From Chitinophaga pinensis (GTDB taxonomy: Bacteria > Bacteroidota > Bacteroidia > UBA4408), in NCBI GenBank assembly GCA_945861665.1, contig CAMAVS010000001.1:210403-274402 (forward strand): DNA of 64,000 bases, in the 5' to 3' direction. The notes under the pieces were generated by a model. It did no database searches, was not told the origin of the DNA, and was given only the letters and a program-made list of their open reading frames with translations. Below are positions 1 to 64,000 of the stretch, piece after piece (the first letter of the stretch is position 1; each line of letters opens with the position of its first letter). Both the position numbers and the translations under genes were made by a program.

Positions 1-570
1 TCAGTATCCCCTCCCCTTTCTGGCGATGTAAAAATTAGTCAATATACACCTAGTATATATCCTTGGACAGCAAACAACTATTTTGGAGGAGTTAATATTC
101 CCTTGCAAGCTACCGCTTTTAATGGATGGGTATTCGACCATTGGGAAAGAAACATACATCCATTATTACCTGACACATTAACAACAATTGTAAAAGTTAA
201 TTTAAATACAAGCAGCGACACCATCATAGCATTCTTCAAAAAAATTGATGAACCATTGGATACTATCCTAGCGAAACCTCCTATAGATTCAAATTTTGTT
301 TTAAGCTATCCAAATATTTTCACACCCAATGGTGATGGACTAAACGATTTTTTTATGCCTATAAAAATTCAAAATGCCAAAACATTAGAAACTACAGTAT
401 TCAATCGTTATGGTTCGGCAGTATTTAAATTAAACGAGCTAAAAGCTTCTTGGGATGGGACTTATAACAAAAATGAATGTCCCGGTGGCGTATATTTTTA
501 TATCATAAATTACACCGATAATAAAGGACATGTGGGTGTATTTAAGGGGCACATTACCTTGCTAAGATAA
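1..570 (+). CDS. C-terminal part of a secreted protein with type B T9SS sorting domain
   Basis: The reading frame is open to the left edge, so only the last 189 residues are present and the true start lies outside the window. The first part reads like the short beta-rich module (a YPWTANNYFGG segment, then HWE) that often precedes the tail of CotH-kinase or lamin-tail surface proteins in Bacteroidota. The last 90 or so residues are a gliding motility-associated type B sorting domain: FTPNGDGLNDFF, then VFNRYG, WDGTY, GGVYFYII and a final GHITLLR. Such a domain directs export through the T9SS, usually with help from a PorP/SprF protein. The catalytic or binding part is not visible, so the function is unknown. 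The domain call is firm; the CotH-like context is an inference from a short stretch. Confidence 0.8.
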   Translation, partial: SVSPPLSGDVKISQYTPSIYPWTANNYFGGVNIPLQATAFNGWVFDHWERNIHPLLPDTLTTIVKVNLNTSSDTIIAFFKKIDEPLDTILAKPPIDSNFVLSYPNIFTPNGDGLNDFFMPIKIQNAKTLETTVFNRYGSAVFKLNELKASWDGTYNKNECPGGVYFYIINYTDNKGHVGVFKGHITLLR

Positions 571-651
571 ATGCTAATTAAAGGATCGCAATTACCAACT
601 GAACAGTACATTGGGAAGGTGCTAAAAAGATAAAGTAAAATTTGACCTACC

Positions 652-1383
652 TTAAACAAAAAAGAAATTTTGTGTTGTGTGAACATTCTTATCATAACTA
701 AGCAAAGATTTGCCCACAAGTACTTTTATTGAATAACCCAACTCCTGTAAAAGTTCAAAACATTTTTGCCTGTTCTTATTTTCCCACAACTCAATGTAAA
801 TAATGGGTTTGTTAGTTTGCAATAGCTGTCTTGCGCCATCTAGTACAAAGTACTCGTAATTCTCTACATCAATTTTTATTGCCATAATGGGCAGTGGTGT
901 GTGTTTTATTTCCAAAATATCATCCAATCGCTTTACCGAAACTGTAAACTTATCACCTTTATTGTGTTCCGAAATACTACTGTGTACTACGTGACTTAAC
1001 CCCTGCATTTTTACATTATTCTCCACCGGCATTACCATTTCAATGGTGCCTGTTTCATTGCCCAATGCAGTATCAAAAACAGTAACATTAGGAATGTTAA
1101 AATAGGCTAGTGTACTTTTTAAAACAACTAAATTATTTGGGATCGGCTCAAAAGCAAACACCTTTACCTTATCCAACTTTTTTGCAGCTATTACACTCAT
1201 TACGCCAATGTTTGCACCTATATCCAACAACACCCCTTGATTTGGCAACATACTTATAAAATGCAAAAATGCATTCTCATTTTTATCCCATTTCAAAGTA
1301 TACACTTTAAACACCGAAAAAACAGTGAGATAACGCTTAAATCCAAGTAAGCGCTGAAGAAAATATTTTATTACATTTTTCAT
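652..1383 (-). CDS. FkbM family SAM-dependent methyltransferase
   Basis: A 243-residue protein with the FkbM fold. The SAM-binding motif LLDIGANIGVMS is near residue 50, followed by an acidic strand end (FAFEPIPNN), and IKIDVENYEYFVLDGA in the second half is typical of the family. FkbM enzymes O-methylate sugars or other small molecules; the substrate here cannot be told. An ATG eight codons upstream (1407) is possible, but a TAnnTTTG promoter element lies at 1396-1403, inside that longer frame, so the ATG at 1383 is preferred. It is divergent from efp and stands alone; the nearest polysaccharide genes are 40 kb away. The family call is firm, the substrate unknown. Confidence 0.85.
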   Translation of the reverse strand: MKNVIKYFLQRLLGFKRYLTVFSVFKVYTLKWDKNENAFLHFISMLPNQGVLLDIGANIGVMSVIAAKKLDKVKVFAFEPIPNNLVVLKSTLAYFNIPNVTVFDTALGNETGTIEMVMPVENNVKMQGLSHVVHSSISEHNKGDKFTVSVKRLDDILEIKHTPLPIMAIKIDVENYEYFVLDGARQLLQTNKPIIYIELWENKNRQKCFELLQELGYSIKVLVGKSLLSYDKNVHTTQNFFFV

Positions 1384-1395
1384 ATAAAGCGACTG

Positions 1396-1430
1396 CAAAA
1401 ATAGCATAAATTGTGAATTTGCTTTTCAAA
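1396..1430 (-). promoter_or_regulatory. Bacteroidota-type promoter for the FkbM gene
   Basis: On the reverse strand TATTTTTG (1403 to 1396) fits the -7 consensus TAnnTTTG. A TTTG (1430 to 1427) lies 23 nt upstream, slightly beyond the usual 19-21. The element ends 12 nt before the ATG at 1383. It overlaps the divergent efp promoter. Confidence 0.5.
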
Positions 1431-1448
1431 GCAATCGTCTTATCTTTG
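1418..1448 (+). promoter_or_regulatory. Bacteroidota-type promoter for efp
   Basis: TTTG at 1418-1421, a 19-nt spacer, then TATCTTTG at 1441-1448. This is a full match to the TTTG / TAnnTTTG consensus recognised by the Bacteroidota primary sigma factor. Predicted transcription start is near 1452, giving an efp leader of about 38 nt. Confidence 0.7.
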
Positions 1449-1489
1449 TATTTCTATTCATAAAAGCAAATAAATTTATACACGATACA

Positions 1490-2050
1490 ATGGCAAACAC
1501 AGGCGATATTAACGTAGGTTCATACATTCGATTTAATGGCGACCTATGTCAAATTACCGAATACCAGCACAGAACACCGGGAAACTTGAGAGCATTTTAC
1601 CAAGCAAAAATGAGAAACTTAAAAAGCGGAAAATCGGTTGAATACCGTTTCCGTTCGGGCGAAGAAGTGACTATCATTCGGGTTGATTTTAAAGAACTGC
1701 AATTCATTTATGCCGAAGGCGACAATATGGTTTGTATGGACAATGAAACATTTGAGCAATTTTATATAGAAGGAACTATGTTTGGTAACGGCTTAAAATT
1801 TATGAAAGAAGCAATGACGGTAAAAGTTGCATTTGAAGGCGACAACCCCATTAGTGCTGACCCACCAACGTTTGTTGAGTTAGAAATAACCTATACCGAA
1901 CCTGGGGTGAAGGGTGATACAGCAACCAACACATTAAAATCGGCAACACTCGAAACAGGCGCTACCATAAATGTTCCCTTGTTCTGTAACCAAGGTGAAA
2001 AAATAAAAATAGACACACGCACCAGCAGCTACGTTGAAAGAGTAAAATAA
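1490..2050 (+). CDS. efp: Translation elongation factor P
   Basis: A 186-residue EF-P with all three domains. The C-terminal signature region is intact (FVELEITYTEPGVKGDTATNT, TGA.INVPLF, GEKIKIDTRTSSYVERVK). EF-P binds the ribosome between the P and E sites and relieves stalling at polyproline. The tip loop of domain I reads PGNLRAF at residues 30-36. Aligned with the E. coli loop PGKGQAF, the residue at the position of modified Lys34 is Asn32, and an Arg sits two residues later. The protein therefore cannot be beta-lysylated, hydroxylated or rhamnosylated there in the known ways. It has its own promoter and terminator, so it is monocistronic. Identity is essentially certain. Confidence 0.97.
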   Translation: MANTGDINVGSYIRFNGDLCQITEYQHRTPGNLRAFYQAKMRNLKSGKSVEYRFRSGEEVTIIRVDFKELQFIYAEGDNMVCMDNETFEQFYIEGTMFGNGLKFMKEAMTVKVAFEGDNPISADPPTFVELEITYTEPGVKGDTATNTLKSATLETGATINVPLFCNQGEKIKIDTRTSSYVERVK

Positions 2051-2057
2051 AAAAATT

Positions 2058-2091
2058 ACAAAAAAACCACCATAAAAAAGGGTTTTTTTGT
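2058..2091 (+). terminator. Rho-independent terminator of efp
   Basis: A perfect 11-bp stem: ACAAAAAAACC at 2058-2068 pairs with GGTTTTTTTGT at 2081-2091 across a 12-nt loop. It begins 8 nt after the efp stop codon. The stem has only three or four GC pairs, but the T-rich 3' arm serves as the U-tract. Confidence 0.65.
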
Positions 2092-2103
2092 TTAAAATAG
2101 GAT

Positions 2104-2553
2104 ATGGTACTTGATAAAATTGAAAATGCCGACCAATACAAATCATTGGGACCCCGAATATCAAAAGCCTTGGAATATATGAAAGTTACAGACCTTTCTC
2201 ACATAGAACCCGGTAAATACGAAATAGAAGGAAATGATATTTTTGTACTTGTACAAGATTATGAAACAAAAAATCGCTTAGAATGCAAACTAGAATCGCA
2301 CCGAAAACACATCGACATACAATATCTTTTAAAAGGAAATGAATTTGTTGGGCACACTATGCTAAACAATCAAACGCCTTTTAAGGAATACAGCTCGGAG
2401 GACGATTACATGTTATTCAATGAAGAGGCCTCATTCTTTGAATTAAAACCAGGGGTGTTTGCTATTTTTTATCCAAGTGATTTACATATGCCGAGTGTAT
2501 TTGAAAAACAGCCTGAAAAGGTTAGGAAAATTGTGATTAAAATTAAAATTTAA
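2104..2553 (+). CDS. YhcH/YjgK/YiaL family (DUF386) protein
   Basis: A 149-residue cupin-like protein of the YhcH/YjgK/YiaL family, whose E. coli members are tied to sialic acid or sugar catabolism. Recognisable features are the N-terminal MVLDKIENADQYKSLGP, the ESHRKHIDIQYLLKG stretch with conserved histidines near residues 79-84, and PSDLHMPSV near residue 130, where a metal-binding His is expected. Length is usual for the family. It starts 12 nt after the efp terminator and probably has its own transcription start. No sugar catabolic gene is adjacent, so a precise role is not inferred. Confidence 0.88.
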   Translation: MVLDKIENADQYKSLGPRISKALEYMKVTDLSHIEPGKYEIEGNDIFVLVQDYETKNRLECKLESHRKHIDIQYLLKGNEFVGHTMLNNQTPFKEYSSEDDYMLFNEEASFFELKPGVFAIFYPSDLHMPSVFEKQPEKVRKIVIKIKI

Positions 2554-2597
2554 ACGAACTGATTACTATAAACAATGATCGTTTATGGATTTGGCTT

Positions 2598-3236
2598 TCA
2601 AAAACGTCCTTTCAAAAAAGCATAAATTACGGGCAATACCGAAACCCCAATGATTCCGAGAACAACTAATTCAAAATGATCTTTTACCCATTGATTGCTT
2701 CCAAAATAATAACCTGACAAAGTAAGTAAGGATACCCAAACAATTCCGCCCACTATACAGAAGCTAATATACCGCTTGTACTCCATCGCCCCGACTCCAG
2801 CAACAAAAGGAGCGAAGGTTCTAATAATGGGTATAAAGCGAGCCATAATAATAGTTTTTCCTCCGTGCTTTTCATAGTATGCATGAGTTCTATCGAGGTA
2901 CTCTTTTCGAAGTATTTTTTTAAAACCTTTCATTTCAAAAAGTCGTGGTCCAATATATTTCCCAACAAAATAATTTACATTATCTCCTAAAATAGCAGAT
3001 ACAAACAACAATGGAATAAGCACCCACACATTTAGTATTGCTGTTTTTGCTATAATAGCTCCTGCAGCGAACAGCAAAGAATCACCCGGTAAAAAAGGTG
3101 TTGCTACCAAGCCCGTTTCACAAAAAACAATAAGACACAGAATAAAATAAGTCGACAATTGATACTCTGCCATCAAGAACTCTAAATGCTTGTCGATATG
3201 CAACACAAAATCCAACAAGCTGTGCAACCACTCCAT
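2598..3236 (-). CDS. DedA family membrane protein
   Basis: A 212-residue inner-membrane protein of the DedA/SNARE-associated family. It shows the family hallmarks: FCETGLVATPFLPGDSLLF near residues 38-56, GDNVNYFVGKYIG near 84-96, and the ARFIPIIRTFAPFVAGVGAM stretch with the conserved Arg and Pro residues near 132-151. DedA proteins are linked to undecaprenyl-phosphate or other lipid translocation and to proton-motive-force homeostasis. It is the last gene of the reverse-strand run that starts at 5762, 12 nt downstream of the rhodanese gene. Confidence 0.92.
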   Translation of the reverse strand: MEWLHSLLDFVLHIDKHLEFLMAEYQLSTYFILCLIVFCETGLVATPFLPGDSLLFAAGAIIAKTAILNVWVLIPLLFVSAILGDNVNYFVGKYIGPRLFEMKGFKKILRKEYLDRTHAYYEKHGGKTIIMARFIPIIRTFAPFVAGVGAMEYKRYISFCIVGGIVWVSLLTLSGYYFGSNQWVKDHFELVVLGIIGVSVLPVIYAFLKGRF

Positions 3237-3248
3237 AAATAAAATTAG

Positions 3249-3569
3249 TTAGTATTTAGGTATTGAAATATCTACCTCATCAGAATAAGCCAGTATCCCA
3301 CCTCTTAAGTTGTATAAGTTTGTAAAACCATGTTGTTGTTCAAGTGCCATAATAACCCCTGCCGAACGTTTTCCGCTGCGGCAATGAATAACAACTGTTT
3401 TATCGCGTGAAATTTCAAAAATGTGATCCATTATTTCCCCCATTGGAATAAGAGTGCCACCAATTTGAGCAATATCAAATTCGTATTGTTCGCGAACATC
3501 TATTAGTTGAAAATCTTCTTTGTTATTAAACTTTTGTTTTAATTCTATAACTGTTATTTCTTTCATCAT
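3249..3569 (-). CDS. Single-domain rhodanese-like sulfurtransferase
   Basis: A 106-residue protein made of one rhodanese domain. LIDVREQYEFDIAQIGG is the N-terminal CH2A-type motif, and the active-site loop is HCRSGKRS with the nucleophilic Cys near residue 64. Such proteins carry a persulfide sulfur. The ATG overlaps the TAA stop of comA by one base, so the two are probably translationally coupled; a second ATG directly follows. Pairing with a ComA-like enzyme suggests a sulfur-handling unit, but that is inference. Confidence 0.92.
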   Translation of the reverse strand: MMKEITVIELKQKFNNKEDFQLIDVREQYEFDIAQIGGTLIPMGEIMDHIFEISRDKTVVIHCRSGKRSAGVIMALEQQHGFTNLYNLRGGILAYSDEVDISIPKY

Positions 3570-4342
3570 TATTTTTTTAATTCCTTTGGCAAAAAGTTAT
3601 AAAAAGTATCTGCACGTAAACCTAGTCGCAATGTTTCGAGCGGAATTACATCAAAAGGTGCAATGTTTCCTAAATTAACATTGGCACCCAAATAATTTAC
3701 AAACCAAGCTTGCTGTGCTTTTATTGGTGCTTCCCATAGAATATCATCTTGCTTAACTTTTGCAATTATCTTATCAATTAACAATGTATGTGTTTTGCCG
3801 TTTGCGTGATAAATACCAACATTTCCTGATTCACGCGCCTCTGCAATCACCTTCCACGAACCAGCCTCCAACTCCTTCTTCATCATTGAGGTCCATTTAG
3901 TGGGATGAATAATAAAACCTTCCTCTTTCGAACCCACTTCAGATAAAACAGTATATTTTTTTGAAAGTTTTTGAATGTACTCGCACTTATCATCGTGCTT
4001 CATATCCATACAACCGTCAGATACTTCAGCCGTAGTAAGTTTTAATTTATCCAAAAGCTTGCAATAATCGTCAAACATGTTGCGAACAATAAAGGCCTCG
4101 AACAAGGTCCCTCCCAAATACACTTTAAAACCAGCTTCATGATACAAATTAATTTTACTCTTTAAATTAGGAGTGACGTACGATGTGCCAAAACCAAGTT
4201 TTACTATATCTGTCAAATGAGCACTTGCATCAATAAAATTTTCAGCTTCCGTTAAACTTAAGCCCTTATCCATCATCATTGTAAGCCCCTTTTCTCTCGG
4301 TTTAATAGGCCTCTCAGGAATATTCGGTAAATTATAATTCAT
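3569..4342 (-). CDS. comA: Phosphosulfolactate synthase family protein (ComA-like)
   Basis: A 257-residue TIM-barrel protein of the ComA family, which adds sulfite to phosphoenolpyruvate to give phosphosulfolactate. Family motifs are visible in order: KLGFGTS near residue 48, YLGGTLFEAF near 75, AEVSDGCMDM near 105, SEVGSKEE near 134, VIAEARESGNVGIY near 164. In methanogens this is the first step towards coenzyme M; in bacteria sulfolactate can serve spores or sulfonate metabolism. No comB or comC homologue lies nearby. Many Bacteroidota make sulfonolipids from cysteate, so a sulfonate precursor role is possible but unproven. It is coupled to the rhodanese gene. Confidence 0.85.
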   Translation of the reverse strand: MNYNLPNIPERPIKPREKGLTMMMDKGLSLTEAENFIDASAHLTDIVKLGFGTSYVTPNLKSKINLYHEAGFKVYLGGTLFEAFIVRNMFDDYCKLLDKLKLTTAEVSDGCMDMKHDDKCEYIQKLSKKYTVLSEVGSKEEGFIIHPTKWTSMMKKELEAGSWKVIAEARESGNVGIYHANGKTHTLLIDKIIAKVKQDDILWEAPIKAQQAWFVNYLGANVNLGNIAPFDVIPLETLRLGLRADTFYNFLPKELKK

Positions 4343-4352
4343 AATCTAAAAA

Positions 4353-5762
4353 TTATTTTCTATACTGCTCAATCAGTGTGTTAATAAATGTATTTTCTTT
4401 TAATGATGACGATAACTCATAGATAATTTCGTGTTTTGAGAAATCTAATCCTAATGCCTTTTCCATATATTCTGAGGCTTCCTGATTTTTTCCTTCTAAA
4501 TACTTCAAGCCCGCCATTTGATAATATAACTCAACAGCATCGGGAACGTATTTTATGCTTTCAGCAATTGTTACTATTGCTAATTGAATGTTTCCTTGAC
4601 TGTACAACATCTGCGATAATTCAAGCCAAACCTCAATGTTTGTTGGATCCATCTCAACACCTTTTCTATAAGAATCTTCGGCTTCATCGTAAAAACCTAA
4701 TTTCTGTTGTATGTCGCCCAAAATATATAAATAATCAGCATTACTACTTTCCAATTCAATACCCTTTTTTATGTAGTGAACAGCTTCTATAGTCCTTTCT
4801 AAACAATCCAACACAACACCTACACCTATCCACCCATCGGCAAGTTCAGCATCGGTTTTTATGGCTCTATTGTAATTAATTAGTGCATCCTCGTACTTCT
4901 CCATCTTTTCAAAACATTCACCAATGTAATAATAGGTAACCGCATCTGCTGATTCAAATTCAAAGGTTTTACGATAAGTTTCAATGGCCTCATTAAACAA
5001 GCCAATATTTGCCAAAGAATTTCCCTTGTTAAAATAGGCTGAACTAAACTCATCCTGTATTACTATAGCATAATCATAGGCATCAATTGCTTTTTGAAAA
5101 TCACCACTTTTATTATATGCTATGCCCAAATTATACCAAGCCGAATGTGAATAAGGATGGTCGTTCAAAAACCCATTATAAAACTCAATACTCTCTTTAA
5201 TATTGCCATCGGCATCAAAACAAAAGGCAAGCTCAAACAAAGCATATTCATTTTCGTGATTTTCTTCCAATGCACGTTTTAAATAATGAATGGCTTTCTT
5301 GTAATCGTTTTTATTTTCATACTCAAAAGCAATGTTCATATACACCTCATCCTTGTCATCAGTAATTTCAAGTGCTAAATGATAACTCTCAATCGCTTTA
5401 TCATACTCGTGCATCTGACTATAAATGCCTCCCCTTGTTAAAAATAATTCCGGGTTACTCGGTTCCATCAACTCTGCTTTGGAAATAGACTCCATAGCTT
5501 TGTGTATATTGTTTAAAGAACCATATAATTGTGCTTGGCGAATTAAAAAAACAACTGAATAAGGATGCTGGCCAATTGCCAATATGCAAACTTGTAATGC
5601 TTTTGTTATATTCCTTTTTTCATCAATATAACAATTAATCAATTCTTCGAATTCATATACATCAAAAAAATATTGCTCATTTTGCTTCAGCATTAATTCA
5701 TACTTATCCAGCAAAATTTTTACATCCTTCTCACTACCATAATCATCATTTTCGTCTCTCAT
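4353..5762 (-). CDS. Tetratricopeptide repeat protein
   Basis: A 469-residue protein composed almost entirely of TPR motifs, about twelve 34-residue units from residue 40 to 440 (for example AWYNLGIAYNKSGDFQKAID and AYFNKGNSLANIGLFNEAIE). There is no signal peptide, so it is probably a cytoplasmic scaffold. It is the first gene of a reverse-strand operon, 10 nt ahead of comA. TPR proteins bind partner proteins; the partner is not evident. Confidence 0.9.
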   Translation of the reverse strand: MRDENDDYGSEKDVKILLDKYELMLKQNEQYFFDVYEFEELINCYIDEKRNITKALQVCILAIGQHPYSVVFLIRQAQLYGSLNNIHKAMESISKAELMEPSNPELFLTRGGIYSQMHEYDKAIESYHLALEITDDKDEVYMNIAFEYENKNDYKKAIHYLKRALEENHENEYALFELAFCFDADGNIKESIEFYNGFLNDHPYSHSAWYNLGIAYNKSGDFQKAIDAYDYAIVIQDEFSSAYFNKGNSLANIGLFNEAIETYRKTFEFESADAVTYYYIGECFEKMEKYEDALINYNRAIKTDAELADGWIGVGVVLDCLERTIEAVHYIKKGIELESSNADYLYILGDIQQKLGFYDEAEDSYRKGVEMDPTNIEVWLELSQMLYSQGNIQLAIVTIAESIKYVPDAVELYYQMAGLKYLEGKNQEASEYMEKALGLDFSKHEIIYELSSSLKENTFINTLIEQYRK

Positions 5763-5785
5763 ATAATATCAAAAATAAGAACTTA

Positions 5786-5793
5786 CAAATGTA
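5786..5793 (-). promoter_or_regulatory. Candidate -7 promoter element of the TPR-comA operon
   Basis: On the reverse strand TACATTTG fits TAnnTTTG. A weaker CTTG lies about 18 nt upstream. A second match, TATTTTTG, lies closer to the gene at 5777 to 5770, so the start of transcription is ambiguous. Confidence 0.4.
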
Positions 5794-5841
5794 AGCTATT
5801 TAAAAATAGGGCAAGTACATTAAAAACACCTTTTTGCTTTT

Positions 5842-5865
5842 TTTTACACTTTTTTATGTGTAAAA
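5842..5865. promoter_or_regulatory. Perfect inverted repeat in a divergent intergenic region
   Basis: TTTTACAC at 5842-5849 and GTGTAAAA at 5858-5865 form a perfect 8-bp inverted repeat with an 8-nt T-rich spacer. It sits between the divergent TPR gene and the PKD-domain gene, 40 nt before the latter. An operator is the simplest reading; no regulator is nearby. Confidence 0.35.
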
Positions 5866-5905
5866 TTACATTATATATTAAATTTAAACTAAATTACATA
5901 CTTAA

Positions 5906-7657
5906 ATGCATATATCTAAACCATACAAAAAATGGTCTATTATATTCATTATTACTTTTACAACGATATTTTCATACAGTAGCAAAGCTCAAATATTTTG
6001 GTCAGAAGGATTCCAAAACAGTTGCGTTACAGGATGTTTAGAAACAGCTTATATTGGAGGACCCAATGGACCGTGGACACAAACTGCTACAGGACTTAAC
6101 GACCCGGAATCAAACAAATGGTTTATCAGCGGAAATGAATGCGGTAATTTACCTCCTGCCTGCGGATCGGTTTGTGGAGCTGTAGACCCTTCTTTGCATA
6201 TTGGGGCAGACGATGGTTTTGTTTTTGATAATGGAGCCGCCTATGATGCAGGAGGATTTTGTGGCGTGCTATTTTGTGTCACAACCAATATGAGGGCGGA
6301 ATCTCCAACCATAAACTGTTCAGGAAAAACAAATATTAATTTATATTTTAATTATATTGAAGGTGGTGATGGCGCTAATGACGATGCCTCAGTTTGCTAC
6401 TATGATGGAGCAACGTGGAGTTTATTATCCAATATGCCTAAAACTGTTTTATGCGGAAATGGTCAGGGAATGTGGACAGCTTTTTCAATACTATTACCTG
6501 TAAGTGCAAACAACAACCCAAATATAAAAATTGGATTTAACTGGACAAACAATGATGACGGTGTTGGTACCGACCCTTCTTTTGCAGTAGATGACATTGA
6601 TTTAAGTGTTCAAAATAACAACCCACTTCCACTTGCTGATTTTTCGTCTAGCGATACTGCCTTTTGCTCGGGAGTATGTATTAATTTTACAGACCTTAGC
6701 CAAAACTTACCTACTTCTTGGATTTGGACTTTTAACGGTGGGATGCCCAATACATCAAATGCTCCAAACCCTACCAATATTTGTTACAATACCCCTGGAA
6801 CATATACTGTTTCATTGACTGCAATCAATGCAAATGGATCTGATACGATGACAAAAATATTATTCATTACTGTAAACCCATGTATATCACCTACTTCAAA
6901 TTTTACAGCAAACGACACTAACATTTGCCTCGGTACTTGCATTCAATTTACTGACCAATCAATAGGTGCAAGTAGTTGGGCTTGGACCTTTACAGGAGGA
7001 AACCCTGCAACATCCAAAAACCAAAACCAATCAGTGTGTTATGATGCACCCGGAATATATACTGTTTCGTTAACAGTTACTAATAACTTGGGTAACAATA
7101 CAAAAACACGAAACGGATATATAACAGTAAATGCATTTCCAACACTTAGTTTCATAAGCACTGATATAACAATGGATGCAGAAGAATCAACAATCTTAAC
7201 AACAACAGGAAATGGAAACGGAAACTACCTTTGGTCACCCGCTTTGGGACTAAGTTGCACAGCCTGTCAGTCTCCAATAGCAACACCAACAAAAACGACA
7301 ACGTACACAGTTACTTATTCCGATGCAAACGATTGCAGCGTAGCTGATAGTGTAACTGTTACCATAATTGAAGATACGAACCCCTATGTAATATTTATTC
7401 CTTCGGCATTTTCACCAAACAGTGATGGGTATAACGATATACTTTTCGTTAGAGGAAAAGGAATAAAAAAATTTAATTTAGTGGTATACGACCGCAACGG
7501 GGAAAAGGTATTTGAAACCAGTGACCTTGCCGTAGGCTGGAATGGAACTTACAAAGGCAAACAATTAAACACCGCTATTTTTGTTTATTACCTCACCGGT
7601 GAATTTTTAAATACAAATAAAATTAATCAAAAAAGCGACATTACACTTACTAAATAA
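5906..7657 (+). CDS. Secreted PKD-domain protein with type B T9SS sorting domain
   Basis: A 583-residue exported protein. Residues 1-28 form a signal peptide ending SYSSKAQ. Residues 30-235 are a cysteine-rich beta-sandwich-like region. Two PKD domains follow (about 240-325 and 330-410, each with the W.WTF.GG and CY..PG.Y.VSL pattern). After a short linker, residues 495-583 form the gliding motility-associated type B sorting domain (FSPNSDGYND, VVYDRNGEKVF, GWNGTYKGK). It is probably a cell-surface adhesin or structural protein. Four nt separate it from the PorP/SprF gene, an arrangement typical of type B substrates and their outer-membrane partner. Confidence 0.9.
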   Translation: MHISKPYKKWSIIFIITFTTIFSYSSKAQIFWSEGFQNSCVTGCLETAYIGGPNGPWTQTATGLNDPESNKWFISGNECGNLPPACGSVCGAVDPSLHIGADDGFVFDNGAAYDAGGFCGVLFCVTTNMRAESPTINCSGKTNINLYFNYIEGGDGANDDASVCYYDGATWSLLSNMPKTVLCGNGQGMWTAFSILLPVSANNNPNIKIGFNWTNNDDGVGTDPSFAVDDIDLSVQNNNPLPLADFSSSDTAFCSGVCINFTDLSQNLPTSWIWTFNGGMPNTSNAPNPTNICYNTPGTYTVSLTAINANGSDTMTKILFITVNPCISPTSNFTANDTNICLGTCIQFTDQSIGASSWAWTFTGGNPATSKNQNQSVCYDAPGIYTVSLTVTNNLGNNTKTRNGYITVNAFPTLSFISTDITMDAEESTILTTTGNGNGNYLWSPALGLSCTACQSPIATPTKTTTYTVTYSDANDCSVADSVTVTIIEDTNPYVIFIPSAFSPNSDGYNDILFVRGKGIKKFNLVVYDRNGEKVFETSDLAVGWNGTYKGKQLNTAIFVYYLTGEFLNTNKINQKSDITLTK

Positions 7658-7661
7658 AACG

Positions 7662-8705
7662 ATGCAAATAAAAAAATACACCCTAACTATATTGCTTCTT
7701 TCGGTATCTATATACCATAAAAGTCAAGCGCAAGATTTGCACTTTTCGCAATACAGTTATTCGCCACTAAACCTTAATCCTGCACTTACCGGTGTATCCA
7801 ATGGCGACCTCCGATTTGTGAGCAATTACCGAAACCAATGGCAAAGTATTTCCTCACCTTATAGAACCATCTCGGCAGGCTACGATATGTCGCTTTACCC
7901 AAAAGAAAGCTCAAATGATTTTTGGGGAGCCGGTATTGTTTTTAACAGCGACAAATCGGGTGAGTCAAAACTAGGGCTTACCCAAGTAAATTTATCGGGG
8001 AGTTATAGCAAATCACTAAACGGGAGCTTAAGTAATTTTATCACACTGGGCTTTCAGGCAGGTTTTGGACAGAACAGTATGAGTTACGATGGATTGAGTT
8101 GGGACAGCCAGTTTAATGGAAATAGTTTCGATGCTGCATTGCCAACCAATGAACCATCAGGAAGCATAGCAAAAACATTCTCCGATTTTTCTGCCGGAGT
8201 ATTATACAGCTATACTAATGAAAGTAACTTATTTAAAATGAATGTGGGAACTGCTATGTTTCATATTAACAACCCAGACATTTCATTGAACAGCGTTTCG
8301 GACAAATTGTATAAAAAAATAGTAGTACACTCAAATTTTTACATACGTCCGAATATTAATTCCAAAACTACTTTTATTCCCAATATCATATACACACAGC
8401 AAGGTTCACAAAAACTTCTTAACCTTGGGACAAATGCTAAATACCTCATACAAGATCGCTCAAAATTCACAGGATACAACAGTGAAGTTGCTTTTTATAT
8501 TGGAGGAATGTACCGTGTTGCAGATGCATTTGCCTTATGTACTCGTTTCGATTATGGAAGCTTAGCATTTGCGCTGAGTTACGATGTGAACGTAAGCGGA
8601 CTAACACCTGCAAGCAAGAGTCGTGGTGGAACAGAACTTGTTGTAATGTACAATTACACTTTTAGAGAGAAAAAAAAAGGTGGGTCGAGTGTGCGATTTT
8701 TTTAA
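7662..8705 (+). CDS. PorP/SprF family T9SS outer membrane protein
   Basis: A 347-residue protein with a signal peptide ending KSQAQ, followed by the family opening DLHFSQYSYSPLNLNPALTG. The rest is an alternation of short amphipathic strands as expected for a beta-barrel. PorP/SprF proteins sit in the outer membrane and assist secretion or anchoring of proteins with type B sorting domains. Its position directly after a type B substrate gene fits that role. A T9SS-accessory function is well supported by family and context; which substrate it serves is inferred. Confidence 0.92.
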   Translation: MQIKKYTLTILLLSVSIYHKSQAQDLHFSQYSYSPLNLNPALTGVSNGDLRFVSNYRNQWQSISSPYRTISAGYDMSLYPKESSNDFWGAGIVFNSDKSGESKLGLTQVNLSGSYSKSLNGSLSNFITLGFQAGFGQNSMSYDGLSWDSQFNGNSFDAALPTNEPSGSIAKTFSDFSAGVLYSYTNESNLFKMNVGTAMFHINNPDISLNSVSDKLYKKIVVHSNFYIRPNINSKTTFIPNIIYTQQGSQKLLNLGTNAKYLIQDRSKFTGYNSEVAFYIGGMYRVADAFALCTRFDYGSLAFALSYDVNVSGLTPASKSRGGTELVVMYNYTFREKKKGGSSVRFF

Positions 8706-8732
8706 AGTTAAATAAACTATTTTCGACAGTTA

Positions 8733-11700
8733 ATGAAAAAACAAATTCCACTTTTTGTAATTCTATCTCTACTAATTGCTTCGCAACCAGCATTTGCTCA
8801 ACATATTTCAACACTGTGGGGAGTAACACAAAAAGGTGGTACAGATGACTTTGGTAGCTTGTACCACTATAAACCTTCAAGTGCAAACTACACATTAGAC
8901 CATAACTTCCCTGCCATTAGCCCTGGTACAAACCCTTCAGAAGATTTAATAGATGCTGGAAACGGGAAGTTTTATGGAATAACAATGCTTGGTGGAGCTT
9001 ATGGCGTAGGCACTATTTTTGAATGGGATCCAGTTACTAATGTCCACAGTAAAAAAATTGATATGGAACCTTCAGAAGGCTCTAGACCTTCGGGCTCATT
9101 AACAAAATTTGGATCAAAGTATTATGGCATGACAATAGACGGTGGAAGTAACAATTACGGTGTTATTTTCGAGTGGGACGACATCGCAAACATTTACACA
9201 AAAAAAATCGACCTTGGAGCTTTAATTGGTGGTAATCCATCTGGCTCACTTGTATTATACAATAGCAAGTTTTATGGTATGTCCTTTTTTGGAGGTGCAA
9301 ACAGTGAAGGTGTATTATTTGAATGGGATCCGGTAACAAACATTTATACAACAAAAATTGACCTAACAATTATAGGTGGAAGAAGGCCATTAGGGACAAT
9401 GGTCTTAAACGGTGGGAAATTTTATGGTATGACGAGTTCGGGTGGAGGAAATGGAGCAGGAGTGATTTTTGAATGGGACCCTACGACAAATATCTACACT
9501 AAAAAAACAGATATGGCTTCCACCAACGGAAGTATACCAAAAGGCTCAATGACATTGTACTTAGGGAAATTTTATGGTTTAACAAGTGCGGGTGGCACCA
9601 ATAATACAGGAGTAATTTTTGAATGGGATCCGGCTACAAACATATATACAAAAAAGATAAACTTGAGCAGCGCTTTAGGAAGTGCTCCATATGGATCACT
9701 GATGTTGAGTGCAGGAAAATTTTATGGTATAACAAGGACAGGAGGAGTTAATGGTTCGGGAGTGATTTTCCAATGGGATCCGATGACAAATAATTACATT
9801 AAAAAAATTGATATGTCTACTGCTAACGGTTCTCTTGCCGAAGCATCTTTGGCATTATACAATGGAAAATTATATGGAATGACAGTTGCAGGCGGATCGG
9901 AAAATTTAGGCACAATTTTTCAATGGGATACACTAAGCAATGTTTATACAAAAAAAATAAATTTTGGAAGAACAGAGGGAAACCAACCATCCGGCCAATT
10001 GGGAAAAATTGGAAGTAAACTATACGGAACCACTTGTTATGGAGGAATAAATGCCTGTGGAGTGATTTTTGAATGGGACACTTTAACACAAATTTACACT
10101 AAAAAAATAGATTTGAATTCAGCAAATGGAAGTCATCCTACTGCATCACTTACATTATTCGCTAATAAGTTTTACGGAACAACAAAAGATGGGGGTGTAA
10201 ACAATGCAGGAGTAATTTTTGAGTGGAATCCACAAACAAATATTTACACAAAAAAGATTGATTTAAGCACAGCTCTTGGAAGCAATCCTAATGGTTCGTT
10301 GACATATAATGGCGGGAAATTTTATGGCGCTACTTGCAACGGTGGCAGCAATAACCTTGGTACACTCTTCGAATGGGATCCTGTAACAAATATTTATATA
10401 AAAAAAATAGATCTCAGCACTATCAATGGAACCAATCCCTATGCATCTCTTGTATACAATGGAACTAAGTTTTACGGTACTACCAGCACCGGAGGAATAA
10501 ATTTTACAGGAGTTATTTTTGAATGGGACCCTGTAACAAATATTTACACAAAAAAGATTGACATGACCTGTATCAACGGTTGCTACCCATTTAGCTCTTT
10601 GACATTAATGGCAGGAAAATTTTATGGTACAACAGCAGGCGGTGGCTCTGACAATAACGGAGTGATTTTTGAGTGGGCCCCTCAGACAAATATATATACT
10701 AAAAAAGTAGATCTCCTCATTGCAACCGGTAGTGGTTCGCGCAATTCGCTTACTTTAAGTGGTAGCAAATTATACAGTATAGCACGTTTCGGTGCTGCCG
10801 TAGATGCAGGGTGTATATTTGAATGGGACCCGGCAAACAACACCTATACAAACCTAATAGACTTTGTAGGACCAAACGGTAGAAACCCTGCATACACTCA
10901 GCTATTGGAAACCATCAGCAACATTGTTCCAATCATTACAAATATTCCTGCAACACACAACAGTTGTATTAATAATGCTTCTATTGACACATTCAATATT
11001 AGTGATGCCGACCTTGATACCTGTACTTTTGTTGTTAGCAGCAACAACATTATTCTATTGCCCAATAACAATATTAATGTAGTATACATAGGTGCTAATA
11101 CCTGTCAGATTACCTACACTCCTGCAGCAGGACAAATAGGTACTGCAATTATTACTATTATTGCCGATGACGGATACGGAGGAACTGCCACTTTTAATTA
11201 TACAATAACTGTTAATCCAGCTCCTGTTGTTACTCCATCACAATTAAATGTAACTTGCTTTAACGGAAGTGATGGCAGTGCAAATGTGAATGTAACAGGA
11301 GGCACTCCACCTTACAATTATTTATGGTCACCGGGAGGGAATGCGACTCCAAGCATTAATGGTTTAGTTGCAGGGAATTATACTTGTACGGTTAGTGATA
11401 ATTCTGAGTGTACTGTTGTTCAAAATTTCACTATTAGCGAACCTGCCGCTATTGTTGCTTCGCAATCGCCAACCATTTGTGCAGGACAAGGTTTAACGGT
11501 GGGTATCAATACCTATTTTGTATCCGGAAATTACACTGATATACTTATTGCAAATAATGGCTGCGATAGTACAGTAAGTACAAACCTCACTGTAGCGAAT
11601 GCAATAACAGCAAACCAAAGTTTTACTATATGTTCAGGTCAAAATGTTACGGTTGGCAATAATACTTATACTGTAACTGGAACCTATGCCGATATTTTTA

Positions 11701-12371
11701 CTGCAGCAGGAGGTTGTGATAGTACTGTTACAACTAATTTAACTGTAACGAATGCCATTACAGCAAACCAAACGCTTAGTATTTGTAACGGACAAAGTAT
11801 AATTGTGGGTAACAATACTTACACAAATGCGGGAACATACATAGATACGCTATCGAATGGAAATAATTGTGACAGCATCGTAACAACCATAATAACAATA
11901 AACAATGTTAATACTGCAGTAACAGTTAATGGTATCACTTTAACTGCTAATGCTAATGGAGCTACTTATCAATGGTTAGATTGCGGCAACAACTCCCCTA
12001 TTGCAGGAGCCACTAACCAAAGTTATACTCCAGTTTCGAATGGGTATTATGCTGTTGTTGTTTCACAAAATGGCTGTATAGATACCTCTGCTTGCGATTC
12101 TATAACCACTATGGGTATCGATTACCAAAACAAAATTCTAAATACAATTACATTATTCCCAAATCCAAACAATGGAACATTTACTATTAAAGGATTAGCT
12201 GATGGAAATTATTCAATTGTAAATACATTGGGGCAACTAGTGGAATCAATCTCTCTTAATGCTAAGAACAACTATACTTTTACAGTTGATAATATCGAGA
12301 ATGGAGTTTATTTTATTGTTGGGCAAAATGGGAATGTGATGGTAAGGGAGAAATTGGTTGTGGTGAGGTAA
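8733..12371 (+). CDS. Giant secreted repeat protein with type A T9SS sorting domain
   Basis: A 1212-residue exported protein with a signal peptide ending PAFAQ. Residues 96-745 are 13 tandem 50-residue repeats (FEWDP.TNIYTKKIDL, then GS, then KFYG.T..GG....GVI), preceded by one diverged copy. They resemble the YG.T..GG repeat modelled as TIGR03803. A cadherin-like module follows (about 750-835), then a SprB-type repeat (NVTCFNGSDGSANVNVTGG, near 840), three CxGQ-type modules (910-1070), an Ig-like module, and a type A sorting domain (LFPNPNNGTF to the C-terminal REKLVVVR, about 1140-1212). It follows the PorP/SprF gene by 27 nt. A surface adhesin or matrix protein is the likely role. Confidence 0.9.
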   Translation: MKKQIPLFVILSLLIASQPAFAQHISTLWGVTQKGGTDDFGSLYHYKPSSANYTLDHNFPAISPGTNPSEDLIDAGNGKFYGITMLGGAYGVGTIFEWDPVTNVHSKKIDMEPSEGSRPSGSLTKFGSKYYGMTIDGGSNNYGVIFEWDDIANIYTKKIDLGALIGGNPSGSLVLYNSKFYGMSFFGGANSEGVLFEWDPVTNIYTTKIDLTIIGGRRPLGTMVLNGGKFYGMTSSGGGNGAGVIFEWDPTTNIYTKKTDMASTNGSIPKGSMTLYLGKFYGLTSAGGTNNTGVIFEWDPATNIYTKKINLSSALGSAPYGSLMLSAGKFYGITRTGGVNGSGVIFQWDPMTNNYIKKIDMSTANGSLAEASLALYNGKLYGMTVAGGSENLGTIFQWDTLSNVYTKKINFGRTEGNQPSGQLGKIGSKLYGTTCYGGINACGVIFEWDTLTQIYTKKIDLNSANGSHPTASLTLFANKFYGTTKDGGVNNAGVIFEWNPQTNIYTKKIDLSTALGSNPNGSLTYNGGKFYGATCNGGSNNLGTLFEWDPVTNIYIKKIDLSTINGTNPYASLVYNGTKFYGTTSTGGINFTGVIFEWDPVTNIYTKKIDMTCINGCYPFSSLTLMAGKFYGTTAGGGSDNNGVIFEWAPQTNIYTKKVDLLIATGSGSRNSLTLSGSKLYSIARFGAAVDAGCIFEWDPANNTYTNLIDFVGPNGRNPAYTQLLETISNIVPIITNIPATHNSCINNASIDTFNISDADLDTCTFVVSSNNIILLPNNNINVVYIGANTCQITYTPAAGQIGTAIITIIADDGYGGTATFNYTITVNPAPVVTPSQLNVTCFNGSDGSANVNVTGGTPPYNYLWSPGGNATPSINGLVAGNYTCTVSDNSECTVVQNFTISEPAAIVASQSPTICAGQGLTVGINTYFVSGNYTDILIANNGCDSTVSTNLTVANAITANQSFTICSGQNVTVGNNTYTVTGTYADIFTAAGGCDSTVTTNLTVTNAITANQTLSICNGQSIIVGNNTYTNAGTYIDTLSNGNNCDSIVTTIITINNVNTAVTVNGITLTANANGATYQWLDCGNNSPIAGATNQSYTPVSNGYYAVVVSQNGCIDTSACDSITTMGIDYQNKILNTITLFPNPNNGTFTIKGLADGNYSIVNTLGQLVESISLNAKNNYTFTVDNIENGVYFIVGQNGNVMVREKLVVVR
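9018..10967 (+). repeat. 13 in-frame tandem repeats, each exactly 150 bp
   Basis: The codon for the leading Phe of FEWDP recurs every 150 bp without any insertion or deletion; copies checked at 9018, 9168 and 10818 are exactly on the grid (12 x 150 = 1800), and the translation shows 50 residues per unit throughout. Units differ by many substitutions, so the array is old or diversified. The last unit is diverged at its end. Confidence 0.9.
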
Positions 12372-12390
12372 AGTATGCTAATTAAACAAA

Positions 12391-13662
12391 TCAATACCCA
12401 TACTTCTCCTTCCACAGCTTCTTCAAAAAATTGCGCAACTCCTCTTCACGCAAATTTTTTCCCGGGTCGTATAATTTACTTCCTGCAAGGGCATCGGGGA
12501 AATATTCTTGTAATGAAAAATTTGTATCGTGGCTGTGTGCATAATCGTACTCTTTTCCATAACCCAAGTCCTTCATTAATTTAGTAGGTGCATTGCGTAA
12601 ATGAAGCGGAACAGGCAAATCACCGGTTTCGGCTACTTTACGTTGGGCTTGGTCAATAGCTTTGTAAGAGGCATTACTTTTTGGTGAAGTCGCTAAATAA
12701 ATAGTAGCCTGTGAAAGTATAATACGTGATTCAGGAAAGCCAATTACATTTACTGCCTGAAAACAATTGTTCGCCATTAATAATGCATTGGGATTGGCAT
12801 TGCCAATATCTTCACTCGCCAAAATCAATAACCTGCGTGCTATAAATTTTGGATCCTCTCCTCCTTCAATCATCCTTGCCAACCAATATACAGCGGCATT
12901 TGGGTCGGAACCACGAATGGATTTTATAAAAGCAGAAATGATATCGTAATGCTGTTCACCATTTTTGTCGTACAAGGCAAGGTTCTGTTGTACAATATCG
13001 GTTACATTTTTATTGGTCAATACAATTTCATTTTCTTTAATTGAGTTTACAACAATATCCAAGGTATTCAACAATTTACGTGCATCGCCACCCGATAATC
13101 GTAACAATGCTTCTGACTCTTGTATGGTAATTTTTTTTGTCTTTAGTACCTCATCTTGTTTCAAGGCATTATCAAGCAAGGAAAGTAAATCGTCCTTTTC
13201 CAAGGCTTTTAAAATATAAACCTGGCAACGAGATAGCAATGCCGATATCACTTCAAAGGAAGGATTCTCGGTAGTTGCACCAATAAGTGTAACTGTTCCT
13301 TTTTCAACAGCTCCCAACAAAGAATCTTGTTGCGATTTACTGAAACGGTGTATCTCATCAATAAATAAAATAGGATTATTGGTTCCAAAAAATGCTTGAC
13401 TTTTTGCCTTGTCAATCACATCACGTATATCTTTTACTCCTGAGTTAATTGCACTCAATGAATAAAATGGTCGGTTTAAACTGTTCGCAATAATGTTTGC
13501 CAAAGTAGTTTTTCCTACCCCTGGTGGTCCCCATAAAATAAGCGATGGCAATACCCCCGAATCAATTGCTCTGCGCAATACAGCCCCCTCTCCTACAAGG
13601 TGTTTCTGTCCTATGTAGTCGTTTAATTTGGTGGGACGTAAGCGTTCGGCTAGGGGAATCAT
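12391..13662 (-). CDS. rarA: Replication-associated recombination protein A (RarA/MgsA)
   Basis: A 423-residue AAA+ ATPase of the clamp-loader-related RarA family. The N-terminus PLAERLRPTKLNDYIGQKHL is typical. Walker A is GPPGVGKTT near residue 45, Walker B LFIDEIHRF near 98, sensor 1 GATTENPSF near 128, and the C-terminal half holds YDIISAFIKSIRGSDPNAA.YWLARM and SEDIGNANP. RarA acts at stalled replication forks. It converges with the giant repeat gene, whose stop is 19 nt away. It lies 77 nt downstream of rlmD. Confidence 0.97.
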   Translation of the reverse strand: MIPLAERLRPTKLNDYIGQKHLVGEGAVLRRAIDSGVLPSLILWGPPGVGKTTLANIIANSLNRPFYSLSAINSGVKDIRDVIDKAKSQAFFGTNNPILFIDEIHRFSKSQQDSLLGAVEKGTVTLIGATTENPSFEVISALLSRCQVYILKALEKDDLLSLLDNALKQDEVLKTKKITIQESEALLRLSGGDARKLLNTLDIVVNSIKENEIVLTNKNVTDIVQQNLALYDKNGEQHYDIISAFIKSIRGSDPNAAVYWLARMIEGGEDPKFIARRLLILASEDIGNANPNALLMANNCFQAVNVIGFPESRIILSQATIYLATSPKSNASYKAIDQAQRKVAETGDLPVPLHLRNAPTKLMKDLGYGKEYDYAHSHDTNFSLQEYFPDALAGSKLYDPGKNLREEELRNFLKKLWKEKYGY

Positions 13663-13664
13663 TT

Positions 13665-13770
13665 TGGTTGTTAGTTGTTGGTTGTTAGATGTTGGATATT
13701 GGATGTTAGATTTTGGTATTCATTATCAATTATACATTATCAATTATCCATTCCTAAATTATCCATTCTT
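13665..13770. repeat. Low-complexity direct repeats between rarA and rlmD
   Basis: The first half consists of imperfect repeats of GGTTGTTAG and GGATGTTAG. The second half has two copies of CATTATCAATTAT and two of AATTATCCATTC. The second set runs into rlmD, so its last residues (MDNLGMDN) are encoded by the repeat. The 11-mer GTTGTTAGTTG at 13667-13677 recurs at 28841-28851 downstream of dnaX. Confidence 0.7.
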
Positions 13771-15176
13771 TTAGAAAGCAAAACCACATTCTCAACGTGA
13801 TGCGTTTGAGGAAACATATCTACCGGTTGTATCTTTTCTACTTTGTACAAACTATCCATCAATGCTACATCGCGCGCTTGTGTGGCGGGATTGCAACTTA
13901 CGTACACTATTCTTTTTGCCCCCGAATTCATTATTGCATTTACTACATCCGTATGCATTCCCGCACGGGGTGGGTCGGTAATGATTACATCCGGCCTACC
14001 ATTTGTTTCAATAAAATCGGCTGTAAGTAAATCCTTCATATCACCTGCATAAAAAAGTGTATTGTGAATGTTATTGATTTCTGAATTTTCTTTTGCATCG
14101 GCAATGGCGATTTCAATGTACTCTACTCCTACTACTTTAGCACATTGCTTGGCAATAAAATTGGCAATAGTACCTGTACCTGTATACAAATCATATACCA
14201 CCTCATCGCCTTTTAAGTCGGCAAAATCGCGAGTTATTTTATACAACTCGTATGCTTGTTTAGAATTTGTTTGGTAAAAAGATTTTGCGCTCACTTTAAA
14301 TTTCAAGCCTTCCATTTCTTCGTAAATAAAATCTCTGCCCGAAAATAAAATCACATTTTGATCACTAATAGTATCATTTTTTTTGCCATTTACTATGTAT
14401 TGCAAAGAAGTAATTTGTGGGAACGATTCTTTTAAATGTATCAACAAACCCTTTATTTCTTCCACATCGTTTTGATAAAAAACAACAATTACCATTAGCT
14501 CCCCTATAATAGAAGTTCGAATAATTAAATTGCGCATCAAACCATTCTGAACGCGTAAATCGAAAAAAGGAAATTTATTTTTTAATGTATACTCTCTAAC
14601 TGCATTGCGAATTGCATTTGAAGGATCGGATTGCAAATAACAATGATTGATATCCAATATTTTATCGAACATACCGGGAATATGAAATCCTAATGCATCC
14701 ATCATTCTGCCTTCAGAAGTCTCGTACATTTCCTCCTTTTTCAACCAACGTTTATTTGAAAAAGTAAACTCCAATTTATTTCTATAATAATACTCTTCCG
14801 AAGAACCTAAAATAGTATTCACTTCAGGTATTTCTACTTTCGCTATGCGCGTAAAACTATCCAACACCTTCTTTTGCTTGAAAAGTAATTGCTCGCTGTA
14901 GGCTAAATTCTGCCATTTACATCCACCGCAAGTACCAAAATGTACACAAACAGGTTCTGTTCTTTTTGGTGATGCTATTTTTATAGTAGTAACTTTCCCT
15001 TCAGCAAAATTTTTCTTCTTCATTGTAAGTTGGGCATCCACCACATCGCCCGGAACTGCGCCTTTGATAAACACAACCATTTCATTGTGCTTTGCAACAC
15101 CTGCGCCATCATCGCTTGTATCAATTACTTCTAAATTTTCCAACAAAGGAAGATTCTGTCTTTTGAACTTTCTCAT
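13740..15176 (-). CDS. rlmD: 23S rRNA (uracil-C5)-methyltransferase RlmD-like
   Basis: A 478-residue RumA-type enzyme that methylates uracil C5 in 23S rRNA. An N-terminal TRAM domain (residues 8-70) is followed by an Fe-S cluster site, CVHFGTCGGC near residues 77-86, with a fourth Cys in the HCYLQ segment. The SAM motif YDLYTGTGT is near residue 330, DPPRAGMHTD near 403, and the catalytic VSCNP motif near 430. Whether it modifies U1939, U747 or both cannot be read from sequence. The C-terminus has grown into a simple repeat. The reverse-strand promoter lies directly in front of the ATG. Confidence 0.93.
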   Translation of the reverse strand: MRKFKRQNLPLLENLEVIDTSDDGAGVAKHNEMVVFIKGAVPGDVVDAQLTMKKKNFAEGKVTTIKIASPKRTEPVCVHFGTCGGCKWQNLAYSEQLLFKQKKVLDSFTRIAKVEIPEVNTILGSSEEYYYRNKLEFTFSNKRWLKKEEMYETSEGRMMDALGFHIPGMFDKILDINHCYLQSDPSNAIRNAVREYTLKNKFPFFDLRVQNGLMRNLIIRTSIIGELMVIVVFYQNDVEEIKGLLIHLKESFPQITSLQYIVNGKKNDTISDQNVILFSGRDFIYEEMEGLKFKVSAKSFYQTNSKQAYELYKITRDFADLKGDEVVYDLYTGTGTIANFIAKQCAKVVGVEYIEIAIADAKENSEINNIHNTLFYAGDMKDLLTADFIETNGRPDVIITDPPRAGMHTDVVNAIMNSGAKRIVYVSCNPATQARDVALMDSLYKVEKIQPVDMFPQTHHVENVVLLSKRMDNLGMDN

Positions 15177-15181
15177 TTTGA

Positions 15182-15211
15182 CAAAAATAGCTATATTTGA
15201 TTTGAACCAAA
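15182..15211 (-). promoter_or_regulatory. Promoter of rlmD abutting the start codon
   Basis: On the reverse strand TTTG (15211 to 15208), an 18-nt spacer, then TATTTTTG (15189 to 15182). Only five bases separate the -7 element from the ATG at 15176, so the transcript would be leaderless or nearly so. Confidence 0.6.
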
Positions 15212-15222
15212 CAATTATTTTT

Positions 15223-15767
15223 ATGAGCTATTTAAAGCTGGCAAACAAATCGGATTTATCAGGGCGAACCTTGCAATTAATGGAAGAGGCGTAACAACGC
15301 TGGGGATATATCGGAAATATTGTTCGGGCTTATGCACTTGCACCCAATGTTATGGAGGCTGAAGATGTGTGGACAAAAGGCGTGATGCACAGTGGTTTTT
15401 ACCGCGTAAATTAAAAGAGGCAATCGCTACTGTAGTAAGCGTTACCAATAAATGTGATTATTGTGCTGGCAGTCACGCATTGGCGTATACTATAGCTGGT
15501 GGCGATATGAACGAAGCGGCACATTGCAAAACACTCGACCTTTCAGACTTTACGGTAAGTGAAAGAGCTGCATTGTTGTTTGCACAAAAATCAACTACTA
15601 ATCCAAAATCGATACAACAAACAGATATTGATGCATTGAGAAAACATTATTCTGATGGTGAAATTGTTGAAATATGAACAGTCATTCAAATGTTTATGGG
15701 ATACAATTGGTTTGTGACAATAATGGGACTTCAGCTAGAGCAAGAGAATCCCTTTGTGAAAAGTTAA
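15223..15767 (+). pseudogene. Decayed AhpD-like / carboxymuconolactone decarboxylase family gene
   Basis: Three lesions interrupt one recognisable gene of about 180 codons. It starts MSYLKLANKSDLSGRT and meets an in-frame TAA at 15292-15294, after which the family sequence continues in the same frame (QRWGYIGNIVRAYALAPNVM). A one-base loss in the T tract at 15396-15400 moves the rest to another frame (FLPRKLKEAIATVVS). That part keeps the redox motif CDYCAGSH (CxxCxxxH) and ends at a TGA at 15675-15677, after which homologous-looking sequence runs on in frame (TVIQMFMGYNWFVTIMGLQL) to 15767. AhpD-like proteins are thiol peroxidase-type enzymes. A -7 element TATATTTG at 15192-15199 survives. 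Confidence 0.85.
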
Positions 15768-15792
15768 TAGATTTTTAGCACCCAAAATTCTT

Positions 15793-15800
15793 TATCTTTG
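15793..15800 (+). promoter_or_regulatory. Candidate -7 promoter element of rocD
   Basis: TATCTTTG matches TAnnTTTG and lies 26 nt before the first ATG of rocD. No good TTTG is found at the expected -33 position. Confidence 0.5.
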
Positions 15801-15826
15801 TATAAAATAAGACGATAACATACCCT

Positions 15827-17071
15827 ATGCAAGATACTATGACAAATAAGAAAGCCTCACAGCGAATGATTGAACTGGAAGAAAAATATGGAGCACACAA
15901 CTACCATTCACTTCCTGTTGTGCTTGAGAAAGGCGAAGGAGTGTATGTTTGGGATGTAGAAGGCAAACAATATTTCGATTTTCTTTCGGCATACTCTGCC
16001 GTTAATCAAGGGCACTGTCACCCTAAAATAATAAACGCACTTACCGAACAAGCAAAAAAATTAAGCCTGAGTTCGCGCGCTTTTTACAATGACTCTTTGG
16101 GTGAATATGAAAAATTCATCACTTCATATTTCGGTTACGATAAAGTATTACCTATGAATACAGGTGCTGAAGGTGTTGAGACAGCAATGAAATTAGCTCG
16201 AAAATGGGGATATGAAAAAAAAGGCATTGCTGCTGAACAGGCAAAAATAATTGTATGCGATGGCAACTTTCACGGACGCACCATCACCATTGTTTCTGCT
16301 TCGAACGACCCTGATTCACGTGCTGGATTTGGTCCTTACACTCCAGGCATAATTAGCATACAATACAACAATATTGATGCATTAAAAAAAGTATTGGAAG
16401 CAGACACAAGCATTGCTGGATTTTTATTAGAACCGGTGCAAGGTGAAGCAGGTGTTGTAATACCCGATGAAGGTTATTTAAAAGCATGTTACGACCTGTG
16501 CAAAAAGCACAATGTATTATTTATTGCCGATGAGATACAATCGGGATTAGGTCGCACAGGTAAACGCCTAACTTGTGACCATGAAAATGTAAAAGCAGAT
16601 ATATTAATACTGGGAAAAGCCTTATCAGGAGGAACTTATCCTGTGTCGGCAGTATTGGCAAACGATGAAATAATGTTGTGTATAAAACCGGGTCAACACG
16701 GTTCTACTTATGGTGGAAATCCTGTGGCTTGTAAAGTTGGTATTGCCGCATTAACTGTTTTGCGAGACGAGCAACTGGCCGAAAACTCTGAACGCTTAGG
16801 AAAAACACTATTGGCTAAATTAATAGAACTAAAAAATGAATTCCCTGCCTTGGTAAAAGAAGTGCGTGGTAAAGGACTTTTTGCAGCCTTGGTGATAAAA
16901 GAAAAAGATGGGAAAGGTGCCTGGGATGTTTGTCTTGCTTTATTAGAAAACGGTTTGCTTGCAAAGCCTACCCACGGAGATATTATCCGCTTTGCCCCAC
17001 CGCTTATTATTACGGAAGAGCAATTGGCCGAATGTATTTCCATTATCCGTAAAACACTCGCAGCATTTTAA
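15827..17071 (+). CDS. rocD: Ornithine aminotransferase
   Basis: A 414-residue class-III PLP aminotransferase. Ornithine aminotransferase features are [20 protein letters not shown] near residue 25, [20 protein letters not shown] near 107, GNFHGRT near 147, and the PLP-lysine segment [15 protein letters not shown] near 262. HGSTYGGNP and a conserved C-terminal [12 protein letters not shown] follow. It converts L-ornithine and 2-oxoglutarate to glutamate semialdehyde and glutamate in arginine/proline metabolism. An alternative ATG lies four codons downstream. It is followed after 10 nt by an MBL-fold gene, so the two may be co-transcribed. Confidence 0.94.
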
Positions 17072-17081
17072 TTCCATATCT

Positions 17082-17921
17082 ATGAAATTACATACTATTG
17101 AAACAGGTTTTTTTAAGCTTGATGGAGGAGCAATGTTTGGTGTTGTGCCAAAAACATTGTGGAGCAGAACTAACGTTCCGGACAATAACAATTTATGTAC
17201 TTGGGCAATGCGCTGTTTACTTGTAGAAGAAGGAAACAAACTCATACTTATTGATAATGGAATAGGAAACAAACAAAGTGAAAAGTTTTTTAGCAATTAT
17301 CATTTACATGGGGAAGACAGCTTGGAAAAATCCTTGAATAAAAAAGGCTTTACAAAAAGTGATATTACTGATATGTTTCTTACACACTTACACTTCGATC
17401 ATTGTGGAGGTAGTATAGAATACAATGAAGACCGAACAAAAATGTTACCCGCATTTAAAAATGCAGTTTACTGGAGCAATGCCGAACATTGGGAATGGGC
17501 AACAAAACCTAACCCACGTGAAAAAGCTAGTTTTTTAAGTGAAAATATTTTACCCATTAAGGAAAGTGGGCAACTACAATTTGTTGCCGGTGAGGGCGAT
17601 TTGTTTACCGGATTGTCAATTATGTATGCCAGAGGCCATACGGATGCAATGATGATTCCTCACATACAGTACAAGCAAAAAATGATTGTATATATGGCCG
17701 ACTTATTACCATCAACAGGACACATACCTTTGCCTTATGTTATGGGTTATGATACACGTCCATTAATTACAATGGACGAAAAATTAAAATTTTTAAATAC
17801 CGCTGCCGATAAAGAATATATACTTTTTTTAGAACACGACCCTATAAATGAATGCTGCACGGTACAACACACCGAAAAAGGGGTTCGCTTAAAGGAAGTA
17901 TTTGCTATAAGTGAAATTTAA
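17082..17921 (+). CDS. MBL-fold metallo-hydrolase
   Basis: A 279-residue metallo-beta-lactamase-fold hydrolase. The zinc motif is THLHFDHCGG (HxHxDH) near residue 106, and further ligands lie in YARGHTDAM and the late LEHDP. The frame is open further upstream, inside rocD, but the ATG at 17082 begins the conserved MKLHTIETGFFKLDGGAMFG and is the clear start. Relatives include lactonase-like and other N-acyl hydrolases; a specific substrate cannot be assigned. The gene follows rocD closely. Confidence 0.88.
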   Translation: MKLHTIETGFFKLDGGAMFGVVPKTLWSRTNVPDNNNLCTWAMRCLLVEEGNKLILIDNGIGNKQSEKFFSNYHLHGEDSLEKSLNKKGFTKSDITDMFLTHLHFDHCGGSIEYNEDRTKMLPAFKNAVYWSNAEHWEWATKPNPREKASFLSENILPIKESGQLQFVAGEGDLFTGLSIMYARGHTDAMMIPHIQYKQKMIVYMADLLPSTGHIPLPYVMGYDTRPLITMDEKLKFLNTAADKEYILFLEHDPINECCTVQHTEKGVRLKEVFAISEI

Positions 17922-17958
17922 TTTCATTTTTGTAACAAAAATTGTAGTCTCTAAGTAA

Positions 17959-17990
17959 TTTGTCAAAACAGATTATAAATCTTACTTTTG
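17959..17990 (+). promoter_or_regulatory. Bacteroidota-type promoter of the PaaE-like gene
   Basis: TTTG at 17959-17962, a 20-nt spacer and TACTTTTG at 17983-17990, a full consensus match. The -7 element ends 22 nt before the ATG. Confidence 0.7.
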
Positions 17991-18012
17991 CAGCCAAATT
18001 TCAGAACAAATA

Positions 18013-19086
18013 ATGGCAAAATTTCATATACTTAGCATAGCCGAAATAAGACGAGAAACTGCAGATGCAGTATCCATTTCATTCGAGGTTCCAAACGCAT
18101 TAAAAGAAGAATTTGAATACATACAGGGTCAATATTTAACTCTTAAATTAATAATAAACGGACAAGAGTTAAGGAGGTCATACTCAATATGCAGTAGCCC
18201 GAATGAAAATGAGTTGCGTATTGCTATAAAAAAAGTAAAAGGTGGTAAAGCATCGAATTATTTAAATGATATTGCAAAAAAAGACGACCGTATGGAGGTG
18301 ATGACTCCAATGGGGAATTTTTACAGCAATGTATCACTATCCTCTAAAAAACACTATGTTTTGTTTGCCGGTGGAAGTGGAATAACACCCATGATGTCAA
18401 TTATTAAAACCAACTTAGAAACTGAATCAAGTTGCAACATAAGTTTGTTTTATGGTAACTTAAATGAGGACGCCACCATTTTTAAAAAAGAATTAGACCA
18501 TTTAGTTGCAACAAACAACAGTAGACTTAAAGTTTACTATATACTTGATATTGCTACTTCTGAAATACACGAACTTCATAAAGGGATAATGACAAGTGAG
18601 AAAGCAAAAGCATTGTTCGAAAATTACATTGGAATAAACCAAGACAATGAATACTTTGTATGTGGTCCAGGTCCTATGATGGATAACGTAAAGAATGCAC
18701 TTACAGCTTTAAAAATAGAGACCGACAGAATTCACATTGAATACTTTACTGCTGTAATAGAATCGACTAAACTAGAAACAAGTGCGCCAACGATTGGTGG
18801 TACTATGAGTCATATTAAAGTAATACTTGACGGAAGTGAAACAGAATTTGACTTAAGTAGTGACGGTGCAGTAATATTGGATGCAGCATTGGATGCCGGA
18901 GTGGATGTGCCATTTGCTTGTAAAGGAGCCGTTTGTTGTACCTGCAGAGCAAAGTTGATAGCAGGGAAAGTAAAAATGGATGCCAATTACGCCCTAACTG
19001 ACTCAGAGGTAAAGGCAGGTTTTATACTCACTTGTCAATCGCACCCATTAAGTCCAATTGTTGTGGTTGATTACGACCAACAATAA
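18013..19086 (+). CDS. PaaE-like FAD/NAD(P)/2Fe-2S oxidoreductase
   Basis: A 357-residue three-domain reductase. The FAD-binding domain shows RRSYSICSSP near residue 55. The NAD(P) domain has FAGGSGITPMMS near residue 118 and FVCGPGPMM near 217. The C-terminal plant-type ferredoxin domain has CKGAVCCTC (C-x4-C-x2-C) near residue 306 and the fourth Cys in ILTCQSHP. PaaE itself is the reductase of phenylacetyl-CoA epoxidase; no paaABCD genes are adjacent, so this may instead feed electrons to another oxygenase or desaturase. The domain call is firm, the partner unknown. Confidence 0.88.
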   Translation: MAKFHILSIAEIRRETADAVSISFEVPNALKEEFEYIQGQYLTLKLIINGQELRRSYSICSSPNENELRIAIKKVKGGKASNYLNDIAKKDDRMEVMTPMGNFYSNVSLSSKKHYVLFAGGSGITPMMSIIKTNLETESSCNISLFYGNLNEDATIFKKELDHLVATNNSRLKVYYILDIATSEIHELHKGIMTSEKAKALFENYIGINQDNEYFVCGPGPMMDNVKNALTALKIETDRIHIEYFTAVIESTKLETSAPTIGGTMSHIKVILDGSETEFDLSSDGAVILDAALDAGVDVPFACKGAVCCTCRAKLIAGKVKMDANYALTDSEVKAGFILTCQSHPLSPIVVVDYDQQ

Positions 19087-19247
19087 TTTTTTTCTTTTAA
19101 AATTTATTTTTAAACAACTGTAACCTTATTACACACTTTATCTATCTAAGAGGCAGAATATATGATCTATAAAATATGTTAATTTGTACGCTTTGTATTA
19201 AATTGATTATTTTATTTTTAATTTTAACTTAAATTAAAGTGGGCCTT

Positions 19248-19325
19248 ATGAAAAAAGGATATTATTTATTTTTAATAGTAATTTTGTTAAGCTCTTTGTA
19301 TCACCTAATACATTATTCAAAATAA
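19248..19325 (+). CDS. Possible 25-residue hydrophobic small protein
   Basis: An ATG begins MKKGYYLFLIVILLSSLYHL and the frame ends after 25 codons, 6 nt before the ATG of the next gene. Two lysines followed by a hydrophobic run look like a membrane micropeptide or the orphaned signal peptide of a lost gene. It lies in an otherwise empty 245-nt gap. There is no homology argument, so confidence is low. Confidence 0.3.
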   Translation: MKKGYYLFLIVILLSSLYHLIHYSK

Positions 19326-19331
19326 AAACAA

Positions 19332-20045
19332 ATGAGTAACGTAAGGAAAATAGTAACAACGTTATGCTTCATTTGTTTTTTTTTACAAACAGTTAAGTCG
19401 CAGGAAATAATACATATTAAGGGCATAGTAGTAGACAAAGACAGCGTAACACCTGTTCCATTTGCATACGCACTTAACAGGGTTTCGAACAAAGGAATAG
19501 TTATTTTGGCAGATGGTACTTTTGAAATGGATGTGCGCTATAACGACTCGTTATTGTTTTCACACTTGGGTTATAAACCTTATAAATTAAGAGTTTCAGA
19601 TTATGCACATAAAATACACAACAATTCACTCAGCATAAAAATTATTTTCAGCGCAAAATCTTATGCACTTAATGAAATGACTATTCGTTCAGGAGAATTT
19701 ACTGTAAATGAAAAAAAGTATTACGAAAACATCCTTCACTCCATTCCGAAATATACAATTACCAGTCCTATAACAACACTTTATTATGAATTCAGCAAAA
19801 AAGGGAAGAGCCTTAAGAAGCTCGGTGCATTATATAATAACTTGTTATTGGAAGAAGCTGTTCAAAAAAAGTTGAACGATGAAGTACTGCGCAAAATTAC
19901 GGGTGATCCAAAAATTACTTTGCAAATTTTCAGAGAGTATTGTAAATTGAGTGATTTCTTTATTTTATCAAGTAACGATTACGAATTATTCGAAGCTGTG
20001 TCGATGTGTTATAAAGAACATACTGAATATTACATTTCAAAGTAA
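19332..20045 (+). CDS. Exported protein with carboxypeptidase-like regulatory domain
   Basis: A 237-residue protein with a signal peptide ending QTVKSQ. Residues 28-110 form a CarboxypepD_reg-like beta-sandwich (IIHIKGIVVDKDSVTPVPFA, then SNKGIVILADGTFEMDV and FSHLGYKPYKL), the module that usually precedes TonB plugs. Here no plug or barrel follows; the C-terminal half is helical and unassigned. Such stand-alone proteins are common and uncharacterised in Bacteroidota. It is probably periplasmic or outer-membrane associated. Confidence 0.75.
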   Translation: MSNVRKIVTTLCFICFFLQTVKSQEIIHIKGIVVDKDSVTPVPFAYALNRVSNKGIVILADGTFEMDVRYNDSLLFSHLGYKPYKLRVSDYAHKIHNNSLSIKIIFSAKSYALNEMTIRSGEFTVNEKKYYENILHSIPKYTITSPITTLYYEFSKKGKSLKKLGALYNNLLLEEAVQKKLNDEVLRKITGDPKITLQIFREYCKLSDFFILSSNDYELFEAVSMCYKEHTEYYISK

Positions 20046-20159
20046 CAAAACTGACAAAAGCAAGGTTATTAATTAAAAACACACATTTCATCTATAATAA
20101 TTTGTGGTAAATATATCTTTTTATAATTTCGCAATCTGTTTATAGAATCTAAGAAAGAT

Positions 20160-21440
20160 ATGACACCAGAAACTAAAGAGTTAAAAATGACAAAAGAATC
20201 AGAAAACCCTTTTCAAGCAATGCTTTCACGCTTCAATGTAGCGGCAAAAATCCTCAATTTGGATGAGGATACGTACAATATTCTTAAATCACCGATTAAA
20301 CAAGTAGTTGTTAGTTTACCCATATTAATGGATAATGGAAAAGTTCAGGTCTTTGAGGGATACAGAATTGTCCATTCTACGGTAATGGGTCCTTCTAAGG
20401 GTGGTATTCGCTATTCTATGGACGTAAATTTAGATGAAGTAAAAGCATTAGCCGCTTGGATGGCTTGGAAATGTGCCATAGCAGATATTCCTTACGGTGG
20501 ATCAAAAGGTGGAATCACATGTAATCCTTCTAAAATGAGCAAAGGAGAGTTAGAAAGATTAACAAGAGCTTATACTCGCTCTATGTACGATATTTTTGGC
20601 TTAGACAAAGATATTCCTGCTCCTGATATGGGAACAGGTCCACAAGAAATGGCTTGGATAGTAGATGAGTATTCACGCATTAAAGGCGAATTTACTCCTG
20701 GAGTTGTTACCGGAAAACCAATTAACTTAGGTGGCTCTTTAGGAAGAGCAGAAGCTACAGGGTTAGGAGTGATGGTATCGGCAATTGAAGCAATGAAAAA
20801 GCTGAATATGGATCCTGCAAAATGTACCGCAGCGGTTCAAGGTTTTGGAAACGTAGGTTCTATTACCGCAAAACAATTGAGCAAAAAAGGAGTGAAAATT
20901 CTTGCTATATCAGACCACACTTCTGCATTTTATAACGAGAATGGATTTGATATTGCAGATGCGATTTCATACCGCGATAGCAACAAAGGAGTTCTATCAG
21001 GATACAACAAAGGAACATTGATTACCAATGCAGAGGTATTAACCTGCAATGTTGATGTACTTGCTCCTTGTGCAATGGAAAATCAAATCACGGCTGAAAA
21101 TGCTTCTGAAATAAAAGCTAAATTAATTGTGGAAGGAGCAAATGGACCTACAACAGCAGGAGCAGATGAAATTTTAAATTCAAAAGGAATTATTATTGTT
21201 CCAGATGTATTGGCAAATGGAGGCGGTGTAACTGTATCTTATTTTGAATGGGTACAAAACAGAAGCGGACACTATTGGAGTGAAGAAGAGGTAAACGTAA
21301 AAGCAGAAACTTCAATGATAAAAGCTTTTAATAACATTTGGAACACATCCGAATTACATAAAATATCCTTGCGAATTGCAGCCTATGTATATTCAATAGA
21401 TAAAATTGCCAAAGGAGTAAAAGCAAAAGGCAATTACTAA
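20160..21440 (+). CDS. gdhA: Glutamate dehydrogenase (Glu/Leu/Phe/Val family)
   Basis: A 426-residue enzyme of the Glu/Leu/Phe/Val dehydrogenase family. The catalytic-lysine motif is PYGGSKGGI near residue 117, the substrate region KDIPAPDMGTGPQEMAWIVD near 158, and the Rossmann motif QGFGNVGS near 227. Length and the pattern GGSLGRAEATG fit a hexameric GDH, probably the NAD-linked class. It interconverts glutamate and 2-oxoglutarate plus ammonia. A second in-frame ATG at codon 10 is possible. It is monocistronic, followed by a very strong terminator. Confidence 0.93.
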   Translation: MTPETKELKMTKESENPFQAMLSRFNVAAKILNLDEDTYNILKSPIKQVVVSLPILMDNGKVQVFEGYRIVHSTVMGPSKGGIRYSMDVNLDEVKALAAWMAWKCAIADIPYGGSKGGITCNPSKMSKGELERLTRAYTRSMYDIFGLDKDIPAPDMGTGPQEMAWIVDEYSRIKGEFTPGVVTGKPINLGGSLGRAEATGLGVMVSAIEAMKKLNMDPAKCTAAVQGFGNVGSITAKQLSKKGVKILAISDHTSAFYNENGFDIADAISYRDSNKGVLSGYNKGTLITNAEVLTCNVDVLAPCAMENQITAENASEIKAKLIVEGANGPTTAGADEILNSKGIIIVPDVLANGGGVTVSYFEWVQNRSGHYWSEEEVNVKAETSMIKAFNNIWNTSELHKISLRIAAYVYSIDKIAKGVKAKGNY

Positions 21441-21455
21441 GATATAATACATTTA

Positions 21456-21497
21456 ATTCGGGGGTTTTGGCTTAAGCCAAAACCCCCGAATCTTTTT
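21456..21497 (+). terminator. Strong Rho-independent terminator after gdhA
   Basis: A perfect 36-bp palindrome at 21456-21491: 18 bases including GGGGGTTTTGGCTT, followed directly by their reverse complement, then CTTTTT. It is the most GC-rich hairpin in the window and begins 15 nt after the gdhA stop. Being symmetrical it could work in both directions. Confidence 0.92.
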
Positions 21498-21553
21498 AAC
21501 AGACCTCTGTTATCAAAATAGTATGACCATCAAAAACTACGGCAAAAGAAACT

Positions 21554-21561
21554 TATCTTTG
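21554..21561 (+). promoter_or_regulatory. Candidate -7 element with a very short leader
   Basis: TATCTTTG matches TAnnTTTG and ends 8 nt before the ATG at 21570, so the predicted 5' leader is only about 5 nt. No clear -33 TTTG is present. Confidence 0.45.
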
Positions 21562-21569
21562 TGCTAATA

Positions 21570-22289
21570 ATGTGTTTAGCAAAAAGAATTATTCTATTAC
21601 CACTAATTTGTTTCGCTTCAATTTGTATGGCGACAAAGAGAGATAGTATTTCGACTAGAATTATTTCACCCCAACGACCAAATTATGTTTTTAAAAGCAG
21701 CCTCTTCCCTATTCTGTGGGGAGTGGTTCCATTTACAGCCGAATACCGTTGGGTTTGCGAATTTACAACTACACCAAAACAATCATCGCAAATTGGAATT
21801 TCCTATTTGGGGAAAAGTCCGATATTTTCTATAGTGGAGCGGGCAGCAAAAACAAAAAGCCCAAATTTCAGCAAATACATCATAAAAGGTATTCGTTTAC
21901 AAGGTTGGTATAAATTCTATTATAGTCGTGAAATGTATTCCCCAAATGGAGGCTATTTAGCACCACACATATCTTGGGCCTACGCTAGAATTGCACCTGA
22001 AAAATACATGAAGGTAAATCGTTATTTATTAGCCCGATATTTAAATATTGACTTGCATTGGGGCTACCAATTTTTTATCAACAAAAAATATGCAGTAGAT
22101 ATCTTTATTGCTTACGGCTATAAAAATTATGCTTGGTACGACCACTTAACGACAAGTCAGTTTAAAAAAACACGTGTACTTCAAACGGCAAATAACCCTA
22201 CTTCTAACAACCCTGATGATTTATTTAAAAACATAAACAAACCAACTCGATTCCAAATTGGAATCAATGTTGGTATTGGAAAAAAATAA
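21570..22289 (+). CDS. Putative outer membrane protein of unknown family
   Basis: A 239-residue protein. A GTG three codons upstream overlaps the promoter element, so the ATG at 21570 is chosen. The N-terminus (CLAKRIILLPLICFASICMA) is a signal peptide. The mature part alternates aromatic-rich strands (PILWGVVPFTAEYRW, GWYKFYYSREMY, IDLHWGYQFFINKKYAVDIF), as in small outer-membrane barrels, and ends FQIGINVGIGKK, a typical barrel C-terminus. No named family was recognised. It overlaps no gene and precedes purK by 10 nt. Confidence 0.65.
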   Translation: MCLAKRIILLPLICFASICMATKRDSISTRIISPQRPNYVFKSSLFPILWGVVPFTAEYRWVCEFTTTPKQSSQIGISYLGKSPIFSIVERAAKTKSPNFSKYIIKGIRLQGWYKFYYSREMYSPNGGYLAPHISWAYARIAPEKYMKVNRYLLARYLNIDLHWGYQFFINKKYAVDIFIAYGYKNYAWYDHLTTSQFKKTRVLQTANNPTSNNPDDLFKNINKPTRFQIGINVGIGKK

Positions 22290-22299
22290 TACGAATAAT

Positions 22300-23442
22300 A
22301 TGCAAACAGATTTTTATGACAATTTTAAACTTGGGATACTTGGAGGTGGTCAGTTAGGACGGATGCTTATACAACAAGCAATTAATTACAATATACACAT
22401 TAGCATTCTAGACCCTGACAAAAATGCACCTTGTAAAGATATAGCAAACAACTTCATAGTAGGAAGTTTAAACGATTATGATACGGTTTATGCTTTTGGC
22501 AAACAAGTGAATATGCTTACCATTGAAATTGAGCACGTAAATGTAGAAGCACTAAGAAAATTAGAAGAGGAAGGAATACCAGTTTTCCCACAACCTTCTA
22601 TATTAAAAATGATACAAGACAAAGGTTTGCAAAAACAATTTTACTCGGAGAACAATATACCTACACCCGAATATTATTTAATAGAAAGCAAGTCTGATAT
22701 TTTAAAACACGCAAATAAATTTCCTTTTTTTCAAAAACTAAGAAAAGGGGGCTATGATGGTAAGGGAGTAGTTAAATTGAGCGATTCCACAAAGTTAAAT
22801 GATGCTTTTGATGCACCATCTGTGTTAGAAAAAATAATAAATTTCAAAAAAGAAATATCTGTTATCGTGGCACGAAATCAACAAGGAGAAATAAAAACAT
22901 TTCCTTCTGTTGAATGCGACTTTAATCCTGAAGCCAATTTGGTAGAGTTCCTTTTTTCACCTGCATCACACAATGTTGAAGTGGAAGAAAAAGCGCAAGA
23001 AATTGCCCATAACATCGCCAAAAAACTAGGCATTGTTGGTTTACTTGCCGTTGAAATGTTTATTACCCAAAACGATGAAGTGCTCGTAAATGAAATAGCC
23101 CCTCGTCCACACAACAGCGGGCATCAAACCATTGAAGGAAATTATACCTCACAATACGAACAACACTTAAGAGCAATATTGGATTTGCCTTTAGGAAATA
23201 CAGAAATAATTTCACCCAGCGTGATGATAAACTTATTGGGCGAAAAAGGCTACGATGGAAATGCTCAATATCAGGGCTTAGAAGAAGTATTAAAAATAAA
23301 AGGTGCACACGTACATTTATATGGAAAAAAAACAACCAAGCCCTTCCGAAAAATGGGTCATGTTACCGTTGTAGATGAACATATCCATTTAGCGAAATCA
23401 AAAGCCATACTTATTAAAAACACCCTCAAAGTGATTGCTTAA
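22300..23442 (+). CDS. purK: 5-(carboxyamino)imidazole ribonucleotide synthase
   Basis: A 380-residue ATP-grasp enzyme of purine synthesis that carboxylates AIR to N5-CAIR. The frame extends upstream into the previous gene, but ATG at 22300 is set by the N-terminal GILGGGQLGRMLIQQA motif. Other PurK features are EIEHVNVEAL, FPFFQKLRKGGYDGKGV near residue 141, and VNEIAPRPHNSGHQTIE near residue 260. Its partner purE is not adjacent. The stop codon overlaps the ATG of a small open frame. Confidence 0.96.
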   Translation: MQTDFYDNFKLGILGGGQLGRMLIQQAINYNIHISILDPDKNAPCKDIANNFIVGSLNDYDTVYAFGKQVNMLTIEIEHVNVEALRKLEEEGIPVFPQPSILKMIQDKGLQKQFYSENNIPTPEYYLIESKSDILKHANKFPFFQKLRKGGYDGKGVVKLSDSTKLNDAFDAPSVLEKIINFKKEISVIVARNQQGEIKTFPSVECDFNPEANLVEFLFSPASHNVEVEEKAQEIAHNIAKKLGIVGLLAVEMFITQNDEVLVNEIAPRPHNSGHQTIEGNYTSQYEQHLRAILDLPLGNTEIISPSVMINLLGEKGYDGNAQYQGLEEVLKIKGAHVHLYGKKTTKPFRKMGHVTVVDEHIHLAKSKAILIKNTLKVIA

Positions 23443-23579
23443 TGATTGGAAAATTAAAATTTATTTACCGAGTCATTGAAATGTCTGACTATAAAAACAT
23501 TACAATTGAAAATAAAGTATTACCCATTGAAGAATTTAATGCAAAAAAACACCAAATAAGTATTGGCAATTTTTTTTGA
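23442..23579 (+). CDS. Possible 45-residue protein coupled to purK
   Basis: The purK stop and this ATG share a base (TAATG), the usual sign of translational coupling. The frame encodes 45 residues beginning MIGKLKFIYRVIEMSDYKN and ending at TGA. No family is recognised. It could be a real small protein or a truncated remnant; the coupled start is the only argument for it. Confidence 0.4.
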   Translation: MIGKLKFIYRVIEMSDYKNITIENKVLPIEEFNAKKHQISIGNFF

Positions 23580-23604
23580 TACTCACCTTACTATTGTAAA
23601 AATT

Positions 23605-24381
23605 TTATTTTTGAGGTATACTCGGCAAGTCCTTTAAATAGTTAAAAAATAATCCCAAACCCTTTCTCTTTTCTTCATCCAAATCAAACTGAATGTAATG
23701 ATTAAGGTACCCATCCACATCAAAGCTGTATTTGCCACTTTTCACTATTTCATCAATGACCTTTTGCTTATTCTTCATTCCGAATTGAATTGCTTGAACA
23801 AAAGCACTTGTAAAATTTTTAGATAATTTTTTATTAGCTACCCAGCAAGCAAAAACAAATGGCAAACCTGTTAGTGTCAACCACTCTTCGGAAAGGTCGT
23901 AACAATATTTATAATCATCTTTTATTACTAATGCTCTATCTCCTATTACAAGTCCGGCAGTTTCATTGCAAATAGATTTAATAAAACATTCATCTGTATT
24001 TTTCCATTCGGGCGAAATATTCCAAAGCTTAGAAGCTAATATTCGCGTAAGCGCTACTGAAGTTCTCGAATGAAAATCGAGTAAAATGATTTTAATATCT
24101 TTTAATGGAACATTGCTCAATAACAATACCGAATTAACTTTCCCAACAGCACCTATACAATAATCTGTTAATAAATAATGTTCTTTCAACTGCGGTATGA
24201 TGGCAACAGGAACCAAGCCGATGTCCACAGTTTCATTTATCAATTTTTTTGCACATACCGAGGGTATATCCAGGTCAATTTGAACATCATCTGCATTCAA
24301 ATACGTACTATTTAACAGTCCATACACAAAAGGAGTTGAATTCAAGTACTCAACAACGGATATTTTTATTTTATCTTTCAA
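23605..24381 (-). CDS. mqnA: Menaquinone biosynthesis protein MqnA (chorismate dehydratase)
   Basis: A 258-residue MqnA/MqnD-type protein with a periplasmic-binding-like fold. KISVVEYLNSTPFVYGL at the N-terminus, DIGLVPVAIIP near residue 51, DFHSRTSVALTRIL near 101 and VIGDRALV near 144 mark MqnA, which dehydrates chorismate in the futalosine pathway. The protein implies that this organism makes menaquinone by futalosine rather than by MenFDHCEB. No other mqn gene is in the window. It is divergent from the TonB receptor gene. Confidence 0.9.
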   Translation of the reverse strand: MKDKIKISVVEYLNSTPFVYGLLNSTYLNADDVQIDLDIPSVCAKKLINETVDIGLVPVAIIPQLKEHYLLTDYCIGAVGKVNSVLLLSNVPLKDIKIILLDFHSRTSVALTRILASKLWNISPEWKNTDECFIKSICNETAGLVIGDRALVIKDDYKYCYDLSEEWLTLTGLPFVFACWVANKKLSKNFTSAFVQAIQFGMKNKQKVIDEIVKSGKYSFDVDGYLNHYIQFDLDEEKRKGLGLFFNYLKDLPSIPQK

Positions 24382-24438
24382 TTCTTTCCAATTGGTTCAC
24401 GAAAATACTAAAAACAAAACAATCTTAAAACAGAATTG

Positions 24439-24446
24439 TATCTTTG
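24439..24446 (+). promoter_or_regulatory. -7 promoter element abutting the TonB receptor start
   Basis: TATCTTTG ends 4 nt before the ATG at 24451. By the usual distance, transcription would start at or just before the A of the ATG. No strong -33 TTTG is visible. Confidence 0.5.
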
Positions 24447-24450
24447 CAAA

Positions 24451-26820
24451 ATGATTCGAAAAGCACATTTTTTGCTTCTATTCATTTTTTTAAGCGATTA
24501 TGCGTTTGCACAAACCTATACCCAAACAATACGTGGTAAAATTGTTGATATAGATTCAAAAACAGCTATTCTTGGTGCAGCAATTGTTATTCTAAACACT
24601 TCTCCTCAACAAGGTATTACATCTGATACAGAAGGAAAATTCAGGATTGAGAATATTGCGGTTGGCAGGCAAAATATAAAAATATCACTCCTCGGTTATG
24701 AAGATATTTTTATAAATAATATTATTGTTACTTCCGCCAAAGAAATTGTACTCACAATTGAGATGAAAGAAAAATTTTATGCTACAAAAACAGTTGAAAT
24801 TATTGCTATAAAAGATAAAACGAAAGCCAATAATGAAATGACGAGCATTAGTGCACGCAGTTTCAACAGCGAGGAAACTAACAGATATGCAGGTACTCGT
24901 GGTGACCCAAGCAAAATGGTTGCAAATTACGCAGGTGTTTCAAGCGGAAACGATACCCGCAACGATATTATTGTTCGAGGAAACTCACCTTTAGGCGTTC
25001 TGTGGAGGTTAGAAGGCATTGCCATTCCTAATCCTAATCATTTTGCTTCACAAGGCGCAACAGGTGGCCCAATAAGTATTTTAAATAACAACGTACTGAG
25101 CAATTCCGATTTTTTAACGGGTGCATTTCCTTCAGAGTATGGGAATAAAAATGCTGCCGTATTTGATCTCAAATTACGTAATGGAAATAACGAAAAGCTT
25201 GAGTACACCGGACAACTAGGAATAAATGGCTTTGAGCTTGGCGCAGAAGGTCCTTTTAGTAAAAAGAACAACGCATCCTATATTTTTAATTACCGCTATT
25301 CAACATTTGAGGTATTTAATTTGCTAGGAATAAATTTTGGCGTTTCGGGAATTCCCCGTTATCAAGACTGCTCTTTTAAAGTAAACATTCCTACAAATAA
25401 AGCTGGGATATTTGCCATCTGGGGGGTGGGGGGGAAAAGCCATATTGCATTATTGGACAGTGAAAAGAAACAAAGTGATTGGAATTTTGTTGACTCTGGG
25501 GAAGATTTACTTTACGGTTCCTCTATGGGAGCTGCAGGCATTTCAAACATCTATATATTTAATACAAAAACATCGGGCAAAGTTACCCTTGCCACTACCA
25601 GCAATACATTTTTAGGAAAAATTGATACACTTTCAGTTACCAAGAAAAAATTCCGCACCTATGAAAACGACAATAAGGACTGGCAATACCAAGTAGATTA
25701 CGCCTTGAGTCATAAAATAAACGGGCTTAATTTAATAAAGGCAGGAGTGAATTATTCAGCAATGTTTTTCGATTACAATACCACTTTTTATTCACGCAAA
25801 TACAAACAGTATTTAAGTCCCTTTCAGGAACAGAAGAACACTGGATTTATGCAATCATATATTCATTGGCAATGGCGCATAAGCGAAAAAATAATTTCGA
25901 ATGCAGGAGTGCATTTCCAGCAATTTTTATTCAATAGCTCCAATGCTACTGAGCCTCGACTTGGTTTTAAGTATCTTATTTCGGCAAAAAAAACACTGAG
26001 TATTGGTTATGGATTACACAATCAAATGCAACCCTTGGTTTACTACTATTTTAAAACCTTCGACATCAATACAGGCAACTATTATGCAACCAATAAAAGC
26101 TTAGGATTTACACAATCACAACACGTTATTGTTGGATACGATCACGTAATCGGCAATAATTTCAGATTAAAGTCAGAAACATACTACCAATGGATTGACA
26201 AAGCAGGAGTAGAAAGAAGATCAAGTTCATTTTCCGTTTTAAATGCAGGAAATGATTTAAGCGGTATACCTTATGTAGACAGTTTAACAAACAAAGGGTA
26301 CGGAAAAAATTATGGAGTAGAATTTACTTTAGAAAAGTTTTTTAGTCACAATTTTTATTTCTTGTTTACTAGCTCCTTTTTCGAATCAAAATATACAGGA
26401 AGTGATGGCATAGAACGTTATACTGCCTTCAGCGGCAAATATGCATTTAATGCTTTAGGAGGAGTTGAGATTCCAATAAAAAATCAAAACAATGTATTCT
26501 CAATTGATGGGAAAATTACCCGTATTGGTGGCAACAGGTACATCCCCATTGATGAATCGGCATCACTATTAGCTGGCGCTGCCGTATATGATTACAATAA
26601 TTCGTACAGCAAACAATACAAAGATTACTTTCGAGTAGATTTAAAATTATCGTTTAAAATAAACAAGAAAAAAACATCCCAAAGCATATTTGTGAGTGCC
26701 GACAATATTTTAAATACGAAAAATATTCTGCAACAAAGTTACAATGCTCCTAAAAGTGAACTGGTTACGGAATATCAATTGGGTTTGTTTCCTTATGGAG
26801 GATATAGGATTGAGTTTTAA
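24451..26820 (+). CDS. TonB-dependent receptor with N-terminal carboxypeptidase-like domain
   Basis: A 789-residue outer membrane receptor. The ATG at 24451 begins the signal peptide MIRKAHFLLLFIFLSDYAFA; an upstream TTG overlaps the promoter element and is not favoured. Residues 25-105 are a CarboxypepD_reg-like domain (IRGKIVDIDSKTAILGAAIV, LLGYEDIFI). The plug domain holds NDIIVRGNSPLGVLWRLEGI near residue 170. The rest is a 22-strand barrel ending GLFPYGGYRIEF. The substrate is unknown; no SusD-like partner is adjacent, so it is not a standard glycan SusCD pair. A G-rich tract interrupts otherwise AT-rich coding sequence at 25421-25434. Confidence 0.9.
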   Translation: MIRKAHFLLLFIFLSDYAFAQTYTQTIRGKIVDIDSKTAILGAAIVILNTSPQQGITSDTEGKFRIENIAVGRQNIKISLLGYEDIFINNIIVTSAKEIVLTIEMKEKFYATKTVEIIAIKDKTKANNEMTSISARSFNSEETNRYAGTRGDPSKMVANYAGVSSGNDTRNDIIVRGNSPLGVLWRLEGIAIPNPNHFASQGATGGPISILNNNVLSNSDFLTGAFPSEYGNKNAAVFDLKLRNGNNEKLEYTGQLGINGFELGAEGPFSKKNNASYIFNYRYSTFEVFNLLGINFGVSGIPRYQDCSFKVNIPTNKAGIFAIWGVGGKSHIALLDSEKKQSDWNFVDSGEDLLYGSSMGAAGISNIYIFNTKTSGKVTLATTSNTFLGKIDTLSVTKKKFRTYENDNKDWQYQVDYALSHKINGLNLIKAGVNYSAMFFDYNTTFYSRKYKQYLSPFQEQKNTGFMQSYIHWQWRISEKIISNAGVHFQQFLFNSSNATEPRLGFKYLISAKKTLSIGYGLHNQMQPLVYYYFKTFDINTGNYYATNKSLGFTQSQHVIVGYDHVIGNNFRLKSETYYQWIDKAGVERRSSSFSVLNAGNDLSGIPYVDSLTNKGYGKNYGVEFTLEKFFSHNFYFLFTSSFFESKYTGSDGIERYTAFSGKYAFNALGGVEIPIKNQNNVFSIDGKITRIGGNRYIPIDESASLLAGAAVYDYNNSYSKQYKDYFRVDLKLSFKINKKKTSQSIFVSADNILNTKNILQQSYNAPKSELVTEYQLGLFPYGGYRIEF
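25421..25434 (+). repeat. G6-T-G7 tract inside the TonB receptor gene
   Basis: Thirteen of fourteen bases are G in a genome of low GC content. It encodes the WGVGGKS segment with rare GGG codons. A run of seven G is a plausible site for slipped-strand changes; loss or gain of one G would truncate the receptor. Confidence 0.6.
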
Positions 26821-27058
26821 TTTAATCTTATTCATTCACAATATACTTCCGTTATTATTCCAGCAAATAAATAAGCTTCGGGATATTAATTGAATAAATT
26901 TAAGAACGAATAGCAATAACGTCAAATTTAACAAAGAAGTTACAAAAAACTCATAAATTTTATAGTTAAAGAATAACCAAGCTAATAAAACATAATAAAA
27001 AATGATACATAAATCAAGTAAAAAGCAAACAAGATAATAAGTCCAAAAAGTATATTGT

Positions 27059-27066
27059 TATATTTG
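27059..27066 (+). promoter_or_regulatory. Candidate -7 promoter element of dnaX
   Basis: TATATTTG fits TAnnTTTG, 15 nt before the ATG. The 261-nt gap upstream holds no gene and no obvious hairpin. Confidence 0.45.
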
Positions 27067-27081
27067 CAGTAAGGAAACATA

Positions 27082-28815
27082 ATGAATAATTTTGTAGTAT
27101 CAGCTCGAAAATACCGACCCGCAACATTCGATACAGTTGTTGGGCAAAGTCATATTACAAGTACTTTAAAAAATGCCATTAAAAGGAAGCACTTGGCACA
27201 AGCTTTTCTTTTTTGTGGACCAAGAGGGGTTGGAAAAACTACCTGTGCTCGTATATTGGCAAAAACCATCAACTGTTTTACACATACAGAAAATGCCGAA
27301 GCATGCGACACCTGTGATTCTTGCATATCCTTTAACAGTGGACAATCCTTAAATGTTTACGAATTGGATGCCGCATCAAACAATTCGGTGGATGATATCA
27401 GAAACCTTATTGATCAAGTTCGATTTGCACCGCAGTTAGGAAAACACAAAGTATATATTATAGATGAGGTACATATGCTTTCACAAGGTGCATTTAATGC
27501 CTTTTTAAAAACATTGGAAGAGCCACCAGCTCATGCAATTTTCATTTTAGCAACAACCGAAAAGCATAAAATAATTTCTACTATTTTATCACGCTGTCAA
27601 ACATTTGATTTTAATAGAATACAGGTTGAGGATATAACCTCACACCTTTTAGAAATAGCAAAAAAAGAACACATAGCAGCAGATGAAGATGCATTGCACA
27701 TTATTAGCCAGAAAGCTGATGGAGGATTAAGGGATGCTCTTTCAATGTTTGATCAGATTGTAAGTTTTGCAGGTAACAATATTACATACAAAGCTGTTAT
27801 TGATAATCTCAATATACTTGATTACGATTATTATTTTAAAATTACCGAAAACATTATTTCCGAAAACATTTCTCAATCCTTATTAATATTTAATGAGATA
27901 CTTGATAATGGATTTGATGGCCACAACTTCATTAATGGCTTAGGGGAGCATTTTAGAAACCTACTTGTATCAAAAGATACAGTAACAATTCAATTATTAG
28001 AAGTCAGTAATAGTATCAAAGAAAGATACAATGAACAATCACAGAAGTGCTCTGTAGTATTACTCATTAACCTTTTGAAATTATCAAACGAAGCTGATTA
28101 TAAATTCAAAACAAGCAAAAATAAACGCTTATTGGTTGAGCTAACACTAATACAAATGAGCTCATTTGGTTTAATGGTAAAGGAATCAGTTGCCGAAAAA
28201 AAAAATGACCAACCTCCGCTTCCAATTGTAAAATCGTTAGTTAAAAAGTACACAGAAGCAGAACCAAAAAGTGAAATTGTGCATGAACCTGCTACAATTC
28301 AACAAAAAAATGTTTCCGCAGTAGAAGTAAAAGTACCAGCTAAAAAATTTCAATCTAGCACATCTATTTCTAGTTCGCTTAATAAAACAGTTACTGAAAA
28401 CACTATAAATAATAACTTACCTGAAATAAAAACTGGAGTAAATGGGACTAGTCCATTTTCAGAAAGTGAACTAATGCAAGCATGGGATGAATTTGCCAAT
28501 AGCATTAATAAAAACGAAATGCCAAACTTTTATGCCTCATTTACTCAGCATAAACCCGAGTTGAAAGAAAATTATGTTGTGCAATTAAAGATTGAAAATA
28601 TAGTACAACAAAAAGAACTGAACGATGAACGATACAAAATCCTCAGCTATTTAAGAAATAAACTTAAAAATGACTCCATCGATTTAGTTACGTATTTCCC
28701 AAAAATGGATGATTCGCAAAGAAAACCTTATACGAATAACGAAAAATACAAACGTATGCAAGAAATAAATCCAAATATTGAAAAGCTGAGACAAACCTTG
28801 GATTTAGATTTTTAA
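27082..28815 (+). CDS. dnaX: DNA polymerase III subunit gamma/tau
   Basis: A 577-residue clamp-loader ATPase. RKYRPATFDTVVGQSHI at the N-terminus, Walker A GPRGVGKTT near residue 46, a four-Cys zinc site ending CDTCDSC near residue 79, Walker B/DEVHMLS near 131 and SRCQTFDF near 173 are all present. A divergent C-terminal part (about 370-577), including a low-complexity linker, represents the tau-type extension. No frameshift-prone A-tract signal for making a short gamma form was identified. It loads the sliding clamp at replication forks. Confidence 0.96.
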   Translation: MNNFVVSARKYRPATFDTVVGQSHITSTLKNAIKRKHLAQAFLFCGPRGVGKTTCARILAKTINCFTHTENAEACDTCDSCISFNSGQSLNVYELDAASNNSVDDIRNLIDQVRFAPQLGKHKVYIIDEVHMLSQGAFNAFLKTLEEPPAHAIFILATTEKHKIISTILSRCQTFDFNRIQVEDITSHLLEIAKKEHIAADEDALHIISQKADGGLRDALSMFDQIVSFAGNNITYKAVIDNLNILDYDYYFKITENIISENISQSLLIFNEILDNGFDGHNFINGLGEHFRNLLVSKDTVTIQLLEVSNSIKERYNEQSQKCSVVLLINLLKLSNEADYKFKTSKNKRLLVELTLIQMSSFGLMVKESVAEKKNDQPPLPIVKSLVKKYTEAEPKSEIVHEPATIQQKNVSAVEVKVPAKKFQSSTSISSSLNKTVTENTINNNLPEIKTGVNGTSPFSESELMQAWDEFANSINKNEMPNFYASFTQHKPELKENYVVQLKIENIVQQKELNDERYKILSYLRNKLKNDSIDLVTYFPKMDDSQRKPYTNNEKYKRMQEINPNIEKLRQTLDLDF

Positions 28816-28819
28816 TTTG

Positions 28820-28853
28820 CTTGTTAGTTACCGGTTACTAGTTGTTAGTTGCT
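28820..28853. repeat. Short GTTAGTT repeats downstream of dnaX
   Basis: TTGTTAGTT and its variants occur three times within 34 nt, including GTTGTTAGTTG at 28841-28851. The same 11-mer is found in the repeat beside rarA, so this is probably a dispersed intergenic repeat of the genome. Confidence 0.5.
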
Positions 28854-28918
28854 GACAATATGGTTATGAATTAAAGCATTTTTAATCTTACATTTACTGT
28901 AATTATCAATAAAAGAAT

Positions 28919-29743
28919 ATGAAAAAATTAACACTTTTTTGTTCAGTCGCTATTTTAGTGATTTTAACAAAACCGGCTGCGGCTCAAACTGAGGTTACAT
29001 TTTATACGACAATGGGAAACTTTGTTACCCAGATGTACGACTCAATGCAGCCCATTACCAGTGGAAATTTCAAAACATTAGTAGCCGCAAAATTTTATGA
29101 TGGTGTAATATTTCATCGAGTTGTTGCAGGTTTCGTAATACAAGGTGGTGACCCAACAGGTGTAGGCAATGGAGGACCTGGTTATGCTATACCCGATGAG
29201 TTTGATGCCAATGCACACAACGTTCAAAAAGCACTTGCTATGGCAAATTCAGGGCCCAACACAGGGGGCAGCCAATTTTATATAAATATGGTAAACAACC
29301 TTTTCCTTGACCCCAATTATCCTGTTTTTGGAATCGTCATTTCAAATTTTTCAGTAGTACAAGCAATTGAAAATGTGGCGGTAAATGGACAAGACAGGCC
29401 ATTAGTAAATGTGGTTATGGACAGTGTAAGAATAACTTATAATCCGGCAGGAATTGCTACAGAACGACAAAATAATTTAGAATTAAGTATTGGTATTTTC
29501 CCTAATCCGGCAAACAATGAAAGTGTTATTTCAATTTATACTACTACTCATAAAACTGTAAATGTTGCTCTATACAATCAACAAGGAATGTCAATCTACA
29601 ATCAACAGAAACAATTATCAAATACAGTAAACGACATTTTATTGAATGAAATGAGTAAGGGCAATTTAGCCACAGGGGTTTATTATATTGTAGTTACAGA
29701 CGACAAATCGCTTAGAAAACAAAAGTTTGTGGTGGCAAAATAA
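28919..29743 (+). CDS. Secreted cyclophilin-type prolyl isomerase with T9SS type A tail
   Basis: A 274-residue protein. The signal peptide ends KPAAAQ. Residues 25-165 are a cyclophilin-type peptidyl-prolyl isomerase: YDGVIFHRVVAGFVIQGGDP with the catalytic Arg near residue 66, then ANSGPNTGGSQFYI near 109 and PVFGIV near 137. Residues 190-274 are a type A sorting domain (IGIFPNPANNES, VNVALYNQQG, GVYYIVV, ending KQKFVVAK). The tail would send the isomerase across the outer membrane instead of leaving it in the periplasm. The fold calls are firm; extracellular location is inferred from the tail. Confidence 0.92.
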   Translation: MKKLTLFCSVAILVILTKPAAAQTEVTFYTTMGNFVTQMYDSMQPITSGNFKTLVAAKFYDGVIFHRVVAGFVIQGGDPTGVGNGGPGYAIPDEFDANAHNVQKALAMANSGPNTGGSQFYINMVNNLFLDPNYPVFGIVISNFSVVQAIENVAVNGQDRPLVNVVMDSVRITYNPAGIATERQNNLELSIGIFPNPANNESVISIYTTTHKTVNVALYNQQGMSIYNQQKQLSNTVNDILLNEMSKGNLATGVYYIVVTDDKSLRKQKFVVAK

Positions 29744-29804
29744 TCAATAAGCATACAATATTTTAACTCCAACTCCGTTTCTTGTTGAAACCAATATTAT
29801 AAAA

Positions 29805-30014
29805 ATGCGAACAACTATTGTAAAGCTATCTCTTGTAATTGCAAGTGGCTTAACAATTACTTCTTGCCAAAAAACATATACATGTTCCTGTTCATCCACC
29901 GATGGATCTATTTCGACATACACGGCTGGTAATGTAAATGCTAAATCAAAAGCAAATGCGGCATGCTCTGTAAAGTCAGACGTATCGTTAATAATCTGTT
30001 CGGCCGGACATTAA
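29805..30014 (+). CDS. Small cysteine-rich lipoprotein
   Basis: A 69-residue protein with a lipobox (LTITSC, Cys21), so it is a likely lipoprotein. The mature part of 49 residues has five more cysteines (KTYTCSCSSTDG, NAACSVKSD, IICSAGH). Similar short lipoproteins of unknown function are frequent in Bacteroidota. It starts 61 nt after the cyclophilin gene. Confidence 0.7.
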   Translation: MRTTIVKLSLVIASGLTITSCQKTYTCSCSSTDGSISTYTAGNVNAKSKANAACSVKSDVSLIICSAGH

Positions 30015-30110
30015 ATTGCGACATTCTCTGTATTTTGATATCCGCTTTGGTGTATTATTGAATCTGCATTGATATTGCAACGAAGTGTATACTGCACTGT
30101 GAACCCAGCA

Positions 30111-30468
30111 TCATTTCAATGACTTAAAGTACTCTTCACCATCCTCATCGGGCACTATATATATCCTATGCCATTCATTCCCCTCCATAATTTCCCAAGT
30201 ATGCCCCTGCCATTCAAAGTCTTTGGCAATAAGAACAATACCCGGTTCAATAATAAAATTATCACCGTTGGTAACCTTAAACTTTAGTTTACCCTTTAAT
30301 GTAATCACAAATTGATAACGTGGTGCAGGGTGTGAATGACAATTGATAGCCTTCAATATTGGTTTGAACAACAAAGTAATTAGCCTTAATGTGCTTCAAC
30401 TCTTCTATCGTTCCTTCAATGAAGGAGCAATCGGCACCTTTAATATTGATTAATTTAAACGCTTTCAT
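30111..30468 (-). pseudogene. Frameshifted cupin-domain gene
   Basis: The ATG at 30468 opens MKAFKLINIKGADCSFIEGT, reads to KANYFVVQTNIEGYQ, and then leaves the expected frame. From about 30344 on, a different frame gives CHSHPAPRYQFVITLKGKLK and continues to the normal C-terminus EDGEEYFKSLK. One extra base in the AATT at 30341-30344 explains the switch. The joined product would be a cupin of about 118 residues with metal-type histidines. It lies 10 nt after the CAP/OmpA-like gene on the same strand. A sequencing error is an alternative to genuine decay. Confidence 0.75.
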
Positions 30469-30478
30469 AGAATTAATC

Positions 30479-32902
30479 CTATTTACAATTAGCCTTAATA
30501 TAATCCTCCTTTACAAAAGGATTATCGAGTACTTGAAAGGTTATATATGGATCACCAAACAACTCACAATAACGACTCGAATTCACTTTTTGCGCCTTGC
30601 GCATAGCACTCACAAACATCCTTGATTTTAGTCTTTCAGGAATCTGTGCACACAATGAAATATAGGTAAACAATAATTGTTCGTCAACCTTTTCTTGTTC
30701 AATGTATGGTTCCAATAAAGAAACGGCAAACTTATAATCCTTAAAGTGTTCAAAAACATATGCTAGCTTTAACGAGTTTTGCCACGATGCTTCTTTAAAA
30801 TTATAAAAGGACTTTATTTTATCGATACAGACTTGTATTTGAACTTCGGCATTTTCCATTGAATCTAATACATCCATCACTTTAAACTGAAATTCAATGT
30901 TCAATCCGTCCACAAACTTTTTGGGAATAGCAGAAGTGTACAGACCATCAATTCGTCTTTGTACATCAGCCTGTTCTTTTGCATCACCCAGATCGTCAAA
31001 CTTGAGATAGCAGAACAAATTATTAAATGTAATAATAGTGTTTGAGGGGTCTAGTTTCGAAATCACTTTTAGCTCTGCATAGTTTTCTTCCGTTACTTTA
31101 TTATTTGCTAACTGGTAACCCATTACCACTTGATTATTCAATATTCCCGAATACTTTGCTTCCTTTGGAATTTCCAATTTAGCCCAACTATTATCCATAG
31201 TATATTTACCCTTTCGGATATTCGTTGAAATAAAATATTGGATTTTCATTGCCTGACGCGTATCCGATTTTTTAACTGCTTTGTTAAACTGAACCACAGC
31301 AAATTTCTCCTCCTTCTTTCCTTTTATATCGTAGGTAATATCCATAACAATTTGAGCAAACCTCTCCTTTGAAAGATATTGTTCCAAATCTTTTGCCAAT
31401 CCTTTTGAATTTATTTCTTTTATAGCATCACGCTTACTCATCTTGGTTAAATTATCCCATTGATTTCCCTCTAACTCCAAACGGAATAAATCCCAAGAGT
31501 CATTCGTTTTAATACTAGATGAAATGGGTGAAGACTGTATGCTTTTAAAAGCAGAAACAATACTTTCAGCACGTTTCATTTGAAGGTTTGCATTGGCTAA
31601 AGAATCGCCCTCAATAGATGAGTAAGCATAAATATGCAATCCCTCAATGATAAAATCTGGTTCTTGCAAAGCCGTCAGAAATGGTTGCATATCCTCCAAT
31701 TTATAATCGTATTTATTCTTTTCAAAAGGTACCACAAAGTTAAGTACAGTTAATTCCAAATTAGGCACAAAAGGGGGATTTAAATAGATAGTACTATCGG
31801 GCATAATTAACATTTGCAAAGGAGTGTTAGAGGCTTGATCTCCTGCTTCTAAATACGAGCGCATTATGGTAAGGCATACTTTATTGTCCTGTATAATAAG
31901 TAAATTCATTTCATAACCTTCCTCTAATTTTTCAGGTAAGGTTCCAAAACACACTTCAAGTGATGTTGGTGTACGACCTTTTTTAGTAGGCTTTACTAAA
32001 TTTTTTTTATAAATATCGGAAGAGTAAACCTTCTTGAGCAATATACCTTTACTCACTAAATTATTATCCAGAATATTATACTCCTGTTTTTCATATTGTT
32101 GTTTTTGAATAATATCAACGGCTAAACCATCTTTGGGTTTGCGTATCAATTTTTTAAAAGCACGAAGATTGTCGTATCTTAAATATACTTTGTTATTTCT
32201 AACATATAAACCTTTTTGCAAGTTAACATAGTCCTTGTAACGATCACAATTCTTACATTCAGCTATATTGACTGGCGACTTTAACTTCTTCACCTTTTTG
32301 GTATAAGGCAAATCAAGCTCTTTTCTTTTATCAGCTCCTAGATTAAAAGTATTATAACTTCCGAAAACTACCGAAATATAAATTTTTTTCTTGTCGGCAT
32401 CCATTCTAGCATAGACTCCTGCGTACATAAAATTGCCATTTAGAATGATAGGCTTATCCTTTTTAGAAACTTTCCATTTGGCAAAAACATCTTCAGCAAT
32501 TTTTTGAGGCTTAAAATCATCTTTTCCATTTGATGCAGCAACTGCAATTACTATTTCTTCAGCATTTTTAGTTCCCAAAAAGGCTGTAACTTTTTTTGAA
32601 GTGGTTTTATATTTTTTACTTCCTTGCAACAAACTTACCTCACCTTTTTTTGCCATAGCTTCAGCTTGATTACTTGCTGCCAATTCTAAAATATCGTTTA
32701 TTTCAAGCGTATCTACTAATGCTTCTTTGCGCATTTTATTTATTCCCTCAATGAGCATTTTCTCTAATTCCTCATAATTAAATTCTGCATCATCACGAGA
32801 ACGTAATTTTGGGGAATCCTTATCATTGCCTGAAAATGAATTTGTAACTGCCGTAAAAAGAAAGCAAACTAGTATAAGAATATTATGTGTTTTATTGGTC
32901 AT
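30479..32902 (-). CDS. Exported protein with degenerate CAP domain and OmpA-like region
   Basis: An 807-residue protein with a signal peptide (residues 1-25). Residues 40-180 look like a CAP/SCP domain: INKMRKEALVDTLEINDILE, then ASNQAEAMAKKG, and FAKWKVSKKDKPIILNGNFM with GVYARMDADKKKIYISVVFG. The histidines of the usual CAP site are missing. A segment near 420-470 resembles an OmpA-like fold (IIEGLHIYAYSSIEGDSLAN, then AESIVSAF). The C-terminal third is helical, TPR-like. No named family was recognised for the whole. It probably resides in the periplasm and could bind peptidoglycan, but this is inference. Confidence 0.65.
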   Translation of the reverse strand: MTNKTHNILILVCFLFTAVTNSFSGNDKDSPKLRSRDDAEFNYEELEKMLIEGINKMRKEALVDTLEINDILELAASNQAEAMAKKGEVSLLQGSKKYKTTSKKVTAFLGTKNAEEIVIAVAASNGKDDFKPQKIAEDVFAKWKVSKKDKPIILNGNFMYAGVYARMDADKKKIYISVVFGSYNTFNLGADKRKELDLPYTKKVKKLKSPVNIAECKNCDRYKDYVNLQKGLYVRNNKVYLRYDNLRAFKKLIRKPKDGLAVDIIQKQQYEKQEYNILDNNLVSKGILLKKVYSSDIYKKNLVKPTKKGRTPTSLEVCFGTLPEKLEEGYEMNLLIIQDNKVCLTIMRSYLEAGDQASNTPLQMLIMPDSTIYLNPPFVPNLELTVLNFVVPFEKNKYDYKLEDMQPFLTALQEPDFIIEGLHIYAYSSIEGDSLANANLQMKRAESIVSAFKSIQSSPISSSIKTNDSWDLFRLELEGNQWDNLTKMSKRDAIKEINSKGLAKDLEQYLSKERFAQIVMDITYDIKGKKEEKFAVVQFNKAVKKSDTRQAMKIQYFISTNIRKGKYTMDNSWAKLEIPKEAKYSGILNNQVVMGYQLANNKVTEENYAELKVISKLDPSNTIITFNNLFCYLKFDDLGDAKEQADVQRRIDGLYTSAIPKKFVDGLNIEFQFKVMDVLDSMENAEVQIQVCIDKIKSFYNFKEASWQNSLKLAYVFEHFKDYKFAVSLLEPYIEQEKVDEQLLFTYISLCAQIPERLKSRMFVSAMRKAQKVNSSRYCELFGDPYITFQVLDNPFVKEDYIKANCK

Positions 32903-32997
32903 AAATAAACCTTAATTTTATTAAACAAGTATATAAAAATTAAGAGGAAAGGAACCGAAAAGATATTAACAAGAAATATTGTGTGAATAAAAAAAGC

Positions 32998-33672
32998 CTA
33001 TTCAGAAGTTTGACTTTCATTCACATGGGAAGATTCATCTTTTTTTTTTAAAATAAATCTTATTTTCGCTTCCTTTTTATTAAACAAACGTTCAATATTT
33101 TTTTGATGAGTAACCAGTACCATTACAAAAACAACCAAAGAAAATAAAGCCATAGAAGGAATGGTTGTATGAAAAACTACAATTACCATTATTGGAAATG
33201 ATAAAGCTCCGGCTATTGAACTTAGTGATACATAATTGGTAATTAAAAAAACGGTTAAAAAAACGACAATCGACACGAGTGCGGCATCCAAATTAAGTGC
33301 TAATACAATTCCCAGCATAGTTGCAACTCCTTTACCACCTCTAAATCCAACATAAACAGGAAAAATATGACCTATTAAGGTAGCTACACCCAGTGCTAAT
33401 TGTAAATTAATAAATTCCTCAGATTGTAAATTTAAATCGATCATATACCGAATACAAAAAACAGGCAGCCATCCTTTTAAAATATCTATTATAAGAACAG
33501 GAATACCTGCTTTTTTACCCAATACCCGAAACGTATTTGTAGCTCCGGCATTACCACTACCAAACTCACGCACATCAATATTGTAGAACATCTTACCAAT
33601 CCAAACTGAAGATGGAATAGAGCCCATTAAATAAGCTATGATAAGAGCTAATATATTAATAGGTGAAATCAA
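32998..33672 (-). CDS. plsY: Glycerol-3-phosphate acyltransferase PlsY
   Basis: A 224-residue integral membrane enzyme that transfers acyl from acyl-phosphate to glycerol-3-phosphate, the first step of phospholipid synthesis. The three PlsY motifs are seen: YLMGSIPSSVWIGK near residue 14, FGSGNAGATNTFR near 37, and FPVYVGFRGGKGVATMLG near 104. Five transmembrane segments are expected. Its start overlaps the stop of the giant upstream gene by 4 nt, so they are translationally coupled. Confidence 0.96.
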   Translation of the reverse strand: MISPINILALIIAYLMGSIPSSVWIGKMFYNIDVREFGSGNAGATNTFRVLGKKAGIPVLIIDILKGWLPVFCIRYMIDLNLQSEEFINLQLALGVATLIGHIFPVYVGFRGGKGVATMLGIVLALNLDAALVSIVVFLTVFLITNYVSLSSIAGALSFPIMVIVVFHTTIPSMALFSLVVFVMVLVTHQKNIERLFNKKEAKIRFILKKKDESSHVNESQTSE

Positions 33673-36600
33673 TTCGTTTCAAATTTACGTATAAAATCAG
33701 TTTTTTTCCTAACCGTAGATAAATTAAACTGATAAGCTGCTTGCCCTTTTTCCTTTTCCATTTTTCTTTTATCAGGCTTTAATTCCTTTATGGCTGTATT
33801 AAATTTCTCATCACTTGAAAGTGCTTGCATTAGTCCTGTTTGGTAATTAAAGTAATACCAATTATTATCGTCAACGGATAAATATATATTCAAAATATCA
33901 CCACTTCTCTTTTTAATCAATTCAATACGCCCCTTGACCATTTTATTCAATTGATTTTTATTGATACTTCCAATACCAATATCGCCAACAGAAACATACG
34001 ACTTGGTTTCTGTATTCCATTTCATTTTCACATCGGTTAATAATAAGGTGTGTTCCAACTCATTTGGAAAGCGTTTGAAAGACCCATATAAATTTAATTG
34101 TGATATTAATTTATCGGCCTCCTCTTTACCAATCATTTCTCTTAACGATCTTTCGTAAGTAGGTCGATTTAAATTAACACCTTTCAATGCTGTTGCCGAT
34201 TCAAACTTTTCAGTCATCATTTTTAGACAGCTATTCTCAAAAAAGAAATCCAAGGCCAATACTACATCAAAGTAAATCGAGTCATTAATTAAGTTATGGC
34301 TTCCATTTCCTACAGCTTTCAATTTAACTTGACCCAAGGTAGTATTAGCAAAATCGAGTTTTCCCTCTCCATAAACAATGCAACTAGCGCTGTTTAAACC
34401 AAGTAAATTTCCTGGTGAATTAATCTCCCTTAATTTATCCTTGTTAGATATTTGATATTCACGACTTCTCTTATCAAAATACAAAAATCCATCAGCTACT
34501 AATACTTCTTGATCGCTATAACTCATTTTGCGCGACAAGAAAGAAGAGTAAACGTGTGCTGAATCGTTTGTAACCATCATTCCTGCAAATACTTTTTCAT
34601 TGACATCGCTTTTTAAATCTTTGGCTATTGGAATAAAAATGTTTTCAGGATCTACTTCACCTTCAAATTTTATCCAACTTATTCCAAGTTTTTCGCAGGG
34701 GTGCTGTATTCTGCAAGCACCATCAAATGCCAAATATTCATTGCTTGCGATTAAAGTCACCTTTCCTTTATAGTCAAAATTAGGACTCAATGTAAACTTT
34801 AAACTATCCGATATTACTCCCTTTGCTATAGTTTGTCCGGTAGTATCAGATACTATTGTAGGAAAAAACAATTGCTGCCTACCTTTTAATTCATCAATAT
34901 AATCATAGTAACCTGCTCCTGAATAATTTTTTCGACCAAAAATAGATGCTGTTACTTTATACAGTGAATGGTACTTTGTTACAACGTTTGCTAATATTTT
35001 GGAATTCTTAAACGTTTCAAGTTCCGCCTTTTTATAAATCACAACCTTCCCATTATCGGGATACAATCGAGCATCAGCAACATTTATGTATTTCACATCT
35101 TTGCAATGTATGATATGATTTTTAAGGTCATAACGTGCTGAAGGGCTGTAGAAACGCAATGAATCTTGTTTTGGGTGCACAGAGATAAATTCCGAACCGC
35201 TGAGTTGTAAATCGGCCAAATCTTCATTTGCCGGAGCATTCACATTTATTTTATTTGAAGCGCTTAACTCAATGACTGCTTTATCTATAAACCACGTAAA
35301 CTCGTCCATAAAAGCAATGTACTGATTGACAGGGAATTTAACATAGTCTCCACCACCATTCGATTTAAATTTACCTTCTCTCTTATCAAAATCAACGTGC
35401 GCATTCATGTTTTTTGTATCGAATGCAATAGCTGAAATATCTGTATTTAAAGATTTTAAACGAAAATCTGCAGTGTCGGCATCAATAATCATTTGCTTAA
35501 AATGCATATTACTTGACTCCAACTCTGCATCTAAAAAATCCATTCTGCCTCTGCCCAACATGCCATTTGGGGTAAGTACACTGGTACCGTTCAACTCTGC
35601 TTTTCCTTCAAAAAACACTAAAGCTTTTCTAATTTTGGAAGTATTCATATATTCACTGTTCGGCATCCAATGAACATATACTGAATCACCTTTCACGGAA
35701 GGGAATTCTATTTGCCCTGCTGTTCGTTTATTATGAAAACTTTGAGCCACCGTATTCATTGAATCGGGATAAAATATAAAGTCTTTTGATTTAGTAAGAG
35801 AAGTAATATATTCCAAATCACCATCTCCGCGTAAACCTTGGTTACTCATTCTAATCTGATTGGTAAACTTACCACCTTTTGTACCATAGGTTACTATCCC
35901 ATCAGGTCCAGTATTCCTTTTAAAGCCTAAAGAATAATCTTCTTGTAATCGCAAAATTTCGTCAAAATCAGGGAAGATTCCTCCTGATGAAAACTCCCCT
36001 TTAAACGCAAGCGCTTCATTGGTAAAGTTATCCAAACTATCAACTATAAATGGTTGTAAGTGAAAGCCAACCTTATCACGGGTATAAACACCACCTTGAA
36101 TTTTTTTCTTATCCCAATAAGCATAAGAGTCCTTTAAACAATTAAAAATTGGATATTCGGGATAATTTGCTCTTCCCGATTTATTCACAGGATTATCAAT
36201 GATCAAGTTACCGTTCACATTTTCAATAACTGTTTTTACAGATACGAGTGGAGCATTCCCATTTTCATCCACATCCCTTGATTTTACTTTAATCCGCAAT
36301 GAATCAGTATTCACTAAATTAAGCTTAAATGCATCGTACTCAAACGAAAATTCTTTTCCATAAAAATCAAAACGACCTGCGTGAATAACACCTGCGAATG
36401 CAAAATCACGATTCTGCTTCATAATAATCTGTCCTTCCTTTGGATTAATGTAAACACTTTGCGAATCGCTTAGGTATATTTTATCGATGCCGAATATTTT
36501 TAAGTCGAAATTCAACAAATTAATTTGTGCATTATTTTGCGAACCGCTTAAAATGGATTTGAATTCTATTACATCGTAATCCTTTTTACCAAAATTATTC

Positions 36601-38168
36601 GCAATATAATCCGTCAATCTATCTTTCAATATTATTTTATCCTCACCTATATTAAAATTAACAAAACCTGCTGTAGCGAATTTCATTAATAAAGGTCTAA
36701 CCTGGTCAGGCGACAATTTCATATTTTTTGATAAACCTTCAACATCCAACTCTTTTGAGCCACCCATTTTTTTTGAATAATCACGTATTTTTAAAAAAGG
36801 GTGTACATCGTCCAATCCTTGTATTTTTTCGTAACGTATTCCTCTGAAATAATTAGAAGATTCAAATACGGCTTCACTTTGAGAACTACCTTGCATTGTA
36901 CGGAAATCTATTTTAGGTTGATCTAACTTCCAAAGCAACACTTCAAAGTACATATCTACTTTGTGATAACTATCGTAATAGGGACTTCTAGCAATACCTT
37001 GTTCATCACGAATCAAGGTTAATTCCTTTTCCTTAAAAATAAATTTCATTTGCAATCCGGGATGATAAATTGAGTCCTTATCATAGTAAATAGCTATTGC
37101 AGCTCTATCACTCGAAATACGGTCGGTACGAATAATAAAACTCTTTGATTTGGCTAACATAAACAATTTTTTGTTTCTGTAAAATTTAACCATTGCAGGA
37201 TTTTCACTATCACCTGAACCTATAACTTTAGCGCCTTTAACAGAAAATCCACCATCGTAGTCAACATCCTCATAAATATTTTTCAATTGAAAGCGTTTGC
37301 TGTATGAATCAAATTGAGGATAGGTAAATGCTTCTTCATTTACCCCAGTAAGTACTTTGTCAGTAAGCCTACCCAATAAAGGTCTCTCAAAATATATTTT
37401 GTTATAATACAAGACCGAATCGGCAATATATTGAGACGATTTGAACATAATGTTGTATTTTTTCAGCTCAGCGTAATTCGAATTATCATCCAATCCAGCT
37501 CTTTTCCAATCCACTTTACCACCTGTGCCTACCCATTTTTCGAGTGTAGGATAAAATACACCTTTCGTTTCATTTATCCACATACTATCGTTTTTCGAAT
37601 AACATACCAAACGCAAGTTTGATAAAAACACAACTCTTGGAATGGTATCATACTCAAAAGTGTAGTTATTATTATCAGTACGCCATCTGGTGGTGGCTGA
37701 TTTAAAGATAGTATTGTCGGTAAACAAGTTATTACTCATCGCTAAAAACGTTTGGAATTTAGGGGTTGATTTTCCATTCATAATTTTCTCCAAGGTTTTT
37801 TTCCAAGCTATATAACTAGCTTCACTTTGATTACCAGATTTTGTAAAGTTATGCATCGAAGACAGAAAGTTTTGAAAATCCGGAAAAGCTTTCAACCGCT
37901 TTTTTAGCATGCCATTGCATACCTTGTATATAAACTTTTTGTCATCATCCGTTAACCTATCCGAATTCCAAAACAAGGTATATTCCTCCATATAATCCCT
38001 TCCAGATTTTTTATCTACTGCTTCAAAAAAATCAGTTACCTCTTTTATAAAAACAATATTGTCTTCTGTAAAACTTTTAATTTGCTGAGCCTTTACATAA
38101 AAGGATTGTAAAAATAAAAAAACTAAAAAAAATAGTATATATCGCTTTAGAAGTATATTTCGTATCAT
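33669..38168 (-). CDS. Giant exported protein of unknown function
   Basis: A 1499-residue protein. The ATG at 38168 is preferred over one 33 nt upstream because it begins the signal peptide MIRNILLKRYILFFLVFLF (cleavage after FYVKAQ) and avoids overlap with prmA. Almost the whole mature part is predicted beta-rich, with many repeated strand patterns (for example ARYDLKNHIIHCKDVKYINV and GRGRMDFLDAELES) that recall OstA/LptD-like beta-jellyroll or AsmA-like bridge proteins. No domain was recognised with confidence. It sits 2 nt after prmA and overlaps plsY by 4 nt. A role in envelope lipid handling is a guess from this context. Confidence 0.7.
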   Translation of the reverse strand: MIRNILLKRYILFFLVFLFLQSFYVKAQQIKSFTEDNIVFIKEVTDFFEAVDKKSGRDYMEEYTLFWNSDRLTDDDKKFIYKVCNGMLKKRLKAFPDFQNFLSSMHNFTKSGNQSEASYIAWKKTLEKIMNGKSTPKFQTFLAMSNNLFTDNTIFKSATTRWRTDNNNYTFEYDTIPRVVFLSNLRLVCYSKNDSMWINETKGVFYPTLEKWVGTGGKVDWKRAGLDDNSNYAELKKYNIMFKSSQYIADSVLYYNKIYFERPLLGRLTDKVLTGVNEEAFTYPQFDSYSKRFQLKNIYEDVDYDGGFSVKGAKVIGSGDSENPAMVKFYRNKKLFMLAKSKSFIIRTDRISSDRAAIAIYYDKDSIYHPGLQMKFIFKEKELTLIRDEQGIARSPYYDSYHKVDMYFEVLLWKLDQPKIDFRTMQGSSQSEAVFESSNYFRGIRYEKIQGLDDVHPFLKIRDYSKKMGGSKELDVEGLSKNMKLSPDQVRPLLMKFATAGFVNFNIGEDKIILKDRLTDYIANNFGKKDYDVIEFKSILSGSQNNAQINLLNFDLKIFGIDKIYLSDSQSVYINPKEGQIIMKQNRDFAFAGVIHAGRFDFYGKEFSFEYDAFKLNLVNTDSLRIKVKSRDVDENGNAPLVSVKTVIENVNGNLIIDNPVNKSGRANYPEYPIFNCLKDSYAYWDKKKIQGGVYTRDKVGFHLQPFIVDSLDNFTNEALAFKGEFSSGGIFPDFDEILRLQEDYSLGFKRNTGPDGIVTYGTKGGKFTNQIRMSNQGLRGDGDLEYITSLTKSKDFIFYPDSMNTVAQSFHNKRTAGQIEFPSVKGDSVYVHWMPNSEYMNTSKIRKALVFFEGKAELNGTSVLTPNGMLGRGRMDFLDAELESSNMHFKQMIIDADTADFRLKSLNTDISAIAFDTKNMNAHVDFDKREGKFKSNGGGDYVKFPVNQYIAFMDEFTWFIDKAVIELSASNKINVNAPANEDLADLQLSGSEFISVHPKQDSLRFYSPSARYDLKNHIIHCKDVKYINVADARLYPDNGKVVIYKKAELETFKNSKILANVVTKYHSLYKVTASIFGRKNYSGAGYYDYIDELKGRQQLFFPTIVSDTTGQTIAKGVISDSLKFTLSPNFDYKGKVTLIASNEYLAFDGACRIQHPCEKLGISWIKFEGEVDPENIFIPIAKDLKSDVNEKVFAGMMVTNDSAHVYSSFLSRKMSYSDQEVLVADGFLYFDKRSREYQISNKDKLREINSPGNLLGLNSASCIVYGEGKLDFANTTLGQVKLKAVGNGSHNLINDSIYFDVVLALDFFFENSCLKMMTEKFESATALKGVNLNRPTYERSLREMIGKEEADKLISQLNLYGSFKRFPNELEHTLLLTDVKMKWNTETKSYVSVGDIGIGSINKNQLNKMVKGRIELIKKRSGDILNIYLSVDDNNWYYFNYQTGLMQALSSDEKFNTAIKELKPDKRKMEKEKGQAAYQFNLSTVRKKTDFIRKFETN

Positions 38169-38170
38169 AA

Positions 38171-39007
38171 TTATTTTTTCATAAAATGAGTTAATGCCCA
38201 AGTGTTCATTGTTTTAATTGCGATAAACTTTAGGCCAAGTTCTTCAGCACAATTAGTAATACTATCAACATCAACATTAAAAAAACCGCTCATCAATAAT
38301 TGTCCATCCTTTTTTAATGCCTTTACATATTCTGTCATATCCTTTAGTAATATATTTCGATTAATGTTTGCTAAAATTATGTCAAATTTTTCTGCATTGA
38401 GTATAGATGCATCCCCCAATTTAACATCTATTTTTTCACAATTATTCAACAAGCAATTTTCTTTTGAATTAGTATATGCCCACTCGCTATTATCAATGGC
38501 ACATACATACGATGCCCCTTTTAAGAATGAGAGTATTGCCAATACGGATGTTCCACACCCCATATCGAGTATATTTTTATCCGTAACATTCAACTTTAGC
38601 AATTCAGTAATCATCATAGATGTAGTTTCATGGTGACCGGTACCAAATGACATTTTCGGTTCTATCACTATATCATAGTCAACATTATTGTTCAACGTAT
38701 GAAAAGGAGCACGAATTGCGCAAAGATTATCAATTACAATTGGCTCAAAACTATCTTCCCAAGATTTATTCCAATTTTGTGCAGAAATAATTTTATATTC
38801 ATATTGGATATTGCAACCGTTCGAAACAATTTCTGCGATACATTGTGCAACTGTTTCATTGTTAAAATCGCCCGCTTGCGCATAGCCCAATACACCTGTT
38901 TCTGTTTCTACAAAACTCTCAAATCCAATTTCTGCTAACTCAACTGTAAGCACTTCGCTAAAAGGCTCCAATGGGTTCACCACAAAATTCGCTTCAATAT
39001 AATCCAT
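38171..39007 (-). CDS. prmA: Ribosomal protein L11 methyltransferase
   Basis: A 278-residue SAM-dependent methyltransferase. The conserved FGTGHHETTSMM near residue 125, the SAM motif LDMGCGTSVLAILSF near 145, and FDIILANINRNILL near 207 are PrmA hallmarks. It trimethylates L11 of the large ribosomal subunit. It heads the prmA - giant protein - plsY operon. A -7 element lies 18 nt upstream. Confidence 0.94.
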   Translation of the reverse strand: MDYIEANFVVNPLEPFSEVLTVELAEIGFESFVETETGVLGYAQAGDFNNETVAQCIAEIVSNGCNIQYEYKIISAQNWNKSWEDSFEPIVIDNLCAIRAPFHTLNNNVDYDIVIEPKMSFGTGHHETTSMMITELLKLNVTDKNILDMGCGTSVLAILSFLKGASYVCAIDNSEWAYTNSKENCLLNNCEKIDVKLGDASILNAEKFDIILANINRNILLKDMTEYVKALKKDGQLLMSGFFNVDVDSITNCAEELGLKFIAIKTMNTWALTHFMKK

Positions 39008-39025
39008 ACTAACATCTGTTTAAAA

Positions 39026-39033
39026 CAAATCTA
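39026..39033 (-). promoter_or_regulatory. Candidate -7 promoter element of the prmA operon
   Basis: On the reverse strand TAGATTTG fits TAnnTTTG and ends 18 nt before the prmA ATG. No clear -33 element was found. Confidence 0.45.
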
Positions 39034-39291
39034 GTATTTTTTTTGATGTAAAAATGTTAATTTATATGAATTTAGAAAGTGTTTTAAAAGTGCTCTATTT
39101 ACACAATCAATTGGTAAGTAAATTATTTCGTTACACCCCATTATCCCTAGCACAATAAACACATTTTTTACAAAAGTTGAAAGGGCTGCTAACCAAATCT
39201 GTTATATCGAGTTAAAGGGTGTAATTTTTGAAGGTGCAAAAAAGGTCTCTAGTTGACGCTAAACATAATAAAAGCAGAAAGCAACTTTTTA

Positions 39292-40365
39292 TTATTTATT
39301 TTTTTTAGCATTAATATCGAATTTTAAGGAGAACACATTAGATAATAAACCTGCTTGCTGCCCAACGTTTGTAAGCGCATAATCAATAGAAACACCTTTT
39401 AATTTAACCCCAATTCCCATATTCGGCTGAATAGTTTTAACCACCACTCCACCGGTTTCCTTTATTTCCTGAATGTTACCTACACCACCTCTTAAATAAA
39501 CTATTCCTGTATAGCCCAACTCAATGCCCAAGTGTGGGTCAATGCTCAAAATATCGGAGCGGATAAGTACATTTCGCATTCCGTCAAAAGACCAGTCGGT
39601 GTTTAATTGTGCCATAGCAGAAAACTTTCTGTAATTAACTGTTTTTGCTACGCCCAGGATTAATTTTGGCAAGGTAATTTCCAATGAATTGGAGGGAATA
39701 ATGTTACCTGTTTGCAGAAAAACGGCTTTGGTGGCATCGTCTAAATTATAACTCCAAGCATTGAATGTAGTTGTAATATCACGAGCCATAGCACCAAATT
39801 GCCAAGTACCTTTTGCATATTGAATTCCTGCATCGATGCCAAAGCCCCAAGAATTAGCAAAATTACCGACAATTCTTCGAACCACTTTAGCATTGGCACC
39901 AAACACTAGCCCAGAAATATTAAACCGCTTGGCGTATGAAAACAAAAAGCCATAGTCGGCAGCCGAAAAAGTGGTTATCCTACTATAGTCAATTTGACCA
40001 TTAGAATTAATTAATTGAGTTGTATTGGGTATATCATCCACTGCAAACCTTATAATACTAAATCCTATAACACTTGAGGTGTCTATTTTTTTTGCAAATA
40101 CACAGTAATCATACTTTGCGATACCAGCAAAATACTCGGAATGCATCAATGCCGCTTGATAATTGCTTTTTATACCCAATAAACCTGCAGGATTCCAATA
40201 GCCGGCAGTCACATCGTTAACTGTTGCAACTGTTGAATTTGACATCCCTAAAGCATTTGCTCCTACTCCAATAGCCAGAAACTCATTGCTATATTTAACC
40301 GTTTGGGCTTGTAAACCAAGATTCAGAAGCAAGAAAAGTAAAAAAAACACAAACTTATTTTTCAT
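39292..40365 (-). CDS. PorV/PorQ family outer membrane protein
   Basis: A 357-residue protein with a signal peptide ending LGLQAQ. The N-terminal region FLAIGVGANALGMSNSTVAT followed by VTAGYWNPAGL is the PorV/PorQ signature, and the rest forms FadL-like barrel strands. PorV is the T9SS attachment protein that shuttles substrates from the SprA translocon to the cell surface; PorQ is a related protein. Which of the two this is cannot be decided here. It stands alone, with a 284-nt gene-free gap on its 3' side. Confidence 0.82.
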   Translation of the reverse strand: MKNKFVFFLLFLLLNLGLQAQTVKYSNEFLAIGVGANALGMSNSTVATVNDVTAGYWNPAGLLGIKSNYQAALMHSEYFAGIAKYDYCVFAKKIDTSSVIGFSIIRFAVDDIPNTTQLINSNGQIDYSRITTFSAADYGFLFSYAKRFNISGLVFGANAKVVRRIVGNFANSWGFGIDAGIQYAKGTWQFGAMARDITTTFNAWSYNLDDATKAVFLQTGNIIPSNSLEITLPKLILGVAKTVNYRKFSAMAQLNTDWSFDGMRNVLIRSDILSIDPHLGIELGYTGIVYLRGGVGNIQEIKETGGVVVKTIQPNMGIGVKLKGVSIDYALTNVGQQAGLLSNVFSLKFDINAKKNK

Positions 40366-40457
40366 AAAAAAGATTTATTTAACAAAACCCTAACGAATTT
40401 ACTGCTTTTTTATTTCCTATCCCATAGAAATAGTCTTTTCTATTAAATTTGTTTTGT

Positions 40458-40465
40458 TACTTTTG
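40458..40465 (+). promoter_or_regulatory. Candidate -7 promoter element of the nusB cluster
   Basis: TACTTTTG fits TAnnTTTG and lies 43 nt before the nusB ATG. The -33 region is weak. Confidence 0.45.
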
Positions 40466-40508
40466 CACCGCTGAAAGCTAGAAATAAACAAACGTTCTTT
40501 TTTTAACT

Positions 40509-41459
40509 ATGTTAAACCGCAGACATCTTCGATTAAAAGTAATGCAGGCAATATACGCCTTCGTTCAAAGCAACAACAGTGACCTTAATAAAGGGGAAAA
40601 AGACTTATTAAACAGCATAGAAAAAACATTCGAATTATATGTTTGGTATTTATCTCTTATTTCTGAGATAGTAGACTTTGCGAAAAAAGTTCAAGACGAT
40701 GCTAAACTTAAAATGCTTCCTACCAGCGATGATTTAAATCCTAATACCGGTTTTACGGATAGCAAAATTGCATTGCAACTATCTACAAACATCCAATTGC
40801 AACAAATCATAAAAAATAAAAAAGTTAGCTGGCAACAGGAACCTGAGCTGATTAAAAAGATATTTTTAATGATTAAAACCAGTGATGAGTATAAACTTTA
40901 CCTTACCACAAAAGAAAAAACCTATAAAGACGAAACGACTTTTTGGACAAATGTTTTTAAGAATCACCTTATAGAATATGAACCACTAGAGTATTTTTTT
41001 GAAGACAAGAGTGTATTTTGGGTGGATGATTTTGAAATAGTATACATTGCAGTATTAAAAACCATTAAATCATTAAAAGAATCATCAAACAGTAGCTTGG
41101 CACTACAGCCATTATACAAAGATGAAATAGATGACCGCGAATTTGTTATTAAACTATTTAGAGAAACCATTTTGAATAGCCCGGAATATGAAGCATTGAT
41201 AGCTAAAAAAACAGAAAACTGGGAAGTTGAACGTATTGCATTAATGGATGTTTTGTTAATGAAAATGGCTATGGCTGAAGCTGTTACTTTTTCAAATATT
41301 CCTTTGAAAGTTACGCTAAATGAATATATTGAGCTGTCGAAATTTTACAGCACACCTAAAAGTAAATCCTTTATAAATGGTATATTGGACAAGCTCGTAT
41401 TCGATTTTAAACAAGAAGGCAAAATAAATAAAATTGGCAGAGGATTATTAGAGGAGTAA
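40509..41459 (+). CDS. nusB: Transcription antitermination protein NusB
   Basis: A 316-residue NusB with the long N-terminal part usual in Bacteroidota; E. coli NusB has 139 residues. The start MLNRRHLRLKVMQAIYAFVQ is typical. The conserved NusB core is at the C-terminus: WEVERIALMDVLLMKMAMAE near residue 237, IPLKVTLNEYIELSKFYST and SFINGILDKLV. It binds BoxA RNA with S10 in rRNA antitermination. It is followed by a DUF1573 lipoprotein gene and yajC, a gene order found in many Bacteroidota. Confidence 0.95.
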   Translation: MLNRRHLRLKVMQAIYAFVQSNNSDLNKGEKDLLNSIEKTFELYVWYLSLISEIVDFAKKVQDDAKLKMLPTSDDLNPNTGFTDSKIALQLSTNIQLQQIIKNKKVSWQQEPELIKKIFLMIKTSDEYKLYLTTKEKTYKDETTFWTNVFKNHLIEYEPLEYFFEDKSVFWVDDFEIVYIAVLKTIKSLKESSNSSLALQPLYKDEIDDREFVIKLFRETILNSPEYEALIAKKTENWEVERIALMDVLLMKMAMAEAVTFSNIPLKVTLNEYIELSKFYSTPKSKSFINGILDKLVFDFKQEGKINKIGRGLLEE

Positions 41460-41499
41460 ACATTGAATTTAACATTTTACAATCTCGATTTTTTTACAA

Positions 41500-41533
41500 T
41501 TTGAAACCGCAATAAAATTTTATTCTAATTTTG
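41500..41533 (+). promoter_or_regulatory. Promoter of the DUF1573-yajC pair
   Basis: TTTG at 41500-41503, a 22-nt spacer, TAATTTTG at 41526-41533. The -7 element ends 12 nt before the ATG at 41546. An upstream TTG start at 41531 overlaps the element and is therefore rejected. Confidence 0.6.
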
Positions 41534-41545
41534 CACAAAAACAAA

Positions 41546-42022
41546 ATGAAAACACGGTTATTTCTTTCTTCATTACTTATAGTATCAACAATACTTTTTT
41601 CTTGTAAAAATAGCGCGAAAAATGGAGTTATTAATACCGATATTGTTAGCAACCCTAACACTGCCAATGGGGAAAATGGCGATGGAAAACTGCCCATTAT
41701 AACCTTGGAAAAAGAAACGCATGACTTTGGAATTATTACAGAAGGGGAAAAAGTAACATTTGGCTACAAATTTAAAAATACAGGAAATGCCGATTTGGTA
41801 ATTTCAGATGCAAAAGGAAGTTGTGGATGTACGGTTCCTGAATACCCAAAAGCACCAATTAAACCAGGAGAAGAGGGAAATATTAAAGTTACTTTTGACA
41901 GCAGCGGAAAAGGTGGGAGACAAAATAAAAGTGTGACCGTTATAACGAACGCAATACCAAACACAAAGGTACTTACAGTTACAGGTATTGTAACAACAAA
42001 AACGGGCATTGGAAAAATGTAA
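41546..42022 (+). CDS. DUF1573 domain lipoprotein
   Basis: A 158-residue lipoprotein. Lipobox ILFSC places the modified Cys at residue 20. Residues 55-150 are a DUF1573 immunoglobulin-like domain: HDFGIITEGEKVTFGYKFKN, then SCGCTVPEYPKAPIKPGEEG. The SCGCT motif is invariant in the family. Function is unknown; the family is abundant in Bacteroidota and often beside yajC, as here (22-nt gap). Confidence 0.9.
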   Translation: MKTRLFLSSLLIVSTILFSCKNSAKNGVINTDIVSNPNTANGENGDGKLPIITLEKETHDFGIITEGEKVTFGYKFKNTGNADLVISDAKGSCGCTVPEYPKAPIKPGEEGNIKVTFDSSGKGGRQNKSVTVITNAIPNTKVLTVTGIVTTKTGIGKM

Positions 42023-42044
42023 AACAACAATCAAAAAATAAATT

Positions 42045-42368
42045 ATGAACGTATTATCCATTATTTTAATGAGTCCACCTGCAGGAGGAGACTCAAATCC
42101 GCTAATGTCATTTTTACCAATCATATTGGTAATTGCTGTATTTTACTTTTTTATGATACGTCCGCAATTGAAAAAAGCAAAGGAGCAAAAAAAGTTCAAA
42201 GAGCAAATTAAAAAGGGCGATAAAATCATTACCATCGGAGGCATACACGCTAAAATAGCTGAGATTAGCGAAACCACATTCATCATTGAAGTAGAAGGCG
42301 GTAACAGACTAAAAATTGAGAAATCGGCTGTTTCAATGGAAAATACTGGTTTGTTAGGTTCGCAATAA
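42045..42368 (+). CDS. yajC: Preprotein translocase subunit YajC
   Basis: A 107-residue protein with one transmembrane segment (FLPIILVIAVFYFFMIRPQ, residues 23-41) followed by the cytoplasmic YajC domain (KGDKIITIGGIHAKI and RLKIEKSAV). It joins SecDF in the Sec holotranslocon. It ends the nusB-DUF1573-yajC cluster and converges with the ligase-like gene 10 nt away. Confidence 0.95.
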   Translation: MNVLSIILMSPPAGGDSNPLMSFLPIILVIAVFYFFMIRPQLKKAKEQKKFKEQIKKGDKIITIGGIHAKIAEISETTFIIEVEGGNRLKIEKSAVSMENTGLLGSQ

Positions 42369-42378
42369 AAAATTCAAC

Positions 42379-43623
42379 TTAAACCTTTTTACTTTGTGGC
42401 AAATGCCTTGAAGCAAACAAGGTATAAAAAAAAGCATAAAAAACTACACCTGCTTGGGTTTCAAACATACTTTCGAATAGGAAGTTCAATGATACAAGTA
42501 AAATAAAAAGCATAAATAAGTACTCCTTGTTTTTTAGGAACGTGTATATTGGATAGAGTAACATACCTATAAACAATATTAAACCGGGTATTCCAATTGC
42601 CAAAGCTGTTTGCAAGTATTGATTGTGACAATTCAAGTGTTTTTTGGCAGCAATAAGCATTCCTGTATTTTTATATTCTTCCATCAACACGGCTTTTACA
42701 TCCCCTACTCCAACACCAAATGGATGCTGATGGATTAGTCTATAAGAAGCTCTCCATATCTTCACCCTTTCACTAGTACCTTCACCATTTTCCTTTTTAG
42801 AATTATTGATGTTTTCTACGGCAGTAAATGCTGCTTTTAATCTGCTATAGGGATATGGAGCAATTTTTGGTAAGAGTATAATTACCGCCATAATAAATAA
42901 AATACTTACTGAAGATAGCAGTATTTTCCTTTTCACAAACATTAAATACAACAAAGAAAATAGTATCAGAAAAATAATTGAAAATATTCCACTTTTTGAA
43001 GATAACATTACAATAACAACAGAAAAGAATGCATAAATAAACAATCTGATAAATTTATTACAAAAAAGAGAAGTTTTTAAAGTACAACTATTAAAATCAA
43101 ACAGGCACAATAGTATGACTATACTAAAGACAAGATACATTGCTAAATAACTTGGGTGAAGAGCATAAGACAATGAAGTGTAGAAAAAATTATCACTTTC
43201 GAAAGAAAAATAATACTTCACACTTGCTAAAAACAATGCAACAGTACAAGCTGCTATACAACCCTCTACAAAACTAATCAGTATCTTTTTATAATCGCAT
43301 TCTCGAAAGTCTTGATGCAGACATACAAACAGTGGAAACAATAATAAAGAAAGCTTCACTTGGAGATCGAACCAAGCAACCTGTTTATTTTCGGAAAAAA
43401 AAACACTTACAAAATAAAAACCGTACAGAATAAGCGGCAAATAGAAGATTGGTTTTTTAATTGTTTTAAGGAATCCCTTTTGATAATTACCAGCAAAAAG
43501 TACACTTATAAAAAAAAGTAAAACAAATAAAGAAACCAATTTAGCACTCAGTGGAAGGGTAAATGCAATTAAATGGGTTAGGTAATATGGTGCTTTTTTA
43601 GTTATTTCACGTATAATTTGCAT
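42379..43623 (-). CDS. O-antigen ligase-like membrane protein
   Basis: A 414-residue polytopic membrane protein of the O-antigen ligase/polymerase (Wzy_C) superfamily. The family region is near residues 295-345: HQHPFGVGVGDVKAVLMEEY followed by KKHLNCHNQYLQTALAIG. About eleven transmembrane segments are seen. Such proteins either ligate O-antigen to lipid A core (WaaL) or polymerise repeat units (Wzy). It lies at the edge of the polysaccharide locus, separate from the overlapping six-gene unit, which has its own homologue. Confidence 0.8.
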   Translation of the reverse strand: MQIIREITKKAPYYLTHLIAFTLPLSAKLVSLFVLLFFISVLFAGNYQKGFLKTIKKPIFYLPLILYGFYFVSVFFSENKQVAWFDLQVKLSLLLFPLFVCLHQDFRECDYKKILISFVEGCIAACTVALFLASVKYYFSFESDNFFYTSLSYALHPSYLAMYLVFSIVILLCLFDFNSCTLKTSLFCNKFIRLFIYAFFSVVIVMLSSKSGIFSIIFLILFSLLYLMFVKRKILLSSVSILFIMAVIILLPKIAPYPYSRLKAAFTAVENINNSKKENGEGTSERVKIWRASYRLIHQHPFGVGVGDVKAVLMEEYKNTGMLIAAKKHLNCHNQYLQTALAIGIPGLILFIGMLLYPIYTFLKNKEYLFMLFILLVSLNFLFESMFETQAGVVFYAFFYTLFASRHLPQSKKV

Positions 43624-43642
43624 TGAGTAAAAATACGCATTT

Positions 43643-44872
43643 ATGTTTAATGGATTAAAATATGTGAAGTTAGGTTTGGTGATACTTGTTTATGTATTAG
43701 CTTTTCCATTTGGTTACCATAAAAATATTGATGTAATAGATGGTTATACGAACAAACTGACGGTATTGAAAGGTGATAGTATAACTGTTTATATGGATTG
43801 CAAAGAAAAAAACAGAAGGGGGCAATTTATTTTATATGATATACTGGGAAATGCTATTGATTCAATTATTACAACTTGTGACACAAAAAAACATTCCGAT
43901 AATAATGCTTTTGATTACAAGCCAACTTTTTGTTATTATACCGGTAAGCTAAAAAGTGGTGTGTACGCCTGGAACAAATCAGCCCCTTTTATTGTATCGG
44001 ATGTTCAGCCTTGTGATATCACAATTGTATTCCCTTCACTGAATAACATCGCAAACAATGAACTTAATAAAAACAACTCACTCCAAACAATAAATATTCA
44101 AAGTGCTGCTGATAACATTGACTCCTACTTCATTAATTTTTTAAACTGGTTTAAAAACAATGAAAAACAACATACCGTAAATTTTATTAGTGATGCAGAT
44201 TTGGAAGATTATTCCAAATTTAAAAATACAAAAGTCTTGATTTTTGCTTCAAACTATTTATTTTGGACAAAACCAATGAAACAGAACTTTGACAAATATA
44301 TACAAAGTGGTAAAAATGCGTTGATTATTTCAAGCACCTTTATGGTAAATGAATTCAGCTTTAATATAAAGCAATGGCAAATCACACTTGAAAGAACACA
44401 AGAACGCGCTTCGTCCCCCATAAATACTTTCAACAGTAAAACAAATAAAAACTATAACAGTGTTGGATGTTCTTATGAAAACCATATTAGCAAATTACCT
44501 ATATATAATAATAATCATTTTATGACTATACAAAACAATAAGCATAAAATTTTCACCGGACTTTCGCAAAAAAAATATATAATTATAGCTTATTCTGGCA
44601 GCTGTCCACCTCTGAAAAGCATTGACGAAATGGGCATTCCGCTTTATGACTTTGCACTTTTACAGCAAGGTATTCTTACCTGTCTCGCTTTTGGATACCG
44701 CTCTATTTATGAACAACAATCTATATGGGGTATATACGAATTCAAACAATCCACAAGTAGCGGTAAAATAATAAATATAGGGCTTGCAGACTGGTTTAAC
44801 AATATAAACTTAAAAAAGAAGTATGTATCGGATATTACAAAAAATTGTATTGAATATTTAAATGAAAATTAA
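43643..44872 (+). CDS. Membrane-anchored or exported protein of uncertain function
   Basis: A 409-residue protein starting with a hydrophobic segment (residues 8-25), a signal anchor or signal peptide. Residues 35-125 form a beta-rich module (YTNKLTVLKGDSITVYMDCK and TGKLKSGVYAWNKSAPFIVS). The C-terminal part (QQGILTCLAFGYRSIYEQQS, GIYEFKQSTSSGKIINIGLA) resembles N,N-dimethylformamidase large-subunit-like proteins, which are often found near surface polysaccharide genes. That likeness is weak. The gene is divergent from the ligase-like gene, with only 19 nt between them, and converges on the glycosyltransferase gene. Confidence 0.5.
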   Translation: MFNGLKYVKLGLVILVYVLAFPFGYHKNIDVIDGYTNKLTVLKGDSITVYMDCKEKNRRGQFILYDILGNAIDSIITTCDTKKHSDNNAFDYKPTFCYYTGKLKSGVYAWNKSAPFIVSDVQPCDITIVFPSLNNIANNELNKNNSLQTINIQSAADNIDSYFINFLNWFKNNEKQHTVNFISDADLEDYSKFKNTKVLIFASNYLFWTKPMKQNFDKYIQSGKNALIISSTFMVNEFSFNIKQWQITLERTQERASSPINTFNSKTNKNYNSVGCSYENHISKLPIYNNNHFMTIQNNKHKIFTGLSQKKYIIIAYSGSCPPLKSIDEMGIPLYDFALLQQGILTCLAFGYRSIYEQQSIWGIYEFKQSTSSGKIINIGLADWFNNINLKKKYVSDITKNCIEYLNEN

Positions 44873-44874
44873 TT

Positions 44875-45903
44875 CTATCTGCTTAAATTATTACTACTAT
44901 TTCTAGGTTTATTTCTCAAAAAAACAAAATTTACAATACCTTCTAAATAGCCTAATCCATAACTAAAATGAAGAATAAAAAAAGCAAATACAATTTTAAC
45001 AATCTCATTAAAACTGTCGTATTTTCTTGCAGCAAATATTAATGCTAATCCAAGATAAGCTATTAATCCAATCAAATAAATTGGCAAAAGTATTTTAAAG
45101 AAAAAACAAATTATAGCACCAAAAAACAACAAACAAACAAACATTGCCGGAACTAATTGCCTTATCGTAGTAACCGTTTTATGCTTAACATTAACGTATA
45201 CTTTCCAATAACCATATTGAAAGTACTGCTTATATAACTTCCAAAAAGAAGCTCGTACAAAATATTTCGATTTAACTTTTTTAGACAAATAGATCCTAAA
45301 ACCATTTTTAATTAGTCTAAAATTAAATTCATCATCTTGATTCCTTACCAAGTCTTCATCAAAATAACCCACTTTCTCAAAAACTTCCTTTTTATAAGCT
45401 CCAAAAGCTACTGTATCAACATACCCTTCTGCATTACCAGTTCTAAAATAGGCGTTACCTACTCCAAAAGAAGAGGACATTGCTTTAGAAATTACAGCTG
45501 TGACTTTATCTTCTATTACATTTTCTAATATTCCACCAACACATCCTATTTCTTTTGAAATTTCAAATGCATTTAAACATTCATTAACATAATCGGTAGA
45601 AATTTCAGAATGCGCCCCCAGTATAATTTTAATATCGGCATCACTTTTCTTTAATCCAAGGTTTAAAGCAAACTGTGTCGTTTTTTTTTCATTTAGTAGC
45701 ATTTTAATAAAAGAATATTGTTCCTCATAGTTCTTTATAATTGCAATAGTATTATCATCACTTAAACCATCGCATACAAATACTATCAATTTATCTTTGG
45801 AATAACTACAATTAACTATTGAATCGAGGCATTTAGCAATATACTTTTCCTCATTTCTACAAGGAATAGTGATTGATACTTTTATATTACTGCCCAAAAT
45901 CAC
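44875..45903 (-). CDS. Glycosyltransferase family 2, ExoA-like
   Basis: A 342-residue GT-A glycosyltransferase. The nucleotide-sugar site is SITIPCRNEEKYIAKCLDS near residue 11 and VFVCDGLSDDNT near 41. GVGNAYFRTG, DTVAFGAYKKEVFEKVGYFD and RNQDDEFNFRLIKNG (near 188) match succinoglycan ExoA-type enzymes. Three C-terminal transmembrane segments anchor it. It is the last gene of the six-gene unit and shares a 4-nt overlap with the gene upstream. The sugar transferred is unknown. Confidence 0.88.
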   Translation of the reverse strand: MILGSNIKVSITIPCRNEEKYIAKCLDSIVNCSYSKDKLIVFVCDGLSDDNTIAIIKNYEEQYSFIKMLLNEKKTTQFALNLGLKKSDADIKIILGAHSEISTDYVNECLNAFEISKEIGCVGGILENVIEDKVTAVISKAMSSSFGVGNAYFRTGNAEGYVDTVAFGAYKKEVFEKVGYFDEDLVRNQDDEFNFRLIKNGFRIYLSKKVKSKYFVRASFWKLYKQYFQYGYWKVYVNVKHKTVTTIRQLVPAMFVCLLFFGAIICFFFKILLPIYLIGLIAYLGLALIFAARKYDSFNEIVKIVFAFFILHFSYGLGYLEGIVNFVFLRNKPRNSSNNLSR

Positions 45904-47015
45904 GATAACATTGATTTATAAAAATTCAATAATTTCTTTTCCTCAATCTCCCAATTAAATTTCAATAACACTGATTGGCGCCCTCTCTGCCCCATTTCTA
46001 TTGACAATTTATCATTCTCTAACAAATAATCTAAAGCGCTTGCTATTTCATTTTCATTTTTAGGGTCCACAAATACTGCGCAACTTTCATTTTTCAATAA
46101 TTCTATCCAATATGGAAAATTTGATACAACAAGTGGTAAACCACAAGCCATATATTCAAACATCTTTATAGGTAAAGAATCAAGATAATTAGAAGTTGGA
46201 TACAAAGTTACTAATCCAACTTTGGATACTGAAAGCATTTTTTTCACCTCTTGCCTACCAACAAAACCAACATAATTTACACTTTTCCATCCTTCTAAAT
46301 TTGCAACAACATCTTTAAGTGCTATAGGGGAAAAATCACCTGCTAAATTCAGTATCACTTTACTTTTACACAGAGGTAAAGCCTTTACTAGCTCAACAAT
46401 ACCTCTCTCCTTTGTAATTCCCCCAATATAAACCACCAAATTTTCCTTCTTTGCCAAGCTGGGTAAGTTTGATAATTCTTCCAGTAGTGGATAATTGTTA
46501 ATATCAACTGTATTGAAATTTATTTTTTTAAATCTATCGCGAATAAAAGGCGTTGCGGCAACAACTCCATCTAACCTTTTTACAATAAAATCCTCAAATA
46601 CCTCGGCAAAGATTGAAATTACTTTTCTTGCTGGAGTTGGTATCCAATACTTCGTTAGTATCTGCCTTGGAAGATCTTCGTGTGCATCAAATAAAACTTT
46701 GTTTTTTTTATTTTTAAGAAAAAGTGCTATGAACAATAATTCAGGATCGTGTAAGTGGTAAATATCCGATTTCTGAGACTTCGCAACCTTATACACACGG
46801 TAAACAGTTTTGATGATGCGTCCAATTCGACTATTAATATTAGAGGAGACACCAATAATATTAACATTATTAATATTTTCTGAAATAGCATTTGCAACCA
46901 CAAGATTTACCTCAAAACCATTAGATGCAAGCGAACTACACTCCTTTAATAATATTCTCACATCATTCGATTTATGAACCGAAGTAATATGACAGACTGA
47001 GTATTTTGTAATCAA
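45900..47015 (-). CDS. Glycosyltransferase family 4
   Basis: A 371-residue GT-B glycosyltransferase. LHDPELLFIALFLKNK near residue 92, VVYIGGITKERGIVELVKAL near 199, and the donor-binding LDSLPIKMFEYMACGLPLVV near 282 with an E-x7-E pattern mark family 4. It acts on an undecaprenyl-linked saccharide on the cytoplasmic side. Overlaps of 4 nt with both neighbours indicate a single transcript and coupled translation. Confidence 0.88.
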   Translation of the reverse strand: MITKYSVCHITSVHKSNDVRILLKECSSLASNGFEVNLVVANAISENINNVNIIGVSSNINSRIGRIIKTVYRVYKVAKSQKSDIYHLHDPELLFIALFLKNKKNKVLFDAHEDLPRQILTKYWIPTPARKVISIFAEVFEDFIVKRLDGVVAATPFIRDRFKKINFNTVDINNYPLLEELSNLPSLAKKENLVVYIGGITKERGIVELVKALPLCKSKVILNLAGDFSPIALKDVVANLEGWKSVNYVGFVGRQEVKKMLSVSKVGLVTLYPTSNYLDSLPIKMFEYMACGLPLVVSNFPYWIELLKNESCAVFVDPKNENEIASALDYLLENDKLSIEMGQRGRQSVLLKFNWEIEEKKLLNFYKSMLS

Positions 47016-48040
47016 TTGATTCTATTATAAAGTGAGATGTACTTATCTGAATTGGCTTTTTTAGTAGCATTTTCAAGTACAATTTGTTTGTTAACAATAA
47101 GATAGTCACTGGTAAAAGAAATAACTTGCTGAAAAAAATCACTTTCAACATCTTTTAAAATAATGCCATTTTTACCATTTGTAATCCATTCGCAATTAGC
47201 TTGCAAATCAGACAATATTGGAAGACAACCTGCCGACATTGCTTCAAGTAAGCTGATTGAAGTTGCATCGCTTTCCGGAATAGAAACATATACTTTTGCC
47301 CGACAATAAAAATCCTCGTTTATTTCCTTTTTTATCCATCCGGGAAAACTCACCCTATCCTCAATACCTAATCGATTCACAAGCAACTTTATCTTTTCAG
47401 TTTGACTACCCACAGCAGCCACAACCAATTTCCAAGTAGGGTTATTCTTTGAAAACAAATGAAAAGCATATATAATTTTATCTATACGATACAATGGATT
47501 ATGTAGCCTATTAGAATAAATAATATCCTCTTTTACTCGATTACAAGGAACAATATCAATTCCAAAATTTGCAATTAAAATATCTAATTTTTTTTCCGCA
47601 AACTCACTCATTTTTTCTGCCATATAAACGGAATCTGAAGTGAAATAACTACAATGCATTAGTATATACTTAACCATATACCTATAAAACCGATTTTTAT
47701 AAGGGTTAACTAAAATATCACTCCCCCATGCTGTGAAAACTATTCGAGACTTTATTTTATAGGACAGTAAAACAGCAAAAGTAGCAGTGTTGGCTTGATG
47801 ACAATGAACAATATCAGGATTAAAATCTGAAATGATTTTTTTTACAGGAGCCAAACACTTAATGAAGCATACCGGATTTTTGATGGAGAAATTAAACTCA
47901 ACTTGTTCAACTGGTATTAAATCGTTACGAATATCTGTTATAATAAGGATTTCTGAAAAATAATCCTTTACCAAACAATAAAAATTAAAAGTATGAATAC
48001 TATTACTTGATACCAACAAAAGTTTTTTACTTTTTTTCAT
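47012..48040 (-). CDS. Glycosyltransferase family 4-like
   Basis: A 342-residue GT-B protein. DIVHCHQANTATFAVLL near residue 76, AWGSDILVNPYKNRF near 107, FPGWIKKEINEDFYCRAKVY near 232, and SDATSISLLEAMSAGCLPIL near 256 are the expected family features. Its start overlaps the polymerase-like gene by 14 nt. The sugar donor cannot be read from sequence. Confidence 0.85.
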   Translation of the reverse strand: MKKSKKLLLVSSNSIHTFNFYCLVKDYFSEILIITDIRNDLIPVEQVEFNFSIKNPVCFIKCLAPVKKIISDFNPDIVHCHQANTATFAVLLSYKIKSRIVFTAWGSDILVNPYKNRFYRYMVKYILMHCSYFTSDSVYMAEKMSEFAEKKLDILIANFGIDIVPCNRVKEDIIYSNRLHNPLYRIDKIIYAFHLFSKNNPTWKLVVAAVGSQTEKIKLLVNRLGIEDRVSFPGWIKKEINEDFYCRAKVYVSIPESDATSISLLEAMSAGCLPILSDLQANCEWITNGKNGIILKDVESDFFQQVISFTSDYLIVNKQIVLENATKKANSDKYISLYNRIN

Positions 48041-49349
48041 TTGCTTCAGCTGAAAAATTACATCCCATCAAAAGCATAATCAAAAAGAGCAAAAAAGGAG
48101 ATGATATTGGATTGTTAGTTAAAGAAGAAATATTAATAATGATAAATACACAAGTCAAGATTAAAGTTCCTCTACTATTTCTATTTTTAAAGTACAACAT
48201 AAATGGAAAAAGCACAAGTAAAGTATAATTTACAAGACCCACCAATCCATATCGCCAAAAATTAAGTAAAAACTCGTTCTCAGAATAAATCGTATTCGAA
48301 TAAAAATAGCCCTTATAAGGGCCATAGCCCAATACAGGTTTTTTAATAGCCATTGCAAAAAGTTCACGCCATATTTCAAATCTTCCTTTCAACGATTCAT
48401 TATTTGACTCAAATTTAAAATCACCATCCGCACTCTGAAAAGCCTTTTTTCGTTTATCAACTTCATTTTTTGCAATTGCAATAGTATTTTTGGAAGTAGT
48501 AATTTTCAATTGTTTTAAGGTATGCAAATACCGCAAATCGGCATTTAAAAAATAAACAACCACAATAAAAAGTGAAATAATAAACGGCATAAAAGAGACT
48601 ATTAAATTCTTTCTATCAACAATAACATAAAATACTAGGGCCAATGCTAATCCAATAAAAGTAGTACGCGATTGCGATTGAATACATGCAATAGAACAAC
48701 AAGTAAAAAGAATATAATTTACGATTTTTATTTTTTTATTTTCGGTTTTTATTGCCAAAAAATAAATAGATAAACACGCAAAGAGAATAGCATTGTTATT
48801 AGGATTCCCTAAGGTTCCGAGTAACCTTTTGGTAACAGGCTCAAACAATGTATTGTATCCAAAATAAATCAAATGATGCGGAGGTGCATAATGCACTTCA
48901 ACATAAATATTAAAATCCCAAATATCGAAATATTGAAATAAATTAAAGATAAGTAGTCCAAATGTGGCAATTGCAAGTGGAAAATAAGTGTTAATTTTTT
49001 GGGTGTTAAGAATTAGAAAAAAAGAAAAGAGAACAATTGCTTTTATAGGTTTATAAATCTCAAAAAGATCGCTCGTTGAAGTATGATAAAGATTAAATAA
49101 AATTGACAGTATAATTACAATTACAAAGCATAGCCACAAACCAATGTATTTTTTAATCTCCTCGTAATTTCTAGCATCCACTATCAATTTGTAATTTTTA
49201 ATTACGTAAAGCGCAATGAAAGGAAAAAGAAGGTCTTCTAGCCTAAACTTAGGCATAGATGAAAGTATCTTTATTTCAGGAATTAAAAAAAGTGTAATTA
49301 TAAAAAAAAACAAAGCAATATTGTAATGTTTTTTATTCAGTTGCATCAT
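48027..49349 (-). CDS. O-antigen polymerase/ligase-like protein (Wzy candidate)
   Basis: A 440-residue polytopic membrane protein with about eleven transmembrane segments. A long periplasmic loop near residues 280-345 precedes RFEIWRELFAMAIKKPVLGYG and SENEFLLNFWRYGLVG, the pattern of the Wzy_C/O-antigen ligase superfamily. Position inside the flippase-glycosyltransferase unit favours a Wzy polymerase role, with the separate gene at 42379 then being the ligase candidate. Sequence alone does not separate the two. Confidence 0.75.
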   Translation of the reverse strand: MMQLNKKHYNIALFFFIITLFLIPEIKILSSMPKFRLEDLLFPFIALYVIKNYKLIVDARNYEEIKKYIGLWLCFVIVIILSILFNLYHTSTSDLFEIYKPIKAIVLFSFFLILNTQKINTYFPLAIATFGLLIFNLFQYFDIWDFNIYVEVHYAPPHHLIYFGYNTLFEPVTKRLLGTLGNPNNNAILFACLSIYFLAIKTENKKIKIVNYILFTCCSIACIQSQSRTTFIGLALALVFYVIVDRKNLIVSFMPFIISLFIVVVYFLNADLRYLHTLKQLKITTSKNTIAIAKNEVDKRKKAFQSADGDFKFESNNESLKGRFEIWRELFAMAIKKPVLGYGPYKGYFYSNTIYSENEFLLNFWRYGLVGLVNYTLLVLFPFMLYFKNRNSRGTLILTCVFIIINISSLTNNPISSPFLLFLIMLLMGCNFSAEANEKK

Positions 49350-50122
49350 CGTTTAAGTATTATAATAGATAATTTTTTTTGAATATTTAATGGTCCCACT
49401 TCTAAAATAAAATCATTCGAATTATCTATTCTATTTTTACCTTTCTTAATTAACAGCAGAAACATAAAATCAAATTTTGATGCCAAAAACACATTAAGTT
49501 TCGAAAAAAGACTCTTATACAATACCCCTGTTGGATTATTTGGCACATCCATTGAATATTTTTTTTCAACTATCAAACCTACATATTTAAATAAACTTGA
49601 CCATTTTTCTGATGTGTTAAATTTTTGATAATTATTTTGATCACTTTTTTCTGCAACAAATTCGATCAATACCAAATATCCATTTGGGGATAAACTATTT
49701 TTGAGTTTTTGTAAAATCAGTTCCAGTTTCATTTCATCCAATATATGGCCCAACACTGTTATACTTAATATTAAATCGTGACGCTTTGTCTCTAAGCGAA
49801 TATTAAGTTGTTCTTCACTGCTTGAATAAATAATATTACTTAGAAGCCCCCTTTGCTGCCCTGCTCTTTTAATAACTTCATCCGCAATATCGTAAGAAAA
49901 AACATCCTTTGCAAAAGACCCAAGCAATTTTGAAAAATCACCTATTCCACAACCATAATCCAAGGCATTTTCAATTGAAGTTTTATCGAATAAGTCTTTT
50001 ACGATTTTTCTTATTACTTTTAATCGTGCATATTGATCGAGAGTATATACATACCGATTCATCCAACCAGTATGTCCTACTTGTTGTACCCTATTGTTCC
50101 AATACAGCTTTAAATCATTCAA
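49346..50122 (-). CDS. Class I SAM-dependent methyltransferase
   Basis: A 258-residue methyltransferase. SAM motif I is ALDYGCGIGDFSKLLG near residue 53; later motifs include VFSYDIADEVIKRA and LILSITVLGHI, followed by SPNGYLVLIEF. It lies between the flippase and the polymerase-like gene with 4-nt overlaps on both sides. Chain capping or methylation of a sugar in the repeat unit is the natural inference. Confidence 0.85.
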   Translation of the reverse strand: MNDLKLYWNNRVQQVGHTGWMNRYVYTLDQYARLKVIRKIVKDLFDKTSIENALDYGCGIGDFSKLLGSFAKDVFSYDIADEVIKRAGQQRGLLSNIIYSSSEEQLNIRLETKRHDLILSITVLGHILDEMKLELILQKLKNSLSPNGYLVLIEFVAEKSDQNNYQKFNTSEKWSSLFKYVGLIVEKKYSMDVPNNPTGVLYKSLFSKLNVFLASKFDFMFLLLIKKGKNRIDNSNDFILEVGPLNIQKKLSIIILKR

Positions 50123-51399
50123 TTGGTATGTTTTAAAAGACTTAACATCCAGCGTATTTCAAAAACAAAATACACGCACAAGCTAATACTAAGCAGATAA
50201 ACTGTTTTTTCAAAATCTTTTAAATATAGGCCGCCAATAATAATAACAACAATGTATATTGAATTATTGATTAAGCTCAATAAAAAGTGCGACTTTTGTT
50301 GGCTCTTCACCAATGTTAATTGACTAATAATTGCTGAAATAAAATTTAAAAACAAGAACGGAATTAAAATCTGAATATATTTACCTGCTACATGCCACTC
50401 ATTGCCTAAAAAATATTTAAAAGCTAAAGGTACAACTAACATAGCAAATAAGGCTAAAGGTATTCCTAACAAACATATAAATCGTATCATTCTATTGGTC
50501 GAAACAATTAATAAATTTGTGTCATTGTGGTGAAGCTGTGCGGCTTTTTGAAAATAAACCTGGCTAATGGATTTTGACATAAGCGATAACGGTGTTTGAA
50601 CCAAGCGAAGACCGAATGCATAATACCCAACATAGGTTTTATCAAAATAATGAGTCATTAATAATATAAATGCTATTGCCTGCAAACTATCAGTAAGTGC
50701 ATGAATCATATTAACAGTAGGAAAATCACTATATCGAAGTGCAATTGATTTGGTTTCTTTCCAATTTTTAAAAGCACTAAACATATCCATAACAGAATAT
50801 ACTTTAAACGAAATGATAATCACAGAAATGCCTGTTCCTATAATAGTACCTAACAGCAGGCCCATTGCACCATAACCTAAATAACCAAACCAAACAGAAA
50901 ATGCTATTAAAAAAAAACTTTGAGCAACCTTTGCAATACTTTGATTCACATAGTTACGCATCCTATTTAACCAAGAGGTAAGGACCTGATTAAAAGCATA
51001 CAAAAAGAGATAAGCGGGAATTAATAGCAAAAGACTTTCTGAACCAAGGTGAAAGTACTTATCAACCCAAGCGATATTTGAGAAGCAAATAAGAATAAAA
51101 ATAAATAAGGATGCAATTGCTGTTAAAAAGAAAATCATATTAAACAACAATTGGGCATTGCTATCTTCCTTTGGCAATAAAATAGCAAACTCGTACCTAA
51201 AAGTGCAAAGTAAAACTAAAAATGCAAGGTATTTATTTATCAACTCAAATGTACCAAAACTGTCCGCACCATAATAATGCGTAAGTAAGGGAGCCGCAAA
51301 AAACGAAATTATTTGGGAAATTAATGTCCCTATAAATAAGATTAAAATATTTTTTCCGAATGCATTTGCAAACAGAATTTTTTTTATTTTAAATAGCAT
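50119..51399 (-). CDS. Polysaccharide flippase (Wzx-like, MOP superfamily)
   Basis: A 426-residue polytopic protein with about twelve transmembrane segments. ILILFIGTLISQIISFFAAP near residue 17 and HYYGADSFGTFELINKYLAF near 40 are characteristic of polysaccharide-biosynthesis flippases. It moves lipid-linked repeat units across the inner membrane. It heads the unit of six overlapping genes and lies 65 nt from the stop of rny, without a clear terminator or promoter in between. Confidence 0.85.
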   Translation of the reverse strand: MLFKIKKILFANAFGKNILILFIGTLISQIISFFAAPLLTHYYGADSFGTFELINKYLAFLVLLCTFRYEFAILLPKEDSNAQLLFNMIFFLTAIASLFIFILICFSNIAWVDKYFHLGSESLLLLIPAYLFLYAFNQVLTSWLNRMRNYVNQSIAKVAQSFFLIAFSVWFGYLGYGAMGLLLGTIIGTGISVIIISFKVYSVMDMFSAFKNWKETKSIALRYSDFPTVNMIHALTDSLQAIAFILLMTHYFDKTYVGYYAFGLRLVQTPLSLMSKSISQVYFQKAAQLHHNDTNLLIVSTNRMIRFICLLGIPLALFAMLVVPLAFKYFLGNEWHVAGKYIQILIPFLFLNFISAIISQLTLVKSQQKSHFLLSLINNSIYIVVIIIGGLYLKDFEKTVYLLSISLCVYFVFEIRWMLSLLKHTN

Positions 51400-51464
51400 T
51401 ACTTACCGTAGTAATTATTTAAATGGCCTTACCAAATAGTATATTTCTTCAACAAAACCATGTT

Positions 51465-53015
51465 TTACTTCGCATAGCCTACAGCCCGTGTCTCACGGAT
51501 AACCGTAACTTTAACTTGCCCAGGATACGTCATTTCAGTTTGAATTTTCTGCGATATATCAAATGCCAATGTTTCGGCATCTTTATCAGATATTTTTTCA
51601 CTTTCAACCAATACACGTAACTCTCTACCCGCTTGAATAGCATAGGTTTTCAATACACCCGGGTATGAAAGAGCTAAAGCTTCCAAATCCTTCAATCGTT
51701 TAATATACGATTCGGCAACTTCCCTTCTTGCACCCGGTCGTGATCCTGATATCGCATCGCAAACCTGTATAATGGGAGATATTAAACTAGTCATTTCAAC
51801 CTCATCGTGATGCGCACCAATCGCATTACAAACCTCCGCATTTTCTTTGTACTTCTCTGCCAACTTCATACCTAATACCGCGTGTGGTAATTCAGGCTCA
51901 TCATCGGGCACTTTTCCTATATCGTGTAATAATCCGGCACGTTTGGCAAGCTTCACATCTAGTCCCAATTCTGCAGCCATTACAGCACACAAGTTAGCTA
52001 CTTCTCTGGAGTGTTGCAATAAATTCTGTCCGTATGATGAGCGGTATTTCATTCTACCTACCATACGTATCAACTCGGGATGCAATCCATGTATTCCCAA
52101 ATCAATGGTTGTTCTTTTCCCCGTTTCAATAATTTCTTCTTCTATTTGTTTTTTAGTTTTCTCTACAACTTCTTCAATACGAGCAGGATGTATCCTTCCA
52201 TCGGTAACCAATTGATGCAAGGCCAAACGAGCAATTTCTCTTCTAACCGGATCGAAACCCGATAGAATGATTGCCTCTGGAGTATCGTCTACAATTATCT
52301 CAATACCAGTTGCAGCTTCTAATGCACGAATATTTCTTCCCTCTCTACCAATTATTCTCCCTTTTAACTCATCGCTCTCAATGTGAAAAACAGAAACCGA
52401 ATTCTCAATGGCGTGTTCTGTTGCGACACGCTGAATGGTCTGTACCAAAATCTTTTTTGCTTCTTTGTTTGCTGTCAGTTTTGCTTCGTCCATTATATCT
52501 TTAATGTGTGACAAAGCCTGAGTCTTTGCTTCCGACTTAAGTGCTTCAATCAATTGTATTTTTGCATCTTCGGCCTTCAAGCCTGCAATTGTCTCCAATT
52601 GAACCACTTGACGCTTGTGCGCCTTGTCTAAATCTGCTTCCTTTTTACCAATAGCCTCTAATTGAGCATTGAGCATTTCCTTTGAATTTGTAACTTCCTT
52701 ATCTTTTCGGTTGTACTCTTCTGTTTTTTGATTAAGCGCTTGCTCTTTTTGTTTAATACGATTTTCACCTGTTAAGATTGCCGCATTTTTTTCGTTAATC
52801 AGTTTTTCATGCTCGCTTTTTAATTGAAGAAATTTTTCCTTGGCTTGAAGTATCTTTTCCTGTTTCATAATTTCAGCCTTTGCTTCAGCATCCTTTATTA
52901 AGTCGCTACTACTTTTCTCAATATTCTTCTTTAATACCGTTGATGCTATTACATATCCTATTATTAAGCATACGAGACCCACGCCCAGCACTATCATCAT
53001 ATTCATTGTATCCAT
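51465..53015 (-). CDS. rny: Ribonuclease Y
   Basis: A 516-residue membrane-anchored endoribonuclease. One N-terminal transmembrane segment (residues 6-28) is followed by a long coiled coil (about 30-195), a KH domain ([20 protein letters not shown] near 213) and an HD domain ([20 protein letters not shown] near 355). It initiates mRNA decay. Upstream, between it and zapA, lies a hairpin with a T-run that would stop or attenuate transcription from the zapA promoter. Confidence 0.97.
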
Positions 53016-53044
53016 TTTGTTTATTTTATTAAATTGTTAAACAT

Positions 53045-53100
53045 AAAAAAACCCACATCCATTTGAATAAAGCCTAAGACCTTTCAATAGTGATGCGGGT
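53045..53100 (-). terminator. Rho-independent terminator downstream of zapA
   Basis: A 9-bp stem with one G-U pair (ACCCGCATC/GATGTGGGT, 53100-53092 with 53059-53051), a 32-nt structured loop, and T7 on the reverse strand at 53051 to 53045. It lies between zapA and rny. Confidence 0.7.
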
Positions 53101-53130
53101 ATATAAAATGTGTTGCAAAAAGCCACACAC
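53045..53130 (-). ncRNA. Candidate structured RNA between zapA and rny (6S-like?)
   Basis: On the reverse strand two hairpins follow the zapA stop. The first (53129 to 53109) has a TGTGT/ACACA stem with a GC pair set around a T5 loop. The second (53100 to 53051) is a long imperfect rod: ACCCGCATC pairs with GATGTGGGT, with further inner pairing (TTGAA/TTCAA). Seven T follow. Gene order resembles that of 6S RNA beside zapA in proteobacteria, and Bacteroidota 6S families exist. Whether this is 6S RNA, a leader of rny, or only a terminator cannot be settled by eye; the 5' end is unknown. Confidence 0.45.
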
Positions 53131-53145
53131 GATAATTTAAAGAAC

Positions 53146-53436
53146 TTATCCTTTTTTTAAATAATCTGAAACGAACCTTTCTACTTCTATTATTCGGTTT
53201 GACAAGGCACTATCTACTGCTACTTTTCCCTCGTTGCTTAAAGACTGAGAGGCAAACTGCAAGGCACACATTGCCAACAAATCTTGCTTGTCTTTTACCG
53301 TATAATTTTTTTCGAACTCCTTTACTTTTTCATTAACTGCAATTGCTGCCTTTTTTACTGATTCTACTTCTTCACTTTTTACAGTAAGTGGGTATTCTCG
53401 GTTGGCAATGTTTACTTTTATTGAAAGTTCGTTCAT
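53146..53436 (-). CDS. zapA: Cell division protein ZapA
   Basis: A 96-residue ZapA. The N-terminal domain reads LSIKVNIANREYPLTVKSEE, followed by VKKAAIAVNEKVKEFEKNY and the helical part DLLAMCALQFASQSLS. ZapA crosslinks FtsZ filaments at the division ring. It lies 32 nt downstream of the coiled-coil gene, in the same transcript. Confidence 0.92.
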   Translation of the reverse strand: MNELSIKVNIANREYPLTVKSEEVESVKKAAIAVNEKVKEFEKNYTVKDKQDLLAMCALQFASQSLSNEGKVAVDSALSNRIIEVERFVSDYLKKG

Positions 53437-53468
53437 TCTATTTTTTAGCCTAAGCCTTGACTTAAACC

Positions 53469-53765
53469 TTATTTATTTAAAAAGGACACACATTTATCTA
53501 TTTCCCGCACTAATTCGTTTATCTTTAATTTAACATCCGACATTTTGTCATCGGATGGGGCTTCGGACAAACGCGAAGCCAATTTCATTATTTTATTCTT
53601 ATCTTCTAATTCGTTAATCTTTAATTGCTGCTGCTCAATACTATTAATTAATTTTAGATGCTGTTCGGTTAATCTGCCATTCTCCTCGAGCGATTTTTTA
53701 TGCAAATGTATCAATGTTTCTATTTTCGACCCCAAACTGGTAACTGCCATTTCTAAGTTTTCCAT
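53469..53765 (-). CDS. Short coiled-coil protein upstream of zapA
   Basis: A 98-residue, almost wholly helical protein; heptad-like pattern from residue 10 to 65 (IETLIHLHKKSLEENGRLTE, KINELEDKNKIMKLASRL). Small coiled-coil genes directly before zapA are common in Bacteroidota and may be functional analogues of ZapB; this is inference from position. A consensus promoter lies directly upstream. Confidence 0.75.
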   Translation of the reverse strand: MENLEMAVTSLGSKIETLIHLHKKSLEENGRLTEQHLKLINSIEQQQLKINELEDKNKIMKLASRLSEAPSDDKMSDVKLKINELVREIDKCVSFLNK

Positions 53766-53798
53766 TCCATGTATTGATTCATATTCTTGTTATTGGCA

Positions 53799-53829
53799 CA
53801 AAGTTAAGCCAATACCAAGAATATGCAAA
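53799..53829 (-). promoter_or_regulatory. Bacteroidota-type promoter of the zapA operon
   Basis: On the reverse strand TTTG (53829 to 53826), a 19-nt spacer, and TAACTTTG (53806 to 53799). A full consensus match, 33 nt ahead of the coiled-coil gene start. Confidence 0.7.
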
Positions 53830-53921
53830 TTTTTGAACGTTTGTTTGTGTAAATCTTTGTGATAGAGCTATTGCTTAAAGTGTTTAAATAATGAATATTT
53901 ACCCTTTATAGACTATTAAAA

Positions 53922-55649
53922 TTGGCATTAAAAGGATTTTTCACTCTTTTTCTTTATTTTTTGTACCTCACAGGATTGTTGGCTCAAAATCCTTACCAAA
54001 AAAATTATTTCATCTCACCCCTGGACATTCCACTATCTATGTCGGGAAATTTTGGAGAGCTGCGACCAAACCATTTACATTCGGGAATTGATTTAAAAAC
54101 AGATGGTAAAGAAGGACTTCATGTTTTTGCTGCTGCCGATGGCTATATATCCAGAATAAAAATTTCGCCCTTTGGATATGGAAATGCTCTGTATATAACT
54201 CATTCCAATGGTTACATCACCGTTTATGGTCATTTACAGAGCTATAATACTAAAATTAATGAGTATGTTAAAAAAGTACAATATCAGAGGGAATCATTTG
54301 AAATAGATATTTTTCCGACACCTAATGAATTAAAGGTAAAACAAAGCGAAATTATTGCGCTTTCTGGAAATAGCGGAGGCTCGGAAGGTCCGCATTTGCA
54401 TTTTGAGATTCGCGATGACAAATCGGAATGGCCAATAAATCCATTATTTTTTGATTTCAACATTGCGGATACTATTAAACCATCTATATCATTGATTGAA
54501 GTATATCCTTTAAACGAAATTAGTTTTGTAAACAACCGAAATACTCCAATAAAAGTGGATGTTCAAAACGATAAAAAAACGGGGATACTTTCACTTTCAA
54601 CAAAAGATACAATTAGAGTACACGGCATAATTGGTTTTGGAATAATTACTACAGATACTGAAAATGGAAGCTCTAACCCAAATGGCACCTACTCGGTTGC
54701 ACTCAACATTGATGGAGAAACCGTTTACGAGCACAGCATCGACAAATTCAGCTTCGACCAAACACGTTACGTAAATGCACACATTGATTATGCCGAAAAA
54801 ATTAAAAACTCCATTAAGATACAAAGAAGCTTTGTTTCTCCAAATAATAAACTACCCATTTACAAAATAAAAAAGAAGAGGGGCGTATACGTGTTTAACG
54901 ATGATTCAATTCATAGTGTTATTTATACTGTAAAAGATATTTTTAATAACTCAAGTGAACTTAGCTTTATAGTGCTAAGCGATTCTAAAGTAAAAATGAG
55001 TGAGCTCCCAATTTCCTCTCCAAACTACGCAGCAACTTTTCTATTTGACCATATTAACACTTTTAAAACTAAAAATATTTCAATTGACTTTCCCAAAAAT
55101 GTATTATACGAAGATTTAAAATTCGATTATTTTATGAGCGACTCCATAAAAGGGTTTTCGCCAATTCACCACATCCACTATGAAACTATACCATTACACA
55201 GCAGTTATAGTTTATTCATAAAAGGGAATGTACCTGATTCATTGAAAAAAAAAGCACTTATTGTTTCCTTGGATGAAAAAGGAAAGCCCACCAGCGAAGG
55301 GGGAGAATGGACTAAAAATGGAGTACTTACCAAAACGCGTTCGTTTGGAAATTTCTCTATTTCAATTGACACTGTTGCTCCCATCATAAAAGCAATAAAC
55401 ATAAATGCCGATAAAAATGTGGCTAAAAACAAAACACTTGAAATGGGTATTTATGACAATCTTTCGGGCATAGCATCCTACCGAGGTACAATGGACAATA
55501 AATGGATTTTGTTTGAATACGATGCAAAAGAAAGAAGGCTATTTTACACATTTGATGATAGCATAAAAAGTGGTGAGCATACATTGGAACTTACCGTAAA
55601 AGACAATAAAGGAAATACTTCCAAATATTATGCAAATATAAAAAGATAA
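53922..55649 (+). CDS. Secreted M23 family peptidase (LytM-like)
   Basis: A 575-residue protein. The frame is closed upstream by a stop at 53892 and has no ATG before the signal peptide, so TTG at 53922 is the likely start (ALKGFFTLFLYFLYLTGLLA). The M23 domain spans about residues 40-190: LRPNHLHSGIDLKTDG holds the zinc His and Asp, YVYGHL-type sequence follows (ITVYGHLQSY), and GPHLHFEI gives the HxH ligands. The remaining 380 residues are beta-rich and unassigned. It would cut peptidoglycan crosslinks. It is divergent from the zapA operon, and the TIGR02757 gene follows after 2 nt. Confidence 0.88.
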   Translation: MALKGFFTLFLYFLYLTGLLAQNPYQKNYFISPLDIPLSMSGNFGELRPNHLHSGIDLKTDGKEGLHVFAAADGYISRIKISPFGYGNALYITHSNGYITVYGHLQSYNTKINEYVKKVQYQRESFEIDIFPTPNELKVKQSEIIALSGNSGGSEGPHLHFEIRDDKSEWPINPLFFDFNIADTIKPSISLIEVYPLNEISFVNNRNTPIKVDVQNDKKTGILSLSTKDTIRVHGIIGFGIITTDTENGSSNPNGTYSVALNIDGETVYEHSIDKFSFDQTRYVNAHIDYAEKIKNSIKIQRSFVSPNNKLPIYKIKKKRGVYVFNDDSIHSVIYTVKDIFNNSSELSFIVLSDSKVKMSELPISSPNYAATFLFDHINTFKTKNISIDFPKNVLYEDLKFDYFMSDSIKGFSPIHHIHYETIPLHSSYSLFIKGNVPDSLKKKALIVSLDEKGKPTSEGGEWTKNGVLTKTRSFGNFSISIDTVAPIIKAININADKNVAKNKTLEMGIYDNLSGIASYRGTMDNKWILFEYDAKERRLFYTFDDSIKSGEHTLELTVKDNKGNTSKYYANIKR

Positions 55650-55651
55650 AG

Positions 55652-56431
55652 GTGCATTTTACAAATCAAGAGCTGTTTGAATTGTTGGAGGAAAAGGCCG
55701 ACATATATAACCGTACTTCCTTTATTGAAACCGACCCCATTCAAATTCCTCATCAATTCACAAAAAAAGAAGACATTGAAATTGCCGGTTTTTTAGTTGC
55801 AACCATTGCTTGGGGACAACGCAAAAGTATCATCAACAACGGAAACAAACTAATGCAGATAATGGGAAGTAGTCCCCACGAATTTATTATGGACTTTGCA
55901 GAGAAAAGCAAAAGTCATTCATCTTTTGTGCACCGCACCTTTAATGGCATTGATTGTAACTATTTTTTTGCAGCACTTAAAAACATTTACCAAAAACACG
56001 GTGGACTAGAGAAAGTATTCAGCAAAAACATAAACAAAAAAACAATAGACCTTAAAGAACAAATCATCAATTTCAGACATGTATTTTTTGAACTGAACCA
56101 TCCCTTACGCACATTAAAACATATTTCCAATCCGGCAGACAATTCTGCAGCAAAACGCATCAACATGTATTTACGATGGATGGTACGAAATGACAAACGT
56201 GGTGTTGATTTCGGATTATGGAAAAATATTTCCCCTTCCCTACTCTCTTGTCCATTGGATGTACACTCAGGAGGTGTAGCACGTAAATTGGAGATATTAA
56301 AACGCACTCAAAACGATTGGAAAGCTGTTGAAGAGTTAAGTAACAAGCTAAAGTCATTTAACCCAAAAGACCCAATTAAATATGACTATGCGCTATTTGG
56401 CTTGGGTGCCTTTGAAGGATTTAATAAATAA
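55652..56431 (+). CDS. TIGR02757 family (DUF2400) protein
   Basis: A 259-residue protein of the TIGR02757 family, widespread and uncharacterised. Characteristic segments are IETDPIQIPHQFTKKEDIEI near residue 25, VATIAWGQRKSIINN near 49, KRINMYLRWMVRNDKRGVDF near 168 and LDVHSGGVARKLEI near 204. The last resembles a DNA-glycosylase-like helix-hairpin-helix pattern (LDVHSGG), but activity is unknown. The start is GTG, 2 nt after the M23 peptidase gene. Confidence 0.88.
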   Translation: MHFTNQELFELLEEKADIYNRTSFIETDPIQIPHQFTKKEDIEIAGFLVATIAWGQRKSIINNGNKLMQIMGSSPHEFIMDFAEKSKSHSSFVHRTFNGIDCNYFFAALKNIYQKHGGLEKVFSKNINKKTIDLKEQIINFRHVFFELNHPLRTLKHISNPADNSAAKRINMYLRWMVRNDKRGVDFGLWKNISPSLLSCPLDVHSGGVARKLEILKRTQNDWKAVEELSNKLKSFNPKDPIKYDYALFGLGAFEGFNK

Positions 56432-56448
56432 AAAAAGCTGATAGAATT

Positions 56449-57588
56449 TTACTTCAAAATCTCCCTAGCAATAACCATTTTTTGAATTTCGGAAGTGCCC
56501 TCGCCAATGGTACACAATTTTGAATCGCGGTAAAACTTCTCCACCGGAAAATCTTTTGTATAACCATATCCTCCAAAAATTTGTACAGCATCGGTACTTA
56601 CCCGAACAGCTACTTCCGAACTATAATACTTAGCAAAAGCACCTTCTTTGGTAACCTTCATTCCTTTATTTTTGAGGTCGGCAGCTTTAAAAGTAAGCAA
56701 TTCTGCAGCATCTATTTCGGTTGCCATATCAGCCAATTTAAAAGCAATTGCTTGAAATTTTGAAATAGGCTGACCAAATTGTTCACGCTCTTTAGAATAT
56801 TTTAAAGCTGCTTCATAAGCACCCTTTGCAATTCCTAATCCAAGTGATGCAATCGAAATTCTACCACCATCCAAAACCTTCATTGCTTGCACAAATCCAT
56901 CCCCTACTTTACCCAATACCTGAGATTTATGAATTTTGCAATCGGTAAAAATCATTTCGGCAGTTTCGGATGCACGCATTCCCAATTTATTTTCCTTTTT
57001 ACCACCCGCAAAACCGGGTGTACCCCTATCTACAACAAAAGCAGTAATCCCATGCGAATCCAACAATTCACCAGTACGTGCCAAAACAACTGCCACATCA
57101 CCCGAAATACCGTGAGTTATCCAATTTTTTGCTCCGTTTAAAATATAATAATCACCATCCTCTTTTGCCGTAGTTTTCATTCGCAAAGCATCCGATCCCG
57201 TATTTGCTTCGGTTAGCCCCCAAGCACCAATCCAATCGGCAGTAGCTAATTTTGGTAAATATTTTTTCTTTTGTTCCTCGTTTCCGAATTGCATGATATG
57301 TCCTATACACAATGAATTGTGAGCTGCCATCGACAAACCAATGGAGCCACATATTTTTGATAATTCCGTTATTGCAGTTACATACTCGGTATACGAAAAA
57401 CCTGAACCTCCATACTCGGTTGGCACCAATACTCCCATCAAGCCTAATTCACCTAATTTCTTAAATATCTGTACCGGAAACTCTTGCGATTCGTCCCATT
57501 CCATCATTTTCGGTCGTATATGCTCGTCACCAAATTTTTTAATCATATCAGCAATCATCAGCTGATTTTCAGTCATTGAAAAATCCAT
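56449..57588 (-). CDS. Acyl-CoA dehydrogenase
   Basis: A 379-residue flavin enzyme with the three usual domains. [20 protein letters not shown] near residue 128 and [19 protein letters not shown] contact [23 protein letters not shown] and GREQFGQ-type sequence ([20 protein letters not shown]) lie in the C-terminal domain, and the catalytic Glu is in [18 protein letters not shown]. It takes the alpha-beta hydrogens of acyl-CoA, probably short or medium chain. It is the last gene of the run that begins with SCO. Confidence 0.93.
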
Positions 57589-57600
57589 AATCTTATATTT

Positions 57601-58128
57601 CTAATAGGTTACTAAACTAACTATTTTTTGTGAATACTTATTCAATTTTTGTCTTCCTTTTAAAAAAGAAAGCTCTACCAAAAAAGAGAAACCAATCACA
57701 TTTGCTTCCTGTAATTTTATCAATTCTGCTGCTGCTGCTGCTGTCCCTCCAGTCGCCAACAAATCATCGTGAACCATTACATTCCATCCTTTTTTCAAGC
57801 TATCAAGATGCATTTCTATTTCAGCACTTCCGTATTCTAAATCATACTTATAAAAAATTGTTTTATAAGGCAACTTTCCTTTTTTTCGAACTGTTACAAA
57901 AGGCACGTTCAATTTAGAAGCCAACATCATTCCAAACAAAAAACCACGACTCTCAACACCTACAATTGCGTCTATTTTGGTATCGGCAAATGAAATAGCG
58001 AATTCATCAATAATATCTCGACACAAAATAGGGTCTTCCAAAATGGGCATAATATCTTTAAATAAAATTCCAGGTTTTGGAAAATCGGCAACATCACGAA
58101 TGGTATTAATAATTCTCTCTTTTATCAT
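57601..58128 (-). CDS. apt: Adenine phosphoribosyltransferase
   Basis: A 175-residue purine salvage enzyme forming AMP from adenine and PRPP. IRDVADFPKPGILFKDIMP at residue 11, VGVESRGFLFG near 57 and the PRPP motif VMVHDDLLATGGTAAAAAEL near 117 are diagnostic. Six CTG units (57726-57743) encode most of the alanine run after the PRPP motif. Its ATG overlaps the helix-hairpin-helix gene by 4 nt. Confidence 0.96.
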   Translation of the reverse strand: MIKERIINTIRDVADFPKPGILFKDIMPILEDPILCRDIIDEFAISFADTKIDAIVGVESRGFLFGMMLASKLNVPFVTVRKKGKLPYKTIFYKYDLEYGSAEIEMHLDSLKKGWNVMVHDDLLATGGTAAAAAELIKLQEANVIGFSFLVELSFLKGRQKLNKYSQKIVSLVTY

Positions 58129-59036
58129 TCTTCAACAGTTAAATAGGGTGCAATTTTACGGAACAATTCCTCATTTACCAAAACACACTTTTTTATGTCT
58201 GCCACACTTTTATATGTTCCGTGTGTTTCTCTGTACAAAACCAAAGCTTTAGCAATTGAAAAACGCATATAGGGATGCTTTTTTAACTGATCGATAGTAG
58301 CATAATTAACATCAAGCTTTCTAATATTTTCGTTGTTCAATGTAAGGTAACAAATCATTTTATCGTACAATACAGTATCCAAATTTTGAACTTCTTTTAA
58401 TTGCTCCTTATTATAAAACCCACCCAGAATGCTCCTGTATTTAATAATATTTATTGCTGTAATAGAATCTATTACAGGCACATACAGCAATTCGTAAGCA
58501 TTTGCACTATTTAATTCTATGTCTCTTTTTATAATTGTTGCTTTTAAACTTTTTTCAATCTCAATTTTAACGACATTTATATGAATAAATGGTTCAATTA
58601 AAGCATACATTTCGGGACTTATACAATACATTTTTTTGACATCTTCCATGTCATAAAAACGTCCGCCTTTTGCTTCATAATTCTTTATACTTTTAATTTG
58701 TTTATCAGACAAACCCAATCTTCTCCAATCACTGTCGGGTAAATTATTCGGATCAAATTCAAATAATTCGACTTTTGTGTACACCTTTTTTTCTCTTTCA
58801 TAATCAACAATATGTTGATTACTGTAGCCTTCAAAAGTATTTGAATCTAAGTGATGAAATTTTTCAAACGCTGAAATTTCCTTTTCAAATTCGGCAAAAT
58901 TACTAATTTTTACACTTTTACTGTTCGACAAGTAATACGAGTATGCTAACAACAGTATACATACAAAACTAAGTACGAATGCACCGTTTCGTTCACGCCT
59001 GTTAAAAGAAAAATAATTTTTAAAAAAGCGTTTCAA
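58125..59036 (-). CDS. Membrane-anchored helix-hairpin-helix protein
   Basis: A 303-residue protein with one N-terminal transmembrane segment (about residues 19-37, GAFVLSFVCILLLAYSYYL). Three ComEA-like helix-hairpin-helix units follow near residues 90, 175 and 240 (for example NLPDSDWRRLGLSDKQIKSI, NSANAYELLYVP and NYATIDQLKKHPYMRFSIAK). The motif usually binds DNA without sequence specificity. A role in DNA uptake is possible, but other competence genes are absent here. It overlaps apt by 4 nt. Confidence 0.82.
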   Translation of the reverse strand: MKRFFKNYFSFNRRERNGAFVLSFVCILLLAYSYYLSNSKSVKISNFAEFEKEISAFEKFHHLDSNTFEGYSNQHIVDYEREKKVYTKVELFEFDPNNLPDSDWRRLGLSDKQIKSIKNYEAKGGRFYDMEDVKKMYCISPEMYALIEPFIHINVVKIEIEKSLKATIIKRDIELNSANAYELLYVPVIDSITAINIIKYRSILGGFYNKEQLKEVQNLDTVLYDKMICYLTLNNENIRKLDVNYATIDQLKKHPYMRFSIAKALVLYRETHGTYKSVADIKKCVLVNEELFRKIAPYLTVEE

Positions 59037-59048
59037 AAATTTCGATTT

Positions 59049-60494
59049 TTATTTCCGTTGTGTCAGATAATAAATTGGAATACCCAATAACACCAATATT
59101 AATCCCATTGTAGTGTTTCTTGTATCGTACATTAATAAGGTTATGCAAATAGCAATAGTAATCACAATATACAATGCCGGAATTATAGGATAACCAAAGG
59201 CTTTATAAGGTCGTTCGGTATCCGGTTCTTTTTTTCGAAGTATAAAAATACCTACAATACATAAAATATAAAATATTAAGGAGGCAAAAGTACAATATGC
59301 CAGCAAGTCGCTGTATTTGCCAGACAGACACAATATACAAGCCCAAACGCATTGTATAGTTAAAGCATACGATGGGACATTTTTATCATTGATACGCGAT
59401 GCTTTTTTAAAAAACAAACCGTCTTTCGACATTGCATAAAACAAACGTGCACTGCTAAGTATTGCACCATTGTTACATCCAAAAGTTGAAACCATAATCA
59501 AGCCAGCCATTATATAAATCGCATAATTTCCAAAAATCATAGATGCTGCTGCAGTACCTACCCTATCATTAGCCGCAAACTGAATTCCCTGTTCAACAAA
59601 ACCTGCTCCATTGGGAACACCCTTTAAAGGAAGTAAAGACAAGTATGCTACGTTGGCGAGTATATAAACAATGGTAACCAAGGTAGTTCCTAAAAACAAA
59701 CTTCTTGGAATATTCTTTTGGGGGTCTTTTATTTCGGAAGCAATAAAGGTTATACTGTTCCAAGCATCACTCGAAAAAAGTGAATTGATCATAGTGGCAC
59801 CCATAGCACCTAACAATGCAAAACCGGCAAGGGGTAGTATAGATATTGTTCCATCACTTTCAACAGTAGTTTTTGAGGCACTCCACATATCTGTAAAGTT
59901 AACAGAAAGTGTATCTGTTTTAAATGCCATTGCTATTCCTAAAACTATAAGGGCAAAAAGTGCGAGCAATTTTGCTGCTGTAAAAACCAGTTGAATTATT
60001 TTTACATTCTTAACACCTCTGCTGTTAATAAATGTAAGCAGAATAATACTCGACATAGCTAAAAGTTGAGCATAAGTAATTTTAAAAACGGCACTTACCG
60101 TTATAAAATCATTGTTGAGTGCAGGAAAAAAAACCGAAGTGAATTTTGCAAATGCAACAGCTACGGCAGCTATTAAACCGGTTTGAATTACCGTAAAAGC
60201 CGTCCAACCATATAAAAAAGAAACCATTTTTCCATAAGCGCGCTGCAAATAAACATACTGCCCACCTGCCTGAGGCATCATCCCGGCAAGTTCACCGTAA
60301 CTCAATGCTGCTGAAATGGTAATAAGTCCTGTAATAAGCCAAAGAAGTAATATATAACCCGATGAACCTAAATCACGGGCCATAAAAGTAGTTACAATAA
60401 ATATCCCCGAACCTATCATTGAGCCTGCTACTATACTTGTAGCGTCAATTAAACCAAGACTTCTTTTTAATTCGGGTTTGGTTTCTTGTTCCAT
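59049..60494 (-). CDS. APC family amino acid permease
   Basis: A 481-residue transporter with twelve transmembrane segments. The N-terminal IVAGSMIGSGIFIVT near residue 21 is the APC substrate/sodium site motif. YGELAGMMPQAGGQYVYLQR near 66 follows the family pattern. Similarity to LAT-type permeases with a conserved FASLIFYILCIVGIFILRKK near 400 suggests a neutral amino acid antiporter or symporter. The substrate is not assigned. It lies 14 nt downstream of the DUF4139 gene. Confidence 0.9.
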   Translation of the reverse strand: MEQETKPELKRSLGLIDATSIVAGSMIGSGIFIVTTFMARDLGSSGYILLLWLITGLITISAALSYGELAGMMPQAGGQYVYLQRAYGKMVSFLYGWTAFTVIQTGLIAAVAVAFAKFTSVFFPALNNDFITVSAVFKITYAQLLAMSSIILLTFINSRGVKNVKIIQLVFTAAKLLALFALIVLGIAMAFKTDTLSVNFTDMWSASKTTVESDGTISILPLAGFALLGAMGATMINSLFSSDAWNSITFIASEIKDPQKNIPRSLFLGTTLVTIVYILANVAYLSLLPLKGVPNGAGFVEQGIQFAANDRVGTAAASMIFGNYAIYIMAGLIMVSTFGCNNGAILSSARLFYAMSKDGLFFKKASRINDKNVPSYALTIQCVWACILCLSGKYSDLLAYCTFASLIFYILCIVGIFILRKKEPDTERPYKAFGYPIIPALYIVITIAICITLLMYDTRNTTMGLILVLLGIPIYYLTQRK

Positions 60495-60508
60495 TTATTG
60501 TAACATAA

Positions 60509-62155
60509 TTAAAAGGAGGGGACTGATATGGTTCTATACTTTTTCTTGGCAGGCTGCTTATAATTCTTTGGGTATTTAACTGAATAACTGAATATTATTT
60601 TTTGAGTTTCTCCAGGTGCCAACTTTAATTTCCAATTTAATTTCCCACTTAATTTATCCAAATTTCCACTTGTTATTTCAACCACTGTCACATCAATGCT
60701 GTTATCCTGAGAAACAGGTATCTGGTCTTGCAATTCAATATTTACAACACTTTCACGATTATTTTTAATGGTCGTTTCATACAAAAATGTTTCTTTCACA
60801 CTGTTTCCTACAATGTGTCTTTCATACGAGTTAACTCTCTTTACACGATTAACCGCAACCTTCTTGTCTCTTCCCAAAGATACCATCAAGGTATCTTCAA
60901 TATCATTCGTATTTACAAATGATTGCCCTAAATACGTACCGTTGAAATAAATATTTGCTTGTCCTGAAATAAGGTTACGTTCGTTCCATCCGGTAATTTT
61001 GGCAACTAAAAAAGCATCGTCATCCATTTTAGGAATCGCAAAATGCTCGTATTTAGCAGGGGTCTCATAACTTGTCACATCTACTGTATAAGGTTTTGAG
61101 TCGCTAATAATAGTATACGGAGTAAGAATATCAAATTCGGCACTTAATTCACTCACATCAATTTTTTGAAATTTCACTTTTGATGTATCAACAGCATTAT
61201 AAGGTTTCCCTTTTTGATATGGATTATTACGCAATCCGTTCACTGCAATATCTTCCTCGTAATTCGAATTTCGAATATTACTCTCATTGCTCAGTGTCCA
61301 GGAATCGAGTGTTGGTTTTTCCGCACCTTGTTTCGGGTCGGCAGTAGATAATTTTAGTTTTACATCCTTCCAATCAAGCCCGCAATTATTAAACATTACT
61401 GCTCTATATACAAGGGTAATAGGCTTATCAATTCCATCTGTTCGGATATCATATTTAGGAGCCCAACCTGCTCCATCCACAATGTACTTAAATTCAAAAA
61501 CTGCTTGTTCATCTTTATTTGAAATTACGACAACAGTAATTTCAGAGGAAGGAGGATTAAATACAGCATTTAGTTCACTCAGCTGCTTATTTATGTTGCT
61601 CAATTCAGCGGCTAGTTTTTTTTCTTTTTTTAGAAGTTGAAATACTAATTTATTTATTTCATTATTTCTGTCTCGAAAAAAATCAGCTGCAGCTTCAATT
61701 TCCTCTACCAGTATACCCTTTTGTGTACCTCCAATAGCTTCATTTTTGAACAACAAATCTTTCTCTTTCTGTAATGTTTCTCTTTCATTAGCAACCATCG
61801 TTAATTGGTCATTTACGCTTTCGGAAGAATCTCTTAGTATTTTAATATTGGGGTTATCTACCTTTTTTACTAAATAATTTATTTTGCTGTTTACCGACAA
61901 AATGGTAACGTCTTTCGGCAATACATCCACAGAAATGCTTTTACTATCGAGCTTGGGAGATAAACTGGTGAAGGTTATTGTATTTTTCCCTTTAGATAAT
62001 TTAACTTTTGCATTATGGTGAATTTCGGCACCACTCATATAAACGGTTACCGATGTTACTTCAGACTTAACACATTTTTCAACATCCGCTGCCTGAACCA
62101 TGTATGTGTATGCAAATACAATCAACAAGAGAAGTATGCACTTGTTTTTTTTCAT
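60509..62155 (-). CDS. DUF4139/MuiA family exported protein
   Basis: A 548-residue protein with a signal peptide ending MVQAA. The N-terminal DUF4140 part begins VTSVTVYMSGAEIHHNAKVK near residue 35, with a coiled coil near 105-190. The DUF4139 domain follows (VDGAGWAPKYDIRTDG near 226, RAVMFNNCGLDWKDVKLKLS near 250, and YPKNYKQP near the C-terminus). Members are known as mucoidy inhibitor A homologues; the biochemical role is unknown. It is probably periplasmic. Confidence 0.88.
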   Translation of the reverse strand: MKKNKCILLLLIVFAYTYMVQAADVEKCVKSEVTSVTVYMSGAEIHHNAKVKLSKGKNTITFTSLSPKLDSKSISVDVLPKDVTILSVNSKINYLVKKVDNPNIKILRDSSESVNDQLTMVANERETLQKEKDLLFKNEAIGGTQKGILVEEIEAAADFFRDRNNEINKLVFQLLKKEKKLAAELSNINKQLSELNAVFNPPSSEITVVVISNKDEQAVFEFKYIVDGAGWAPKYDIRTDGIDKPITLVYRAVMFNNCGLDWKDVKLKLSTADPKQGAEKPTLDSWTLSNESNIRNSNYEEDIAVNGLRNNPYQKGKPYNAVDTSKVKFQKIDVSELSAEFDILTPYTIISDSKPYTVDVTSYETPAKYEHFAIPKMDDDAFLVAKITGWNERNLISGQANIYFNGTYLGQSFVNTNDIEDTLMVSLGRDKKVAVNRVKRVNSYERHIVGNSVKETFLYETTIKNNRESVVNIELQDQIPVSQDNSIDVTVVEITSGNLDKLSGKLNWKLKLAPGETQKIIFSYSVKYPKNYKQPAKKKYRTISVPSF

Positions 62156-62182
62156 AATTTAGTTTATTTTTCTCTCTTCACT

Positions 62183-62848
62183 CTATTTTAAACTATTATT
62201 ATACTTCTCTTCTTTCATTAACAAAGTAATATCCGTTATTAGCTTATCCACTTCCTGTGGACTAGTTCCATCATAGTAGCCCCGTATATGCTTTTGTTTA
62301 TCGATAAGCACAAAATTTTGTGTGTGTATAAAATCATCCGGACCTCCATCCCCTTCTGCTGCATCTAAAAAATAGGACGTACGAGCAATGTCATACAAGC
62401 GCTTTTTATCGCCTGTTAAAAAATGCCACTGCTCGGTATTTGCATTGTGCTTTTTAGCATATTCAACCATTACCTCAACGCTGTCAGTTTCAGGATCAAC
62501 AGTGTGTGATAGTATTATCACATCAGGCTTCAACTTATTCGCTGCAGCAACCCGCTCCATTTGTTTGCTCATAACCGGACAAATACTATGACAAGTTGTG
62601 AAAAAATAATCTACTACTACATACTTACCTTCAATATCTTTTTGAGTTATGGTTTTATTTGCTTGGTCAGTAAAGCTAAAATCGCGAATGGTATGAAAAA
62701 CAGTATCCTTATGTACATTCACAGTTGATGGTCCGTAGTATGGAAAATACCGTAAAGGTTTTTTTGTATCGATGCCAAATAATGCATAAGCGGTAATCGC
62801 TGCCACAGCAAGTAAAATAATAACAGACACGATGGAATTCCTATTCAT
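62183..62848 (-). CDS. SCO1/SenC family copper chaperone-like protein
   Basis: A 221-residue protein with an N-terminal membrane anchor (residues 7-24) and a thioredoxin-like fold. The copper motif is TTCHSICPVM (CxxxCP) near residue 90, and the distal His lies in DDFIHTQNFVL near 170. SCO proteins insert copper into the CuA site of cytochrome c oxidase. No oxidase genes are in view. It leads the reverse-strand run to the DUF4139 and permease genes, which follow at 27 and 14 nt. Confidence 0.93.
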   Translation of the reverse strand: MNRNSIVSVIILLAVAAITAYALFGIDTKKPLRYFPYYGPSTVNVHKDTVFHTIRDFSFTDQANKTITQKDIEGKYVVVDYFFTTCHSICPVMSKQMERVAAANKLKPDVIILSHTVDPETDSVEVMVEYAKKHNANTEQWHFLTGDKKRLYDIARTSYFLDAAEGDGGPDDFIHTQNFVLIDKQKHIRGYYDGTSPQEVDKLITDITLLMKEEKYNNSLK

Positions 62849-62978
62849 ATACTTAATGTAAAAAACAGTGGGGTAATAAAATATTTATTTCTTATTTGTA
62901 GGAATTTTCTTCTTATTTGTAGGTGCTGGCTTTCCTTTCGGTTCAGACTTGTTCACCTTCTTTGGAATTTCAATTTTC

Positions 62979-64000
62979 CTATATGTTTCTATTAATATCA
63001 AATTTCTCTAAATAATCTGCCACTCTTCTTACAAAACTTCCTCCCAACGAACCGTCAACTACACGATGGTCGTATGACAACGACAGGAACATCATATGAC
63101 GAATACCGATGGTATCGCCTAATTCAGTTTCAATCACTACCGGTTTTTTCTTAATGATTCCGACTGCCAAAATAGCCACCTGTGGTTGATTGATAATGGG
63201 TGTACCCATTACATTTCCAAATCCACCCACATTTGTTAAGGTAAAAGTTCCCCCTTGAATTTCATCGGGCTGCAATTTATTAATGCGTGCACGGTTGGCT
63301 AATTCATTTACCGATTTGGTTAAGCCTAACAAGTTTTTTTGGTCGGCATTACGAATTACAGGCACTATTAAATTACCTGAGGGCAATGCTGTTGCCATTC
63401 CAATGTTTATATTTTTGCGAATAATAATATTACTTCCATCTACCGAAACATTCACCATTGGAAAATCTTTTATGGCTCTTGCAACTGCCTCAATAAAGAT
63501 TGGAGTGTAGGTAATCTTTTCATTCTCACGTTTTTCAAATGAGTCTTTAATCTTATTTCGCCACAGTACCATATTGGTCACATCTGCTTCAACAAAAGAA
63601 GTAACGTGAGGAGAAGTGTGTTTGCTCATCACCATATGATCGGCAATAAGTTTGCGCATTCTGTCCATTTCTATTATCTCATCTCCTGCACCTACCGAAA
63701 CTGCAGGCTTGGATGGTATAGTAATTTGTGGAGCAATTGTTTGCTTTGTTTGTGTTGTTACAACAGTTGCTTGTTTACCTCTGTTCGGTATATAACCTAA
63801 TATATCAGCTTTGGTTACTCTTCCCTCTTTTCCAGTACCTGAAATCGACTCTAATTCATTGAGCGATATTCCCTCTTGCTTGGCAATATTTTTTACCAAA
63901 GGAGAATAAAATTTATTGGAATTTGTATAATCGTTTTTTGTTTCAGTTACTGAAACAGGAATGGGTACATTAACGGCTTCTACAACAGGCTTACTTTCAA
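62979..64000 (-). CDS. Dihydrolipoamide acyltransferase (E2) of a 2-oxo acid dehydrogenase, partial
   Basis: The frame is open to the right edge, so the N-terminal lipoyl domain is outside the window. What is seen is a subunit-binding domain (YSPLVKNIAKQEGISLNELE, then GTGKEGRVTKADILGYI) and a complete catalytic domain with DRMRKLIADHMVMSKHTSPH, TLTNVGGFGNVMGTPIINQP, and the active-site SYDHRVVDG close to the end. It transfers acyl groups from lipoamide to CoA. Pyruvate, 2-oxoglutarate or branched-chain specificity cannot be told; the SYDHRVVDGSLGGSF end is compatible with a branched-chain or pyruvate type. Confidence 0.93.
   Translation of the reverse strand, partial: ESKPVVEAVNVPIPVSVTETKNDYTNSNKFYSPLVKNIAKQEGISLNELESISGTGKEGRVTKADILGYIPNRGKQATVVTTQTKQTIAPQITIPSKPAVSVGAGDEIIEMDRMRKLIADHMVMSKHTSPHVTSFVEADVTNMVLWRNKIKDSFEKRENEKITYTPIFIEAVARAIKDFPMVNVSVDGSNIIIRKNINIGMATALPSGNLIVPVIRNADQKNLLGLTKSVNELANRARINKLQPDEIQGGTFTLTNVGGFGNVMGTPIINQPQVAILAVGIIKKKPVVIETELGDTIGIRHMMFLSLSYDHRVVDGSLGGSFVRRVADYLEKFDINRNI

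Follow-up and report, generated by a model that had tools for sequence, protein, structure and literature searches.

The window analysed here, 64,000 nucleotides of Chitinophaga pinensis DNA, contains an intact open reading frame on the reverse strand that runs from an ATG at 38168 to a TGA at 33669 and encodes a 1,499-residue protein with homologues, hereafter X. Upstream lies prmA (38171–39007, reverse strand; NF001785, E 3e-102), the end of which is separated from the start of X by 2 nt, and downstream lies plsY (32998–33672, reverse strand; TIGR00023, E 9e-58), the TTG start of which shares a 4-nt overlap (TTGA, 33669–33672) with the TGA stop of X, in agreement with the spacing given in the original prediction. 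X is a genuine gene and is conserved far beyond chance, since relatives with roughly 25–55% identity were found in 54 of 60 related genomes by protein search, and profile matches were found in 323 of 395 sampled Bacteroidia genomes (about 80%), covering 159 of 197 genera.

The count was low, 15 of 393 genomes, in a phylum sample rich in a few large families, because whole families (for example f22, f32, f35, f40 and f49) have no X; the protein is therefore dispensable there. No convincing match was found outside Bacteroidia, where there was one match of 60 positions (E 5e-6). Scans of genome contigs and viral contigs with the single protein found nothing, and a query built from the conserved alignment was needed to detect the 373 relatives present in genome contigs (some from the same genomes). 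These came mostly from environmental Bacteroidota assemblies, with Acidiluteibacter ferrifornacis a cultured organism among the carriers. There is normally one copy of X per genome, G033 having a tandem pair. Distances between X sequences correlated with those between the prmA genes (r 0.86, 78 loci), which fits vertical inheritance. X is an old, strongly conserved, normally single-copy Bacteroidia family.

The commonest gene order around X is DoxX/MauE, ABC permease, tpiA, prmA, X and plsY, and X is linked to genes of a housekeeping operon, tpiA-prmA-X-plsY. We counted neighbours across 111 non-redundant loci, using the testable loci as denominators: prmA adjoined X in 70 of 105 (67%), plsY in 54 of 105 (51%), and both genes flanked it in 40 of 99 (40%). 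The order prmA-X-plsY is thus loose, and the description of X as locked between the two genes was an overstatement. Even within the window's own family, the X genes of genus g5 had no detected prmA or plsY next to them, and plsY lies elsewhere in those genomes. PlsY carries out the first step of phospholipid synthesis, and the synthesis of X had been proposed to be coupled to that step. This was not supported, as plsY is often apart from X and three near-complete genomes with X (G010, G016 and G020) have no PF02660 match; in those three the first phospholipid step must use another enzyme, or plsY was missed. Overlapping reading frames alone do not establish that X and plsY are functionally coupled, and the linkage of X to prmA and plsY is real but loose and says little about function. 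In the ten X-less genomes checked, prmA is flanked by other genes, and a search for a hidden X-like reading frame beside it was negative.

X had also been predicted to be exported, and this was confirmed by a signal peptide conserved across members (residues 1–27, 38088–38168, reverse strand; inferred cleavage A27/Q28). A hydrophobic N-terminal core was present in 124 of 128 members and an A-x-A/Q-like cleavage site in 99. None of the 128 members has a lipobox, and the window protein has no second hydrophobic segment. The conserved signal peptide and the lack of another membrane segment point to a location in the periplasm or beyond, and we infer that X resides in the periplasm. Cys1158 (34695–34697) and Cys1263 (34380–34382, both reverse strand) are predicted disulphide partners. 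Both cysteines occur in 116 members and both are missing in 12, a pattern consistent with disulphide formation in an oxidising compartment; it may also represent a single change, as all 12 members without the pair are divergent.

Searches against Pfam, NCBIfam, PHROG and PDB sequences gave no family match for X, with no Pfam family above the cut-off, consistent with the earlier view that it contains no recognised domain. When 32 diverse members were scanned, there were only scattered weak matches, each confined to one member. Two matches to X itself were rejected because they fell below the cut-off: Pfam C1q (E 0.07), which none of the other members matched, and an NCBIfam flagellar match (E 0.04). 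One alignment of X (A1) was too diverse for pattern analysis. Literature searches on the gene order or fold of X turned up nothing pertinent, the nearest item being a paper on TamL/TamB (PMC12045153).

We modelled X with AlphaFold2 in two overlapping parts, using 66-sequence alignments. The model of residues 28–760 had a mean pLDDT of 90.6 and a pTM of 0.76, and that of residues 430–1499 a mean pLDDT of 88.8 and a pTM of 0.49, the latter leaving the relative placement of domains unsettled, so one continuous groove is not claimed. In the modelled layout (nucleotide positions all on the reverse strand), an N-terminal bundle of six helices (residues 37–151, 37716–38060) is followed by a first beta domain (residues 153–437, 36858–37712) with highly conserved D194, D365, H369, H402 and W413, and by a winged-helix domain (residues about 443–525, 36594–36842). 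From residue 535 on there are many long antiparallel strands, including a run of 12 (residues 747–905, 35454–35930). A helical region (residues 1312–1361, 34086–34235) and a C-terminal beta domain (residues 1373–1451, 33816–34052) follow, and the final element is a helix. These models show the beta-rich body originally described and, together with the conserved signal peptide and the lack of a family match, bear out the view of X as an unannotated, exported, beta-rich envelope protein.

A beta repeat within X was detected by hhalign between residues 544–590 (36399–36539, reverse strand) and 1008–1051 (35016–35147, reverse strand), with a probability of 88 over 44 columns in a single-profile comparison that is not database-calibrated. 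Other non-neighbouring pairs of segments scored below 20, except a 21-column match of residues 465–530 against 1190–1300 (probability 74), which we took as chance.

D365, H369, H402 and W413 are conserved in at least 97% of the 128 members, which would suit an extracytoplasmic enzyme, a hydrolase or lyase with its active site in the first beta domain near D365, H369 and H402. We consider this very unlikely: no enzyme family matched by sequence in Pfam, NCBIfam or PDB, the meaningful Foldseek matches include no enzyme fold, and the conserved positions are mostly Gly, Pro, Asp and aromatic residues, as is typical of structure.

The winged-helix region is occupied in 128 of 128 members, and has a weak sequence hint to TFE; among its Foldseek matches are MarR proteins and TubR (3m9a; TMt 0.67, prob 1.00). 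Winged-helix domains typically work in the cytoplasm, binding DNA or proteins there; the one at 36594–36842 (reverse strand) sits within an exported protein, which makes DNA binding unlikely despite the shared fold.

LptA/OstA and LptC are periplasmic LPS carriers, LptA binding LPS and forming the link between LptC and LptD. Foldseek searches of PDB matched X to LptC (6mit_C; prob 1.00, TMt 0.61, rmsd 3.2, 170 columns) and to LptA (2r19_B and 2r1a; prob 0.99, TMt 0.60–0.61), with E-values near 0.1 in each case, and the N-terminal model also matched LptA (2r1a; prob 0.92, TMt 0.56). We assign the predicted LptC/LptA-like beta-jellyroll to residues 747–905; this assignment is our own, the match range in X not being given by Foldseek. 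Like OstA_2 (PF13100) and LptC, X is exported, and its model may share their local antiparallel beta-jellyroll (TMt about 0.6). It is also enriched in D-S dipeptides, with 9.9 per 1,000 residues against 5.5 expected and eleven conserved positions, compared with 16.6 against 5.0 expected in Bacteroidota OstA. Unlike them, it is about three times as long as OstA_2 here, has extra helical and winged-helix domains and shows no detectable sequence homology, PF13100 being absent from the 32 members. X is best read as a new family on a known fold, the fold itself being a model.

On the structural comparison with OstA, LptD and AsmA strands that had been proposed, local matches of the LptA/LptC type were recovered and a fold of the LptD type was not. 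The lowest Foldseek E-values were mainly to whole LptD (PF19838), but with a TM of about 0.1, and the model of X ends in a helix and has no LptD-type C-terminal outer-membrane beta-barrel. LptD, vitellogenin and ApoB were rejected as fold relatives because their TM values of 0.05–0.16 do not represent real superpositions despite low E-values. In a viral structure library the best match was a chorein-type protein (E 4e-4, prob 0.57, TM 0.13), which is only suggestive.

The AsmA part of that proposal found no sequence support. X is large and beta-rich like TamB and AsmA, close to TamB in length (about 1,500 residues), and the low pTM of 0.49 is as for an elongated protein. Even so, it is highly improbable that X belongs, as a divergent member, to the AsmA/TamB-type bridge proteins. 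The TamB C-terminal domain (PF04357) and the AsmA profile (PF05170) matched neither X nor the 32 members, the D-S enrichment is missing in TamB and AsmA, and X has conserved cleavable sites of the signal-peptidase-I type instead of an inner-membrane anchor. Probabilities from hhalign were below 1 against Bacteroidota TamB and AsmA alignments and at most 1.4 against OstA/LptA alignments, a test that leaves room for very distant kinship because OstA, TamB and AsmA gave no strong matches to one another either (TamB–AsmA, 21). The window genome has its own LptD_2 (G000:C1:183175–184584, separate from X), OstA_2, TamB and AsmA proteins, and X thus adds to, rather than replaces, those systems. TamB is essential in Flavobacterium johnsoniae (PMC12045153).

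Our preferred reading, to which we give a probability of roughly 0.45, is that X, secreted and soluble, is a periplasmic protein of several domains acting in outer-membrane biogenesis. Its central LptA/LptC-like jellyroll would hold a lipid or LPS-like substrate by its acyl chains or, alternatively, dock end-on to other jellyrolls, and the helical bundle and winged helix would be protein–protein docking modules; both the lipid or LPS binding and the docking are putative roles. The same two domains suggest docking and would also suit a scaffold or chaperone that serves outer-membrane proteins or lipoproteins in the periplasm or at the surface, with a jellyroll that binds protein and no lipid. 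A large TPR/PD40 protein, one frequent downstream neighbour of X, would be in line with such a role, but no partner gene was linked to X in all genomes examined, and we regard the scaffold or chaperone as somewhat unlikely. At one locus (L094:11580–17105) there is a 1,841-residue protein with a PD40 repeat, the cluster of which often follows X where plsY is absent.

The presence of a 1,500-residue exported protein without a family model in about 80% of sampled Bacteroidia genomes marks a large gap in knowledge of the Bacteroidota envelope. Of the original prediction about fold and role, the OstA/LptA part was good and the coupling argument was not upheld. If X carries lipid or LPS, as our preferred reading would allow, it would be an extra component of a pathway thought largely complete. 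Part of its predicted shape resembles the proteins that carry LPS to the outer membrane, which makes X a good candidate for an outer-membrane building component that has been overlooked. That X forms the core, in most Bacteroidia, of an undescribed periplasmic lipid or LPS route apart from Lpt, AsmA/TamB and Mla is distinctly unlikely; such a route would have been overlooked because several large, well-sampled families are without X.

A tandem duplication of X at L035:4697–13983 consists of two full-length copies with 77% identity. Elsewhere in the window, plsY is adjoined by a gene for an 807-residue exported protein with a CAP domain (30479–32902, reverse strand), a linkage we did not see at other loci. 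A prolyl isomerase of the cyclophilin type, bearing a sorting tail for type IX secretion, is encoded at 28919–29743 (forward strand), and O-antigen or polysaccharide genes at 42379–51399 (reverse strand) specify two Wzy_C-type proteins, a glycosyltransferase and a flippase-like protein.
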